Positions 1 through 56,557 of a stretch of 56,557 nucleotides of DNA are shown here, piece by piece (positions within the stretch are counted from its first letter, which is position 1; every line of letters begins with the position of its first letter). The notes under the pieces are model-generated. The model did no database searches. It saw only the letters and a program-made list of their open reading frames with translations, and had not been told where the DNA came from. The stretch comes from Methylomonas koyamae (lineage in GTDB: Bacteria; Pseudomonadota; Gammaproteobacteria; Methylococcales; Methylomonadaceae), in assembly GCF_001644025.1 (NCBI RefSeq), contig NZ_LUUK01000205.1:1-56557 (forward strand), written 5' to 3'. Both the position numbers and the translations under genes were made by a program.

Positions 1-111
1 AGCGGAGTCGAAGGGAACGTCTCCCATCCAAACGCCGAATCGATACAATGCCTCCCACGCCAAACCAACCGGCATCGACTTGGATTTTTGACCAGCCAAA
101 GGAAAACTCGA

Positions 112-690
112 ATGACTCGCTCGATCGCGAAACCGGCCAATCCGCAGGGGAAGGGGAGCGTCGCCGTGCTGGACAGCTTGCAGCAGGCCCGGAACCAATT
201 GGTCGCCCCGGCCAAAAGCCTGCGGCAAATCAGCAGCGACTTGTTTACCTCGTTGTTCGTGTTAAACAGCCACATTCGTTTCAAACCGACCGCCAAGCAA
301 ACCTATTGGCTGTATCTGAAAGACGGCGAATATCGGCTGTCGTTGATCGCGCCGGTGCAGTGGTCGCCGGATCGGTCCGGCCGCTTCATTGGCGCCTGCG
401 AGCTGCAAGCCGATTTGACCTGGACCCTGGAACTGTCCGCCGATTGCGCCAACGACCGGGCCTTCCTGCAAACAATAGCCGAACGCCGCCGGCAACTGGA
501 ACAGGCACTGCAACAGGCCGAAAAAATCGGAGACGCTTTGCCGGTCTACGTCGAAACCCTGCCGTATTACGCCAGAGTGCTGGCCTCGGCGTTGGCGTAT
601 TCGTTGAAGCAATCGATGCAAAAATCCGGCATATTGGGTTTGAGCTTTCGGCAAGCCGAAAAGCAACGGCGGCTGACTCAAACCGAATAG
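112..690 (+). CDS. DUF2452 domain protein
   Basis: About 192 residues. I recognise the DUF2452 family from the block GPAKSLRQISSDLF-like near the N-terminus, the RFKP..TYWLY segment and the LPVYVETLPYYARVLASALAYS region. The family is soluble and has no established biochemical role. The ATG at 112 is preferred over a TTG at 88 because AAAGGAAAA lies just upstream of it. No signal peptide or membrane segment is seen. It is the only convincing gene in the first 1.7 kb and has no operon partner in the window. Family assignment is fairly sure; function is unknown. Confidence 0.8.
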   Translation: MTRSIAKPANPQGKGSVAVLDSLQQARNQLVAPAKSLRQISSDLFTSLFVLNSHIRFKPTAKQTYWLYLKDGEYRLSLIAPVQWSPDRSGRFIGACELQADLTWTLELSADCANDRAFLQTIAERRRQLEQALQQAEKIGDALPVYVETLPYYARVLASALAYSLKQSMQKSGILGLSFRQAEKQRRLTQTE

Positions 691-808
691 CGCAGCCTTG
701 CCGCGCCAATCACGTGGGTCTTGCCGGAAATTTAAAATCGGTCAGGCATAAGCCCAACAACATACCGGTAAACAGACGACGGGATAAAAAAACGGGGGAC
801 GTTGCCGT

Positions 809-1312
809 TTGAACAGTCGCGCGGCCGTGTTTGAACCGCAACGATCTCATCGCGACAGCCAACGCCGTCGTTTGCATGTGCAAGCTTCTTATCCGAACCG
901 TCGGCGTTGCCATTTAAACATCCACGTTTCTCCGCCGAACAGGCAGACTTGCCTGTTGAACACGCAGTCTTCTGCGATGCACATGCAACGTCGATGGTTT
1001 AACACGCAAGCTTTCATGTTCACCACGCAAGCGTCGCCGATCAAGAGGCGCGGGCCGCTGTTCATCGGACACGCGCCGCTGTTCGACGGAAACGGCCGAC
1101 TGTCCATCGGCGACATCTCGGTGTTCGCATAAAATCGCCGCGTGTTCATCGGCGGGCGCCCGGTGATTATTCGCGGAACGCGGGTGTTAAACACTGGCCG
1201 CCCGGTGTTCGAATCAGACGCTTGCCTGTTAACCAAGCATCGCTCGCTGTTCGCGTTGGAATGCCGGCTGTTTAGCGGCGATGTTTGCGTGTCCGGCATG
1301 AAGCAACGCCCC
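809..1312 (+). repeat. Degenerate 21-bp array, 24 units
   Basis: The stretch divides into 24 consecutive units of exactly 21 bp with no insertion or deletion. Units share a loose core such as CTGTTNAACACGCAAGC, and many contain TGTT followed by AACA or ATCGG. Because 21 is a multiple of three, open frames in both directions show seven-residue periodicity: LNTQxxx-like on the plus strand, xxNTRxx-like on the minus strand. The plus frame is broken by a stop at 1130-1132, so a plus-strand protein is unlikely. A minus-strand frame of about 19 heptads (889-1299) is open, but it has no clear start signal or known fold. The first eight units match the array at 11537-11704 unit by unit. Confidence 0.75.
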
Positions 1313-1741
1313 TGTGATGGAGAAGCGCGAAGTGTTAGCCGAGCCTATTGGCGATTGGCTAGCGGTTACCGCACGCTAGCCGGAAGGCTTGGATATTTTG
1401 GGGTTCGCCCCCTGTTACTGCCTTTGCAAACTTCGCGGTCGATCGGTTACGGTTCGGCTAGGTTTTGCCGGATTGCTTGTGGACCGTATTGGCGCCGAGA
1501 AGGGGCAATGATGCAGGCTCAATGAGTAAATCGAACCTAACGATCATGAAGGCTTGGCAATCGCCCCGGTAAATCAAAGGCTTCTGTAGGAGCGACGCAT
1601 AGTCGCGATGCATGACTATGCGTCGCTCCCACAATGACTTTCAGAGTAAAGCGACGTTCATCCCAAATTTGCAAATGGCAAATACACGCTAGTAAGCAGT
1701 CAGTGCGTTTTAGCGATATGCAACCACGAAAGCGCTATCGA
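1313..1741. other. Intergenic stretch
   Basis: No convincing gene. It contains a hairpin repeat (described separately) and ordinary-looking spacer. An open frame crossing 1142-1525 is a continuation of the 21-bp array and has no recognisable domain. Confidence 0.5.
1585..1633. repeat. Imperfect palindromic repeat (REP-like)
   Basis: The arms GGAGCGACGCATAGTC and GACTATGCGTCGCTCC are perfect inverted copies around an 8-10 base loop, flanked by TGTAGG and CCCACA. The opening TGTAGGAGCG is shared with REP-like copies near 42346 and 53305, which points to a dispersed genomic family. It could fold in RNA as a terminator-like hairpin, but no T-run follows. Confidence 0.6.
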
Positions 1742-2146
1742 TCATACGACAATGACCTTTATTTCCTGAATAGCAGCCAGCTTCTTATCACCGGTCAAAA
1801 ACTGGTCCGCTCCGGACAAGAGGGCACAAGCCAGTTGGATCGCATCCGGGGTGCGTAAGGTTCCCGCATGGTTGGCGCGTAGTTCGGTGGCGATGTCGAT
1901 GACCGTGGTATCGAGTTCGACGATTTCCAAACCCGGCAATCGAAAAAATCGGTCGTAGCAGTCCAATAATTCCGCGTTCCTGGTTTTCAACGGCAGCACC
2001 CGGCATTCCAGAAAGGAAAGCCGCGATACCGCCAATTGCGCGTTCGCTTTCCGAGCATCATCCACCAGGACGCGGGTTTTTCGGCCTTGTTCCTGGTGCG
2101 ACTCGATCAAATAAATGACGGCGCAAGCGTCCAGGAACAGTTTCAC
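1742..2146 (-). CDS. PIN-domain ribonuclease toxin (VapC-like)
   Basis: About 134 residues with the acidic residues expected of a PIN domain: LFLDACAVIYLIE at the N-terminus, a mid-protein FLEC, TPDAIQLA and GADQFLTGD near the C-terminus. VapC toxins are RNases held inactive by a VapB antitoxin. The GTG at 2146 overlaps the stop of the upstream gene (GTGA), implying translational coupling; a second GTG lies at 2158. It forms a two-gene module with the preceding small gene, downstream of the large STAND ATPase. The RNA target is unknown. Confidence 0.85.
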   Translation of the reverse strand: MKLFLDACAVIYLIESHQEQGRKTRVLVDDARKANAQLAVSRLSFLECRVLPLKTRNAELLDCYDRFFRLPGLEIVELDTTVIDIATELRANHAGTLRTPDAIQLACALLSGADQFLTGDKKLAAIQEIKVIVV

Positions 2147-2373
2147 GGTTGATCCCACTCGTCGCGCATGGTTTGAAATTCTGCGTCGATTTCTGCATCG
2201 CTACGTTGTCCGATAGGCAGACTTTGCAGGAAAGCGGCCAAGGCTTCGTCGGCTGCGGGTTCCGGTGTCGAGTCGGGCTTCGATTCCAGAAATTCGACGA
2301 AATGTAAGACCTCCAAGGCTTTGGCAGGCGGCAGGGTCTTGACGTGTTGGTAGATGGTGTCGGCGATGGTCAT
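2143..2373 (-). CDS. Small antitoxin-like protein (VapB/DUF2281 type)
   Basis: A 76-residue acidic protein. Its N-terminal helix TIADTIYQHVKTLPPAKALEV and the LHFVEFLE segment resemble DUF2281-like antitoxins, and the acidic tail fits a toxin-binding region. It lies immediately before the PIN gene and overlaps it by four bases. GGAG lies about 11 bases before the ATG. Likely role (inferred from order and size): antitoxin and autoregulator of the pair. It follows the STAND gene on the same strand by about 60 bp, so read-through from that unit is possible. Confidence 0.75.
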   Translation of the reverse strand: MTIADTIYQHVKTLPPAKALEVLHFVEFLESKPDSTPEPAADEALAAFLQSLPIGQRSDAEIDAEFQTMRDEWDQP

Positions 2374-2434
2374 TTAAGTTGTTCTCCAGAAATTTTAATT
2401 TAAAAATGTCCAAAAACTTGCAAAGTCCAATGTT

Positions 2435-5400
2435 TCAAGGTTCTTCAATATCAATTTTTTGCTTTACGCAAACGATTTCATTTTGCTTGTTCAATGAATA
2501 AACGAATGAATGAACTCTGCGCCCAACGAAATCATCGTGATGCTCGCCATATGCGCCTTTTTCTCCAGCAATAATCCAGACCGGAGCCAAGTTTTCTTTA
2601 TCCAGTAAATCTAAAAATGCCATTCTATCGATCAGTGCTGCGCTTGGCCCTTCTTCATGCACCGAGGGATCTTTGAACAAAATTTGGCCTTTCGCGTCTG
2701 CGAATGACAATGTGCGTCCGTCAATTAGTCTTAAACCAAGTTTTTGTATTAGCCACGGCGCCGGCAAATAAGTATTGATCGTCCCTTCAATCGAGCAATC
2801 GTAACCTCCACGTTCCGCAGTGTACTCGGCGAATGTAGTTAACACTTTATGCCGAAAGCCATAGTCACGATCAACCGTTGACCAGTCATCGTCTATTTCG
2901 TACGACGGATGCCAAGGGTATTCGCCTATAAATGAGCCATAAAATTCGCCGACTTTCGGAAATGCATCAGGATCAATCAAGTTATGTGTGGAAATTGCAT
3001 CAATGAATTGGTTTTTATACCGATTTCTAACAACCACACACCAGCATCTGCACCATGAGTCGATACGCGCATCCAAATCATAGGAAGTGCTGTACTGCTT
3101 AAAACTTTTCATAACCAACCAGCGCTGACCTGTGTCCGGATCGATTACATCCAGCAACGATGCACTATTCAATTGGTCGGATTCGTTTTGTAACCAGAGT
3201 TTTTGCTCCTGCTTCTTCAGTAAGCGCAACTTTAGCGTTTGTGGTGACCACCAAGCATGGGGATGATTTTCCCAATTGTCGTCTTTGGTTTTACTAATAA
3301 GTAATGAAGGATCGATATTTCGTTTGTATATTTGCCAAGGACCTTCATATCGGTTAGCGCCATCGCTATAACCGGAGTAATAAATCAGATTATCGGCCAT
3401 ACGAGACAACAATTCATACAAAGCTAACCATTGGTATTTTTTTCCAATCCGTTCCATTTGTTTATGGCGTCTGCCTCGGCCGGAGCCAATTCTTCTATCG
3501 AATTCTCCAAATAAATCAGTTGACCATCCGTAATCGTGAGCCCTTTTGGTTACCCATAGCTGAGCTAAAATATCGTCAAAATGCTCAGGTAGATTATTCG
3601 AATATCGATTCAGAATTTGTCTTATTCTTTGTCGGCATCCAGGCCAGTATTTGTATTTATATTTGTCATCGAGTAAGTTAATAAATTTTGTTTCAAGCTC
3701 TTCGAATCTGGCTTCGTTTTGCTTCTTAATTTCTAACTCCTTATAGTCATAAGCAATAATTTTGATCTTGATTTCAGTGCTGGACGCCTTTTTTTGTGAT
3801 TCTTGACCTACCGAATTTGGCTCCGGTCTATTGCAGTCGATACAGAATTGTAGAATTTCATTAAATGCCGAAAGTTGGTCGGAATTTGCATGATCGGCAA
3901 ACATTGAATAGAAGACTTCAAAGTTTTCGTATGGTGTTAACGCCTTATCGACGCCAAGCGGTGTTGTTGTCCAATGATGAACTGAAGGTTTGATAATATA
4001 TTTGGCAAAATCGCCAAGCCACTCGCTGCTTGCCGACCTAACAATATCATCTTTGTATTTGTCGCCATATATCTCTAAATTATTTTCGGCTACAAATTCA
4101 ATCGGCCAATCACTTTGATAGGGCGGCCGTACTTTTTCAATTTTAATTTCTTCAGGCAATAAGTCACAATGCAATGTGTATTCGATAATACCCCTGGCGT
4201 AGTCGCGCAGTAGCAAATGGGCTGGCGGCTTACCATCGGCAAAAATCCATTGGTAAACAAAAAGAGCAAGTTCGGCAAGATTTTTCTGGGTTTGTGCTTG
4301 TAATGCAGCGCCATAGCAGGCGGCCAATAATCGCTCTAAAATGTAAAGGTCATCGACCTGCTTGAAGCGTTCCAACAAGCTAAGTGCCAACGGCAAACGT
4401 GGCGCCAGTAAAGCGGACAATCCCTTGGTAGCCCGATCTCGAACAGCGCGATACGATGTCGAAAATAACCATGTCAACATAATTGCCGCCAGTTCGGCAC
4501 GCAGCGGATCTATTTCCTCAAAACCCGATTCCACTGTCCAGGAAAGCAATATATCAAGTGGTGAACCATCCTCTAGTTCGAGATTAGCGATAGCAATAGT
4601 CCATTTCGCATCGCGCTCAAGCATCGTCAGATGAGCTAATTTTTCATGCAGATAATTGGCATTGAAGCGGTTGTTGGGCTCCGTACCAACTGCGATAAGC
4701 GTTTCCAGCCAGTGATTCGGATAATTTTGCGATAAACCAATCACTAATTCACGGGTTCTATCGGTAAAAAAATTCTGACGGCGCAATAATAAACTTTTAA
4801 AAAATGCTTCATTAATTGTCCATTTGTATGATCCGTTCGCTGATGGAAATATATCGAGCAATTCGTAATCCGTAGATTCTGGCAGCAAAACCGCTAAAGC
4901 GTGGATAATGTCGGCAACCCTATTTATATCTTTACGGGAAAGAAAAGTATGTAGCGGAGTCCCTGTTTCCAAGGGTTGAACGCTATTTTTCGAAGAAATA
5001 TGCTCATTTAACAAATGCCCAGCAATTTGAAAATCGCTGAAACGCTCGAACGTAAAACGTGCTTGTTCTTCTAACTGATTATTTTCGATATAAACAGGCT
5101 CAATCGTTAAAATTCCCTCGTGTTCAAATTGGCTCAACAAGCTGCGATCTTGTTGGCCCTTAGAAGCATATATCGAATCAAAACAAGCGATAGTCGTTTC
5201 AATTGAAAGGTAGGAAGATTGATTGGATGTTAGTTTTTCAGTAAATGCCTTTAACGCACGCACAATAATATTCTGCCGTTTATCCAGCCCCATCCGCAAT
5301 TCAATTTGGTTGGCTAATGATTTAAGATAAAAATCGAAATATTCCGTTAAACCTTGTATTCCTCGTGGAAAACAATCGAGCCCTTGTCGTTCCAAACTGT

Positions 5401-6967
5401 CGCACAAGGTTTTAAGGAAAAGCGGGTTGTTAAATTCTGGCAATAAGTGCGGAACACTAGGCCTGATAATTTTGCGTTTGGCCAGATAAGTTCTGGCTGC
5501 GTATCCGCCTCCATCGGCAAAACCGTTGTGTTCTATCTGCTTCAAGCTATCGCACAGAAGAGAATCGGCTGGCAAAATAAAGGGCAGGTAAGTTGTGCGG
5601 CATGAAACGATAAGGGCAAGATGAGGGTAGCGTTTAACTTCTTCGATTAACGGTGCCAGGTATTGAGGCCAAATTTCGGTACCGAAACGTTCGTTTAATG
5701 CGTCGATTATCAGCAATGCTCTCACGCCTGCGGCTTGGCCCGCCGCATCCAACGCTCCAAGAAAAGTTGAAAATGGAATATGCCTTAAATCCAAGTGCTC
5801 AAGAATTTGCGTACGTGGGTCTTGTTGGAAGAACTGACTATTAATCAAAAAAATAGTCGGGTAACCTTTTTTGATCGCATCATTGGCAATATCAGCCAAC
5901 AGATGAGATTTGCCTGTTCCTGCTTCGCCGTAAAGAAGCACAGCCTGTTCATTTGCCAGTATCCAAGTATCTGAGTTTAGTTTTTCGTCTATTTCATCAA
6001 GCGTTTGTCCGAACCCATGAAGTTCGTTTAATGCGGCCCGGATATTATCTTTTTTAGATTTATCTTTTTCTTCTGAGTCGAGGTGCCAGAAATGGGCCTG
6101 CCATTGATTCGCAGCAGTTTGAACTTGTTGAATTTGGCTGCGCCAATCCGCGATGGGATAAGGCTTTGTTATGGGAAAACTTTGCTTGAGCGCGTCGATT
6201 AAGTTGTTGCTGTAATTTAATAGAACCTTTAAATCGGTTTCCGAGACATTGGCCTGCTGAAAGTCATATTTTAGGCTATTGAGTTGTTTTCTTAGTGGCG
6301 TAATTAATTCCTCTCGCTGATCCTCAAGCCAAGGTGATCGACTAATGCCTAAAAACACCTGCCGTATTGGTAACGATATATGAAATTGAGGTGTATATCG
6401 GGAATCTAAAGAAATACAGGCAGCGTTGATGTGTCGAGAAAACCAAACAGGCGTAAAGCGAAGTTCATCAAAGAAAAAACTTATCCTCCCGGCGTAATAC
6501 GGATCGTTGCGATGCAAGCGTTCTCGAATATCGGTGGCTTGCCAAAGTATAATTTCAATATTGCGCTCTTCGCTTAATTCTGAGAGACGAGTTGTTTTCC
6601 AATCTATCCAGCGTTGCCCCTCTGTTTTATTCTTTCCGGTTCTCCCGTCTTTAAGATCTATTGGCAAACAGACGATATAGCGGGTCAGTTTTGGATGCTT
6701 TTCGATGGCTTGTTTCAAAGACTCGGTAAGCTGAGATATCTGGCCGGAATCAAATTTATCGAAGAATTTTGCTTGCCAACCTGTTTCGGTTCCGTCAGCG
6801 TGACGTATGTAGCATTCAACTCCGGCATCTGATCCAATACCTTTGCGGAGAAACTCATCTTCTATTGCTCTTGGTTCAAGAGATGCAAGCTGACAACATA
6901 ATTCTTCGAAAGCAAAGTGTTGGCTACCGTTCAATGCTCGAATTTTTAGTAATTCGGTGTTATTCAT
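2435..6967 (-). CDS. PD-(D/E)XK nuclease / STAND ATPase, Avs-like
   Basis: 1510 residues. The N-terminal 70 residues contain FEEL, then GIGSDAGVE and GWQAKFF; D47 and Q65-x-K67 fit a PD-(D/E)XK nuclease core. A linker with RYTPQFHISLPI (about 190-201) leads to a P-loop GEAGTGKS (347-354) and Walker B ALLIIDALNE (417-426). The remaining roughly 1000 residues are helical-looking and would be the sensor. This order (nuclease, STAND NTPase, long C-terminal sensor) is that of Avs anti-phage proteins, which sense phage proteins and then cut DNA. Base composition is visibly AT-richer than the flanks, suggesting transfer. Its start overlaps the stop of the upstream small gene (ATGA). The exact Avs type and whether it defends are not decidable here. 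Confidence 0.75.
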   Translation of the reverse strand: MNNTELLKIRALNGSQHFAFEELCCQLASLEPRAIEDEFLRKGIGSDAGVECYIRHADGTETGWQAKFFDKFDSGQISQLTESLKQAIEKHPKLTRYIVCLPIDLKDGRTGKNKTEGQRWIDWKTTRLSELSEERNIEIILWQATDIRERLHRNDPYYAGRISFFFDELRFTPVWFSRHINAACISLDSRYTPQFHISLPIRQVFLGISRSPWLEDQREELITPLRKQLNSLKYDFQQANVSETDLKVLLNYSNNLIDALKQSFPITKPYPIADWRSQIQQVQTAANQWQAHFWHLDSEEKDKSKKDNIRAALNELHGFGQTLDEIDEKLNSDTWILANEQAVLLYGEAGTGKSHLLADIANDAIKKGYPTIFLINSQFFQQDPRTQILEHLDLRHIPFSTFLGALDAAGQAAGVRALLIIDALNERFGTEIWPQYLAPLIEEVKRYPHLALIVSCRTTYLPFILPADSLLCDSLKQIEHNGFADGGGYAARTYLAKRKIIRPSVPHLLPEFNNPLFLKTLCDSLERQGLDCFPRGIQGLTEYFDFYLKSLANQIELRMGLDKRQNIIVRALKAFTEKLTSNQSSYLSIETTIACFDSIYASKGQQDRSLLSQFEHEGILTIEPVYIENNQLEEQARFTFERFSDFQIAGHLLNEHISSKNSVQPLETGTPLHTFLSRKDINRVADIIHALAVLLPESTDYELLDIFPSANGSYKWTINEAFFKSLLLRRQNFFTDRTRELVIGLSQNYPNHWLETLIAVGTEPNNRFNANYLHEKLAHLTMLERDAKWTIAIANLELEDGSPLDILLSWTVESGFEEIDPLRAELAAIMLTWLFSTSYRAVRDRATKGLSALLAPRLPLALSLLERFKQVDDLYILERLLAACYGAALQAQTQKNLAELALFVYQWIFADGKPPAHLLLRDYARGIIEYTLHCDLLPEEIKIEKVRPPYQSDWPIEFVAENNLEIYGDKYKDDIVRSASSEWLGDFAKYIIKPSVHHWTTTPLGVDKALTPYENFEVFYSMFADHANSDQLSAFNEILQFCIDCNRPEPNSVGQESQKKASSTEIKIKIIAYDYKELEIKKQNEARFEELETKFINLLDDKYKYKYWPGCRQRIRQILNRYSNNLPEHFDDILAQLWVTKRAHDYGWSTDLFGEFDRRIGSGRGRRHKQMERIGKKYQWLALYELLSRMADNLIYYSGYSDGANRYEGPWQIYKRNIDPSLLISKTKDDNWENHPHAWWSPQTLKLRLLKKQEQKLWLQNESDQLNSASLLDVIDPDTGQRWLVMKSFKQYSTSYDLDARIDSWCRCWCVVVRNRYKNQFIDAISTHNLIDPDAFPKVGEFYGSFIGEYPWHPSYEIDDDWSTVDRDYGFRHKVLTTFAEYTAERGGYDCSIEGTINTYLPAPWLIQKLGLRLIDGRTLSFADAKGQILFKDPSVHEEGPSAALIDRMAFLDLLDKENLAPVWIIAGEKGAYGEHHDDFVGRRVHSFVYSLNKQNEIVCVKQKIDIEEP

Positions 6968-7188
6968 TCTTGGTTGGCTATGTCATACCAGTTTTGATCA
7001 GCGATTCTAAGTAAGGCTGCCAAATCCAGGCGATCCAATGCTTGTGCCGGCAGAGATACGGCAAAGCTTCTTTGTTGGTAGGTTAATTTGTCCAGTGCCA
7101 GTGAAGTCCACCAGTCTGAATCCAGTGCTTGTAAAGATGAAGCTAATAGTTTGACCAGTTGCTGATTAAGCAGACTAAGGATTTCCAT
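6964..7188 (-). CDS. Short HEPN (Swt1-type) N-terminal fragment
   Basis: A 74-residue protein ending LDLAALLRIADQNWYDIANQE. This matches, from memory, the first half of the Swt1-type HEPN domain (LDALDLAALLRVLDxNWYEI), which normally continues to an RNxWAH catalytic motif. That motif is absent, so the peptide is either a truncated HEPN or a stand-alone accessory module. Its stop overlaps the ATG of the nuclease-STAND gene by four bases, so the two are almost certainly translated together. A weak GGAA lies before the ATG. Family call moderate; role unknown. Confidence 0.55.
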   Translation of the reverse strand: MEILSLLNQQLVKLLASSLQALDSDWWTSLALDKLTYQQRSFAVSLPAQALDRLDLAALLRIADQNWYDIANQE

Positions 7189-8012
7189 ATTCGATTTTCC
7201 AATTCCGGCGGGCTGACGGCCGGTTAGTTAAAGAGCTCAGTGTTTTAGCTAATTTTCCGAACAATGTCACGTTGCAATCGGAGAATGCTAGCAAAAGCCA
7301 TGGTTTACCGATCGGTTGGGTCACGAACCATTTTATTTCTCAGTCGTTTGATTGCATATCCAAGTCCGAGTCTGACAGGGGGCTTGCCACAAACAAATTC
7401 AATCCGAGCGAATGTCAGGTAGATATCTGATTTAAGCCTACCGGATTCGAAAGATCGGGGGCTGCAAATAGCCGTTTGGTCCGCCAAAAAGGCAAAACTC
7501 GCTCAGCCAATCCTCGACAAGCCGCTGGCAGCGCTGACAGTGGGCCATAGGATCGAAACTACGGAGCGGTTGATAGCTGCCGAGGCAGGAGGAACAGCGG
7601 GGCGCGGTCTGTTTGAGTTCTATTGATTGGGGGGCTTGGTGTTTTCTGTTCCCTTCGGCTCCGCTCAGGGAACGGCGGCTGTAGACAGGCAACGGCAGCT
7701 CTAAACAGGGAGAGGTGGCTTCACTTAGGGAACGCGCAAGTTGCTTAGGGGAACAAATAACCCGCTTGAGAAATGAACGGAACCATTCATGGCGCTAAAG
7801 GCTACTCGAGGGGGCGAAGGATTTCGTTCGCGAATCGAACGATTCCGATTAGCGAGTGACGGGCATGTTCCCGGAGCGGACTTAAAGGGAAGCTGCCGGT
7901 TATTGAAACACTGACGGTTCGGCTCCATCGCATCCCGAAATCGCTTCGCGCGGTTCGGGATGCTTTGGCCGGAAAGCGCGGTCCGCCGGCTTTATTGGGG
8001 GCTTGCGTTCGC
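7189..8012. other. 824-bp intergenic region
   Basis: No confident gene. A minus-strand frame at 7438-7692 encodes CSSC and CQRC, 19 residues apart, like a zinc ribbon. It starts only at a TTG, and its first residues come from a common repeat (CCTTCGGCTCCGCTCAGG near 7652), so it may be a broken remnant. A short 21-bp periodic stretch lies at about 7673-7756. The promoter of the HEPN/STAND unit should lie near 7190-7300 but I see no clear boxes. Confidence 0.4.
7673..7756. repeat. Short 21-bp periodic stretch
   Basis: At least three units of 21 bp (7673-7693, 7694-7714, 7715-7735) followed by a partial fourth. They share a GGC(T/A)..C(T)..ACAGGGAA-like core. The period equals that of the arrays at 809 and 11537, though the sequence match is weaker, so kinship is tentative. 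Confidence 0.4.
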
Positions 8013-8588
8013 TTATTTTCGTTGGCGCTTGAGCGTCATAAAGCCCGCCATCGCGCTGAACATCAACCACGCCGAAGCGGGTAGCGGTACGTTGGAAATT
8101 CCGCTGACGTTAATCAGCGCGCTGCTGAAATCCGGGGTGATGACATTGCCGGCCGAGCCGAAGGGGTCTTGATTGTTCACCGACAGATTAATCGCGCTCG
8201 AGCCGCTACCGACCGCTACAAAGGTGAAAGTGGCGATGTCGAACGAGCCGCTGCTCAAATTGGCGCCGAATTGGCTGAAATCGGTAAACTCGATCTTCCC
8301 GGCGTTGTTGTCGATCGTGCCGGGTTGATTGATGAAGCTCCACAACGTGGCATTCACCACCACCGAATCGGCTTGCAGGATGGCGCTGTCGAAGCTCAGA
8401 TCCACCGAACCGCCGTCCAGTCCGCCGCTAAAGGCTTCGCCTTTCAACACCAAGCTGAAGGTATCCCCCAGATTGACATCCAGGCTGCTTGGATCGAAGA
8501 ACACGTGGTTGGCTAACGCGGCCTGGCCTTCGCCGAAACAGAGCGCGCCCAGCAGGGTGAATGCGGCGGGCAAGGTTTTTATTTTCAT
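8013..8588 (-). CDS. Exported cohesin-like protein with VPLPA anchor
   Basis: About 191 residues: signal peptide (KIKTLPAAFTLLGALCFGEGQA), a beta-rich body, and a C-terminal VPLPASAWLMFSAMAGFMTLKRQRK tail (VPLPA motif, hydrophobic helix, basic end) of the PEP-CTERM/VPLPA sorting class. The body (FFDPSSLDVNLGDTFSLVLKGEAF..., LSFDSAILQ..., IATFTFVA) reads like a cohesin or related carbohydrate-binding fold: short strands opening with a V-x-L-G-D-x-F segment. The ATG at 8588 has GGAG upstream. The next gene upstream on the same strand, 42 bp away, is a cytochrome with a dockerin-like tail, so this protein is a plausible cell-surface receptor for it. The cohesin call rests on pattern memory. Confidence 0.65.
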   Translation of the reverse strand: MKIKTLPAAFTLLGALCFGEGQAALANHVFFDPSSLDVNLGDTFSLVLKGEAFSGGLDGGSVDLSFDSAILQADSVVVNATLWSFINQPGTIDNNAGKIEFTDFSQFGANLSSGSFDIATFTFVAVGSGSSAINLSVNNQDPFGSAGNVITPDFSSALINVSGISNVPLPASAWLMFSAMAGFMTLKRQRK

Positions 8589-8630
8589 GGATTTAACTCC
8601 CAATTAAAGTTGATTTTCAGCCTGGCGCGC

Positions 8631-11282
8631 TTACGGGCAAGTCGCTTGCGCGGAAGGTCCCGGCGCTTTGCCGTAGATGCGTTTGAACAAGCCCAGGTCC
8701 AGCGAGTTAACGTTGCCGTCGCCGTTCATGTCGGCCGCGGCCTTCAGGTCGGCATTGCCGGCGGCGTTACCGTAAACGCTTTTGAACAAGCCCAAGTCCA
8801 GCGAGTTGGTTTTGCAATCGTTGTTCAAATCGGCATCGCAGAGGTTGCCGAAGTGATCGCCGTTGCTATCCAGTTGCGTGGCGTTGGCGAGCGCGGTGCA
8901 GTTGTCCACCGCATCGACCACGCCGTCGCCGTCGCCATCGGTGCCGGCCGCTTGAGTAACCGCTAACTGGGCGGCGTTTTGATTGCTGCCGCCCAATACC
9001 GTCAGGTTGCCGATACGGGTGTTGAGCGCCGGATTGACCGCGACGTTGTATTGAATCGTCGCCGGGCCGCTGCCGCTGGTCGGTGACATCACGCTTAGCC
9101 AAGCCGCGTCGCTTTGCAATTGCCAGGCGCAATTCGCGCCGGTGGTCAGCGTCGCGCTGAAGCTGCCGGCGCTGTTGGCGGCGGCTTGGCTGCCGGGTTG
9201 CAGGCTATAAGAACACGCGGCATTGACGGTAATGGTCGCCGTGGCCGGAACCGCACCCTTGTTGCCGGTGCTCGTCACGGTGTTTTTGGCGCCGTCGTAG
9301 CCGGCGAACAAGAAGCTATCGGTGCCGCTGAAGCCTTCTTCCGGGAAGTAGGTGGCGACCGCATTGTTCAAGCCGACCGTGCCGTGTTGCGGCTGCTTCA
9401 GGATGCGCATCGTCACGCCGGTGCCGGTGACCGGCAAGGTCAAATTGACCGGTGTGCCGGCGGCGGTGCTTGCCGAAACGTCGGCGGTGATCGGATAGGC
9501 CGCCGTGTTCATGCTTTCGCTGTTCGGACCTCGGTGGCAGGAATAGCAGCCGACCGTGCCACCCCGATAGAATTTGACCGTACCTAGGCTCTCGACGTTG
9601 AACGAGCGGTCGCCCTGGACTCGCGACAACTCGGTACCGCGCAGGTCGCTACCGTGGCAGCCTTTGCAGCCGGCGGTACCGGAGCGCTCGACCGCGTCAC
9701 CGTGCCGGCCCACCCAGGATTGGTCGATCGGGTGCAGTCCGTGCGGACCGCCGTTGGTGGTGTTGGGTACGCCGGCGGTGTGGCAGGTTTTGCATTCCAC
9801 CGTCACGCCGGCATGGCCTTGCAGTTGCTCGTTGCGGATATTGTCGTTTTGATGAGACGACGGGAATTCCGCATGGGTGGAGCCGTGGCAGGCGGAACAT
9901 TGCAAGCCGCCGTGACCCTTGGAAAAACGATACAACGACAATCCGGCGGCCGGCGTATCGGCGTTGGTGGCGAAGGTTGGGTTGACCGCGACCCGTTGGC
10001 TGTCGTAGGTCAGCGGATTGTTGAACACCGAGCTGTAACGGATTTTGCCGTTGTTGTTGGTGGCGGTGCCGGTATGGCAGCTTTGGCAAGTGGGCTCTTC
10101 GAGCCAGCCGGTGCGATGGCTGTCGCCGACCTTGCTCATGTTGCCGTGGCAGCTTTGGCATTGCATTTCCATGCTGCCGTCGGCGGCGACCGCGCTACCC
10201 ATCGCGCCGCGCAAGCAGCGGGTTTTGGAACCGGGGTGGCAGTCGTAGCAGGCCGCGCGATTGTCGGAGCTATCCAAGGTCAGCGAACTGCCTGGCGCGG
10301 TGACGGTGGCATGGGTACTGTGTACCGATTGGGTCAGCGCCGGCACGGTGCCGTTGGCGCCGCTAAAACTAGGCGCACCCAGTGCTTCGGAGGAATGGCA
10401 AGCCGCGCACAGCATGGGCTTGACCTGTACGCCCGGCATCGCCGGGTCCTGGTCGGTGGTCGCGGCGGCGTACAAGCCGGCCGGGTCCAGGCCTTTGGCG
10501 GCAAGCGCTTCGTTGTACAAGGCGGCGTGCTCGGCGAATTCGGTGTCGTCGTGCAGTTTGAGTATGTTCAACCGGTATTCGCGCTCCAGGTTGGCATCGC
10601 TGATCCAACCGCCGGCTGGTTTGGCCTTGTCGTTGGTATTGGCGGCGTGGCAGGTTTTGCAGCTCATTTCGTCGGAGACCGGTAACACGATGTCGGTTTG
10701 CGCGACCACGGCGTTGTTGGCATCTCGGGCGACCAAACGCATCAACGGATAGGTGTTTTTGTTGCCCTGATCGTCGGTGGGCGTGATCGGCACGCCTTCG
10801 GCCTGGTAGGTATTTTCCGGCGAGTTGGCCGGTTGAAAGCTCATCGGTTGCGCGGTGTTCAGCACGTAAGGACTATCGATCCCCGGCATGTTGCAGCCCG
10901 CCAAGCCCATGTCGGCGGTGTAGGCCGGATTGAACGTTTTCAAAACCGGAAACAGCGTGGGCGCGTAGGTTTCCCAATCGCTCTTGCCGCTGGAGGTGCT
11001 GTTCATCACGCCGCTGACTGGATCGACGATGGCCTGATAACTCAGCGTGTAATCGGCGGCGTTCGGTACCGTGCTGGCCTTCATCAATTTGCCGCCGACG
11101 ATCAATTGCGCTTCGATGGTGTTGTAAGGCGGCAGGATCGCGAATTCGGCGTAGCGCGAATCCATGCAGTGCATGCCAAGATTATTCCAGCCCAACAAAA
11201 CCGCATTGGCGGCCTGGCTTTGGTGGCTCATCATCAAGCCCAAAAGGCTGGTCAGCAGAATCAGAAAACCGGTTTTTCTCAT
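8631..11282 (-). CDS. Nine-haem exported cytochrome c with dockerin-like C-terminus
   Basis: About 883 residues. A signal peptide (LILLTSLLGLMMSHQSQA) is followed by a domain with NLGMHCMD and then nine CxxCH sites (CKTCH, CAACH, CYDCH, CQSCH twice, CSACH, CKTCH, CKGCH, CYSCH). Ig/BACON-like beta repeats follow (ATITVNAACSYSLQPGSQ..., WLSVMSPTSGSGPATIQY). The end has a calcium-binding DGDGDGVVDAVDNC segment and two duplicated loops, DLNNDCKTNSLDLGLFK and DMNGDGNVNSLDLGLFK, typical of dockerin type I. ATG at 11282 is preferred over a TTG nine bases upstream. The arrangement suggests an extracellular electron carrier docked to a cohesin partner such as the next gene; partner and electron acceptor are inference. 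Confidence 0.85.
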   Translation of the reverse strand: MRKTGFLILLTSLLGLMMSHQSQAANAVLLGWNNLGMHCMDSRYAEFAILPPYNTIEAQLIVGGKLMKASTVPNAADYTLSYQAIVDPVSGVMNSTSSGKSDWETYAPTLFPVLKTFNPAYTADMGLAGCNMPGIDSPYVLNTAQPMSFQPANSPENTYQAEGVPITPTDDQGNKNTYPLMRLVARDANNAVVAQTDIVLPVSDEMSCKTCHAANTNDKAKPAGGWISDANLEREYRLNILKLHDDTEFAEHAALYNEALAAKGLDPAGLYAAATTDQDPAMPGVQVKPMLCAACHSSEALGAPSFSGANGTVPALTQSVHSTHATVTAPGSSLTLDSSDNRAACYDCHPGSKTRCLRGAMGSAVAADGSMEMQCQSCHGNMSKVGDSHRTGWLEEPTCQSCHTGTATNNNGKIRYSSVFNNPLTYDSQRVAVNPTFATNADTPAAGLSLYRFSKGHGGLQCSACHGSTHAEFPSSHQNDNIRNEQLQGHAGVTVECKTCHTAGVPNTTNGGPHGLHPIDQSWVGRHGDAVERSGTAGCKGCHGSDLRGTELSRVQGDRSFNVESLGTVKFYRGGTVGCYSCHRGPNSESMNTAAYPITADVSASTAAGTPVNLTLPVTGTGVTMRILKQPQHGTVGLNNAVATYFPEEGFSGTDSFLFAGYDGAKNTVTSTGNKGAVPATATITVNAACSYSLQPGSQAAANSAGSFSATLTTGANCAWQLQSDAAWLSVMSPTSGSGPATIQYNVAVNPALNTRIGNLTVLGGSNQNAAQLAVTQAAGTDGDGDGVVDAVDNCTALANATQLDSNGDHFGNLCDADLNNDCKTNSLDLGLFKSVYGNAAGNADLKAAADMNGDGNVNSLDLGLFKRIYGKAPGPSAQATCP

Positions 11283-11447
11283 GGTGTTCAACCTATTACC
11301 TTCAATAATCGGTGACGAGTACTCGCGCGAGGCTTCCTGTCTTCTGGCTTGGATTCTAAGATCGCAACGCGAGTCGTGACGAACGGCGGAACCGGAAAAG
11401 TTCCCGGCTGAACATTAGCATTTAATAATTAACTTAAAATTAATTTA

Positions 11448-11459
11448 TGATTAAAATCA
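11448..11459. promoter_or_regulatory. CRP/FNR-like palindrome upstream of cytochrome
   Basis: TGAT-TAAA-ATCA is a perfect core match to the inner bases of the FNR consensus TTGAT-N4-ATCAA; the outer bases differ. Read on the minus strand it is also close to a CRP site. It lies in an AT-rich tract about 165 bp upstream of the multihaem cytochrome start, so oxygen or redox control is plausible. Confidence 0.4.
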
Positions 11460-11536
11460 CATAAACTTTGTGTTTATTAGGGAACTTTTTCGCCATCGCC
11501 GCAATGAGTCGCGGTGGGGGCTGGCGGTGTTGTCGT

Positions 11537-11704
11537 TTGAACAGTCGAGCGTCAGTGTTAGACCGGCGGCGGTCTAATAGAGATAGGCAACGTTGCCGTT
11601 TGCATGCGCGGCGTTCTTATACCAACACTCGGCATCGCCATGTAAACAGCCAAGCTTCTCCGCTGAACAGGCAGACATGCCCATTGAACACGCGGTCACC
11701 GATC
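11537..11704 (+). repeat. Second 21-bp array, eight units
   Basis: Eight gap-free 21-bp units that correspond one-to-one with the first eight units of the array at 809-1312: translated units read LNSRASV, LDRRRSN, RDRQRCR, LHARRSY and so on here, against MNSRAAV, FEPQRSH, RDSQRRR, LHVQASY there. The matching order shows duplication of a pre-existing array, not independent expansion. Confidence 0.75.
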
Positions 11705-11794
11705 GCGATCAAGCGAGAATTTCACCTTGATTATTTGGCCGCAAGAAATAGTTGACGGCTGGCTTGATGTCGAATCTTTCTAATGCCGAGGCAG

Positions 11795-12223
11795 TCACTG
11801 TTCCGAGCTTCTGAATTCTGAAAGTACCTCGTCTAGCGTTGGGTTTGCCTTCGCTCGGCCGTGGACAAAGACGACTGGGAGCGGACCGGTCATCACTTGG
11901 TCGATTTTGTCCAGATCGGCCTGTCCGCCGTTGGGTATGTCAAAGTTTACCGAGTGCGTTCGGACCACCGGCACGCCATTTCGAGACAAGTCCTCCGCGA
12001 GTCGATCGGCGCGCCGCGCATCCGCATGCGGGCAGTGTTCGGCCGCGACCACAATAACCGAGGACGGACTCTGACCGCTGATCGCGGGTAACTCCACAAA
12101 CGCGCTGGATACGTTTGCGAGCGTTTCGGAACTCCCAGGGGGACTATCTTGCCGGTGCCGCAGCCAGTGATTATAGGCACCGGCGCCGACGGTTATCGCG
12201 AGTAGAAGTTTAAGGAGTTTCAT
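11795..12223 (-). CDS. Exported hypothetical protein, possibly thioredoxin-fold
   Basis: About 142 residues with an N-terminal hydrophobic segment (LLKLLLAITVGAGAYNHW) that should be a signal anchor or signal peptide. The body has VIVVAAEHCPHADARRADRLAEDL and ends with PLPVVFVHGRAKANPTLDEVLSEF, which looks like a thioredoxin/glutaredoxin-type strand-helix-strand with a CPHA segment and only one cysteine. ATG 12223 is chosen over an in-frame TTG at 12241. It is a single gene between unrelated neighbours. I do not recognise the family; the fold is a guess. Confidence 0.55.
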   Translation of the reverse strand: MKLLKLLLAITVGAGAYNHWLRHRQDSPPGSSETLANVSSAFVELPAISGQSPSSVIVVAAEHCPHADARRADRLAEDLSRNGVPVVRTHSVNFDIPNGGQADLDKIDQVMTGPLPVVFVHGRAKANPTLDEVLSEFRSSEQ

Positions 12224-12348
12224 CAGCGGCGGCCGCGGCAATCAGAGATAGATGCGGAGTCTAACTCAGAGCTAACCGGCGGCGCACGGCTTTATCGCGC
12301 GGGACCGGAGGAATGATTGCCTAGGCCGCGGGTTTGACCGCACGCATT

Positions 12349-12927
12349 TTATTTCCACCTCGTTTGCCGACGCGGCTGGCGGACCGCGACGCCGGCCAAG
12401 GCGCTTGCGAACAGCCAAGCCGCGCCGGGTAGCGGTACCGGGGCCGTGGTCGAGTAGGTCAGGTTGTCGACGACGACGCCGTCCGACGTCCCGTGAAAAT
12501 AGATTTTATCGATTAGCCCAGCGTAGCCAGATGCCAACCAATAAACTTCCGGCGGCTGATTTTCCGGAACCAGCGGTGCGCTGTAAACCAGTTGGTTTTG
12601 GTAATACAGGTCGTAGCTGACATGACTGTCGAAGCCGACAAAATTATAATGCACGCCCTCGAATACCACCGGCGCCGAGTCGAAACTCAGCTCCGCGCCG
12701 CCGTAAGAAACCGCAAAATAACGATCCCCCATGTCCGGTTGATGGGACGGGTAAATGGAATAATCTCGCAAGCTTCCGCCGGCTTGCCATCCGGAAATGC
12801 CGCCGTAACCGTCAACCAAATCCCAATCGTTCAAGTTTTCAAAGGTGAGCACGGTTTGCGAGGCATAAGCCTCCGATACGCTTAATAAGGCCATAACCCA
12901 AACCCCAGCCATTTGTTTCAATTTCAT
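12349..12927 (-). CDS. VPLPA-type C-terminal sorting protein
   Basis: 192 residues: signal peptide (MKLKQMAGVWVMALLSVSEAYA), a beta-rich body with VLTFENLNDWDLVDGYGGISGW, and a C-terminal APVPLPGAAWLFASALAGVAV followed by basic residues. The tail is the VPLPA/PEP-CTERM-like exosortase sorting signal, so the protein is exported and processed at the inner membrane. Its opening matches short extracellular-matrix PEP-CTERM proteins whose ligand is unknown. No exosortase gene is in the window. Confidence 0.75.
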   Translation of the reverse strand: MKLKQMAGVWVMALLSVSEAYASQTVLTFENLNDWDLVDGYGGISGWQAGGSLRDYSIYPSHQPDMGDRYFAVSYGGAELSFDSAPVVFEGVHYNFVGFDSHVSYDLYYQNQLVYSAPLVPENQPPEVYWLASGYAGLIDKIYFHGTSDGVVVDNLTYSTTAPVPLPGAAWLFASALAGVAVRQPRRQTRWK

Positions 12928-12987
12928 AAGATTTCCTCGAAAGTAACAAGCGGCCTACAAAAGCCGCCCGCCGGATTAAAAATCAAG

Positions 12988-13698
12988 TTATACGCCGCGA
13001 CGTTTCGCGTATATCAAGCCGATCAGCGCACTACCGAACAGCCAGACCGCGCCCGGCAATGGCACCGGCGCGGCGACGTCGCCGTCACGGACTGCCCAGA
13101 CGTAATAATTGGTGCCTTTGCTGATGTAATTTTGCATGCCGGTCGCGGTGCTCAGATACCAGGCTTTACTGGCGTCGCCGCCGTAACTGGTGCCTAGCCA
13201 ATAGCCAAAGGATTGCAGATGGCTGAACAGGCTTTCGTCGTCGGCCGTGGCCGGGTCGTCGACGAGGCCGTAGCCGGACTGCGGTCCGCCATGCGAATCG
13301 AGGGCGCCTTTGTTAGCGAAATCGCCGTAGAACAGATGCGCGAGTTCCGAGCTGGCCGTGGAGACGTTGAATCCGCAATCGCTACCGCTGTATCCATAGT
13401 CGCAACCGGGCACGCCCAGGTCGTTGAAGGTCGGCAGGCGCCAATCGTCGTAACTCGCGCCGCGTACGTCGTCGAAGAAGGTCAAGCCATCCACCCAGGC
13501 CACGGCGTTTTGCCAACTCATTTTGCCTTCGGCGTCGTAGCCGCTGGTTTTGGCGTAGTTGGCGTCCGCCAGCCAAGTGACGTTTTGTTCGCTGTCGTAG
13601 ATCAGGCCGCCGCCCCGGTCGAACAACTGGGCTTGCGCGTTGCCGACAGCCAGCGTGCCGAGCGCCGACAACGCGGTGCGTAAAATTATATGTTTCAT
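12988..13698 (-). CDS. DUF1566 VPLPA sorting protein
   Basis: About 236 residues: signal peptide (IILRTALSALGTLAVGNAQAQ), then DRGGGLIYDSEQNVTWLADANYAKTSG and WRLPTFNDLG, the hallmarks of DUF1566 (Lcl-like) surface domains, and a C-terminal APVPLPGAVWLFGSALIGLIYAKRRG sorting tail. The start at 13698 is supported by GGAG just upstream. It is third in a run of VPLPA proteins (8.0, 12.3 and 13.0 kb). The segment beyond 13790 upstream carries a palindrome and promoter-like bases that recur before the response regulator. Confidence 0.8.
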   Translation of the reverse strand: MKHIILRTALSALGTLAVGNAQAQLFDRGGGLIYDSEQNVTWLADANYAKTSGYDAEGKMSWQNAVAWVDGLTFFDDVRGASYDDWRLPTFNDLGVPGCDYGYSGSDCGFNVSTASSELAHLFYGDFANKGALDSHGGPQSGYGLVDDPATADDESLFSHLQSFGYWLGTSYGGDASKAWYLSTATGMQNYISKGTNYYVWAVRDGDVAAPVPLPGAVWLFGSALIGLIYAKRRGV

Positions 13699-14048
13699 CG
13701 TTTTCTCCAAAAGGTTGTTCTCGAACAGATGCCGATACTCGGTAACGGGACTAACGGCTCTAAGGCTGGGCACATTATCGGAAGACAGATACAGGCTGGG
13801 AACCCTACCGGAGTAGGGTGTCATGCCAACCAGGCGGTTTGTTAAGATGTAATTATTTTGCATGTTTTGAACCGGTCTGAATGAGTCCCGCCAACTGCAG
13901 AAAATCAGCCAGTGCCGGCAATCGACTCATGTGGCAATAACCCACCGGATGCTTAGTTTGGCGGCTTGATACCGTAACTCGACGTTAGGCATATCTTCAC
14001 GCTCCGATGCCTTGCGTTTTTTGTAACTCGGAGCGTTGGAGAGCAAAA
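13699..14048. other. Intergenic region with conserved palindrome
   Basis: No gene. Contains the palindromic ACCCTACCGGAGTAGGGT copy and promoter-like sequence described separately. Confidence 0.4.
13802..13860 (+). promoter_or_regulatory. Palindrome plus promoter-like block, copy 1
   Basis: ACCCTAC-CGGA-GTAGGGT (13802-13819) is a near-perfect palindrome. About 22 bases later comes GTTAAGATGTAATTATTTTGCATG. The same palindrome, spacing and downstream block recur at 16962-17028 before the NarL-type regulator, so this may be an operator for that regulator or a remnant of its duplicated promoter. Confidence 0.55.
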
Positions 14049-14441
14049 ATGGTAGAAAAACTTCTGACGGTAACGCTGTTGTCGGTACTTTCCGGCTGCG
14101 CAACCACGGCAAATAACGCTCCCGCCCAAGGAGGCAACAAAGCCGAGAGCAAAATATCAATGGCGATCGGCCGTGAAATTGGCAACTTCACGATCACTAA
14201 TTCACAGGCAACGGAAGCGCCCACTGGTTATAACGGTATGCAGTACACCGTTAAAACGAACGATGGGGCCACCTTTAAATGCGAAATTTTGGAGCCGTCG
14301 GGGCTCGGTAAATTCGCGACGTGGGGGATGGCAAGCGGGGCGGACGCCATGTGTACGGATTTTACTCGGGGATCGAGCGACATCGGAAAAACCAACAATG
14401 CAAACTGTAATGCATTACTACGAGCTGCCGGCAAATGCTGA
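14049..14441 (+). CDS. Small lipoprotein
   Basis: About 130 residues with a lipobox LLSVLSGC after the signal peptide (cleavage before Cys). The mature part contains YTVKTNDGATFKCEILEPSG and ends CNALLRAAGKC, with four cysteines that could pair. GGAGAG precedes the ATG. No domain is recognised, but the lipoprotein class is clear. Confidence 0.7.
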   Translation: MVEKLLTVTLLSVLSGCATTANNAPAQGGNKAESKISMAIGREIGNFTITNSQATEAPTGYNGMQYTVKTNDGATFKCEILEPSGLGKFATWGMASGADAMCTDFTRGSSDIGKTNNANCNALLRAAGKC

Positions 14442-14455
14442 AGTAATGCCCGACA

Positions 14456-14482
14456 TCGGAGTCGGAGTCGGAGTCGGAGTCG
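14456..14482. repeat. GTCGGA hexamer microsatellite
   Basis: About four tandem copies of GTCGGA immediately before the decayed kinase sequence. It is short and possibly arose with the duplication scar. Confidence 0.5.
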
Positions 14483-14740
14483 GCGAAGACGACCGGCAAC
14501 GCTTCTATTCGCCGTTCTTCCGCCCCGAATCTGCCTGGCGGATAGACAATGCCGGCCACGGTTTGGGTCGGGCGGGGCGCCGTCGGGGCCATGATCGGCG
14601 GCGAGTTCGATTCGCCGACCCTGGCCCAAGCCGAGCAGCAGGGTTATCTGGTGTTGCACAAGCGGTCGGACCCGGTGGCTTCGTATGCTCTGCTAAGCCG
14701 GCTATTGCCATCCGATCTGCCGACAGGGGTAGCCCAGACA
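14478..14740 (+). pseudogene. Decayed fragment of the hybrid histidine kinase
   Basis: Translated in one frame this reads EDDRQR-FYSPFFRPESAWRIDNAGHGLG; in another frame it continues AVGAMIGGEFDSPTL...GYLVLHK...LLSRLLPS. Both halves align with the intact hybrid kinase at 17744-19561 (FSPFFRPEHAWRIDNAGHGLG and AVGAMISGEFDS...GYVVLHKP). About 400 bp of the original between them is missing and the frame is shifted. It is thus an internally deleted, non-coding duplicate. The palindrome at 13802 may belong to the same duplicated locus. Confidence 0.8.
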
Positions 14741-14741
14741 A

Positions 14742-15377
14742 ATGAAACTGCCACTTAGTAGCCATGCCGGCTGGTTGGGACTGGCATCCTCGGGCCTGTT
14801 GGCTTGGGGAAACTGGCACTATGCCCAAACGCTACCCAACTACGACGCCGCGCGCCAGACAGTCAGCGAATTGGCTGCGTTCGGAACGCCATTGGCGGAC
14901 CAAATCAATTACGGACTTTTCCTGCCGGTGGGCTTGATGCAATGGCTAGCACTGGTCTGCCAGTACCGCATGCTCGAGCAGTACCCCAGTCTACGCGAAG
15001 GATTACTGGCATTTTCCTGGGTGGGAACGGCTTATGTATTCTGCGCGCTATTCCCGTGCGATCCCGGCTCCCCGCTGATCGGCTCCTGGCGCCAGCAAAT
15101 TCATAACCTATTCGGTGCGCTTGAATACCTGGGAGGCGGTTTGGCTTTGCTGCTGTTTGGGCGCATTCCGGGCTCCCGCATCGCAATCCCTTTGAAGATT
15201 TCCGGCGCACTGGTACTGACGGTTCTGGTGTCGCTTGCCATCCCCTGTCTGGCGGACTACAGGGGACTGATCCAACGCGTTGCCGAAGGCGTGTTGTTCG
15301 GCTGGCTCGCGTTAGCGAGCGCCGTGCAATTGGCCGAAGCCTACATCGGCCGAATCGAAATTACGATGCGACCCTAA
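14742..15377 (+). CDS. DUF998 membrane protein
   Basis: 211 residues, six or so hydrophobic segments (for example LGLASSGLLAWGNW, GLFLPVGLMQWLALV, FSWVGTAYVFCALF, LVLTVLVSLAIPCLADY). The NYDAARQTVSELAAFGTPLADQINYG segment and the FPCDPGSP turn are typical of DUF998. Function unknown; inner-membrane location likely. It starts within the downstream end of the decayed kinase fragment. Confidence 0.75.
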   Translation: MKLPLSSHAGWLGLASSGLLAWGNWHYAQTLPNYDAARQTVSELAAFGTPLADQINYGLFLPVGLMQWLALVCQYRMLEQYPSLREGLLAFSWVGTAYVFCALFPCDPGSPLIGSWRQQIHNLFGALEYLGGGLALLLFGRIPGSRIAIPLKISGALVLTVLVSLAIPCLADYRGLIQRVAEGVLFGWLALASAVQLAEAYIGRIEITMRP

Positions 15378-15409
15378 GTCATCAGTTTTCATCAAGCCGA
15401 GCGACAGCG

Positions 15410-16096
15410 CTAATGTTTTCCGACAGCCTGCTGTAGACGTCGAGCAAACTCGACGGATTTGCCGTCGGACGGCAGCGAGTCCGGTACATAAATCTTAGCG
15501 TTCCAAATGCCGTCGTCATCCGCTTCTTTACTCATACATTGCTTTTTGCCGTCCGCAGTGACGGCGCATCGGCGCTGGTAACCATTGGGAAGCGTATAAG
15601 TCTCTATTACGTCCTTAGGCCCGCTATCCGGAGCGTGAAGATTTTCCGGGTTAACTGCCAATTTGCGGCGATCGAATTTCTGTTCTCCATTATGCTCCGC
15701 CGATTCTCGGGCGACTTGACGCACGTCGTTCAATACCTTGGATAGGTCGAGTTTGGGAGGCTCCGGATGTGCGGGGTTAGCTGACTTATCGGTCCGCGGT
15801 GCAACGTTAATCGCTTGCCGTGGCGAGGCCGTCAAAATCGGCGCAGGCTTGGGTTGAGCCCTTGATCTGCCTCCCGCCATCTTAGCAGGCAAGCTTGGCG
15901 GCGACTGATTGTCCCTGCCATTTTCCGCTAAATGTAGGATTTTGAATTCCACTGGTAGCACTGCCAAGCGATCCGGCAACCGGTCCGCCGGTTTCCTCGG
16001 TCGAAATATATCGGTCAACGCCGACGCTAGCCCAAGATGTATCAACAGAGACACGATCAGGCATGAGGCAAACCTGCGCCGCGCTGTTTCAACCAT
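15410..16096 (-). CDS. Membrane-anchored hypothetical protein with Pro-rich linker
   Basis: 228 residues. RRRFASCLIVSLLIHLGLAS at the N-terminus is a single membrane anchor of the type found in TonB-like and TolA-like periplasmic proteins. A Pro/Lys/Ala-rich linker follows (about 60-120), then a compact C-terminal segment with CAVTADGKKQC. It could be a short TonB-like or periplasmic adaptor protein, but no TonB C-terminal signature is evident. Convergent with the upstream DUF998 gene. Confidence 0.6.
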   Translation of the reverse strand: MVETARRRFASCLIVSLLIHLGLASALTDIFRPRKPADRLPDRLAVLPVEFKILHLAENGRDNQSPPSLPAKMAGGRSRAQPKPAPILTASPRQAINVAPRTDKSANPAHPEPPKLDLSKVLNDVRQVARESAEHNGEQKFDRRKLAVNPENLHAPDSGPKDVIETYTLPNGYQRRCAVTADGKKQCMSKEADDDGIWNAKIYVPDSLPSDGKSVEFARRLQQAVGKH

Positions 16097-16224
16097 CGGA
16101 GCCGGCTATTGTCGGTCTTGTAACGTCAAGCGGAACAGCGCGTTGGTCTCGGAAAATGGGTTTCGACTGAGCAAGAATCGTAGATCGCGTTAAATGTTGC
16201 GTAAACACCGACTACCCTAGCGGG

Positions 16225-16638
16225 CTAGTTGACTCGCAAGCTCACGGTGATGAGCGCCTGATCGTTTCGGACATCGCATTTGAGCCGGTAGATTCGACCT
16301 GCTTGTAGGACCAGCGTTTTCTTGGGTCTACGACTCGAAAACCCTTTAAAGCAATAGACTTGAATTTCATACTCTCCAGGCAGGAGATGAATTTCGCTGG
16401 GGTAGTCCGTAAAACCCGGCCAGCCAAATTCCTTCCGTTCGCCGGAGCCGGTGGGTTCAATCTTCGAATAGCCGATGATGGTCGTATGATAAGCATCGGC
16501 AAACGGGGAGCCCACAACACTTTGGATTACCGCAATCTCGTCTGGTCCCAGACTGTCGCCCGCATATTGCTTGGCCGGCGTCATAAAACCACATGAACAG
16601 AGCATGGACGCGGCAATTGTTGTCATAACATTTTTCAT
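16225..16638 (-). CDS. Small lipoprotein
   Basis: 137 residues: a lipobox-like SMLCSCGF at residues about 12-17, then a beta-rich domain with GPDEIAVIQSV, YPSEIHLLPGEYEIQVYCFKG and QAGRIYRLKCDV. These resemble a small PEGA- or DUF-type Ig-like domain of periplasmic lipoproteins. Probably outer-membrane anchored; ligand unknown. A weak AAGG precedes the ATG. Confidence 0.65.
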   Translation of the reverse strand: MKNVMTTIAASMLCSCGFMTPAKQYAGDSLGPDEIAVIQSVVGSPFADAYHTTIIGYSKIEPTGSGERKEFGWPGFTDYPSEIHLLPGEYEIQVYCFKGFSSRRPKKTLVLQAGRIYRLKCDVRNDQALITVSLRVN

Positions 16639-17090
16639 GAATTAGCCTTGTCATTGGCGTGAAAACCTAAAGCACATCCAACTAATCGTTAAAACAACAA
16701 CCGATAACGATAGAAAGCAAGGTCTCACCGCGCCTCCTTTTAATCGATAGGCCTTAGTGATGCATACGGCATCGAATGTCTTATAAAATTCGTAACTTGT
16801 CGTACCTTCGGCATTAGCTGCTCTAATTAATTGTTTTATAAATCAGCAAGGCCAAAAAACTTCCGCCAAACAGCCGTTTTTGAACGGATGCGGATACCCG
16901 AAAACCAGGCTATTGGCTACATGAGTGGGCGACATTATCGGAAGCGCGGCGTGGCGGCGGAACCCTACCGGAGTAGGGTGTTGGGACACGCCGGCTATTG
17001 TTAAGATGTAATCATTTTGCATGTTTTAGCGACAGCCTTGTTCGGCGGAGAATGCCGAACGAGATTGTCGACCATTGGGGAGAATTGAAT
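16639..17090. other. Intergenic region, divergent promoters
   Basis: Separates the lipoprotein (minus) from the response regulator (plus). Contains the palindromic promoter block at 16962-17028; nothing else is recognisable. Confidence 0.5.
16962..17028 (+). promoter_or_regulatory. Palindrome plus promoter-like block, copy 2
   Basis: ACCCTAC-CGGA-GTAGGGT followed by GTTAAGATGTAATCATTTTGCATG, matching copy 1 at 13802. It lies about 110 bp upstream of the NarL-type regulator start, so it is a good candidate for autoregulation by that regulator. Confidence 0.6.
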
Positions 17091-17744
17091 GTGACAAATT
17101 CGGCAAGCGCGTTGGTTATCGACGACCACCCGCTGTTGGCGAGCGGCATCGCCGATTTTTTGCTATCGCATTGCGGCTTTGGTCAGGCGCGGCCGGTGTC
17201 CAGCATCGCCGAGTTTTGGGAAGTTCTCGATACCGCCCAGCCGCCGTCGTTGGCCGTGGTGGATTTTTGGCTGCCGGAAGGTGCGTCGCTACCCTTACTC
17301 GTGCAAATGAAACGGCAATGCCCAGCGACGCGTTTGCTGGCCATCAGCGCGGACGACAATTCGGCCGTGTCGGGCAAGGTGCGCGAAGCCGGTGCCGACG
17401 GTTTTCTGCACAAGCAGGAAGCGCCGGATATTTTTGGCCGCGCCGTGGCCGCGTTGCTGCGGGGCGACACTTGGTTTCACACCGGTCCATTTGCCGCGAC
17501 CGGTATCAATCAGCCGCTCAAGGAGCTGCCGGTCACCGCCGCCGAGCTGGGTCTGACCGCCCGTCAAGGCCAGGTACTGGCGATGATGTTGAAGGGCTTG
17601 CCCAACAAACGCATCGCCTTGAACCTGTCGTTGTCCGAACAAACCGTCAAAGAGCACGTCACCGGTATTCTGGAACGGCTGGGTGCCCGCAATCGGATCG
17701 AGGTGATTACCATGCTGCGCGGCAGAAAACTGGAAGGTTCGTAA
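17091..17744 (+). CDS. NarL/FixJ-family response regulator
   Basis: 217 residues. Receiver: VIDDHP at the N-terminus, phospho-acceptor D in VVDFWLPEG (about D58), and K in FLHKQEAP. C-terminus: LuxR-type HTH LTARQGQVLAMMLKGLPNKRIALNLSLSEQTVKEHV. A GTG at 17091 with GGGGAG eight bases upstream is preferred; an earlier ATG at 17052 has poor ribosome-site spacing. Its stop overlaps the ATG of the kinase gene (TAATG), so the two are coupled. The target promoters are unknown; the palindromes at 13802 and 16962 are candidates. Confidence 0.85.
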   Translation: MTNSASALVIDDHPLLASGIADFLLSHCGFGQARPVSSIAEFWEVLDTAQPPSLAVVDFWLPEGASLPLLVQMKRQCPATRLLAISADDNSAVSGKVREAGADGFLHKQEAPDIFGRAVAALLRGDTWFHTGPFAATGINQPLKELPVTAAELGLTARQGQVLAMMLKGLPNKRIALNLSLSEQTVKEHVTGILERLGARNRIEVITMLRGRKLEGS

Positions 17745-19561
17745 TGAAGTCGGCGCTCTCTGATTCAACTGCCGCCGACCCTTTACGTTTTGCAGACATC
17801 AGCCCCGACGGTCAGGCGCGCTTGTTGGATATGACCTTAAACCGCTTGGTCTACAGCATTACCATTATTCCTTTCGTCGGTTTGCCCTTCGCTTATTGGA
17901 AATACCAACTGGACCGGAACCCCTGGGGTTTGTTGATGTGGACCGCATCCTACTCGATTGCCGTGGTCGCGGTTCGGCGGCTGCATCGCCAATATCTGCG
18001 CGATCGCGCGCAACTCGATCCGGCGCTCGCGGTGGCCGAATGGTTGCCGGTAGTCCTGAGGACGGCGCTGCTGCACGGCTTCGGGTTGACCGCATTGGTG
18101 TTGGTCGTCGCCGGCCGGGTGCCGTTCGAATTCGCGTTGACGCTGTACATGAGCTTGGCGGCGGTGATGGCGGCCAACGCTACCCATCAATCGCCGGTAT
18201 TCAGCGCCTTCAAACGCTTCTTCGCCGCCAGTTGGGGCGTTTGTACGCTGCTGACGCCGTGGACCTTTCCCGAGCACTGGCCGTTGACGCTACCCTTGTG
18301 CCTCAGCTACGTATTGTCGATACACCGCCATTCGTCGATTGCCCACGGCTTTTTCTTGCAACAGATCAAACTGGAGGAAGATAGCGCCAGACTCGCGGAA
18401 AGTTACCGTCTGGCCATGGAGCAGGCCGAGGAAGCGCTACGGGCCAAAAACCAGTTTTTGACCACCGCCAGCCACGATCTGCGCCAGCCGGTACATGCGA
18501 TGGGGTTCTTGATCGAATCCATCTCTCGTCGCAACCGGGATTTGCTGCTCAGTCCGGCCTTGCAAGACCTCAAACAGAGCGTGCAATCGGTGACGCAGAT
18601 GTTCAATTCGCTACTGGACCTGTCGCGCATCGAACTGGGCGCCCAACCGGTCAATCTGCAAACCGTGGCGCTGGAACCGATGATGAACGACGTTGCCACC
18701 TTGTTTCGCGAGGAAGCCCATGCCCGCGACATCCAATTGCGGGTGCGCGTCGGTGCCGGTAACGCGCTGGTGCGGGCCGACTCGACTTTGTTACGCCAAT
18801 CCATGATTAATCTGATGCAGAACGCGCTGCGCTACACCCAACACGGCGGCGTGTTGCTGGCGGCGCGCCGACGCGGCGGCGGCTGGCGAGTGGAAGTGTG
18901 GGATACCGGCGTGGGCATTGCCGAGGACGACCGCCAACGCATCTTTTCGCCGTTCTTCCGGCCCGAGCACGCTTGGCGCATCGACAACGCCGGCCACGGC
19001 CTGGGGTTGGCGGTGGTGGCAAGGTGCGCCGATCTGATGGGGGCCAGTCAAGGCTTGAGTTCGCGGGAAGGCAAGGGCTCGCGGTTTTGGTTGCAATTGC
19101 CGAGCGCCGACATCGTCGAACGGCGAGCGGCGACCCGCGACCGCGATTTTTCGCCGGCGGGGCGGGGCGGGGCCTTGAACGGACGCTGCCTGGTGTTGGA
19201 CGACGAGCCGCAAGTACGCGGCGCCTGGCAAGCCATGTTGGCGGCGTGGGGCGTGGAAACCGTCTGCGTCGGGTCCGGCGGCGAGGCCTTCGCCGCGCTG
19301 GCCGGCGGCTTCGAACCGCAGGTGATTTTTTGCGACCAGCGCTTGCGCTCCGGCGAAAGCGGTTTCGAACTGCTGCAAGCCTTGCTGGAACGTTGCCCAG
19401 CCGCAGTCGGCGCGATGATCAGCGGCGAATTCGACTCCCCGGCGCTGCATCAAGCCGACCTGGAAGGTTATGTCGTGTTGCATAAACCGGTCGATCCCGA
19501 GGCGCTGTACGCCTTGTTGAGCCGCTGGCTGCCGGCGGCCGACGCGGTAGACGCCGAATAG
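17744..19561 (+). CDS. Hybrid sensor histidine kinase
   Basis: 605 residues. Six or so N-terminal hydrophobic segments (ITIIPFVGLPFAY..., MWTASYSIAVVAV, FGLTALVLVVAG, ...) form a sensor module; a coiled segment follows. The dimerisation motif is ASHDLRQP (phospho-His about 244), the ATPase has DTGVGIAEDD and GHGLGLAVV. A C-terminal receiver has LDDEPQVR, phospho-acceptor D in FCDQRLRSG (about D531) and VVLHKPVDP. Coupled to the response regulator upstream. An internally deleted copy lies at 14478-14740. Confidence 0.88.
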   Translation: MKSALSDSTAADPLRFADISPDGQARLLDMTLNRLVYSITIIPFVGLPFAYWKYQLDRNPWGLLMWTASYSIAVVAVRRLHRQYLRDRAQLDPALAVAEWLPVVLRTALLHGFGLTALVLVVAGRVPFEFALTLYMSLAAVMAANATHQSPVFSAFKRFFAASWGVCTLLTPWTFPEHWPLTLPLCLSYVLSIHRHSSIAHGFFLQQIKLEEDSARLAESYRLAMEQAEEALRAKNQFLTTASHDLRQPVHAMGFLIESISRRNRDLLLSPALQDLKQSVQSVTQMFNSLLDLSRIELGAQPVNLQTVALEPMMNDVATLFREEAHARDIQLRVRVGAGNALVRADSTLLRQSMINLMQNALRYTQHGGVLLAARRRGGGWRVEVWDTGVGIAEDDRQRIFSPFFRPEHAWRIDNAGHGLGLAVVARCADLMGASQGLSSREGKGSRFWLQLPSADIVERRAATRDRDFSPAGRGGALNGRCLVLDDEPQVRGAWQAMLAAWGVETVCVGSGGEAFAALAGGFEPQVIFCDQRLRSGESGFELLQALLERCPAAVGAMISGEFDSPALHQADLEGYVVLHKPVDPEALYALLSRWLPAADAVDAE

Positions 19562-19929
19562 CCTTGCGCATTTCAAATTTCGGCGCGTCCGCTCCCTCGC
19601 CCACGGAGCGTGTCGTAAAAGCCCCGGTGGAGGCCGTCGTAAAAGTCGAAACAGAACCCTCTCCTCGCGGGAGAGGGCAGGATGAGGGGGATAAACCCAA
19701 AGGTGAAGTGCGATGACGACGGCGACGGATATTGCCGGGCTGGCGCTGACGGCATGATCTCCGCTATTCCCGGTTCGCGGCTTGGTGCCGCGCGGAATTG
19801 CCGTTGTTGGGCAGCTTGCTCTGGGAAAGTGGCATGCAATTGGCTGACGGATTTCCAAGCGCCGGCTGCCGTCCGGCCAACATTCGCCTCAGACCGGACG
19901 ATCCGCAAGTCCATTAACCGGAGCTCACT
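19562..19929. other. Intergenic region with CCCTCTCC-GAGAGGG repeat
   Basis: No gene. At about 19658-19690 is CCCTCTCCTCGCGGGAGAGGG followed by CAGGATGAGGGGG, a common palindromic genomic repeat also seen at 52588. A GTCGTAAAAG motif occurs twice just before it (near 19608 and 19629). Confidence 0.5.
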
Positions 19930-20337
19930 ATGAACATTGCCACGATCGGGCAAACCCTTGCCGCCTATACCGCCCAAGCCGGCAACAGCCGGCCGGCCAA
20001 CGTAACCAGCCGCGAAGCGGGCGCAACGCCGGTCGCTGCGAACGCAACGCGTACGGTCGATCTACGCAACGTGTCGCTGAACGAAATCAACTCGCTGATC
20101 AAGGCCGGCGTGGACGGCTTGCTGGACATCGCGCCGATGATGCACGGCAACCTGTTCGCAAACGCCGATCCCCAAGCCCGCGCCGACGTCAAGATCGATT
20201 ATCTCGGCCAAATCGAAGGCGCCATCGCCTTCGACAAAAGTCGAGGCACCAATACCGATTTTCTGGAATCGGTACTGACCAAACTGAAACGCATCGATGG
20301 CATGCCGTTGCCGGGCGGGTTGGACGTCAGGGCTTAA
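19930..20337 (+). CDS. Hypothetical protein
   Basis: 135 residues. No signal peptide; contains LRNVSLNEINSLIKAGVDGLLDIAPMMHG and ends near MPLPGGLDV. The SLNEI..LI..G.D segment resembles a short flagellar/regulatory-type helix pair, but I recognise no family. GGAG lies upstream of the ATG. Convergent with the STAND gene; isolated. Confidence 0.6.
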   Translation: MNIATIGQTLAAYTAQAGNSRPANVTSREAGATPVAANATRTVDLRNVSLNEINSLIKAGVDGLLDIAPMMHGNLFANADPQARADVKIDYLGQIEGAIAFDKSRGTNTDFLESVLTKLKRIDGMPLPGGLDVRA

Positions 20338-20444
20338 GGTTAGTCACCGGTCACGAACGTTGCCCTACCGGATTGCCGCAACCGTCTTGTGGATTGTTTA
20401 AGATTTAAGAGCCGGGAATTGGAGGGAGTCGGCTTCAGACATAT

Positions 20445-23400
20445 TCAGCTTGGTTTCGACGGCGTTGTCGCCGAAACGTCGAGCACGAAGACGTCGATTA
20501 ATTTTCGTTCCGCTGGTGTCAATGTGGCCTTCAGCATGTCCTCCAATTCGCGGGCTGACTTGGGTGGCAGCAAGCCTTGCGGATGGAGCGGCAGCTTTTT
20601 AAAGTTAAACCACAGAACCAAATACAAACCACGGCCTTCGGTTTCCGGTGAGATGGTGTAGCGCGGTATCAATTGTTGGTGAATGGTCTTCCACAAATCG
20701 CGGTGATAATCGCGCTTGATTTCGATGGGCAGGTAATAAGCTCGGCCTTCATGGATGAAGGACAATTTCAGATCGGCGCGCTTCTCGTTGGCTTGCAATG
20801 TTTCCGGTTCGACATTGACATCGTATTTCAGTAGCATCGGCTTGAGGAGATCAACCAGATAATTGCGACCAACCTCTTCGCATCTAGGGTCGTTCTCCGG
20901 GTAAGGCTCTGTGGGGACTAAAGTTTCTTTGCCCTTTAAGTTCCAGAAATGTTGGTAGCGGTTAGTATTGCTCGTATGCATTTCCGCCGCCAATTGCTGT
21001 AAACAATCCAACGCCAGCACCGAAAGATCGGCGACGTTGGCCGGCTTTCGGTCGTTCAACGTTTCGATAACTTGGAATGCGTCAGGGTGTTTATACAGCG
21101 CTTCCCGGCGGCTGATTTGTTGGGCTTGTTGGGCGTCGCGGATTAGTGAGTGCCAAGCGGTCAGTTTTGGTTGCAATAATAAAGAAGTAAGAATTTCCGA
21201 ACTGCTTTCGCTTGGGTCGCTCGCAAGCAAATTCAGAGAGTATCGAACATAATCTCGTTCATTTTCGGCTCTACCAACAAAATGAGCGCCTGTTTCGATG
21301 CGCGGCGAGCAACGAGGCCCGAACAGTTCAATTAACAAACCGACTGCCGAAGCGGCTAGTGCGTAAGTTTCGTTTCTTATCTTCCAGCTTGGGCATAAAA
21401 AAGCGGATAAATGATTGATGCGTTCAGCCTTACCGATCAATTCCTTTCTGAATAAATCCTGATATTTTTCCGGTCGAATAATTAATCCGGTAATCAGCCA
21501 GTAGATACGCTGGGCTACATCCATACCCTTACAAGCCAACTTTTTATCGATTAGTACCAATAGCTCATTTTTATCTAGCCAGCTAATGCTCGCCTTTAGT
21601 AAACACTCCAAATGTGGAGCCTGTTGTGTAATGGCTCTAGTAGGATATTTATTTAAAAGAGGAATAACCGACAGTTTGGCAATTTCTCGATAGTCCTCGT
21701 CATATGCCAATTGGTAAAGGCCGTTAATATGTTGTTTTTTTCCGCTCAACATGGTGCCGATATAGGCAGCTAATACTTTAGCGGTTAAAGCTTTATGCAA
21801 TAAGCTTAACGGTTTAACCCATATAGGCTCGTCTCCGCAGCCGTAGGTGTGCCAAAACGCTAGAGCCTTACTGATCAAATCGGGGCTTAAGTTAAGTAAT
21901 ATGGAAGGGCTTTCTTGATAAAGTTTTTCCATGCATGCCAAGAAAGGCAGGCGAATATAGTGTTCACGGTCTTCTAGGGCGAGTGAAAATATCTCATCGA
22001 GTTCAGGAAAATCGGTTCTATCCAATATTTTTTGTAACCCGCTTTTTGCAGCCTCTATCAGCTCAGGGTCGTTGTTCAGGAAGTCCGATAAACGCTCTTC
22101 TCCGGTGCTTCCATTGACACCGCTAAAATGGTCAAAGTATGCCAATGCAAGATGATGAAAGGCATGTGGATTGGCTCTGCCTTCCTTGATTTCAGTTTTA
22201 TGCTGCTTAAAAAATGCCAATCTTTCTTCTAACTCTTGTTTTCGCTCCATTTCCCAATGGTTTTCGGACTGTGCATCTTCAAATCGCCAATCTTCGATAG
22301 GATTAAAAATTAACGATTCGAATAACTCACTAAATTTATTATGTTGAATTATCCATTCCTGAAAATACTCAAGCGATAATCCATGATTACCTATCTCATT
22401 TATTAAAGTCATAAAAGCCTGGCGAACGAGCTCTCTACCGATTTGAGAATCGTCACAATCTTCGGCCTTTTCCAAGCACCACAATCCGAAATTGTTAGGC
22501 GCGGCAGCACCGTAAAGAAGAGACCCTACTTTTTTATACAGCTCGTGGCTAAACTTATTGGTATTTTTAGCTATTTTTTGCAAGCCTAATTCGAAAATCG
22601 ATAAATAAATAGCCGGCTGTTGTTCAAGCCATTCTCGGATTTTCTGCTTATGTTCATTCCGTAATTTAGCGTGGTGCTCATGCTGTCCAATGCATAGCCA
22701 GTCATATAATCTTTCAGTTGAAATCAATACTCCGTGTGTTTTTATTCCCCTAGTCAGTAATTCGCCAGCCATTGAAAATAGGTCTTGTACGGGTGAAATT
22801 TTAAGTAAATTGACACCAAGCCCTACTAATTGATCAAGAACAATTGGCAAATCTTTATCTGCCACACGCGTGCTAAATTCATTTCGCCAAAAGACATCGT
22901 AGTGTGACACTAAATGATCATTTCTAATTGGCTTTAAATACTGCAATATGTCACTGGCAGGAATAAAAGCCGGAAACAATTTATAGAGCAATAAACCCAA
23001 AAGTCGCTTGTTGTCTTCAATTTTGTTTTGACGAATCTCATCGGCGAGCGTCAATAAACTGCTCGCGTCTTGTGGGTATTGGTGCATAAACGCCTGTAAT
23101 GCACGAACGCGAATACCTTCCCAGTAAGAACTATCTCTAATTGTGGCTAACAACGCGGGCTTAAGTTCTTCGATCACTTCACCGTGGTATAAACCATCTA
23201 ACACACAATCTAAGAGACTTTGCTCCGGTTGTTCCCGCGAAGGGTTATTGAGTAGCCCCAATAAGTGCGGCACCATGTCTCTTGTTGTGATGGCAGCAAA
23301 AGATCGGTCGTCCCATTCGTGGCGCGAATAGCTTGTTTTTGTGACTTCTGCTTTCAAAGCATTCAACAGTTTTACTTTGGTTGCCGGAGAAAACAACTGC

Positions 23401-24503
23401 ACATCCCCATACAGCACCACACCTAAAGGATCGATTTCAATCAAAGGATCACGCGCCGGTTCCGACAATACGGCTAACCAGGCCATCAAACCGCGCAATG
23501 CGGCAACGATGCCACCATCCACGCCGGTCGTTAACGCCAACACTCGATTGACCGATAAGCCGTCCTTGATCTTGCCAGCTATGTAGCCGGCCGCCAGATA
23601 TTCCGCGACGCTACGATGTACATAGCTGTATTCGTCGCCCACCTTTCTGAACAAGCGGGTTTTTAAGGCGGCACGGGGCGCAGGGGGAAGGTCGAGGGAG
23701 TCAAGGCTGATGCGCCCCGCTTGGGCGTTACCTTCGCTGAAGCCCGACAGGTTGGCGAGTAATTGAATCGCGCATAGCAAGCCAGCCGCATCAAGCAAGC
23801 TTGGAATATTCAAGGGGGATTTTTTGGCGACCCGATGCTCTTCGTTGAATTCCGTCGCTAGCTTTTCCGACGCTAGGCGATATACCTGTTGCTTGGTCTT
23901 CGGCCAATCCACACCACCCTTGACCACTTCGATCAACATATCAAGGGTTTGCGGGTTTTCCAGCAAGCCGGATAGGCCGATGCGCTCCGCCTTTTCGATG
24001 AAACTATCAGTATCGCCGACACGCTTATCGTTCGTGAGTATCGTCTTAACGTCAACGGAATTTAAAGGGTTTAAATACAATTGAACGATTTCTTGAGATG
24101 GGCTGACTTTGGCTAAATCTTTGTTATCAAAATCCCCCAACCAATCCGCTTCCCGGCAGGAAATACGAAACCGTTTGCAGCCTAATTTATTGAGCTTGCC
24201 GCGAATGGCGCCCAATGGCGTTCGCGCGTCGTCCTTACCGGCCCGTGCTTCGTCGAGACCGTCAATAAATAGAGTTTTATTGCGCCAATCGTCATTATCT
24301 AAATCGATAAAGTCTCTGGCGGAAATGCAACGCCCGCCGGTAAGCGTTGCTTCCTCTTCGAACAACGTGGATTTCCCAGCGCCCGGTTCGCCCAGCAATA
24401 CATAGGCTGGACGATCCCTGTAGTCTGCGATAGGACGGCTCTCTACTGGGATATCTTCCGTTGGTTTTTCGGTGACGGTTCGAAGTACGCGGTACTGCAA
24501 CAT
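20445..24503 (-). CDS. STAND ATPase with C-terminal PD-(D/E)XK motif
   Basis: 1352 residues. P-loop GEPGAGKST at 38-46 and Walker B TLFIDGLDE at 77-85, followed by a large helical repeat-like region of about 1000 residues. Near the C-terminus D1244 and E1261-I-K1263, in NEKRADLKLSF...LPIEIKRDYH, form a plausible PD-(D/E)XK core with a following QLIPRY helix. This is the reverse of the usual Avs layout, where the nuclease comes first. It starts three bases after the stop of a DUF4143 ATPase gene, so both are one operon. The DNA is visibly AT-richer than the neighbours, suggesting transfer. A defence role is inference. Confidence 0.75.
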   Translation of the reverse strand: MLQYRVLRTVTEKPTEDIPVESRPIADYRDRPAYVLLGEPGAGKSTLFEEEATLTGGRCISARDFIDLDNDDWRNKTLFIDGLDEARAGKDDARTPLGAIRGKLNKLGCKRFRISCREADWLGDFDNKDLAKVSPSQEIVQLYLNPLNSVDVKTILTNDKRVGDTDSFIEKAERIGLSGLLENPQTLDMLIEVVKGGVDWPKTKQQVYRLASEKLATEFNEEHRVAKKSPLNIPSLLDAAGLLCAIQLLANLSGFSEGNAQAGRISLDSLDLPPAPRAALKTRLFRKVGDEYSYVHRSVAEYLAAGYIAGKIKDGLSVNRVLALTTGVDGGIVAALRGLMAWLAVLSEPARDPLIEIDPLGVVLYGDVQLFSPATKVKLLNALKAEVTKTSYSRHEWDDRSFAAITTRDMVPHLLGLLNNPSREQPEQSLLDCVLDGLYHGEVIEELKPALLATIRDSSYWEGIRVRALQAFMHQYPQDASSLLTLADEIRQNKIEDNKRLLGLLLYKLFPAFIPASDILQYLKPIRNDHLVSHYDVFWRNEFSTRVADKDLPIVLDQLVGLGVNLLKISPVQDLFSMAGELLTRGIKTHGVLISTERLYDWLCIGQHEHHAKLRNEHKQKIREWLEQQPAIYLSIFELGLQKIAKNTNKFSHELYKKVGSLLYGAAAPNNFGLWCLEKAEDCDDSQIGRELVRQAFMTLINEIGNHGLSLEYFQEWIIQHNKFSELFESLIFNPIEDWRFEDAQSENHWEMERKQELEERLAFFKQHKTEIKEGRANPHAFHHLALAYFDHFSGVNGSTGEERLSDFLNNDPELIEAAKSGLQKILDRTDFPELDEIFSLALEDREHYIRLPFLACMEKLYQESPSILLNLSPDLISKALAFWHTYGCGDEPIWVKPLSLLHKALTAKVLAAYIGTMLSGKKQHINGLYQLAYDEDYREIAKLSVIPLLNKYPTRAITQQAPHLECLLKASISWLDKNELLVLIDKKLACKGMDVAQRIYWLITGLIIRPEKYQDLFRKELIGKAERINHLSAFLCPSWKIRNETYALAASAVGLLIELFGPRCSPRIETGAHFVGRAENERDYVRYSLNLLASDPSESSSEILTSLLLQPKLTAWHSLIRDAQQAQQISRREALYKHPDAFQVIETLNDRKPANVADLSVLALDCLQQLAAEMHTSNTNRYQHFWNLKGKETLVPTEPYPENDPRCEEVGRNYLVDLLKPMLLKYDVNVEPETLQANEKRADLKLSFIHEGRAYYLPIEIKRDYHRDLWKTIHQQLIPRYTISPETEGRGLYLVLWFNFKKLPLHPQGLLPPKSARELEDMLKATLTPAERKLIDVFVLDVSATTPSKPS

Positions 24504-24506
24504 TTG

Positions 24507-25766
24507 TTATTCCAGCCAGTCGTCGGCAGGTTGAGATAGAAACTCCGCCAGCGGCACGCCGCCCGCGCCCACCAGAATCTTTCTGGCCTGGGGATATTTT
24601 TCGGCAAACACGTTCAATCCCGCCGATACCACCGGCTTGGGTGCGCTTTTGACTTCAATCGCCGTCAGTTTCTTGCCTTTGGCCAGCACGAAATCGACTT
24701 CCTGATTGCCTTCGCGCCAGTAGTAAAGTTTGGTGTCTTCGTCGCAGGTATTCAAGAGATGCGCGCCGACGCTGCTTTCCACCAAGCGGCCCCAATAGCT
24801 GCGGTCGGCTTGAGCCTCGGCAAAGCTGTAATCCTGCAGCGCCGACATCAGGGCGGTGTTGAACACATGCAACTTGGGTGCGGAATTGCGCTTGCGGACT
24901 TCCTGCCCGGCGTATTTGTGCAGGCCGGCCAGTAGTTTGGTTTCCGCCAGCAAATGCAGATAGTCGGCCAGAGTCTCGGTGTGTTTGGCTTCAATGATGG
25001 CTTCTATCATCTTGGTCAACGACAGCTCCTGGCCGGAATAATGGCAACCCAGTTCGAACAACTGTTTCAGCAGCATCGGATTTTTGATACGCACCATTTG
25101 CAGGATGTCTTTTTCGATATTGGGCTGAATCAAACTGTCGCGCACGTAGCGCCTCCAGCGGGTTTCGTCTTTTATCAGCCAGGCGCTGCCCGGATAGCCG
25201 CCAAAGTAGACGTATTGTTCGAGCGTCAACCCAAAAGCTTCTTGCATTTCGGCAAAGCCCCAATGACTGACGGGCAGGGTTTCGTAACGTCCAGCCAGAC
25301 TTTCCGACAGGCCTTTTTGCATCAACAGCGGCGCGGAACCCAGCAACACTACATGCATCGGCACGCCGTTGGCACGGTCGGCGTCCCATAAGCCTTTAAC
25401 GATGTCGGACCAGTGTTCGATTTTTTGGATTTCGTCTATCGCGAACACAAAGGCTTCGTCGCGTTGTGTGGTTTTAAGCCAGGCGGCGGCGCGGTTTCTG
25501 GCTTCCTGCCAATGAAATGCCAACCAGGCTTTATCCTTCCTCTGGGGCGGAGAGGTAGCTGCGGCTAAGTTGCTTTTCCCATACGAAACGTTGCTTGGCT
25601 CATCGTCCACGGACACGTAATAGCCTTGCGTCGGCACGGATGCAACGATGTCACGGATAATGGTGGTTTTGCCGACTTGCCTAGGGCCGGCGAGTAAATT
25701 GATGAAGTGAACCGGGTCGCCAAGGCGGGTTTTGAGCAGGGCTTCCTGGGGGCGGGTATATTTCAT
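24507..25766 (-). CDS. AAA ATPase with DUF4143 domain
   Basis: 419 residues. The N-terminal ATPase has LLAGPRQVGKTT (Walker A) and FVFAIDEIQK (Walker B). Mid-protein RYETLPVSHW and the PGSAWLI segment, then VESSVGAHLLNT, YYWREGNQEVDFVL and AIEVKSAPKP, fit the C-terminal DUF4143 region, which has a PD-(D/E)XK-like core (EVDFV...IEVK). The family is widespread in bacteria and archaea but without a settled role. Its stop is three bases from the STAND gene start. The start lies at the edge of a perfect 40-bp palindrome, which would control it. Confidence 0.85.
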   Translation of the reverse strand: MKYTRPQEALLKTRLGDPVHFINLLAGPRQVGKTTIIRDIVASVPTQGYYVSVDDEPSNVSYGKSNLAAATSPPQRKDKAWLAFHWQEARNRAAAWLKTTQRDEAFVFAIDEIQKIEHWSDIVKGLWDADRANGVPMHVVLLGSAPLLMQKGLSESLAGRYETLPVSHWGFAEMQEAFGLTLEQYVYFGGYPGSAWLIKDETRWRRYVRDSLIQPNIEKDILQMVRIKNPMLLKQLFELGCHYSGQELSLTKMIEAIIEAKHTETLADYLHLLAETKLLAGLHKYAGQEVRKRNSAPKLHVFNTALMSALQDYSFAEAQADRSYWGRLVESSVGAHLLNTCDEDTKLYYWREGNQEVDFVLAKGKKLTAIEVKSAPKPVVSAGLNVFAEKYPQARKILVGAGGVPLAEFLSQPADDWLE

Positions 25767-25804
25767 GTTACGTTACTGAGTAAATTTACTCAGTAACGTA
25801 ACAT
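25765..25804. repeat. Perfect 40-bp palindrome at a start codon
   Basis: Each 20-base arm reads ATGTTACGTTACTGAGTAAA toward the centre; the right arm is its exact reverse complement. The ATG of the DUF4143 gene (complement of 25764-25766) sits at its left edge. It can be a dyad operator or, if transcribed, a hairpin over the ribosome site. It heads the DUF4143-STAND operon. Confidence 0.9.
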
Positions 25805-25992
25805 CTCTATTATCGGTTGTCTAACTTCCCTATGAAGGTCTTCGGCAAAACCCATTTATGGGGAAGGACTGTCCTCAATCGGGGTTAAACTGTTCTGTCC
25901 GTCTTTTCATTCTCCGAGGAGAAAATCCTTTCTCGACTGTCAGATAGCATCTTTGATCGTTTCAAACAGCATTTTCGCGATCCCCAAAAGCT

Positions 25993-27591
25993 CTAAGGTG
26001 CCCCCGGATCACTCAAATGCGCATACGCCGGAAAGGTTTGCAGGCGGTTGTCGTCCAGTGGTTCGCCGACGGTGAAGTGGTAGAGGCTTTGCCAAACGTC
26101 GTTTTGCAAGCCCAGAACGCCATGCACGGCGTCGTCGAAGAAGCAGCCGATGCCGGTGCCGCGTACGCCGGCGGCTTCGGCTTCCAGGTATAAAATTTGG
26201 CCGAGCAGGCCGCATTCCCAAAACAACCGCCGGTAGCGCCAGGCTTCGGCGTTGACGTTGGCGGCGAAGCGGGCCAACATCCCCAAGCTGAAGGCGCTGT
26301 CGCTGGCAATCGGTTGGTGGCAGGACAGGGTTTTCGCGGCTTGGCGGACGTTGCCGGCGGTCAGCAAGTAAAACTCGAACGGCGCTTCGACGCGCTGCCA
26401 AACGTAGTCGGCGGAGCAGACTTGTTTCAGCGCGTCGAGTTCGCCGGCGCGCGGCAGACAGTACAGTCCCGGCTCCAGACCGTCCACCCGATGTACGAAG
26501 AAGAACAATTGCACTTGCGCCGGCCAGTTCCAGGCCGTGAACGGCGGTTTGGCGCCGGGCAGAAGCGCGGCGAGGATGCGGTAAAAATCGGCGAGCGGCA
26601 GCGGCGCCGATTTGCCGTTAAAGTGTTGGGCGCTGCGGCGGCCGCGAATCAGCCGGCTGGCCGAATCGTCACGGCTGGGCGCGGGCAGGTCGGCGGCCGG
26701 CCAAGTTTGCCGCTCGGGCGGCGTCGGCGGTTTCAACGCGTGTTCGGCGACTTCGTCGACCACCGGCCAGCGGTAAAAATGCCGGCCGCTCAGCCGACCG
26801 GTTTTGCCGAACCATTCCGCCGTTTGCAGGCAACCCGACAACGCGACCGGATCGAAATCGGCCGTGCTTGGCGCGTCGGCGTGAATGCGACAAAACAGGT
26901 CGGCCGCCTCGCGCTCGTTGGCGACGAAGTCGTCGGCCCGATCCAGGCCCAACCAAGCGGCGATGTCGGCGTCGCCGCATTCGCTCAGCAATTCCACGCG
27001 CCAGCCCAGCCCGGCGGCCGCGTAGCTCAGCGCCGCTAGCGCATGGCCGATGTCGTGTTGGCAGTAGCGGAAGGCACGTTCGCCGTATTTCCAGGCTTCC
27101 CGCCAATGGATGGACGACAAGCCCAGGTACAGCGCCGGCTCGCAACCGTCCGCGCTAAACGCCGCCCGCCGTTCCAGCGCGTGGTCGTGGCTGACGTAGT
27201 GGTAGACGCCGGGGCCTAGCAGCTCGGGGTCGGTGCTGATCAGATAGGCTTCGGTCGGGTGTAGGTTGCCGCTGGACGGATTGCAGCGCAACGACCAGCG
27301 GTCCGGGCCGAATTGTTTCCAGGCCGACAAGCCGAAGGCCAGTTCCATCAATAGTCCGACATTTTCCAGTGAGACGGGCCGAGGGGCTATGGCTTCGGGG
27401 CGGTCCAACTCAGCAAAGCGGCACGCCAACTCAGCGCCGGGTAACGGTAGTTTGACGATATCGCAATCGGCAAAACGCCGAAACGGGCTGGGCTGGTCGT
27501 CCCAGTCCAGCGACTCCGGGCCTTTGGCGTAGGCGTTGAGTTGGTGTTTGGTGCGGTTGTGGTACGCAATGACGGCGGTGGCGTTGGGCAT
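25993..27591 (-). CDS. SagB-type oxidoreductase with two nitroreductase-like domains
   Basis: About 532 residues starting at MPNATAVIAYHNRTKHQ (ATG 27591 chosen; earlier in-frame residues look like leader read-through). First domain has FGLSAWKQFG...LRCNPSSGNLHPTEAYL, the usual SagB/ThcOx FMN-binding motif; second domain has SASRLIRGRRSAQHFNGKSAPL and later YRRLFWECGLLGQILYLEAEAAG...GIGC. These FMN enzymes oxidise azole-type peptides or related substrates, but no peptide-modifying partner gene is near. Lies on the minus strand just before a NifZ-like gene and the nif cluster. Substrate unknown. Confidence 0.8.
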   Translation of the reverse strand: MPNATAVIAYHNRTKHQLNAYAKGPESLDWDDQPSPFRRFADCDIVKLPLPGAELACRFAELDRPEAIAPRPVSLENVGLLMELAFGLSAWKQFGPDRWSLRCNPSSGNLHPTEAYLISTDPELLGPGVYHYVSHDHALERRAAFSADGCEPALYLGLSSIHWREAWKYGERAFRYCQHDIGHALAALSYAAAGLGWRVELLSECGDADIAAWLGLDRADDFVANEREAADLFCRIHADAPSTADFDPVALSGCLQTAEWFGKTGRLSGRHFYRWPVVDEVAEHALKPPTPPERQTWPAADLPAPSRDDSASRLIRGRRSAQHFNGKSAPLPLADFYRILAALLPGAKPPFTAWNWPAQVQLFFFVHRVDGLEPGLYCLPRAGELDALKQVCSADYVWQRVEAPFEFYLLTAGNVRQAAKTLSCHQPIASDSAFSLGMLARFAANVNAEAWRYRRLFWECGLLGQILYLEAEAAGVRGTGIGCFFDDAVHGVLGLQNDVWQSLYHFTVGEPLDDNRLQTFPAYAHLSDPGAP

Positions 27592-27744
27592 GGGGCGGTA
27601 AGGGCTCGGTTCGGTTAACGAGTGGCGATGAAAGTCATGCGGCGCGGAATCGCCAATCCGGTGTCGGAACGCCGTCAATCGCGGCCGGAACCGCTGCTAC
27701 GCCGATGTATTTCATTCGCCGGTACGATATGGAATGGTTGCGGT

Positions 27745-28023
27745 TCAGTGATGGGTGACCGCTTCGGCCTCCGATTCCGGCACGACCAAGTCTTCGCTCC
27801 AGCAGCCTATCGGGCGGCCCAAATTCATTTCCTGGTCCTCGAAGCGCACCAGAAAAACGGTCAGCGACGGGTCTTCCTCGACGTGGCCCTTCATGACGAT
27901 CACGCCGCGAGCGCCGGCTTCGGCCAGGACCGCGCCTTCCTCGCCTTCCGGCATGCTGCCGTCGTCTATGATGCTATGAGCCGCATAAACCACGTCGCCC
28001 AAATCCAAATCTTCTACGTTCAT
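27745..28023 (-). CDS. NifZ-like small protein
   Basis: 92 residues, acidic. The segment GDVVYAAHSIIDDGSMPEGEEGAVLAEAGARGVIV plus FEDQEMNLGRPIGCWSEDLV has the short-protein layout I recall for NifZ (beta-barrel that aids nitrogenase maturation). ATG 28023 has GGAG just upstream. Divergent from iscA(nif) and adjacent to the NifA site at 28043; that site and its sigma-54 promoter point the other way, so this gene's own promoter is not evident. Family call moderate. Confidence 0.5.
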   Translation of the reverse strand: MNVEDLDLGDVVYAAHSIIDDGSMPEGEEGAVLAEAGARGVIVMKGHVEEDPSLTVFLVRFEDQEMNLGRPIGCWSEDLVVPESEAEAVTHH

Positions 28024-28042
28024 TTTTTTCTCCAATCTTGTT

Positions 28043-28058
28043 TGTAGCAAAGCCGACA
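28043..28058. promoter_or_regulatory. NifA upstream activator site
   Basis: TGT-AGCAAAGCCG-ACA is an exact TGT-N10-ACA NifA-binding motif. It sits about 110 bp upstream of the sigma-54 promoter at 28155, the expected distance for NifA-activated nif promoters. Confidence 0.75.
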
Positions 28059-28154
28059 AATAGGCCGGCATTGTTGCGAAACGGCTCGCCGAATCGAGGT
28101 TTTCGGCGGCCTGCTATCCAGCAAAATCAGCCTTTTTGCCGAAATTGGCGGGCA

Positions 28155-28170
28155 TGGCATGCTGGTTGCA
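28155..28170 (+). promoter_or_regulatory. Sigma-54 promoter of the nif Fe-S operon
   Basis: TGGCATG-CTGG-TTGC matches the -24/-12 consensus TGGCACG-N4-TTGC with one difference and correct spacing. It lies about 50 bp upstream of the iscA(nif) ATG. With the NifA site it implies expression under nitrogen-fixing conditions. Confidence 0.85.
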
Positions 28171-28220
28171 TTAACGAGTTACAAGATCAATGCCAAACCG
28201 TTCTCAGGAGACTCAAGAAC

Positions 28221-28577
28221 ATGATTACATTAACAGAAAGCGCAATTAAGGCCGTGGGTCGTTTTATCAGCAGTTCCGACAAGCCGACCGGCGGACTGCG
28301 CATCGAAGTTACCGATGGCGGTTGTTCCGGTTTGTCTTACGGCTTGCGATTGGAAGCCAAGGAAAATCCCGATGACAGTATTATCGATTGCGGCGAAGTC
28401 AAAGTGTTTGTCGATCCACTCAGCTTTCCAAAACTGGACGGCATGTCGATCGATTTCGTCGATAGCCTGGAAGGCTCCGGGTTCAAGTTTACCAATCCCA
28501 ACGCAGTGAAGAGCTGCGCCTGCGGTTCGTCGTTCACTACCGGCGACAACGGCGGTGCTCCTAAATCCTGTTCTTAA
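28221..28577 (+). CDS. iscA: Nif-associated IscA-type Fe-S carrier
   Basis: 118 residues of the HesB/IscA family. Three conserved cysteines: GGCSG near 33 and the C-terminal CAC G pair (KSCACGSSF). These proteins bind Fe-S clusters or iron and pass them to apoproteins. GGAG is eight bases before the ATG. First gene of a sigma-54 operon, 18 bp before nifU, so it is the nitrogenase-associated copy. Confidence in family is high; the nif-specific role is from context. Confidence 0.88.
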   Translation: MITLTESAIKAVGRFISSSDKPTGGLRIEVTDGGCSGLSYGLRLEAKENPDDSIIDCGEVKVFVDPLSFPKLDGMSIDFVDSLEGSGFKFTNPNAVKSCACGSSFTTGDNGGAPKSCS

Positions 28578-28595
28578 GTTTGCGAGGTTAAAGTC

Positions 28596-29510
28596 ATGTG
28601 GGATTATTCAGATAAAGTTAAAGATCATTTTTTCAACCCGAAAAACGCCGGCGCGGTTGCCGATGCCAACGCGATTGGCGAAGTCGGTTCGATCAGTTGC
28701 GGCGACGCGTTGCGTTTGACCTTGAAAGTCAATGAAGATACCGAGGTCATCGAAGATGCTGGTTTCCAAACCTTCGGTTGCGGTTCGGCGATTGCCTCTT
28801 CTTCGGTGTTGACCGAAATCATCAAGGGTTTGACGCTGGACGAAGCGTTGAAAGTGACCAACCAAGATATCGCCGCCGAGCTGGACGGCCTGCCGCCGGA
28901 AAAAATGCACTGCTCGGTGATGGGTCGTGAAGCCCTGCAAGCGGCGGTCGCCAACTATCGCGGCGAAGAGTGGAAAGACGATCACGAAGAAGGCGCGCTG
29001 GTCTGCAAATGCTTTGCTATCGATGCCGTGATGATCGAAGAGATGGTGTGGGCCAACAAGCTGCGTACTGTTGAAGACGTGACCAACTACACCAAAGCCG
29101 GCGGCGGTTGCGCGGCTTGCCACGAAGACATCGAAGCGATTCTGGAAAAAGTCCTGAAGGAACGCGGCGAGACCTTCGATCCGAACGCCGCGCCAATCGC
29201 TAAACCGGCACCGGTGGTCGCCGAAAAAGGTCCTATGACCAATTTGCAACGCATCAAGAAAATCGAGGAAGTGATCATGTCCTTCCGTCCGCAATTGATG
29301 GCCGACGGCGGCGACGTCGAGTTGGTGGAAGTGGTCGACAAAACCGCTTACGTCAACATGACCGGCGCTTGCAACGGTTGCCAAATGTCGGCGATGACCA
29401 TCGCCGGTATTCAGCAAAGGCTGATGGAAGTCATGGGCGAATTCATTAAAGTCGTGCCGGCTTCGCAAATGCCTAAACTGGTGAGCATCCAGGAGGCGGG
29501 TCATGCCTGA
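28596..29510 (+). CDS. nifU: NifU Fe-S scaffold
   Basis: 304 residues with all three NifU domains. N-terminal IscU-like scaffold: C35, C62, C106. Central [2Fe-2S] domain: C137, C139, C172, C175. C-terminal Nfu domain: CNGC (C259, C262). This is the complete set seen in Azotobacter-type NifU. NifU assembles clusters on sulfur from NifS for delivery to nitrogenase. It overlaps the nifS start by eight bases. Confidence 0.96.
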
Positions 29511-30717
29511 TATTTATCTGGATAACAACGCAACCACCAAGGTGGATAGCGTGGTCGTCGATGCGATGATCCCGTATTTCACCGAACAGTTCGGTAACCC
29601 GTCGTCGATTCACCGCTTCGCCGACGGCGTGGCGCGGGGCATTAAAAAAGCCCGTAGCCAGGTTCAGGAACTGTTGGGCGCCGAGCACGATTCCGAGATT
29701 ATCTTTACCTCGTGCGGTACCGAGTCGGATTCCACCGCGATTCTGTCGGCGATCAAGTGCCAGCCAAACCGCAAGGAAATCATTACCACGACGGTCGAGC
29801 ATCCGGCGATCCTGAATCTGGTCGAAAATCTGGAAAAAGAAGGCTACACGGTACACCGCTTGCCGGTGGACAAATGCGGCCGCTTGAATCTGGATGCCTA
29901 TCAAAAGCTGTTGTCAGACCAAGTCGCGATCGTATCGGTGATGTGGGCCAACAACGAAACCGGCACGATTTTCCCGGTCGAAAAAATGGCCGAAATGGCT
30001 AACGCGGCCGGTGTGATGTTTCACACCGACGCGGTGCAGGCGGTCGGCAAGATTCCGATGATGTTGCAGGACACCAAAATCGACATGCTCAGCCTGTCCG
30101 GCCACAAGCTGCATGCGCCTAAAGGTATCGGCGTGTTGTATTTGCGCCGGGGCACCCGTTTCCGTCCGTTGTTGCGCGGCGGTCATCAGGAGCGCGGTCG
30201 GCGGGCCGGTACCGAGAACACCGCATCGATTGTCGGTCTCGGCGTGGCTTGCGAGTTGGCGATGCAGCACATGGAGTTCGAAAACGTTCAGGTCAAGGCG
30301 ATGCGCGACCGCTTGGAAAAAGGCATCGTCGAGGCGGTTCCGCATTGTTTCGCGACCGGCGACCTGGAAAACCGTTTGCCGAACACCACCGACATCGCGT
30401 TCGAATACATCGAGGGCGAGGCGATTTTGATGTTGCTGAACAAGGCGGGCATCGCGGCTTCGAGCGGTTCGGCCTGTACTTCGGGCTCGCTGGAGCCTTC
30501 TCACGTGATGCGGGCGATGGACATTCCTTACACCGCCGCTCACGGCACGATCCGCTTTTCGTTCTCGCGCTACAACACGATGAGCGACGTGGAAGAAGTG
30601 TTGAAGGTAATGCCTAACATTGTCGCAACTTTGCGGAAACTGTCGCCGTATTGGGACAGCGTCAACAATTGCCCGGTCGCCAATCCGGAGCAGGCGTTTC
30701 AACCGACTTACGCCTAA
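29503..30717 (+). CDS. nifS: NifS cysteine desulfurase
   Basis: 404 residues, pyridoxal-phosphate class V aminotransferase fold. DNNATTKVD at the N-terminus, the PLP Lys in [12 protein letters not shown], and the active-site Cys in [15 protein letters not shown]. Releases sulfur from cysteine for NifU. Starts inside the last codons of nifU, so the pair is coupled. Followed at 30755 by a strong terminator. Confidence 0.96.
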
Positions 30718-30754
30718 GTTCGGCCGGCGCGGCTTGTTCCGCGGCGCCAATCGA

Positions 30755-30796
30755 AACCCCAGCCGTTGGCGAAAGCCGCGGCTGGGGTTTTTTGCG
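30755..30796 (+). terminator. Rho-independent terminator after nifS
   Basis: AACCCCAGCCG and CGGCTGGGGTT form an 11-bp perfect stem, followed by TTTT. About 40 bp after the nifS stop; ends the sigma-54 operon. Confidence 0.88.
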
Positions 30797-30809
30797 TTTC
30801 AGGCGATAG

Positions 30810-30962
30810 TTCTACTTTGTCAGATTTGAGCAACGCCGTCATGCCCGCCGGGAAGCGGGCATCCAGTGCCATGGATGGCAAGCTTCGATCCGTCCGTGGA
30901 GTCTGGATTTCGGCAATCCCTGCCGAAATGACGGGCACTACCGAGAATCTGACAAGGTAGAA
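30810..30962. mobile_element. MITE-like element with terminal inverted repeats
   Basis: Ends TTCTACTTTGTCAGATT and AATCTGACAAGGTAGAA are inverted copies with one mismatch, flanked by a 4-bp direct repeat ATAG (30806-30809 and 30963-30966). The interior has GCCGTCATGCCCGCCGGGAAGCGG and TGCCATGGATGG, typical of dispersed non-coding palindromic repeats. No gene inside. Transposase would be supplied elsewhere. Confidence 0.7.
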
Positions 30963-30978
30963 ATAGCCCTTTTCGCGA

Positions 30979-31515
30979 TCAACGATGTACCGGTAGCCGG
31001 CTCAGGGTGCGTAGGTTGATCAACATCGCCACGCTTTCCGCGATTAGCGCCGGCCAGGCTTGCCAATACCAGTCGTTGCCGATCCAGGCTAGACTGGATG
31101 CCAAAAGTCCGATGCGCATGCGCCGGTTGTCCAGATAAAACAAGGCCAGCGTGGTGTTGACGACGGCGAACGCCGGCAGCAACGAGACTTCGCCTTGCCA
31201 GGACATTGCGGTCAACCCGATGAATAATGCGACGAAGCCGATTGCCGCCCAGTGCTTATGCGGCGCTTGGTCCCATTTGGCGGACAGTGCTGTCCGCAAC
31301 GCGGTACACGCCATGGTCAGCGCGGCGGTCCAGGCGGCCAGCAAAACGTACTGCAAGGCCCACAACAGCGCTCCGGCGGCGGACCAGCGTCGGAACTTCA
31401 AGCCGTTTTGGGCGAAATAGGCCCGCCATTCCACGAGCACGCCGATCCCGCCCGCCACATAAGCCCAGCCGTGTTGAATCGGAATGCCCGCCCACAGGGC
31501 GGCCAGTTCGGTCAT
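30979..31515 (-). CDS. YgjV-family inner-membrane protein
   Basis: 178 residues, six or so hydrophobic segments, with the FRRWSAAGALLWALQYVLLAAWTAALTM and FYLDNRRMRIGLLASSLAW motifs of the YgjV family. Function unknown. Its ATG overlaps the stop of the DUF5710 gene (ATGA), so they are coupled. Confidence 0.8.
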   Translation of the reverse strand: MTELAALWAGIPIQHGWAYVAGGIGVLVEWRAYFAQNGLKFRRWSAAGALLWALQYVLLAAWTAALTMACTALRTALSAKWDQAPHKHWAAIGFVALFIGLTAMSWQGEVSLLPAFAVVNTTLALFYLDNRRMRIGLLASSLAWIGNDWYWQAWPALIAESVAMLINLRTLSRLPVHR

Positions 31516-31793
31516 GGATTCCAGGGCGGTTCGTCGCCGTCGTAGGGAACGAAATCGGCTATTGTCGGCAGCGTGACGGTAGCGTTGCCGCTCGAAGACT
31601 TGGGCGGCGATGATTTAGCCGGTTTGGCTGGGGAGTCGCCGAGCTCGGCGCTGGTCCACTGCGCGAAGGCGGCGAGATCCTTGCCGGCCGGGACGTACCA
31701 TTTTTTGGCGGCGGCATCCCAGCGCGCGCCCAGCGCCTTGGCGGCATCCTTTTGCGCGTAAGGCACGTTCAGATAGAGTTTACTGTCGGTCAT
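31512..31793 (-). CDS. DUF5710 small protein
   Basis: 93 residues. KLYLNVPYAQKDAAKALGARWDAAAKKWYVP is the DUF5710 signature, a short strand-helix motif common in phage and plasmid proteins. A Pro/Ser/Lys linker and a YDGDEPPW tail follow. Role unknown; four-base overlap with YgjV. Confidence 0.8.
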   Translation of the reverse strand: MTDSKLYLNVPYAQKDAAKALGARWDAAAKKWYVPAGKDLAAFAQWTSAELGDSPAKPAKSSPPKSSSGNATVTLPTIADFVPYDGDEPPWNP

Positions 31794-32002
31794 TTCGAAT
31801 TAAAGACTGCGCGGGCACCTACCCGCGCCGGCATTTTAGTGCATCGCCGTTCCGATCGACAGTCCATGCCAGCCGCGTTTGCCGTTCCAAGGGAACGGAA
31901 CGCTAGTCGCCGCCGTCTTAATCGCACTCCAGTGCCGATGCTAACGTGCCGGGTTGATGCCGCTTTGGTCCATTCGCCACGAAGCCCGAACCACGGTCGC
32001 GT

Positions 32003-32161
32003 TTACTTAGAGTGGTTTTTTCTATCGTCCCCGCCGAGATTGCTGGCGTAGGTGCTGGCCGCGAACAGCGCCGAGGAAATAATGTATTCGCCGGAGAAAA
32101 AGCCGACGAGACCGGTGACGAAAATCAAGCCCGTCAAAATGTCGCGTTGTAAATTACTCAT
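32003..32161 (-). CDS. 52-residue membrane peptide
   Basis: SNLQRDILTGLIFVTGLVGFFSGEYIISSALFAASTYASNLGG has two hydrophobic segments; the end is basic. AGGAG lies eight bases before the ATG, which makes translation likely. Family unrecognised. Stands alone between DUF5710 and pdxA. Confidence 0.7.
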   Translation of the reverse strand: MSNLQRDILTGLIFVTGLVGFFSGEYIISSALFAASTYASNLGGDDRKNHSK

Positions 32162-32301
32162 GTCGATCTCCTAAAAATCTAACACGCTGACACAATAGGG
32201 CTTGAGCAATTAATTAACAATGGGTGAAACTTGACATGGCTTATTTCTTTTTAGGAAGCAAATTTGCCGGAACTTTGTGAAAAAGCCCCCTAGACGCAGA
32301 C

Positions 32302-33294
32302 TTAGACCGGCTGCTTGTTAGCTGTCATTTGTAGAGCGGTCTGCAACGCGAATTGTAGGCTGCCAAGATTGGCCAGCCCGGTGCCGGCCAGTTCCAGCGC
32401 GGTGCCGTGATCGACCGAGGTCCGGACGATGGGCAATCCCAGCGTAATGTTGACGGCCTGACCAAAGCCTTTGAATTTCAGCACCGGCAGGCCTTGATCG
32501 TGGTACATCGCCAACACCGCGTCGGCATCGTCCAGGTATTTGGGGGTGAACAGCGTGTCGGCCGGCAGCGGGCCGATCAGGTTCAAACCGGCGGCGCGTA
32601 GCGAGGCGAGGGTCGGTTCGATGGTCTCGATCTCTTCTCGACCCAGATGACCGCCTTCCCCGGCATGCGGATTCAGGCCGCAGACCAGAATTTTAGGTTG
32701 GGCGATACCGAAACGTTGGCGCAAGTCGCGGTCCAGCAAGCGGATAACCTCGGTCAAGCTTGACGGCGTGATTGCCGCGCTGACCTGCGCTAGCGGCAAA
32801 TGTGTGGTGGCCAGCGCCACGCGCAATCCGGGGGTCGCCAACATCATCACCGGGGTGCCGCCGGTTAGGTCGGCGATGAATTCGGTATGGCCGCTAAACG
32901 CGATGCCGGCATCGTTGATGATGCCCTTATGCACCGGCGCGGTGACCATTGCCGCGAACCGGCCGTCCAGGCAGCCCAGCGTTGCCAATCGTATCGTTTC
33001 CAGCACGTAAGCGCTGTTGGCCCGATCGAGTCGGCCGCAGTCGGCCGGGGCTTTCATCGCGACCGGCAGGACCATGAGGTGGCCGGGTTGGCTGGGCTCG
33101 ATAGCCGCTGAGTGGTCGAACAGGTCTATCGTCAGCGGCAGTCCAAGTTTATCGGCGCGTTGCCGTAACAGTTCGGGATCGGCGACGGCTACCAATTGGC
33201 AGGGATGGGCGGACTGCGCGAGCTGCGCGCACAAATCTGGACCGATGCCGGCCGGTTCGCCCGGCGTCAGCGCGATGCGGACCGCCGGAGTCAT
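32302..33294 (-). CDS. pdxA: 4-hydroxythreonine-4-phosphate dehydrogenase
   Basis: 330 residues. Starts [14 protein letters not shown], then metal-site histidines in [18 protein letters not shown] and [12 protein letters not shown], all PdxA hallmarks. Enzyme of vitamin B6 synthesis (NAD-dependent oxidation followed by decarboxylation). Standalone; the next upstream gene is a MarR regulator. Confidence 0.95.
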
Positions 33295-33321
33295 GCGGAA
33301 CGCCGTTTGCGGCCACCAAGG

Positions 33322-33885
33322 TTAGCGCGGCGCATGTTCCTGGCAGATTTGTTCGCTATCGGCGCTACTGAGTTTTTCCTGGGTCAGCAGGCAGAAATAG
33401 TCGCCGTCTTTCTCGCTGAAATTGCGGCAGGTTTTACAGACGCCGAACGATTGCGACTGGTTGGCTTTCTGCAGCGCGGTCAGCGCTTGCTGAAATACGT
33501 TGGCGTCGGACGGCGGGGCGTCGCTGGCGATCAGGATTTGGGTGGCGCTTTGAAACAAGTCGGAGGGTCTGGCTTGTTTCAGCACGTCCGCGCCGTCGGC
33601 CAGCAATTGCAGATGCACGACCCGCTTGTCGCGGGTGTCTTGAGTCTTGCCGATATAGCCTTTCTTCTCGAGGATAATCAGCGATTGCGATACGGTGCCG
33701 CGTGTCATTCCCAGATAATTGGCGACCGCCGCGGGGGTGTCGCTGTATTTGTTGCAGCGAGACAGGTAGTTTAAAACTTGAAAATGGACCGGTTGCAAGC
33801 CCAACTCCGTGCATTTCTTCCGTTCCTCGGAACGGATCAGCGTGGTCATGCACTCGATAAGTTCATAAATATCAGTCTGTTGCAT
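33322..33885 (-). CDS. MarR-family regulator with four-cysteine C-terminus
   Basis: 187 residues from the ATG at 33885. A winged-helix MarR domain (DTPAAVANYLGMTRGTVSQSLIILEKKGYIGKT, DTRDKRVVHLQLLADG) is followed by a tail with C-x2-C-x12-C-x16-C (VCKTCRNFS...YFCLL...ICQEH). The cysteines could bind zinc or an Fe-S cluster and sense redox or NO. Divergent from the nirS gene, with dyads between them, so a role in nir control is likely. Repressor or activator cannot be told. Confidence 0.85.
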   Translation of the reverse strand: MQQTDIYELIECMTTLIRSEERKKCTELGLQPVHFQVLNYLSRCNKYSDTPAAVANYLGMTRGTVSQSLIILEKKGYIGKTQDTRDKRVVHLQLLADGADVLKQARPSDLFQSATQILIASDAPPSDANVFQQALTALQKANQSQSFGVCKTCRNFSEKDGDYFCLLTQEKLSSADSEQICQEHAPR

Positions 33886-33913
33886 ACGTTGCTTTCGGTT
33901 TGGATGCGGAAGG

Positions 33914-33975
33914 TTGACAAGAGCGTGCATCGAGCGTTAAATTGATAGCGAATCGAAACATTAATGTATAACATT
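33914..33975 (+). promoter_or_regulatory. nirS promoter with overlapping dyads
   Basis: TTGACA-N17-TTAAAT (33914-33942) is a sigma-70-like promoter reading toward nirS. Just downstream, ACATTAATGT (33958-33967) is a perfect palindrome and AATGT-ATA-ACATT (33963-33975) an overlapping one, in a size typical for MarR operators. A weak FNR half-site TTGAT lies at 33942. Confidence 0.5.
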
Positions 33976-34097
33976 CGGCCTGGAGTCAACAAGCGCTTAT
34001 TTTACCATGCGGGTCCCAAGGCTGTCCGGCCTGACCTTTTATGGTTTAATGCCGCGCGTTGACTCTTTTTTTCACCAGCGGATGACCAGGAATTTCA

Positions 34098-35681
34098 ATG
34101 AAAACAACTAGAAAAAGACAACTGAACCTATCCCTATTGGCGGGCGCCGTCGCGACACTGTTGTCATCCGGTTTGGCGAACGCAAAATCGGACGACATGC
34201 ACCAGATTTTTCAAGATAACTGCGCCAGCTGCCACGGCTCGGATTTGGGCGGCTATTTGGCTCCGGCGATCAACGCCACCACGCTGAAGGGCCGCAGTCC
34301 GACCGCATTGCGCACCATCGTGATGGCCGGCAGTTTCGATACCTTGATGCCGCCGTTCTACGGCAAACTCAGTGACGACGAAATTCGCGGCGTCATCAAA
34401 TATTTGCAAGCCACGCCGAAGCAAGCGAATCCGGCCTGGACCATGGACGACATGAAGAAGTCGCTGAGAGTCTACGTCAAGGACGAATCCACGTTGCCGG
34501 CCAAGCCGACCTTTCAAATCGACGATAAATTCGAAAATCTGATCGGCGTCGCGGCGCGCGGTAAATACGGCCGCGGCGAAGGCTCCAAAGCCATTTTCAT
34601 CAATAGTGCGACCCATCAAAAAGTCGGCGAAGTGCCGACCGGCACCGCCGCCCACATTATCGACTTCAACCCGGCCAATCCGCGTTGGGCTTACGTGAAA
34701 ACCGATACCGCCGAGATTTTCAAGGTCGATCTGTATTCAATGAAGGCGGTGCGCAGCATCAAAACCGGTTGGAACGGGCCCGGCATGGGCGTCTCGCGCG
34801 ACGGCAAATACATCATGGCCGGCTCCTTCGTGCCGCATAACGCCGTGATCCTGGACGCCGACACGCTAGAACCGCTGAAAACCTTCGAACTGGAAGGCAC
34901 CGATCCCGACGGCAAACACGTATCTTCCGACTCCGGGATGATCATCGGCACTCCCTATGCCGACATCTTCGCGATCGCACTGGAAAACGCCGGCCAGGTT
35001 TGGGTGGTCGATTACAAGAAAGAAGGTTTCCCGGTGACCCGGATCGAAAATGTCGGCCGCCACTTGCATGACGCCTTCCTGACCCACGGCGGCAAGAAGT
35101 TGATGGTCGCTTCCTATGACGACAGCATCGTCGCCGCGATCGATTTGGAAGAACGCAAATTGATTAAAAAACTCGAAGCCGGTTGCGTGCCGCACGTCGG
35201 CGGCGGCTCGGCGGTCAAGGTCGATGGCCGTACCTTGGGCTTCGGCACCAACTTCGGCGATTGCGACAAGATGGTGGTCAGCGTTTGGGACTTGGACAAA
35301 ATGGAAGTCGTGAAGCAAGTACCGGTTTCCGGCGGCACCGAATCGCCGGCGGCTCACGCCAACGCGCCTTATGTCGCGGTGGACATCATCAGTAAGGACA
35401 GACGCGCCCGCACCGTGCAGTTGATCGACAAAAAATCGTTGGAAGTCGTTAAAACCCTGGATGTCGGCGGTCACGCCTACTTCCCGGAATACAGCGCCGA
35501 CGGCAAATTCCTCTACATCAGCGCCGGCTATAACGGCGACGAAGTGGTGGTTTACGACTCCAACAGCCTGCAAAAAGTCGCCAGCATTCCGATGGAAAGC
35601 CCGGCCGGCATTTTCTCCAGAGGCCGGGTCAAATACATGACTCGCGGTTTGTCGCCCGACGAAATGGAGCAAGGCAAATGA
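34098..35681 (+). CDS. nirS: Cytochrome cd1 nitrite reductase-like
   Basis: 527 residues, exported. Haem c site C42ASC45H46 with M84 as likely axial ligand, then an eight-bladed d1 propeller. H186 (AAHII) fits the proximal d1 ligand; H324 (RHLHD) and H366 (CVPHVGG) fit the two distal histidines of NirS that reduce nitrite to NO. The lack of the NirS N-terminal Tyr arm and the shorter length (527 against about 568) also fit NirN, the d1-maturing homologue; I favour NirS because the distal histidine context is closer. Divergent MarR and a d1-synthesis cluster surround it. Overlaps the next cytochrome by four bases. Confidence 0.75.
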   Translation: MKTTRKRQLNLSLLAGAVATLLSSGLANAKSDDMHQIFQDNCASCHGSDLGGYLAPAINATTLKGRSPTALRTIVMAGSFDTLMPPFYGKLSDDEIRGVIKYLQATPKQANPAWTMDDMKKSLRVYVKDESTLPAKPTFQIDDKFENLIGVAARGKYGRGEGSKAIFINSATHQKVGEVPTGTAAHIIDFNPANPRWAYVKTDTAEIFKVDLYSMKAVRSIKTGWNGPGMGVSRDGKYIMAGSFVPHNAVILDADTLEPLKTFELEGTDPDGKHVSSDSGMIIGTPYADIFAIALENAGQVWVVDYKKEGFPVTRIENVGRHLHDAFLTHGGKKLMVASYDDSIVAAIDLEERKLIKKLEAGCVPHVGGGSAVKVDGRTLGFGTNFGDCDKMVVSVWDLDKMEVVKQVPVSGGTESPAAHANAPYVAVDIISKDRRARTVQLIDKKSLEVVKTLDVGGHAYFPEYSADGKFLYISAGYNGDEVVVYDSNSLQKVASIPMESPAGIFSRGRVKYMTRGLSPDEMEQGK

Positions 35682-35986
35682 GAGCGAAAATTTCCTTGAT
35701 CCTGCTCGGTGGCTTAATCGCGGCCGGTCCCGGACAGGCCACCAGTTTGTACGTCGGCCAAAACAAGGCCGGCGCGGTTTGCGCGCAATGCCACGGCATT
35801 CGGATGCCGAGCGCCGACGCGCCGTTTCCGCCGCTGGGCGGCCGCGATCCCGAGTATTTGAAAACCGCGATCAAGCAATACCGCGATAAAACCCGGAAAT
35901 CGGACATCATGAACGCGATTGCCGGCTCGTTGACCGATAGCGAGATCAACGACATCGCCGCGTATTACGGTAGCGTCAAGCCTTGA
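35678..35986 (+). CDS. Small cytochrome c, NirC-like
   Basis: 102 residues, signal peptide and one haem site (CAQCH), with GGRDPEYLKTAIKQYRDKTRKSDIMNAIAGSLTDSEINDIAAYY of class I cytochromes c. Overlaps nirS by four bases. Likely an electron donor or d1-assembly partner. The exact NirC or NirM role is unresolved. Confidence 0.85.
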   Translation: MRAKISLILLGGLIAAGPGQATSLYVGQNKAGAVCAQCHGIRMPSADAPFPPLGGRDPEYLKTAIKQYRDKTRKSDIMNAIAGSLTDSEINDIAAYYGSVKP

Positions 35987-36303
35987 TCGCGCGCGCGGCG
36001 GCTTGCTGTCTGGCTTGGAGCGTCGGCGTTGCCGCGCAGGCGGACCAACCCGGCCCGGCTCGCCAGCAGGAATTGCTGAACATGCTCAAGCATGATTGCG
36101 GTTCCTGCCACGGCCTGCCGCCGAAAGGCGGCTTGGGGCCGTCGTTGATGCCGGAAGCATTGGCCGACAAGAGCGACGATCTATTGCTGGACGCGATCCA
36201 GAAAGGTCGAGCCGGCACGGCGATGCCGCCTTGGCAGCCGTTTTTGAGCATCAATGAAAGCCGTTGGTTGATCGCGCGATTGAGGCAAGGTTGGCTGCCA
36301 TGA
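35983..36303 (+). CDS. Second small cytochrome c
   Basis: 106 residues from a TTG at 35983, overlapping the previous stop (TTGA). Short signal peptide; haem site CGSCH; GRAGTAMPPWQPFLS near the end supplies the axial Met. Continues the cd1 operon; role as donor is inference. Confidence 0.8.
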   Translation: MIARAAACCLAWSVGVAAQADQPGPARQQELLNMLKHDCGSCHGLPPKGGLGPSLMPEALADKSDDLLLDAIQKGRAGTAMPPWQPFLSINESRWLIARLRQGWLP

Positions 36304-36698
36304 CACGCAATGCGCTGGTTCTGGGCTGCGCGCTATTTCTCGCCGTCCAGCCCTTGGCTTGGGCGGACAACGCGCAAATCGAACAGGCTTACCGCCAGCA
36401 GCGTAGCGACCTGCAAATCGAAGGCGAAGGCACGGTGATCAAGCTGCTGGCCGACGACAATCGAGGTAGCCGTCATCAGCGTTTCATCATTCGCCTGGAG
36501 TCCGGACAAACCCTGTTGGTGGCGCATAACATTGACCTGGCGCCGAAAATCGAAGGCCTCAAGGTTGGCGACAAGCTGGCTTTTGCCGGCGAATACGAGT
36601 GGAGCGATAAAGGCGGCACCTTGCACTGGACCCATCGCGATCCGGGTGGGCGGCACGCAGCTGGATGGTTGAAGCATGGCGGCAGGGTTTATCAATAA
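36300..36698 (+). CDS. DUF3465 exported protein
   Basis: 132 residues. Signal peptide (LVLGCALFLAVQPLAWA), then an OB-fold-like DUF3465 core (GEGTVIKLLADDNRGSRHQRFIIRLESGQTLLVAHNIDLAPKI...GEYEWSDKGGTLHWTHRDP). Periplasmic; role unknown. Overlaps the previous cytochrome (ATGA), so it belongs to the operon. Confidence 0.82.
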   Translation: MTRNALVLGCALFLAVQPLAWADNAQIEQAYRQQRSDLQIEGEGTVIKLLADDNRGSRHQRFIIRLESGQTLLVAHNIDLAPKIEGLKVGDKLAFAGEYEWSDKGGTLHWTHRDPGGRHAAGWLKHGGRVYQ

Positions 36699-36749
36699 GA
36701 CCTCGCCATTTACAATCGGACCTTGCTTTTCGATTTCAGAGGAACAGCC

Positions 36750-37355
36750 ATGACCACGATTACCGAACTCTCGCAACTGGACCCGAACGGTCATTATTCC
36801 TATGCCGATTACCTGAGCTGGAGCCTGAACGAAACCATAGAGCTGATTAAAGGCAAGATCAGCCTGATGAGTCCGGCGCCGAGTCTGGATCATCAACGAG
36901 TTTCCTGGCAGTTGAATGGTTTGCTTTTCGAGTATTTTCGGAAGAAACCTTGCCGGGCATTTGCCGCCCCGTTCGACGTGCGTCTATACGACCGCCGTAA
37001 ATCGGTAGCCGCCAACCAGGATATTTATACCGTTGTTCAACCCGACTTGTGTGTGATTCGCGATGTCGAAAAACTCGACCCGCGCGGTTGTCTGGGAGCG
37101 CCGGACTGGATCATCGAGATTTTGTCTAAGGGTAATTCCAAGAAGGAAATCCAGACCAAATTCGAGCTGTACCGGGAAAGCGGCGTCAAGGAATACTGGA
37201 TCGTTTACCCGTTCGAGCAAGCGGTGCATCAATTCGTGCTCGACGAGGAGCAGGATCAATACCGGTTGTTGGCGATGTTTGCCGGCGAGGATACCGCTTC
37301 ACCGCATATGTTTCCGGATTGTATGGTCGATTTGCAGGAAGTATTTGCCGAATAA
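36750..37355 (+). CDS. Uma2-family endonuclease-like protein
   Basis: 201 residues. The segments LIKGKISLMSPAPSLDHQRVS, PDLCVIRD, APDWIIEILSKGNSKKE and YRESGVKEYWIVYP are the Uma2 (PD-(D/E)XK) motifs. The family is poorly understood and common in cyanobacteria. It is unexpected inside a haem d1 cluster and probably a passenger, though the flanks keep the same orientation. Weak GA-rich site before the ATG at 36750. Confidence 0.82.
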   Translation: MTTITELSQLDPNGHYSYADYLSWSLNETIELIKGKISLMSPAPSLDHQRVSWQLNGLLFEYFRKKPCRAFAAPFDVRLYDRRKSVAANQDIYTVVQPDLCVIRDVEKLDPRGCLGAPDWIIEILSKGNSKKEIQTKFELYRESGVKEYWIVYPFEQAVHQFVLDEEQDQYRLLAMFAGEDTASPHMFPDCMVDLQEVFAE

Positions 37356-37370
37356 TTTTTACGGTTTTTC

Positions 37371-38543
37371 ATGAAACGACTCATTGCTTTGACTGGCGCT
37401 TTCGCTTTTTACACCCTGTCCGCTAGCGCCGATTTGCGCGCCACCGGCGATCTCGGTGTAGTCATCGAGCGCGAGGCCGGTACGGTGCAAATCGTCAACA
37501 CCAGCAAGCCGGCGATGCTGAGTCGCATCGAAGGCCTGGGCGACTTGTCGCATGCTTCGGTGGTGTTTTCGCGCGACCAGCGTTACGCCTACGTGTTCGG
37601 TCGCGACGGCGGATTGACCAAGCTGGATTTGCTGCAAGACCAGATAGCCAAGCGCATCGTGCAAGCCGGCAACAGCATAGGCGGCGCGATTTCGCAGGAC
37701 GGTAAGGTCATCGCCGCATCCAATTACACGCCGGGCGGCGTGAAATTATTCGATGCCGATACGCTGGAGCCGCTGGCCGATATTTCGGCCGTCTACGGCG
37801 ACGACGGTAAGTTGTCCAAGGTGGTCGGCTTGGTCGATGCGCCCGGACAACGTTTCGTCTGCAGTTTGTTCGAAGCGAATGAAATTTGGCTGATCGACGC
37901 CAAGAATCCGCGTCAACCGATAGTCAAAAAATTCAAAGACATCGGCAAAGCGCCTTACGACGCCTTGTTGAGCCCGGACGGCCGTTTCTACGCCGCCGGC
38001 CTGTTCGGCGAAAAAGGTTTGGCCTTGCTGGACTTGTGGCAGCCGGAAAATGGCGTCGAGCATATCCTCGAAGATTACGGCAAGGACGACGAGCAATTGC
38101 CGGTTTATAAAATGCCGCATCTGGAAGGCTGGACCATGGCTGGCGATTGGTTGTTCGTGCCGGCAATCGGTGCGCATGAAGTCTTGGTTATTGATAAAAA
38201 GGACTGGGAATTGGTCAAGCGGATTCCGGTGGCCGGCCAGCCGGTGTTCGTCAGCGGCCGGCCCGACGGCCGGCAGATTTGGGTGAATTTTGCCTTTCCG
38301 GATAATCAGACCGTGCAAGTCATCGACGTCAAGGATTTCAATATCGTCAAAACCCTGCAACCGGGCAAGGGGGTGTTGCACATGGAATTCAGCCCGCGCG
38401 GCGAAGCGGTGTGGCTGGCGGTGCGCGATGACGACCGGGTGATGGTTTACGACACCGAAACCTTCGCCGAAACCGCCCGTCTGCCGGCGCAAAAGCCCAG
38501 CGGCATTTTCTTCTCGGACCGCGCGAATCGGATAGGCTGGTAG
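37371..38543 (+). CDS. nirF: NirF, haem d1 synthesis
   Basis: 390 residues, signal peptide and propeller-like repeats (LRATGDLGVVIERE..., PYDALLSPDGRFYAAGLFGE..., MPHLEGWTMAGDWLFVPAIGAHEVLVID). NirF resembles the d1 domain of cd1 and acts late in d1 formation. Its short C-terminus SGIFFSDRANRIGW is like NirN/NirF. Starts 15 bp after Uma2. Subcellular site periplasmic. Confidence 0.88.
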   Translation: MKRLIALTGAFAFYTLSASADLRATGDLGVVIEREAGTVQIVNTSKPAMLSRIEGLGDLSHASVVFSRDQRYAYVFGRDGGLTKLDLLQDQIAKRIVQAGNSIGGAISQDGKVIAASNYTPGGVKLFDADTLEPLADISAVYGDDGKLSKVVGLVDAPGQRFVCSLFEANEIWLIDAKNPRQPIVKKFKDIGKAPYDALLSPDGRFYAAGLFGEKGLALLDLWQPENGVEHILEDYGKDDEQLPVYKMPHLEGWTMAGDWLFVPAIGAHEVLVIDKKDWELVKRIPVAGQPVFVSGRPDGRQIWVNFAFPDNQTVQVIDVKDFNIVKTLQPGKGVLHMEFSPRGEAVWLAVRDDDRVMVYDTETFAETARLPAQKPSGIFFSDRANRIGW

Positions 38544-38546
38544 CGC

Positions 38547-39002
38547 ATGTTGACCCCCTTGCAGCAACGTCTGCTCAACGATTACCAACAGGATTTTCCG
38601 TTGAGCCCGACACCCTATCGCGACATCGCCGCGCAGCTTGGCGTCAGAGAGGACGAGGTGTTGCAGGCCTTCGAACAGTTGGCCGGGCAGCAAATGATCA
38701 GCCGTATCGGCCCGGTGATCGCACCAAACAGTATCGGCAGCAGTGCGTTGGTGGCGATGGCTGTTCCGGGCGCCGATCTGGCCCGCGTCGCCGCATTGGT
38801 CAGTGCGTATCCGGAGGTCAATCACAACTACGAGCGCGAGAATCGCTTCAATCTGTGGTTTGTGCTGATCGCCGATGACGAAAACCATCTTAACGCGGTG
38901 ATTGCCGCTATCGAAGCGCAAGCCGGCTATCCGGCCATGGTACTGCCGATGCTGGCCGATTACTTCATCAACCTGGGCTTCGAGTTGAATTTGCATGATT
39001 GA
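38547..39002 (+). CDS. nirD: NirD-type sirohaem decarboxylase subunit
   Basis: 151 residues. AsnC-like fold with FPLSPTPYRDIAAQLGV, ISRIGPVIAPN, VSAYPEVNHNYERENRFNLWFVLIA and LPMLADYFINLGF. The NirD-L-G-H proteins together convert sirohaem to didecarboxysirohaem. It overlaps the next gene by eight bases. Confidence 0.85.
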   Translation: MLTPLQQRLLNDYQQDFPLSPTPYRDIAAQLGVREDEVLQAFEQLAGQQMISRIGPVIAPNSIGSSALVAMAVPGADLARVAALVSAYPEVNHNYERENRFNLWFVLIADDENHLNAVIAAIEAQAGYPAMVLPMLADYFINLGFELNLHD

Positions 39003-39561
39003 TGCCGTCGATTACCGTTTGATTGCCGCCGTGCAGGCGGGCCTGCCGATTGCCGCCCGGCCGTATGCGTTGATTGCCGAGCGCTTGGGCTTGAGCGAAA
39101 ACGAAGTGCTCAGCCGCTTGGCCAGGCTGAAACAGCAGGGTCTGATCAAGCGCTGGGGCGTCGTCGTCAAACACCGGCAGTTGGGCTATCGCGCCAATGC
39201 AATGATCGTGATGAACGTGCCCGACCAGCGGGTCGCCGAGATTGGCGGCTTGGTCAGCCGGCAGGCCTGCGTCAATCTTTGCTATCAACGGCCGCGGCAA
39301 GGCGAGGTCTGGCCGTATAACCTGTATTGCATGATTCACGGCAAGAGCCGCGACGTGGTGTTGGCGCAGTGGGCGGCGTTGCGCGATGCCTGCGGCTTGG
39401 ACGAGTACTCCTTCGAGGTGCTGTTTAGCCGGCGTTGCTTCAAGCAGCGCGGAGCCTTGTACGCCCGCCACGCCGCTCATCGGCAAAGCCCGGTTTTGGC
39501 TGGCGAGGGCCGAGCCGAAGCGGCCGCGGCCACGTTGAACTTCGACCTGCAATTGGCTTGA
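38995..39561 (+). CDS. nirL: NirL-type sirohaem decarboxylase subunit
   Basis: 188 residues. IAAVQAGLPIAARPYALIAERLGL, VVKHRQLGYRANAMIVMNVPDQRVAEIGGLV, CYQRPRQGEVWPYNLYCMIHGKSRD and SRRCFKQRGALYARH place it in the NirL/H type. Position after nirD suggests NirL; sequence alone does not separate L from H. Confidence 0.8.
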   Translation: MIDAVDYRLIAAVQAGLPIAARPYALIAERLGLSENEVLSRLARLKQQGLIKRWGVVVKHRQLGYRANAMIVMNVPDQRVAEIGGLVSRQACVNLCYQRPRQGEVWPYNLYCMIHGKSRDVVLAQWAALRDACGLDEYSFEVLFSRRCFKQRGALYARHAAHRQSPVLAGEGRAEAAAATLNFDLQLA

Positions 39562-39563
39562 AC

Positions 39564-40007
39564 ATGGACGCCACCGACAAAGCCATCGTCAACCGTTTGC
39601 AGCAAGGTTTTCCGATTTGCGCGGCGCCGTACCGGCGGATCGCGGACGAATTGGGCATCGCGGAAGCGGATTTACTGAGCCGTTTGCAAGCCTTGTTGGC
39701 CGACGGCGTGTTATCGCGGTTCGGACCGATGTATCACGCCGAGCAAATGGGTGGCGCGTTAAGCTTGGCGGCGCTGAAAGTGCCGGAAGCGCGTTTCGAC
39801 GAAGTCGCCGACATCGTTAACGCCTTCCCGGAAGTCGCCCACAATTACGCCCGCAACCATGTCTTGAACATGTGGTTCGTGCTGGCCACCGAACAACCCG
39901 AGCAAGTGGCGGACGTGATCGCCGAAATCGAGCGCCGCACCGGCCTTGTCGTCTACAACATGCCGAAGATCAACGAATATTTCGTGGGTTTGCAGTTGGA
40001 GGCTTAG
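39564..40007 (+). CDS. nirG: NirG-type sirohaem decarboxylase subunit
   Basis: 147 residues. INRLQ-like start, FPICAAPYRRIADELGI, LSRFGPMYHAEQMGGALSLAALKVPE and VNAFPEVAHNYARNHVLNMWFVLAT, which is the NirD/NirG type. Third in the row, so NirG. Ends two bases before the insertion that separates it from nirH. Confidence 0.85.
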   Translation: MDATDKAIVNRLQQGFPICAAPYRRIADELGIAEADLLSRLQALLADGVLSRFGPMYHAEQMGGALSLAALKVPEARFDEVADIVNAFPEVAHNYARNHVLNMWFVLATEQPEQVADVIAEIERRTGLVVYNMPKINEYFVGLQLEA

Positions 40008-40071
40008 CGTGGCCGAGTCTCGAAATACGAATATCCGAGTCATGGGTAACGTTGTTCGGTGTGTGGAATGA

Positions 40072-40086
40072 GTGTATAAAATACAC
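40072..40086. promoter_or_regulatory. GTGTAT-AAA-ATACAC dyad
   Basis: Perfect six-base arms around three bases. Lies about 30 bp before the CopG-like gene, whose family binds such short dyads, so it is a likely autoregulatory operator. An AGGAG site follows before the ATG. Confidence 0.65.
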
Positions 40087-40111
40087 ATCATTTATTAAAT
40101 AGGAGTCTGCC

Positions 40112-40321
40112 ATGTCCGTGCGTTTTAATGTCGTGTTGTCGGACGATCTCAACCGCGAGCTCGATCGCGTGGCCCAGGAAAATGAGACCAACAAAAGCGA
40201 GATCATGCGCAAGGCCATGACCTTGTACTTGGCCGCGCAGGATGGTCGCCGGCGTGGGCTGAAGCTGGGCTTGGTCGAGCCGACTACCCAAAAATTGGAA
40301 ACCGAAATCATTGGTTTATGA
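40112..40321 (+). CDS. CopG-like ribbon-helix-helix regulator
   Basis: 69 residues. SVRFNVVLSDDLNRELDRVAQENETNKSEIMRKAMTLYLA is a clean ribbon-helix-helix DNA-binding unit. AGGAG precedes it. Followed by an overlapping small membrane protein (ATGA). It sits inside the nir cluster between nirG and nirH and may act as a local regulator or as an antitoxin-like partner. Confidence 0.82.
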   Translation: MSVRFNVVLSDDLNRELDRVAQENETNKSEIMRKAMTLYLAAQDGRRRGLKLGLVEPTTQKLETEIIGL

Positions 40322-40584
40322 ACCATATCGATCTTAACCAGCCGCCGCCCAACCATACCTTCAGCGTTTCGGTAAACCGGGAAGAAACCGACGGCGAGCG
40401 GTGGGTAAGATTGTTCAAGGATTTGGCCCTGTTCGTGGTGGCGCTGGGCTTTGTGATCACGATTGCTACCTTGTGTTACTCCACGTTGCTGTCCGCTTCA
40501 GCCAGTGCCGAGGAAAAGAAATGGACGATGTCGATTCTTTCAGCGGCCACCGGTGGCTTGATCGGTTATCTGATCCGCAAATGA
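40318..40584 (+). CDS. Small membrane protein coupled to the CopG-like gene
   Basis: 88 residues. A soluble N-terminus (NREETDGERWVRLFKDL) then two hydrophobic helices (ALFVVALGFVITIATLCYSTLL, MSILSAATGGLIGYLI). Overlaps both neighbours by four bases (ATGA), so the pair is translationally wired into nirH. No family recognised; toxin-like size but no other evidence. Confidence 0.7.
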   Translation: MNHIDLNQPPPNHTFSVSVNREETDGERWVRLFKDLALFVVALGFVITIATLCYSTLLSASASAEEKKWTMSILSAATGGLIGYLIRK

Positions 40585-41078
40585 CCGTGCCCCGTCTCAG
40601 CCCGCTCGATCCCCTCGATCGCCAAATCATCCAGGCTACCCAATCCGGCTTGCCCTTGGTGGCCGAGCCCTATCAAGCCGTTGCCGAACAATTGGGAGTG
40701 TCCGCGCGCACCGTGATGTTGTGCCTGGCCGAGATGCAACAGACCGGCGTGATTCGGCGTATCGCGGCGGTGCCTAATCACTACAAGCTGGGTTATCGCT
40801 ATAACGGCATGACGGTGTGGGACGTCGAGGATCATCTTGTCGACGCGCTTGGACAACAGGTGGCGAAGCTGCCATTTGTCAGCCATTGCTACCGGCGTCC
40901 CCGGCATTTGCCGGATTGGCCCTACAATTTGTTTGCGATGGTGCACGGTAAAACCGAGCGGGATGCCGCGCGGCAGGTGGCGATGATCGCCGAACGCCTG
41001 GGCGAACATGCCCGCGCCCACGAGGTGTTGTACAGCACCAAAATTTTGAAAAAGACCGGCTTGCGGATTGGCGGCTAA
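40581..41078 (+). CDS. nirH: NirH-type sirohaem decarboxylase subunit
   Basis: 166 residues. LPLVAEPYQAVAEQLGV, VPNHYKLGYRYNGMTVWDVEDHLVDALGQQV, HCYRRPRHLPDWPYNLFAMVHGKTE and YSTKILKKTGLRIGG are the NirH signature. ATG at 40581 overlaps the previous stop. Four bases before nirJ. Confidence 0.88.
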   Translation: MTVPRLSPLDPLDRQIIQATQSGLPLVAEPYQAVAEQLGVSARTVMLCLAEMQQTGVIRRIAAVPNHYKLGYRYNGMTVWDVEDHLVDALGQQVAKLPFVSHCYRRPRHLPDWPYNLFAMVHGKTERDAARQVAMIAERLGEHARAHEVLYSTKILKKTGLRIGG

Positions 41079-41081
41079 ACC

Positions 41082-42257
41082 ATGTTCAGACTGAGCCAAT
41101 TCATGCGTGAAGTGCTGGAGCCGACGCCGTTAACGCCGGCGCGCAAGCCGTCCGGACCGGTGGTGATCTGGAATCTGATCCGCCGCTGCAATCTGACCTG
41201 CAAGCACTGCTACACCACATCGGCCGACATTGATTTCCCCGGCGAACTGGCCACGCCGGAAATTTACGCGGTGATGGACGACTTAAAGGCCTTCAAGGTA
41301 CCGGTGTTGATTCTGTCCGGCGGCGAACCCTTGCTGCATCCGGATATTTTCGCGATCTCGCGGCGCGCCCGCGACATGGGCTTTTACGTGGCTCTGTCCA
41401 GTAACGGGACTTTGATTGACCAGTCAAACATCGCCCGGATCGCCGCGATCGGCTACCAATATATCGGCGTCAGTCTGGACGGCATGCGCGAGGCCCATGA
41501 TAAATTTCGCCGGAAGCAAGGCTCGTTCGACGCTTCGCTGGCCGGCATTCGCCTGTGCCGCGAGTATGGGATCAAGGCCGGCATTCGGTTTACGTTAACC
41601 CAGGACAATGCCCACGATTTCGAAGCTCTGCTGCAATTAATGGATGACGAGGACATTGACAAGTTTTACCTGTCGCATCTGAATTACGGCGGGCGCGGCA
41701 ATAAAAACCGCAAGGACGACGCCGAGTTTCGATTGACCCGCCAAGTGATGGAGGTGTTGTTCGAAAAGTCGCTGAGCTGGGAGGCGCAAGGCCTGCACCG
41801 CGAAGTGGTCACCGGCAATAACGATGCTGATGCGGTGTATTTTCTGCATTGGGTCAAACGCCGCTTTCCGGCGCGAACGGAGCATATCCAGGCTAAATTG
41901 CAACAATGGGGTGGCAACGCGTCCGGCGTCAACGTCGCCAATATCGACAACTTAGGCAACGTCCATCCGGATACCTTTTGGTGGCATTACGGTCTGGGAA
42001 ATGTTCGCAAGCGGTTATTTTCGGAAATCTGGCCGGATGTCTCCGATCCGCTGATGGCCGGATTGAAAGCCTCGCCCCGGCCCTTGCAAGGCCGTTGCGG
42101 TTCTTGCCACTATCAAACCATCTGCAATGGCAACACCCGCGTCCGCGCCCAGCAATTGACCGGCGATTTCTGGGCCGAGGACCCCGGCTGCTATCTAAGC
42201 GACGCGGAAATTGCCGGCCCCTCGAATCAGCTGGCGAGAACGGTCATAAACGGCTGA
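41082..42257 (+). CDS. nirJ: NirJ radical SAM enzyme
   Basis: 391 residues. Radical SAM CNLTCKHC, GGEPLL, then a SPASM-type C-terminal cluster (CGSCHYQTICNGNTRVRAQQ...DPGCYL). NirJ removes the two propionate groups from didecarboxysirohaem to give the haem d1 precursor. Last gene of the cluster; nirE and nirN are not seen here. Confidence 0.93.
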   Translation: MFRLSQFMREVLEPTPLTPARKPSGPVVIWNLIRRCNLTCKHCYTTSADIDFPGELATPEIYAVMDDLKAFKVPVLILSGGEPLLHPDIFAISRRARDMGFYVALSSNGTLIDQSNIARIAAIGYQYIGVSLDGMREAHDKFRRKQGSFDASLAGIRLCREYGIKAGIRFTLTQDNAHDFEALLQLMDDEDIDKFYLSHLNYGGRGNKNRKDDAEFRLTRQVMEVLFEKSLSWEAQGLHREVVTGNNDADAVYFLHWVKRRFPARTEHIQAKLQQWGGNASGVNVANIDNLGNVHPDTFWWHYGLGNVRKRLFSEIWPDVSDPLMAGLKASPRPLQGRCGSCHYQTICNGNTRVRAQQLTGDFWAEDPGCYLSDAEIAGPSNQLARTVING

Positions 42258-42345
42258 TGCGAAACACGCCGTAGTCCGGGAGCGATCAACGCCCCTATCC
42301 TGACGATCGGCACACGGGCAGCCCGGAAAATCAAAAATCACTGGT

Positions 42346-42368
42346 GTAGGAGCGGCTTTAGCCGCGAT
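42346..42368. repeat. REP-like palindrome after nirJ
   Basis: TGTAGGAGCGGCTTTAGCCGCGA contains the palindrome GCGGC-TTTA-GCCGC, followed by CGATCG. Shares its opening with the repeats at 1585 and 53305; lies in the 240-bp convergent gap between nirJ and the TolC-like gene, where it may act as a bidirectional terminator. Confidence 0.65.
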
Positions 42369-42500
42369 CGATGTCGTTCCGACACCGGTGTCTCGCCTAT
42401 GCGACCGCTGCCTTTCAGCGCCATCAACCCTTGATTCCCCGTCAGTCGTCCTGAAAACGTAACCAAGGTTTGGCCCTAGCCTTTTTTCCCGCGACACATG

Positions 42501-43946
42501 CTAAGGCAGCGGCGTGCCTGCATCCTCGCGCTCGTTTGTTTTAGCCGGTATCAGCCAGCGGTTCACTTGTTCCAGATCGGCCGGCGACAAACTACCCACC
42601 GCCTGTTTCAGGCGCAGACTGTCGAGTAAGTAATCGTAACGGGCGCGGGCGTAGTCGCGTTGAGCGCCGAGCAATTCGCGTTCGGCGACGATGATGTCCA
42701 ATGCGGTACGCCGGCCGGCGTTGAAACCGGCCTGGGTGGCGGCGAGACCGGCTTCGGCAGATTTGAGCGCTTGCCGCAGTGCCTTGACTCGGCTGATGCC
42801 CGCCACCACGCCCAGATAGGCATTACTGGCGCCGCGCCGCACCGCGCGCTTTTGTTGGGCCAGATCGGCCAGCGCCTGGCGGTAGCGGTGTTCGGCTTCG
42901 CGGGTCCGGGATTCGGTGCGGCCGCCCTGATAGAGCGGCAGGTTCAGATTCAGGCCGATCACGTCGTCTTCGATATCCGCCGACCCGAACCGGCCGCCGG
43001 ACGTGGCAAAACCGTGGCTGCCGCTGGCATCCAGCGTCGGCAGGTGGCCGGCGCGCTGTCGCTGGATTTCGTCTTGGGCGACCTGAACGGCCTTTTGTTG
43101 CGCCAGCAAACCGTAGTTTTGGGTGAGCGCCAACTCCACCCAGCGCTGCTCGTCGGCCGGTTCCGGGGCCAACAACGGCATGTCGGCGCTGAGTGCGTCC
43201 AATTGCGGATATTGCTGGCCGGCCGTTTCCCTCAGACCCTCGCGGGCGTCGCGCAGTTGGTGATCGGCGGCGATGGCGTCGGCCACTGCCCGGTCGTGGC
43301 CGGCCCTGGACTCCTGGACATCGGTCAGCGCCAGAAAGCCGACCGCCCGCCGTTGTTCGGCTTCGTTGAGTTTGCGTTGCAGCGATTGCTGTTGGGCCTG
43401 GGCAAACTTCAGGTTTTCCTCGGCGGCCAGTACGTCGAAATAGCGTTCGCAAACCTTCAACATCAACGCGATTTCGGCGGCGCTGCTGTCGGCCTCTGCT
43501 TGGGCGACCCGATTGTCGGCCTGTTCCAGCGCGACCCAGCGGTCGATATGCAGCAAGGGTTGGCTGATCGATAAGCTATAGGCGCCGGTCATGAATTCGC
43601 TACGACCGCCCAAGCCGATCGCGGCCGCGCCGCCGTAACGAATATTTTGGTAGTCGCGGGCGACATTCGCGCTAAAGCTGGCCTCCGGCAGAAACAGCGC
43701 GGCTTGCGCTTGGGATTGGCTTTCGACGACGGCTTCCACGCCTTCGCGGGCTTTTTCCAGACTGGGATTGTCTTGCAGGGCGTCGCGATACACCGCCAGC
43801 AAATTTTGCGCGCTTGCCGGAACAGCGGCTAGCGCGGCGGCCAGCAGCCAGCCGATCGAGCAAGTCCGGCGCGGAGCCGGCCTGGCATGGCGCTGGCCGG
43901 ATGGGCTTGGGGCGGCCGCCGGCCGCGCCGCGCGGTTAAGCGCCAT
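42501..43946 (-). CDS. TolC-family outer-membrane channel
   Basis: 481 residues. Signal segment (GWLLAAALAAVPASAQ) after a longish basic start; two repeats of the OEP type, with NLNLPLYQGGRTESRTREAEHRYRQALADLAQQKRAVRRG and RTALDIIVAERELLGAQRDYARARYDYLLDSLRLKQAVGSL. Overlaps the upstream RND stop. Outer-membrane exit of the pump. Confidence 0.9.
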   Translation of the reverse strand: MALNRAARPAAAPSPSGQRHARPAPRRTCSIGWLLAAALAAVPASAQNLLAVYRDALQDNPSLEKAREGVEAVVESQSQAQAALFLPEASFSANVARDYQNIRYGGAAAIGLGGRSEFMTGAYSLSISQPLLHIDRWVALEQADNRVAQAEADSSAAEIALMLKVCERYFDVLAAEENLKFAQAQQQSLQRKLNEAEQRRAVGFLALTDVQESRAGHDRAVADAIAADHQLRDAREGLRETAGQQYPQLDALSADMPLLAPEPADEQRWVELALTQNYGLLAQQKAVQVAQDEIQRQRAGHLPTLDASGSHGFATSGGRFGSADIEDDVIGLNLNLPLYQGGRTESRTREAEHRYRQALADLAQQKRAVRRGASNAYLGVVAGISRVKALRQALKSAEAGLAATQAGFNAGRRTALDIIVAERELLGAQRDYARARYDYLLDSLRLKQAVGSLSPADLEQVNRWLIPAKTNEREDAGTPLP

Positions 43947-46900
43947 GCGTTTTACCCCGCAAGGCCCACGCCATCCCCAAGCGGTACAACAAAGGCATCA
44001 GGAATAAGGTAAACAGCGTCGAAAAGCCCACTCCCCAGACGATCGCGGTCGCCACCGGCCGCCAGGCGGTCGCGGACTGGTCCTCGCTCAGCGCCAGCGG
44101 CAACAGGCCGACCGTGGTGGTCAACGAGGTAATTAGAATCGGCAGTAATCGCCGCCGCGCCGCCCAGATGCTGGCATGTACCACGCCCATGCCGGATTGC
44201 AAGCGATCGTGGGCCGCCGAGAACATCAGGATCGCCGAGTTGACGGCGATGCCGGCTAGAGCCACGGCGCCGTAAAAGGTGTACAAACTGACCGCTTCCC
44301 CGGACAGCATCAGCCCCAGGATGACGCCGGCGAAGGCCATCGGGATTTTCAGCAACACCAGCAGCGGCAAGCCGTAACTTTGGAACTGCGCGCCGACGAT
44401 GATGAAGATCAGCCCCAGCCCCAACACCAAAAATTGCCAGAGTTGTTTTAGGCCTTCTTCCACGGTTTCCATTTCGCCGCCGAAGCTCACCTTGATGTCC
44501 GGATAACGATCCTTGACCCATTCCCAACGGCGCTGAATCTCGCGGTTGGCGGCCAGGGTATCCATTTGGCTTTTATCGAGATCGGCCTGCAGGGTCAGCA
44601 TCTGTTGGTAATCGATATGATTGATGCTGGCGGGGCCGATACGCGGCTCGGCACTGACCAATTGGCCGAGCGGCACGCTCGAGCCGTCGGCGCGGGCCAC
44701 CGTGTAACGCAGTAGCTCGCCGATGTCGCGTATGTCGTTTTGATAGGCGCGCACCCGCACGCCGACCGGCTCGCCTTGCTCGGTATAGCTGGCGACGCTC
44801 TCGCCGTCCGCCAGTAATTGCAGGGTGCGGGAGACGGTGTCCGGGCTTAGGCTGGCCCGTTGAATCGCCGCGCTATCCAGCCTTAATTTCAATTCGCTGA
44901 GTCCGGCGATCCGGTCCAACCGGATTTGGCTGATGCCGGGCGTCGCGGCGAGCATGCTCTTCAATTCGACGACGGCGGCATCCAGTTGGGCGCCGGCGCC
45001 GCCTTGGATGTTGAGGTTAATCGCCTTGCCGACGCCGCCGCCCAATGCCGAGCCTTCGCCCTCGACCCAAGCCTCGACCGCCCCGTCCAGATTCGTCAGC
45101 AGGGGCTTGACCGAGGGTATCAAGCCGGCGGCATCGCGACTGCCATGGTTCAAGCTGAACCACAAATCGCCGTATTGGTGGCCGTACAAATATTGGCCTT
45201 CCTTGGCGATAGCGCCGCTTTCGGCCGCGCTGGCCCGCAATTCTCCCGGCTCGAATAACGGGGCGATGCGCCGTTCGATTTCCTCCAAGGTGGCCAGGGT
45301 CTTCGCGGACGGCGTGCCGCTGGCCATTTCCAGCGTGACGACAAAGCCGTAATCGGGTGGCGTTGGTAACCAATTAAATTTTACCCAGGAAAACGCCACG
45401 GCCGAGCCGGCCACCGCGAAGAAGGCCAGCAACAACAGCAAGGCCTGAATGGGGCGGCGTAACACGTAAACCAAGGCATGGCCGTAGCGGCGTTGCAGGC
45501 TTAAACGCATCCGTTCTCGCCAATGTGTCGCGGCTTTGCCGGAATTTTGCGCTTCGGCCCTGACGGTAGCGGCGGCGTGGGCCGGCAAAATCCACAAGGC
45601 CTGGACGATGCTGATCAGCAAGGCCAGGCAGACCACTTGAGGCACCACGCCCATCAAAATGCCCAGATAGCCGCTCATCAACATCAGCGGCACAAAAGTG
45701 GCGATCGTGGTCAGCGAGGAGGTGGCGACCGGCAGCCAGACTTCGCGCAAGGCCGCCACCGTCGCGGACAAGGGCGGCAAACCCCGCCGCAACTGTTGGC
45801 CGACCGCCTCGATCACCACCACCGCATCGTCGACCAGCATCCCCAGCACGATGATGACCCCCAGCAACACACTGAGATTGAGCGATTGGTGAGTCATCTG
45901 CAACGCGATGAAGACCCCGGCCAACGAGAACGGCACCGCCAACGTGGTCAGCAGCGACAAGCGGGTACCCAACAGCAGCCAGGTCACCGCCAACACCAAC
46001 AACATGCCGGACCAGGCGTGCTCCTCCATCGTGGCGATGGCGCTCCTGATTTGATCGGACTGGTCGATCAGTAAAAACAGTTGCACGCCGGTATGGGCGC
46101 CGACCCGGTTGCGGGCATCGATATAGGCTTTCAGTTGATCGATCAAGGTCAGCGTGTTGGCGCCGGCTTGCTTGATAGGCATCACCGCCACCGCCGGTTG
46201 GCCGCGAAACCGCGCGCCCAGTTTCACGGCTTTGCTGGCGCGGCTGATGTCGGCCAAATCGCCCAGCCTGACTTCACCCTTGGCGCCGAGGATAGGCAAC
46301 TGTGCCAGCCGGCTTGCCGCGTCCTCGGTGCCGGTCAGGCGCAGCAGCCACTCGCGTTCGTCAACCTTGACGACGCCGGCGGCGATGTCTCGGAAGTACG
46401 CGCCGACCGTATCGGCCAGGGCGGTGGGGCTGATGCCCAGGCCGGCCAAACGTTCCGGATGAAACGTCACTTGTAATTCCGGATCTTCCAGGCCCTTCGT
46501 TTCCACCGTTGCCACGCCGGGCATGCGCTGCAAATCGAGTTTGACTTGGCGGGCCTGGCGGCGAAAGTTTTCGTCTTCGCCGGGGCCGTACACCAAAATC
46601 TTGAACCAATCCGAACCCAAATTGCCTTCGAAAATCTCCGGCAGCGCGGCCGACTTCGGCAATTCCGATTGCGCCAAGGTCTGCAACTCGCGCCGCAGCT
46701 CCATCATGCGGCGTTCGTAGACCGGTTTGTCGAGTTCCTCGAAGCTGACCGTGATTGTTGCGATACCGGTTTGGGCGTTGCTGCTGACGTGCTTGATGTC
46801 GCGGATTTTGCCGCGCAGCATGCGTTCGATCGGGTCGACGATCAAGCGCTCGACGTCCTCGGCGCCGGCGCCGGGCAGCGCCACGGCGATGCTGGCGGCG

Positions 46901-47025
46901 TGAACCGGCGTATCCGGCGCCTTTTCCTTGGGGAGTTGCGGATAGGCCAAGACACCCAGAATCAGCACCATCAAATAGCTGAGATTGGCCAGGACATGGT
47001 TGCGGTACAGCGAATCCAGCCGCAT
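43936..47025 (-). CDS. RND efflux permease
   Basis: About 1029 residues. HAE1-type RND: 12 membrane helices, two periplasmic loops, proton-relay acids in GMLVDDAVVVIEAV, and QSYGLPLLVLLKIPMAFAGVILGL near the end. ATG at 47025 is chosen over an in-frame TTG at 47031 that overlaps the adaptor stop. Drives export by proton motive force; substrate not readable. Overlaps the TolC gene by 11 bp. Confidence 0.92.
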   Translation of the reverse strand: MRLDSLYRNHVLANLSYLMVLILGVLAYPQLPKEKAPDTPVHAASIAVALPGAGAEDVERLIVDPIERMLRGKIRDIKHVSSNAQTGIATITVSFEELDKPVYERRMMELRRELQTLAQSELPKSAALPEIFEGNLGSDWFKILVYGPGEDENFRRQARQVKLDLQRMPGVATVETKGLEDPELQVTFHPERLAGLGISPTALADTVGAYFRDIAAGVVKVDEREWLLRLTGTEDAASRLAQLPILGAKGEVRLGDLADISRASKAVKLGARFRGQPAVAVMPIKQAGANTLTLIDQLKAYIDARNRVGAHTGVQLFLLIDQSDQIRSAIATMEEHAWSGMLLVLAVTWLLLGTRLSLLTTLAVPFSLAGVFIALQMTHQSLNLSVLLGVIIVLGMLVDDAVVVIEAVGQQLRRGLPPLSATVAALREVWLPVATSSLTTIATFVPLMLMSGYLGILMGVVPQVVCLALLISIVQALWILPAHAAATVRAEAQNSGKAATHWRERMRLSLQRRYGHALVYVLRRPIQALLLLLAFFAVAGSAVAFSWVKFNWLPTPPDYGFVVTLEMASGTPSAKTLATLEEIERRIAPLFEPGELRASAAESGAIAKEGQYLYGHQYGDLWFSLNHGSRDAAGLIPSVKPLLTNLDGAVEAWVEGEGSALGGGVGKAINLNIQGGAGAQLDAAVVELKSMLAATPGISQIRLDRIAGLSELKLRLDSAAIQRASLSPDTVSRTLQLLADGESVASYTEQGEPVGVRVRAYQNDIRDIGELLRYTVARADGSSVPLGQLVSAEPRIGPASINHIDYQQMLTLQADLDKSQMDTLAANREIQRRWEWVKDRYPDIKVSFGGEMETVEEGLKQLWQFLVLGLGLIFIIVGAQFQSYGLPLLVLLKIPMAFAGVILGLMLSGEAVSLYTFYGAVALAGIAVNSAILMFSAAHDRLQSGMGVVHASIWAARRRLLPILITSLTTTVGLLPLALSEDQSATAWRPVATAIVWGVGFSTLFTLFLMPLLYRLGMAWALRGKTHGA

Positions 47026-47027
47026 GT

Positions 47028-48155
47028 TCAAGGTTTGCTCTTGGCGGCGGGCGCTGCTTCGACCGTGATCGCGGCGCCGTCTCGTAGCGCAAATTGACCG
47101 GTGACGACGAGCTGGCTGTCGCCCGGTAACGCGATGGCCGCCGGCCGGCCGCTTTGCGCGGCCGGCAAGGCGTGAAACTGCGCAGTACTCTGCCGGTTCA
47201 AAAACACGCCCAATTGTTCGCCGCGCTTGACGACGAATTCGGCCGGGACGTGCATTCGTTTATCCCGCCATACCACGCGGCCGGCGCTGCCGGCTTCGGC
47301 GGCGGTAGCGGCAAAATCCAGCCGGGCGTCGTGCGTGCCGGTTTCGGTGCGGATGGCCGGTAAAACGCTGCGCAGTTTTAGAGGGTAGCGGTTGCCGTTG
47401 TGTTCAAAACTCAAGTCGCTCGCCTGCCGTAAGGCCTGGGTTTCCTGATCGGGGATTTGCGCCGACACTTCCGGCCGGCTGGTGTCGAGCAAGCGCACCA
47501 ACGGCGTGCCGCGCGCGGCGAATTGGCCGATGGCGATCAAACGTTCGGTCACCACCCCGGCAAACGGCGCACGCACGGTGCAGTGCTTGATTTGTTGGTC
47601 GGTGGTTTCCAGACGGGCGCTATTCGCGGCCAGCTCGCCGCGCAAGACCGCCAATTGCGCGCGTTTTTCCTGGACCTGCTCGTCGGGCAGAGTCTGTTGT
47701 TGGGCCAGGGTTTCCGCTTGCTTGAGCTGCCATTGCGACAGTTCCAGTTTGGCTTGGGCGGCTAGCCTTTCGCCCTGCAGGCGCGCGCGTTCCAGTTCAA
47801 AGTTCCGGCAGGCCAGTTGCGCCAGGGCCGTGCCGGGCTTGACCGTGTCGCCGACCCTGACCGGCAGCTCGACGACCGAGGCGTCGATTTCGGCCGCGAT
47901 CGGCGAGTGATTCAAACTGACGACCAGCGCCGGCGCGGCGGATTCGGGGTAAATGGCGATTTGGGCGAGCGGCGCGACCCGCACGGCAACCGGATCGTCC
48001 GCCCATGCGGCAGCCGATAGGGTTAACCACGACGCCGCCAACCAGGCGGCAATCGGCTTTTCCAATGTAAACCTGGATGCGCGGGCCGTTGCCTTAGCGT
48101 GCGCCGCGCGGCGGGGTGGTTGGTTGGGAGTCAGGAAAACGGTCATGCCCATCAT
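47028..48155 (-). CDS. RND adaptor (membrane-fusion protein)
   Basis: 375 residues. Signal anchor (AAWLAASWLTLSAAAWA), a biotinyl-lipoyl-like segment (VELPVRVGDTVKPGTALAQLACRNF), a coiled hairpin (ERARLQGERLAAQAKLELSQWQLKQAETLAQ), and IKHCTVRAPFAGVVTERLI. Links permease to the outer-membrane channel. Overlaps the upstream ABC permease (ATGA). Confidence 0.9.
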   Translation of the reverse strand: MMGMTVFLTPNQPPRRAAHAKATARASRFTLEKPIAAWLAASWLTLSAAAWADDPVAVRVAPLAQIAIYPESAAPALVVSLNHSPIAAEIDASVVELPVRVGDTVKPGTALAQLACRNFELERARLQGERLAAQAKLELSQWQLKQAETLAQQQTLPDEQVQEKRAQLAVLRGELAANSARLETTDQQIKHCTVRAPFAGVVTERLIAIGQFAARGTPLVRLLDTSRPEVSAQIPDQETQALRQASDLSFEHNGNRYPLKLRSVLPAIRTETGTHDARLDFAATAAEAGSAGRVVWRDKRMHVPAEFVVKRGEQLGVFLNRQSTAQFHALPAAQSGRPAAIALPGDSQLVVTGQFALRDGAAITVEAAPAAKSKP

Positions 48156-49615
48156 GCGCCGACTTTAAAACGGATTCGGCGCATGTTCCGCCAGCCGGCA
48201 ACGACCAACAGCAAGCTTGGCAAGCCCACGCCGACGCAAGCCAGCGGCAGATTGGACCGTCGAAACGCATCGGCCGGCGCCGGGTGCCGGAATTGCGGAA
48301 TGGCCTGGTAATCGTTGAATTCCGGCCCGTCCTGAACAAATTTCGGAAAATAAAAAGCCCGCAGTCGTTGGTGATAGTCGGCGACCGCTTCCAGAAAGGC
48401 TTGCTGGTAATCCTGGCCCTGCCCCGTCAGTTGCTGAACCGTGTGCTGATAGACGATGGCCGGCGACAAAAAGCCTAGTCGTTCGACCAGTTCGCGTTGA
48501 TGGCCTTGCTGGGCCGCGAACTCGGCCCGGCCGGGTGCCATTACTCGCTGGGTTTCCTCGTCCAACGCGATGCGGGTCTGGATGAAGTCGTCGGCATTGA
48601 CACTTGAGGTTTGCGGCACTCGCTCGGGATGATCGATCAAGTATTTGCCCAGCAATGCGCTCTTACGCTTGCCGACTTCAATAGTGGCTTCGCGGCTGGC
48701 GTCGATGAAGGCCATCCGCGAGGGTAGCGGATACCACTGTTTCAAACCTAGATTCAGGCAGCCCGGCAACACGACCACCAAGGACAGCCACAGTCCCGCC
48801 AATAGCAAACCGTTCTCGGCGCTGCTCTGACCGCGCGAATTGACCCAAAAGGCGCAGGCAAACCAAAAAAGTAGATACGCCGTACTGACCAGCAACCAAC
48901 CGCCCCAAGCCGCGACAAAGCTTGGCGCGTCGGCGGGCGGTGCTGCCAGCCACAGCGCCAGACTCAACGGGAGCAGCGTCAACGCGACGAAGCATGCGGA
49001 TCTGACAGCGAAGCGGGCGGCTATGATGCGTCGCGGCGGAACCGGTTGGCAGCCGAGCAGGGCCAGCGTGCCTAGCTCGCGTTCGGCGGACAATTGGTTG
49101 TAAGTCAGCAGCAAAATCGCGATCGGCAATAGCGTAAGGATCGCAAACGTGGCGTCGAAGCGGCCGAGCAGCAAGCGCAACGGGTTTTCCAGCGTGCGAT
49201 GTAAGCGCTCGTCGTAAGCGCCGCCGACTTCCCAGGCGTTGACCAGAATACAGGCGTTGTACAGATCGGTTTGGCCGACGGTCAGCGCCGCCAGATCACC
49301 GTTTTGCCGGCATATATGTTGCGCCATGCCGCCCAGGGCCAGCGCGTAGCGCGGATCGCGTTCCCGCTCCGCGACGGTTTGGGCCGGCGGCTGGTTTTTA
49401 GCGCGCAGCTCCTTGGCCATGTTCAACAATTCCTCGAAATCTTGGCGGCTCTGTTGGGCGTAGTCGGCGATCAAGGCATCCTGGCCGGTTTGCCATTGCC
49501 TGCCGTTGTTGAAACCGAACAGTAAGGCCGCCGCGCACAGCAAGCTAGTCGCCCAAAATACCCGGTCGTGACGTAGTTGCCGGCACTCGAGGCGGCATAA
49601 GCTCCAGCCCTTCAT
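48152..49615 (-). CDS. ABC-2 permease, DUF3526-like
   Basis: About 487 residues from ATG 49615 (ATGA overlap with the upstream permease). N-terminal helix, large periplasmic segment, then six or so helices (for example LLLGRFDATFAILTLLPIAILLLTYNQL, RSACFVALTLLPLSLALWL). C-terminus MRRIRF. The layout with a DUF3526-like loop fits the NosY/LanFEG class. Second of two permeases in the ABC unit. Confidence 0.8.
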   Translation of the reverse strand: MKGWSLCRLECRQLRHDRVFWATSLLCAAALLFGFNNGRQWQTGQDALIADYAQQSRQDFEELLNMAKELRAKNQPPAQTVAERERDPRYALALGGMAQHICRQNGDLAALTVGQTDLYNACILVNAWEVGGAYDERLHRTLENPLRLLLGRFDATFAILTLLPIAILLLTYNQLSAERELGTLALLGCQPVPPRRIIAARFAVRSACFVALTLLPLSLALWLAAPPADAPSFVAAWGGWLLVSTAYLLFWFACAFWVNSRGQSSAENGLLLAGLWLSLVVVLPGCLNLGLKQWYPLPSRMAFIDASREATIEVGKRKSALLGKYLIDHPERVPQTSSVNADDFIQTRIALDEETQRVMAPGRAEFAAQQGHQRELVERLGFLSPAIVYQHTVQQLTGQGQDYQQAFLEAVADYHQRLRAFYFPKFVQDGPEFNDYQAIPQFRHPAPADAFRRSNLPLACVGVGLPSLLLVVAGWRNMRRIRFKVGA

Positions 49616-51036
49616 GCCGATGCCCCCGACAAACGGGAAACCGCGTAGCGGGCAAACGTTACCGCCGCGGCCGTCCAAGTTAGTAATAAAGCGATGGCTC
49701 TTGCATAGGGGCTTAGTGCTTCCCGCCAATCGGGCGGCCGATAACGAAACGCCGGAACGCGTTGGAAGAAGCTCGCGTCGGCTTTGATTAACGTGCTGTC
49801 CCAACCGTTGGCGTTCCGAGTTTGATGGCGGGAGACGTAATCGTTGAGGAGGCGGTTCAAGTGGCGACGATAGTGTTCGACTTGCCGGGTAAAAGCTTGA
49901 TGCTGCGCCGGATCGTTGCCGGCCAGGGCCATCGATAGCAGCGAGACGCCGGCGCTCGGCGCGATCAGCGTGCCCCACTCCAGTAAGCGGTTTTGTCGGG
50001 CGTAAATATCGTAGCGTTGGCGGTCGTAACGTTCGCACACCGCCCAGGCCGCTTCCTCGCCGACTTGCATACTCCGGCCCGTGTAGTCGAAGGGCAGGTC
50101 CTCAACGCGCTCGACCCGGTACTCGGCGAGCAACTGCTTTTGCAAGGTCTGTTTGGCGCTTTCCCAAGATTGGCTCAGATCGGTCATGAAATTGACCCAA
50201 AACCGATGAGTGGACGGGACCGGATAAACGTAGCCGCCGACATCCAGCAACATGCGGGGAAGCGCGAACACCGTGACGCCCCAGAACACCAACAGCACTG
50301 CCAGCGCGGTTCGCGCCGAGCGGCAACAGGCGGACACGCCGAGTGTCAGAAACAACAGCAGAGTCAGATACAGTCCGTACAACACCACCAGTAAACCGGC
50401 GCGGGCCAGTTCGTCGCCGCGCGATTCGGCCGGCGTTAGATAGCCGGCAGTGGCGATACCGAATCCGGCAAGCGGCAACAGTATTGGCAATAGCGCCCGC
50501 GCGATGCCGGCCGCCTTGCCCCAGAGCAGCAGCGAAGGCCGCAGTCCGAGGCTCAGCAATTGTCGCAAGGTGCCTTGCTCGCGTTCGCCGGCGAAAGCCG
50601 AAAAACCGAGCAGTATCACCAACAGCGGCAGCAGGGTTTGGGCGGCATTGGCCGGGTTCAAGTCGCCGAAGCGCTGCAGCGCGCTCATGTCCTGGGCCGG
50701 CGGATATTCCACTTCGCCTTGGATGTGGGCACCATTCAGGATCGAGGCGCCGACGTACGGCTCGATCCCGCCATCGACAATGGTCAGCGGCCGCGGCGTC
50801 TTGAAGGCGTACACCCCGTAATGAGCGGCGTCGTGCGGGTGTTTGGGGTCTTGTTGGCCGAAACGCCGATAGTCGTGCTCGGCGGCGATGTCGGCTTGAT
50901 TTAGCAAATCCAGGTAGTTGCGCCAACCAAATCCGCTGGCGGCGATCATCAAGGCCAGCATCAACGATGCCGCCAGCTTGAAGCGGCCGTCGCGGCGGCA
51001 TTCGGTGAACTCTTTTTCGGCGATGACGGCAATCAT
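49612..51036 (-). CDS. ABC-2 permease
   Basis: About 474 residues from ATG 51036 (overlaps the ATPase stop). Starts MIAVIAEKEFTECRRDGRFKLAAS, then a large periplasmic loop and C-terminal helices. It contains DDFIQ-like and DPKHPHDAAHYG loop segments. Pairs with the downstream permease; together they form the membrane half of an ABC exporter. Confidence 0.8.
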   Translation of the reverse strand: MIAVIAEKEFTECRRDGRFKLAASLMLALMIAASGFGWRNYLDLLNQADIAAEHDYRRFGQQDPKHPHDAAHYGVYAFKTPRPLTIVDGGIEPYVGASILNGAHIQGEVEYPPAQDMSALQRFGDLNPANAAQTLLPLLVILLGFSAFAGEREQGTLRQLLSLGLRPSLLLWGKAAGIARALLPILLPLAGFGIATAGYLTPAESRGDELARAGLLVVLYGLYLTLLLFLTLGVSACCRSARTALAVLLVFWGVTVFALPRMLLDVGGYVYPVPSTHRFWVNFMTDLSQSWESAKQTLQKQLLAEYRVERVEDLPFDYTGRSMQVGEEAAWAVCERYDRQRYDIYARQNRLLEWGTLIAPSAGVSLLSMALAGNDPAQHQAFTRQVEHYRRHLNRLLNDYVSRHQTRNANGWDSTLIKADASFFQRVPAFRYRPPDWREALSPYARAIALLLTWTAAAVTFARYAVSRLSGASA

Positions 51037-51764
51037 GAGACGGGCTCCGCAGCGCGCAAACCGGCCCGCATATAGTCCAGATAAATCCGTTCCAAGTCGG
51101 CGGCGCTGGTGTCGGCGGTTTTCAGAACCGTCAACAGTTGACCGACCTTCATGATGCCGGCCCGGTGACCGGTTTCCTTGACGCGAAACAAGTCGTGGGT
51201 CGCCATCAAGATGGCCACGCCGGCGTTCGCCAGTTTGACCAGCAAGTTGGAAAACTCGTAGGCGGCTTGCGGGTCCAGGCCCGAGGTCGGTTCGTCCAAC
51301 AATAAAACCTGGGCTTCCTTGGCGCAAGCCATTGCAATGCCGACTTTCTGGCGCATGCCTTTCGAGTAAGCGGCGACCGGACGGTCGACGGCTTCGTCCG
51401 GCAAGCCGGCCCGGCACAGAAAGTCGCGCAAGCGGGTTTTGTCATAGCGATGGCCCGACAAGCGGCTGAAATAGTCCAAATTTTCCAGGCCCGAGAGCCT
51501 GGGATACAACGCGACATTCTCCGGCAAATAGGCGACCCGTTGCCGAACCTGATCGGGGTTTTGGCTGACGTCCAGGCCGGCTATCCTGGCCACGCCGGCG
51601 CTGGGCTTGATAAAGTTCAGAAACAGATGAATCGTCGTGGTTTTGCCGGCACCGTTGGCGCCGAGCAAACAAAAGATTTCGCCGGCCTTTACCTGTAGAT
51701 TCAATCGGTCCAGCGCCAAATGGGACCCATAGCGTTTACTCAAATCGCATGCTTCTAATATCAA
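51033..51764 (-). CDS. ABC transporter ATPase
   Basis: 243 residues. Walker A GANGAGKTT, signature YSKGMRQKVGIA (non-canonical LSGGQ), Walker B VLLLDEPTSGLD, and H-loop ATHD. First gene of the six-gene ABC-RND unit; stop overlaps the next ATG. Confidence 0.93.
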   Translation of the reverse strand: MILEACDLSKRYGSHLALDRLNLQVKAGEIFCLLGANGAGKTTTIHLFLNFIKPSAGVARIAGLDVSQNPDQVRQRVAYLPENVALYPRLSGLENLDYFSRLSGHRYDKTRLRDFLCRAGLPDEAVDRPVAAYSKGMRQKVGIAMACAKEAQVLLLDEPTSGLDPQAAYEFSNLLVKLANAGVAILMATHDLFRVKETGHRAGIMKVGQLLTVLKTADTSAADLERIYLDYMRAGLRAAEPVS

Positions 51765-51894
51765 ATTGTTCTCCCGGTTCGTTACGCCGAATAGTGAAGC
51801 TTTACAGTGCTATCCCGGTCGGTGCGGCTAGCGGTTAAAAAGTTGATTTACCGCACCAAGCTGAAAACCGAATGGCTGGCTGCGGTTATCGGCT

Positions 51895-53166
51895 TCATTG
51901 TTCGCTTGGCAGGCGATTTCGCGATTGACGCTTCAAGCCGGCGGCGCTCCGCTTTTTCAGCCAGATATAGACGCCGGTGACCGATAGCATCGCGACCACC
52001 AAGCCCATTGCGCAAACGAAGATTTGGAACGGCAGTCCCCAGACTTTTGCCATGTGCAACGCAAACAGCCACATACTCAAGGTCAAGCCGAGGTTTTCGC
52101 CGGTCGGTAACAGTAGACCGCCAAACCGGCCGCTGTCGCCGTCGAACCAGATCGCGGTGCCGGCGTGGTCCGGGCTGAGGTCGCGGTCGCTTTTTACCAC
52201 GTACAAAAACATGCCCTTCTCCGGTTGATAGGCCAGCGCCTCTTCCGCCAGCACCCGCACGTGCGCCGCTTGGGCTTGTTCGGCCATCAAACGCCGGCCG
52301 AACGCATGCGCCTCACGCCAGGCTATGCGCGGTTCCGGGCGCGGTTCCGGCAGATTCGGGACCGGAAATTGCCGTAAATCCGGCATATCGAACAGCGCGG
52401 CCATCACCGGTTGGTAGACGGTTTCGCTCAAATTGAAGCCAACCGACGACCAGGCGAACACGAACAGCATCAGCCAGGTCCACAAACCGCCGGCCCGGTG
52501 CAAGTCGAAATTTAGCCGAAAGGCCGAGGCCGGCCATTTGATTTTCCACGCAATCGCCCAACGCGACCAAAAGCCGCGCGAAGTTGTTCCCTCTCCTTCA
52601 GGGAGAGGGTTAGGGTGAGGGGATTTACGCCGCACCGGAAAGGTCAGGTAACACGCGACAAAGCAATCGACGGTCCAGATCAGCGCGGCGATGCCGAACA
52701 ACCAGACCCCGACTTCGTCCAAGGCCAACGAATAGTGCAAGCTGTAGATCACCCGGAGGATGTTGCGGCGGGTCAGCGGCCACAAGCCTTCGTCCTTACC
52801 GTAACCGAGCAACCCGCCGGTATAAGGGTCCAGCCGCAGGTTTTGATAAGCCAGCTCGTAGGGTTTGCCGGTGGCCGGATCGGTGCGCGGCGTCAACCCC
52901 GCTTCGAAAACCCGGTTGGATTCCCGGCTTAACATCAGTTGGTTGATGTACGCATGCGGTTCCAGTGCCAAGGCTTGGTCGCGCAATACAAACTCGTCCA
53001 GCATCGCTTGGTCGCTAAGTTCCACCCGATACAGGTCGGAATTCAGCCAGTTGTCCAATTCGTGGAAAAAGGCCAGCACGCAACCGGTCAGCCCGGCGAC
53101 GGTCAAAAAGAACGCCATGTACAAGCCGGCGTAACGGTGTACCAAAACCCAGAAGTGTCGCGTCAT
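51895..53166 (-). CDS. PepSY membrane protein
   Basis: 423 residues. Starts TRHFWVLVHRYAGLYMAFFLTVAGLTGCVLAF, four helices and two PepSY-like periplasmic domains (VLRDQALALEPHAYINQL, FLYVVKSDRDLSPDHAGTAIWFDGDSGR). PepSY-TM proteins accompany siderophore receptors and act as reductases or assembly factors. A dispersed repeat (52588-52624) is embedded in frame as SPHPNPLPEGEG. Lies between the receptor gene and the ABC unit on the same strand. Confidence 0.9.
   Translation of the reverse strand: MTRHFWVLVHRYAGLYMAFFLTVAGLTGCVLAFFHELDNWLNSDLYRVELSDQAMLDEFVLRDQALALEPHAYINQLMLSRESNRVFEAGLTPRTDPATGKPYELAYQNLRLDPYTGGLLGYGKDEGLWPLTRRNILRVIYSLHYSLALDEVGVWLFGIAALIWTVDCFVACYLTFPVRRKSPHPNPLPEGEGTTSRGFWSRWAIAWKIKWPASAFRLNFDLHRAGGLWTWLMLFVFAWSSVGFNLSETVYQPVMAALFDMPDLRQFPVPNLPEPRPEPRIAWREAHAFGRRLMAEQAQAAHVRVLAEEALAYQPEKGMFLYVVKSDRDLSPDHAGTAIWFDGDSGRFGGLLLPTGENLGLTLSMWLFALHMAKVWGLPFQIFVCAMGLVVAMLSVTGVYIWLKKRSAAGLKRQSRNRLPSEQ
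52588..52624. repeat. CCCTCTCC-GGAGAGGG repeat inside a gene
   Basis: CCCTCTCCTTCAGGGAGAGGG followed by TTAGGGTGAGGGG; the inverted complement reads SPHPNPLPEGEG in the PepSY frame. Same family as the copy at about 19658. Confidence 0.75.
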
Positions 53167-53492
53167 ATAAAGTTTGTTAAAGGTCGTTTAATCCATAAGA
53201 CGAATCTCGGCGTCAAATCCAGACAGAAATTTGCGATTTATCGCATCTAGGTAACCATCATGAAATGCTTCGTCACCCCTGAGCATGAAAAAAAAGATGG
53301 GCCTAGCAGCGGCTTTAGCCGCGACCGAGAACCCCCTTCGGATACGCGTGTGTCCGTACTTTGCCCTACGATTTTTCATGCTCGATAAAGAAACTTCACC
53401 TCGAAAGCTCCGTTAATCCTCGGCAGCGTTCTCCCGGCACGGCCGGACGGAAAACCCGCCGACACGGCCGGGAGAATCGGCAACGAGGGCCG
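53167..53492. other. Intergenic region, receptor end to PepSY start
   Basis: Holds a REP-like core GCGGCTTTAGCCGC at about 53309-53322 and an 8-bp inverted repeat CTCCCGGC...GCCGGGAG at 53431-53474 without a T-run; possible terminator for the receptor. No gene. Confidence 0.5.
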
Positions 53493-56030
53493 TCAGTACT
53501 CGACGTTGAGCGAGCCGATGAAACTGCGCGGGTTGCTGAAGCTGACATAGCCGTAACCGGAGTCGGTCACCGGCGACGCGTCGGTGAAATAGCGTTGGTC
53601 CAGCAAATTATCGACGTTCAGTTGCGCCGTCACTTTCGATTTGCCGACTTTGAAACTGTAGCCGGTCATCAGGCCGACCAAGGTATTGCCGACCGAACGG
53701 GTTTGGTTGTTGGCATTCACGACATAATCGCGCAAGCTTACGCCGCCGCCGAATTTCAAGCCCTTGGCCGGCCCCTGTTGGATTTCGTAGGTACTCCAGG
53801 CGCTGGCGGTATTTTCCGGCACAAACTGCAAGCGGTTGCCGACTTTGATCTGGCCGGAGGTGTCCGAGCTTTTGGTGACGCGCACGTCTTGGTGGGCGTA
53901 GGTCAGGATCGCGTTCCAGCCGGGCAGAATTTCGCCTTGTATGTCCAGCTCCGGTCCGCTGCTATTGACTTCGCCGACCGACAAATAACAAAAATTGTTG
54001 CCGCAAGCCGCGCCGCGGGCGACGTCCAACGTGGCGACGTTTTGTTTGGTCAGATCGTAATAGGCCAAGGACAGGCGCAGACGGCCGTCGAACAGCTCGG
54101 ATTTGGCGCCCAGCTCCCATTGTTGGGCGGTTTCCGGCGCCAAGGCCTTGCCGAAGGCCGCGCCTTCCACAAACGAAAACCGCCCGGTATTGGCGCCGAA
54201 ATTCTCGACGTAATTGCCGTAGACGCTGAGCGACGCGGCCGGTTGCCACAGTACCGCGACGCGAGGGGTGACGTCGTCGTCGGTTTGCGGCAGGCCGAAT
54301 TCGTCCGGCCGCAGTACGCCGTCCGCGCCGCCGCGAAATATTTTCGAATGCACATATTGGTAGCGAAATCCGCCCAGCAGGTGAATGTTATGCGTAAGCT
54401 CGATTTGGTCCTGAAGATAGGCACCGAAATTGTCGGTTTTTTGGGCGAAAAGCTGGCGCAAGCTGGGGTCCAATACCAAACCCGGACCGGGGTGGGCGGG
54501 CCGGTTGATGTCGATATCGGACAGCGTGAAACCGATGCCGCCGAAGGTCAGGTCCTGAAAATAATCGGTGGCGTAGTGGTCGCCGCCGACCAGCAAGGTG
54601 TGTTTCAACGCACCGGTCGTGAAATGGCCGGTCAGGTCCAGAATATTGGCCAAGGTGTCGTTGGTTTCCGGATTGATTCCGTAAACCACCCGGCTCAGGG
54701 TGTTGCCCGCCAAGAAAATCGGCAAGGTGCTGGGGCCTTGCCGCACCTCGCGGCGCCGGAAGTTGACTTGATGCTTGATGCTCCAATCTTCGTTGAACTG
54801 ATGCGTCCAGTTGAAGCCGGCGAAGTAGCCGTCGGTCGTGGCCAGGTTTTTTTCGCCGAGGTTGCGCTGGTGGGGTAAGTCGATAAACCGGTTGTTGCCG
54901 TCGGTCGGCAAAATCATGAAATCCTCGCTGGCCCGCTTATGCTGATACTCCATTTCCAGGGTCGCTTGGGTTTTGGCGCCGATTTGCCACTGGATGACCG
55001 GCGCGATGAATTTGTCGTCGCTTTCGACCAGATCGCGGTAGGAATGATTGCTTTGAAACGAGGCGTTGACCCGGTATAGCAAACTCGCGTCGGAGTTGAT
55101 CGCGCCGGTCGCATCGACACTGGTGCGAAACAAATCGTAGGAGCCGAACTGCTGGTTGATCGCGTAGTAGGGCGTGGCTCTGGGTTTTTTGGTGATGACG
55201 TTGATCATCCCGCCGGGCTCGACCCGGCCGAACAGAATCGCGGCCGGCCCTTTCAGGACCTCCACGCTTTCGACGTTGGCCATTTGTTGACCGTTGCCGT
55301 ACCAGGTGCTGCCCGCATCCATCCGAAAACCGTTGCGGAACAAGGTGCTGGTCGCGAAGCCGCGCAGCGTGTATTGCTCGGCGTTGCTGGGGCCGGCTGA
55401 ATTGTTGTTGCCGTTGGCGACGCTGACGCCGCTGATGTTCTTCAAGGCCTGATCGAGGCGTATCACTTGCTGGTCCTTCAAGACTTGCTTGGAAATCACC
55501 TGCACGTTCAGCGGCGTTTCCATAATCGGCGTATCGGTTTTGGTGCCGGAACTGGCGTTGGGCAACGCGTAATCCGGATTGTAGGGATCGGTGGCGTCAT
55601 AGGCGGCTTGGCCGACCACCTTGACGGCCGGCAAGGTGGCCGCCGCGTCGGGCTTTTCGATATTGTCCGGATTTTGCTGGCTCGGTTTGATGGCCAAGGT
55701 ATGGTCGTCAACCGTTTGCACGTTCAAGGCGGTGCCTTTCAGCAGATGCCGGAGGGCGTCCGCCCGGCTGTAACGCCCGTCGATGGCCGGGCTGCTCAGG
55801 CCGGCCACGCTTTCCGGGCGGAAGATCAGTTGCAAGCCGGTAGCGCGCGAATAAGCTTCCAAGGCCGCCGCCAAGGGTTGCGCCGGCATGTGCAAATCCA
55901 CATCGGCTTCCACCGCCTGGGCGCTAGCCAACTGCAAGCCGGCCAGCGCCGCGACCAGCGCCAAGCGCATTATTTTGGACTTGCCGCGAGCGGATGGCTG
56001 ATGGTTTGATAAGCGGTGGTGGTTCGGCAT
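53493..56030 (-). CDS. TonB-dependent siderophore receptor with STN domain
   Basis: About 845 residues. Signal segment, then an N-terminal STN-type secretin domain (DVDLHMPAQPLAAALEAYSRATGLQLIFRPESVAGLSSPAIDGRY, about 50-100), a plug (VISKQVLKDQQVIRLDQALKNISGVSV...), and a 22-strand barrel ending SNPRSFIGSLNVEY. FpvA/FoxA-like receptors with an STN domain bind a siderophore or metal chelate and signal through a sigma/anti-sigma pair; no such pair is in the window. AAGGAG precedes ATG 56030. Ligand unknown. Confidence 0.9.
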   Translation of the reverse strand: MPNHHRLSNHQPSARGKSKIMRLALVAALAGLQLASAQAVEADVDLHMPAQPLAAALEAYSRATGLQLIFRPESVAGLSSPAIDGRYSRADALRHLLKGTALNVQTVDDHTLAIKPSQQNPDNIEKPDAAATLPAVKVVGQAAYDATDPYNPDYALPNASSGTKTDTPIMETPLNVQVISKQVLKDQQVIRLDQALKNISGVSVANGNNNSAGPSNAEQYTLRGFATSTLFRNGFRMDAGSTWYGNGQQMANVESVEVLKGPAAILFGRVEPGGMINVITKKPRATPYYAINQQFGSYDLFRTSVDATGAINSDASLLYRVNASFQSNHSYRDLVESDDKFIAPVIQWQIGAKTQATLEMEYQHKRASEDFMILPTDGNNRFIDLPHQRNLGEKNLATTDGYFAGFNWTHQFNEDWSIKHQVNFRRREVRQGPSTLPIFLAGNTLSRVVYGINPETNDTLANILDLTGHFTTGALKHTLLVGGDHYATDYFQDLTFGGIGFTLSDIDINRPAHPGPGLVLDPSLRQLFAQKTDNFGAYLQDQIELTHNIHLLGGFRYQYVHSKIFRGGADGVLRPDEFGLPQTDDDVTPRVAVLWQPAASLSVYGNYVENFGANTGRFSFVEGAAFGKALAPETAQQWELGAKSELFDGRLRLSLAYYDLTKQNVATLDVARGAACGNNFCYLSVGEVNSSGPELDIQGEILPGWNAILTYAHQDVRVTKSSDTSGQIKVGNRLQFVPENTASAWSTYEIQQGPAKGLKFGGGVSLRDYVVNANNQTRSVGNTLVGLMTGYSFKVGKSKVTAQLNVDNLLDQRYFTDASPVTDSGYGYVSFSNPRSFIGSLNVEY

Positions 56031-56557
56031 GGGCGCTCTCCTTGTAGACCGGGACACTGTTTTCGATCCCTATGCGCACTAAGCCAAACGAAGAGGCTGT
56101 GTACCCTACCTATAAGCGTGAAAAAAATTGCATCGGATGCCGACGACCCTTTGCAATCACATGAGATGAAATTTGCGGAGACGGCAATAAGGCAATACGC
56201 TGTCATTCAAAATTGTAAGGGTTCAGAGGGCGCTTGGGTAAGTTAGTTACCATTGGCGTTAAGTTGAACGGTTAAAGTCGATGTAAGCAGTTGGCTAAGC
56301 GGAGTAGAAATAAGGCGTTGGCTGAGCGGAGCCGAAGCCAGCGATTTCGCTTCGACTCCGCTCAGCGAGCGGCGTAGCTGACGTTGAGGTGTTCATTCCC
56401 CTGCTCCGTTGGGAGAAGGCGTTTTTACTTCGCATTGAATAGTTACTCAAAATTTAGGTGCGATTAGCTTGCGCAATCGCACATCTCGAAGCCAACAATT
56501 CCTCCGATTACGCTACCGCTAATCGGAGCTACGCGGGCTGCCATTCGGCTTTGGCGG
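56031..56557. other. Upstream region of the receptor gene
   Basis: Promoter region for the receptor on the minus strand, no clear Fur or sigma box recognised. From about 56280 it contains repeated GCTGAGCGGAG motifs. No gene. Confidence 0.45.
56321..56366. repeat. Inverted GCTGAGCGGAGCCGAAGC repeat
   Basis: Eighteen-base arms match in inverted form with one mismatch (GCTGAGCGGAGCCGAAGC / GCTTCGACTCCGCTCAGC). The same motif starts the window (AGCGGAGTCGAAGGGAACG at 2-20) and occurs near 7655, so it is a dispersed family. Confidence 0.65.

Follow-up and report, generated by a model that had tools for sequence, protein, structure and literature searches.

What holds a tandem array to an exact 21-bp step while the letters of its units drift apart? 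The question is raised by positions 809-1312 of a 56,557-nt stretch of Methylomonas koyamae DNA (contig NZ_LUUK01000205.1; the whole stretch is hereafter the window), where an earlier note had seen 24 units of exactly 21 bp with no indel. The region, here array A, indeed divides into gap-free 21-mers, and no indel is required across the 24 units. Stacked at 21 bp, it holds 0.482 bits per column, as compared to 0.102 (sd 0.015) for mono-nucleotide shuffles (n=1000, maximum 0.159 bits per column); other periods from 15 to 30 yield 0.06-0.14 bits, except for period 28 (0.26). Tandem Repeats Finder detects just 1053-1110, because the units are too diverged for more of the array to be reported.

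The description of the array in the earlier note was right, but it overlooked that the right half is inverted: against a profile of the left half, the right half scores 8.6 in inverted and 1.3 in direct orientation. In particular, unit scores and the profile delimit a left arm on the plus strand (809-1060) with about 11-12 units of 21 bp and the consensus tTgAACAsnSRnnnTYnnnG, a polarity switch at about 1040-1060, and a right arm on the minus strand (1061-1296) with 11 units that are the reverse complement of the left-arm unit. The arms face one another, with opposed polarity, and share one 21-bp register with an offset of +5 nt between unit starts; when the right half is compared to a profile made from the left arm plus the partner array, a single inverted phase scores positively, at 9.3, against negative scores for the other 20. 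Altogether, 23 of the 24 units fit the profile in one orientation or the other, a count that is partly circular as the profile was built from array A units and the partner; the last unit (1292-1312) matches in neither orientation. Just outside the array, the unit at 788-808 has a score of 12.0 when read in the opposite orientation and is possibly an extra outer unit. Mirror units are no more alike than other unit pairs, and an origin of array A as one inverted duplication is therefore rejected. The partner, partner B (11537-11704, plus strand), consists of eight left-arm units only, in the same order as in 809-976. As the earlier note had it, the first eight units are repeated in order; 125 of 168 positions are identical, and the best diagonal has 15.6/21 against a mean of 10.0.

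Array A lies between a gene for a DUF2452 protein (88-690, plus strand) and one for a PIN-domain protein (1742-2158, minus strand). Six named Methylomonas records have relatives of the DUF2452 protein with 76-79% protein identity, and the 4 kb retrieved to either side of these contain no 21-bp array. Beside array A, and separate from it, is an inverted repeat at 1586-1630 (GGAGCGACGCATAGTCGC...) that we take to be REP-like; such dispersed repeats also adjoin other arrays and occur in other Methylomonas genomes. Further along the window, the PIN-domain gene is adjoined by a minus-strand gene (2435-6967) for a 1510-aa NTPase, matched over nearly its full length by Avs2 anti-phage defence models (PADLOC E=0), and a second minus-strand gene (8631-11291) encodes a multihaem cytochrome-like protein with BACON, Big_9 and dockerin type I domains. 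There are also two short tandem repeats, with a 20-bp unit CAGGGAACGGCAGCTCTAAA at 7666-7711 and a 6-bp unit TCGGAG at 14456-14483; by eye, the former resembles repeats near L265 4403-4550.

The genome contains six arrays of this sequence family, which we call AACA, in addition to partner B. DNA and profile searches place the further arrays on contigs C232, C195, C179 and C203, and a weak one on C172 (E 0.003 and above). A second genome of the species, G041, has seven AACA arrays and a partner, including counterparts of array A, the partner, C203, C179 and C172, a single counterpart for the C195/C232 pair, and two additional loci (L052 and L053). At E<=0.001, the unit profile matches 2 of 37 Methylomonas genomes, both of this species. 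Every two-armed AACA array scanned has a plus arm followed by a minus arm at a constant offset, and the inverted fit beats the direct one in 7 of 8 Methylomonas arrays. There is no clear unit order shared among AACA arrays, except between array A and its partner and within the C232/C195 pair. Extended shared flanks are confined to C232 and C195, a segmental duplicate with 92% identity over 928 bp, and to their G041 counterpart; the right flank of array A aligns with that of C232 over 122 bp at 67%.

The arrays have no constant neighbour gene among the proteins scanned; neighbours differ between loci. Array A and L045 sit between convergent genes and the other arrays do not, and a promoter or terminator role is rejected since gene orientation around the arrays is not constant. 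At the two loci examined for an empty site (L052 and L053), no clean one was found: at L052, strain G000 is rearranged upstream of the adjoining murein endopeptidase gene, and the context of the L053 array was not found in this strain. Directly adjoining the L045 array is a gene for a TIR / NB-ARC / TPR protein (L045 6329-8755, minus strand). Defence-type genes are near several arrays, namely Avs2 (array A), TIR/NB-ARC (L045), methylase and HerA-like genes (L048) and a PD-Lambda-5-like gene (L047); a link of the arrays with defence genes is unproven, and none are among the proteins scanned at the remaining loci.

The earlier note had proposed that selection acts on the spacing. Across seven comparisons of strain or paralog pairs, substitutions number 250 in 2969 array sites and 259 in 4020 flank sites, or 0.084 and 0.064 per site, so that the arrays substitute like their flanks; in contrast, the arrays have almost no indels. 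The flanks contain 21 indels, none a multiple of 21, while the arrays contain two, whose lengths are exactly 21 bp and 1 bp. Expressed per substitution, non-21 indels are 1/250 in arrays and 21/259 in flanks (p=1.3e-5), with 15 of the 21 flank indels stemming from two comparisons that share L048. When the L047 comparison is left out, the counts are 0/213 and 14/200 (p=1e-4); for the five one-to-one ortholog pairs alone, they are 0/151 and 6/156 (p=0.03). Between two strains, the single indel in array A is one exact 21-bp unit, extra and perfect in G041; together with near-identical units in C203/L051, it implies ongoing tandem duplication. The spacing itself thus seems to be the property that matters. 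However, substitutions in the arrays are often clustered, which suggests conversion between units, and in-register conversion could imitate a spacing constraint by removing indels.

The letters do not drift evenly. Across 90 units, position 5 is A in 96% and position 6 is C in 92%, while positions 1, 3 and 20 are near random; across 145 units, positions 5 and 6 hold 1.43 and 1.00 bits and positions 1, 3 and 20 hold 0.10-0.13. Conservation confined to certain positions is not expected from the neutral decay of identical units. For the five ortholog pairs, 29 of 630 sites changed at seven conserved positions, which were picked after the profile had been seen, as compared to 108 of 1260 elsewhere (p=0.0014). 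There is no positional difference for L046 and L047 versus L048 (core 29/273, other 56/546) or for L044 (core 11/126, other 22/252); all seven comparisons together yield an odds ratio (OR) of 0.69 (p=0.017), and for isolated substitutions alone in the five pairs the difference is not significant (p=0.065). Gene conversion between units could also mimic the lower change at core positions. Moreover, the unit is weakly dyad symmetric: the consensus is so in 8 of 9 unit stacks (p<=0.026; L156 is not), where the nine include two overlapping Methylomonas stacks and several with fewer than 20 units.

Arrays with this period but other unit sequences occur elsewhere. Searched against 369 genomes of the class, the unit profile has three weak matches beside its own genome; L054 is a repeat that lies in a 278-aa frame, L055 is another 21-bp intergenic family and L056 is not periodic. 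The search led to G354, a genome of another family with multi-locus 21-bp arrays of its own (L129-L135), whose neighbouring units often alternate in orientation; L129, L131 and L132 contain inverted pairs that resemble GACTCATTTTGGGGCG / CGCCCCAAAATGAGTC. The G354 arrays were not found in 38 other genomes of its family that were searched. A motif search for four AACA at 21-bp steps matched 71 of 301 genomes of the order, which is not a count of true arrays, as it includes coding and exact repeats and the backwards control matches many genomes; arrays in long frames (L157, L158 and L162) and low-complexity coding sequence are among the matches. Among 20 stretches selected from the listed motif matches, 11 have periodic regions of about 413-553 bp. 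For 13 arrays from other genera, not all independent since L148 and L149 are near copies, an inverted second half is the better fit in six (narrowly in L167) and a direct second half in five, with two ambiguous. Counting motifs in 11 of these arrays gives 63 AACA and 39 TGTT for the first halves and 35 AACA and 47 TGTT for the second halves; in L166, one of the six with an inverted fit, opposed arms are absent by these counts. Arrays with an inverted second half are present in another genus of the family.

Further, a 1.2-Mb sample of G041, which was not chosen by motif and holds none of the known arrays, contains six non-coding periodic arrays with periods of 21 (twice), 42, 27, 57 and 10, while a 600-kb shuffled control contains none. 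Inside long frames of the sample, the most frequent period is likewise 21 (4), which is what coding heptads would produce. The unit sequences of the non-coding 21- and 42-bp arrays are unrelated to array A, and the unrelated G041 families with a 21-bp or double period comprise a GGCT type, a CCCGGG type and a 42-bp alternating type. The GGCT-type 21-bp array is at G041 C1:4687083-4687481 (L224 12083-12481), and the further non-coding periodic arrays of 42 and 21 bp, with other unit sequences, are at L265 4781-5389 and L252 14134-14427; L224 and L252 have no opposed arms. Of 37 Methylomonas genomes, 12 have matches to the GGCT family, and its arrays in two other genomes (L269 and L273) have some 22-bp steps, read by eye. 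A 400-kb sample of G591, from another genus of the family, has no non-coding 21-bp array, and 183 kb of G603 contain one near-identical 21-bp array, partly within an open frame, beside 40- and 41-bp arrays.

Several explanations other than a spacing-selected binding element would account for a 21-bp step. A degenerate protein-coding gene with heptad repeats, the other possibility named in the earlier note, would do so because 21 bp are seven codons; its description of a plus-frame stop at 1130 and of a minus frame open over 889-1299 is correct, and long open frames of 323 codons (stop to stop) over L051 and of 223 codons over most of L050 also point this way. Nevertheless, a heptad-repeat gene is rejected, and even in degenerate form it is scarcely credible. 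In the four two-armed arrays that were translated, none of the six frames is free of stops, and the short partner B has one open frame; 189 substitutions, summed by hand, fall evenly on the codon positions (60/61/68); and the third codon position of AAC is over-conserved, being C in 92% of 90 units, where 11 window genes use AAC and AAT 160 : 138. Among 20 arrays fetched from other genomes, 11 have no frame of at least 100 aa across half of the array, three are clearly in frames of 560-640 aa and six are in shorter ones. A non-coding RNA, folded as a row of hairpins or as one long two-armed hairpin, is an unlikely reading. The folding energy is low on both strands (z -3.4 and -2.9), which follows from the opposed arms; the consensus is dyad symmetric; and neighbouring units of the G354 arrays are complementary (antidiagonal z 6.5). 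Yet the window has no Rfam match at gathering score, so that a known structured RNA family is rejected, and the 145 Methylomonas units lack clear covariation, with z at most 2.3 within units and up to 3.0-3.6 between neighbour units, the latter among hundreds of column pairs. Six other stacks lack clear covariation as well (best z 3.2 of 55 tests), and the complementarity of left units to their mirror units does not exceed that to other units, leaving unit-internal hairpins and arm-arm pairing unsupported.

The main rival is a selfish or neutral minisatellite family, functionless, whose units multiply by slippage and in-register conversion and whose arrays are spread by segmental duplication; we regard it as doubtful, with a real chance of being correct. 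It explains the dispersal, the unit duplication and the pace of change, considering that arrays substitute at least as fast as flanks, that perfect or near-identical units arise (G041 and C203/L051), that two loci are a segmental duplicate, that gene context is not fixed and that the AACA family is found in one species only. It does not easily explain the depletion of non-21 indels, the conservation at some unit positions only or the opposed arms, which are in register in AACA arrays despite no clear shared unit order, or the similar length and period across unrelated sequence families; in-register conversion could account for part of the first two. Minisatellites and VNTRs share tandem units and whole-unit copy change between strains, but the arrays here have units at about half identity, uneven conservation of unit positions, an inverted second half and few non-unit indels, a depletion that conversion in register could imitate. 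Chromosomal leftovers of transposase or plasmid initiator sites, resembling transposon ends or iterons, are a decidedly improbable source. Opposed arms of sites spaced by about 21 bp do recall both; an IS200-like Y1 transposase gene adjoins one array; and REP-like repeats adjoin several. However, no initiator or DDE transposase domain is present in the 29 neighbour proteins (9 in the window and 20 near other arrays; several have no Pfam match), extended shared flanks are limited to the C232/C195 loci with their G041 counterpart, beside the short array A/C232 match, and neither L052 nor L053 revealed a clean empty site. In plasmid iterons, such as those of P1 and F, a single protein binds in phase to polar sites of about 20 bp, which are spaced by close to two helical turns. 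The gap-free 21-bp stack of array A resembles them in having phased repeats within the range of about 17-22 bp; unlike iterons, the arrays have about 24 sites in two opposed arms rather than a single orientation, and occur at several chromosomal loci with several unrelated unit sequences per genome. The plasmid centromeres of R1 and pSK41 (parC) are likewise gap-free phased tandem sites in two groups, whereas the arrays here are chromosomal, multi-locus and strongly diverged, with no par genes among the neighbours scanned. REP/BIME elements are dispersed, intergenic, palindromic and lineage-specific, as are these units; in contrast, the arrays are longer, with strict 21-bp spacing, convergent arms and no clear covariation of stem-loop arms in 145 units, and the REP-like repeats lie apart nearby. 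CRISPR arrays combine near-identical repeats with unique spacers, while the array units are diverged throughout. Overall, none of the named repeat classes fits; no description of such arrays was found in the titles and abstract openings from literature searches.

A phased binding element fits the dyad symmetry, the opposed arms and the families with the same spacing, and a protein is predicted to bind it. We lean, at slightly short of an even chance, toward array A being a member of a class of intergenic phased DNA lattices of this methanotroph lineage, whose putative sites are selected for spacing and read by a protein. The period, the opposed arms, the weak dyad symmetry, the several loci, the indel depletion and the non-coding character are observed; the reader protein, its cooperative binding and the cellular role are inferred. 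In such a lattice, near-palindromic sites, about 20-25 in number and spaced by exactly 21 bp, or two helical turns, would all lie on one face of the helix, and the reversal of polarity at mid-array, together with the near-palindromic sites, would confer two-fold symmetry on the whole. A sequence-specific protein would bind many units side by side, forming a phased nucleoprotein structure. Whole units would be gained or lost by tandem duplication and letters would drift or convert between units, while spacing changes would be purged by selection; the structure may serve local chromosome architecture, anchoring or silencing. Of the proposals in the earlier note, selection on spacing is supported, with the qualification of conversion, the helically phased binding element fits as a prediction, and the coding heptad is unsupported, given its stops and lack of codon bias.

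Support for the lattice comes from AACA arrays with in-register opposed arms, indel depletion, position-limited conservation, the dyad symmetry of most stacks, the same or double period in unrelated families and the inverted second halves in another genus. Counting against it, there is no candidate binding protein or constant neighbour gene among the proteins scanned; the positional test is negative in L044, L046 and L047; opposed arms are not universal; GGCT arrays in two other genomes have, by eye, some 22-bp steps; and the 400 kb of G591 have no non-coding 21-bp array. More tentatively still, at well under an even chance, the methanotrophs of this family may share an element class defined by geometry. 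Its members would have about 20-25 dyad sites exactly 21 bp apart with polarity often reversed at mid-array; one genome would contain several sequence families unrelated to each other, and each family would have its own putative reader and form phased nucleoprotein lattices, with selection on spacing and symmetry and concerted turnover of the letters.

Such arrays largely escaped the similarity searches, Rfam and the tandem-repeat finders applied here. Even if they are selfish, diverged repeats held in a 21-bp register call for a mechanism. If the lattice reading is right, intergenic bacterial DNA holds elements conserved in their helical spacing and mirror symmetry, and the arrays would provide a way in to the question whether such lattices organise the bacterial chromosome, and to methanotroph reader proteins of a new kind.
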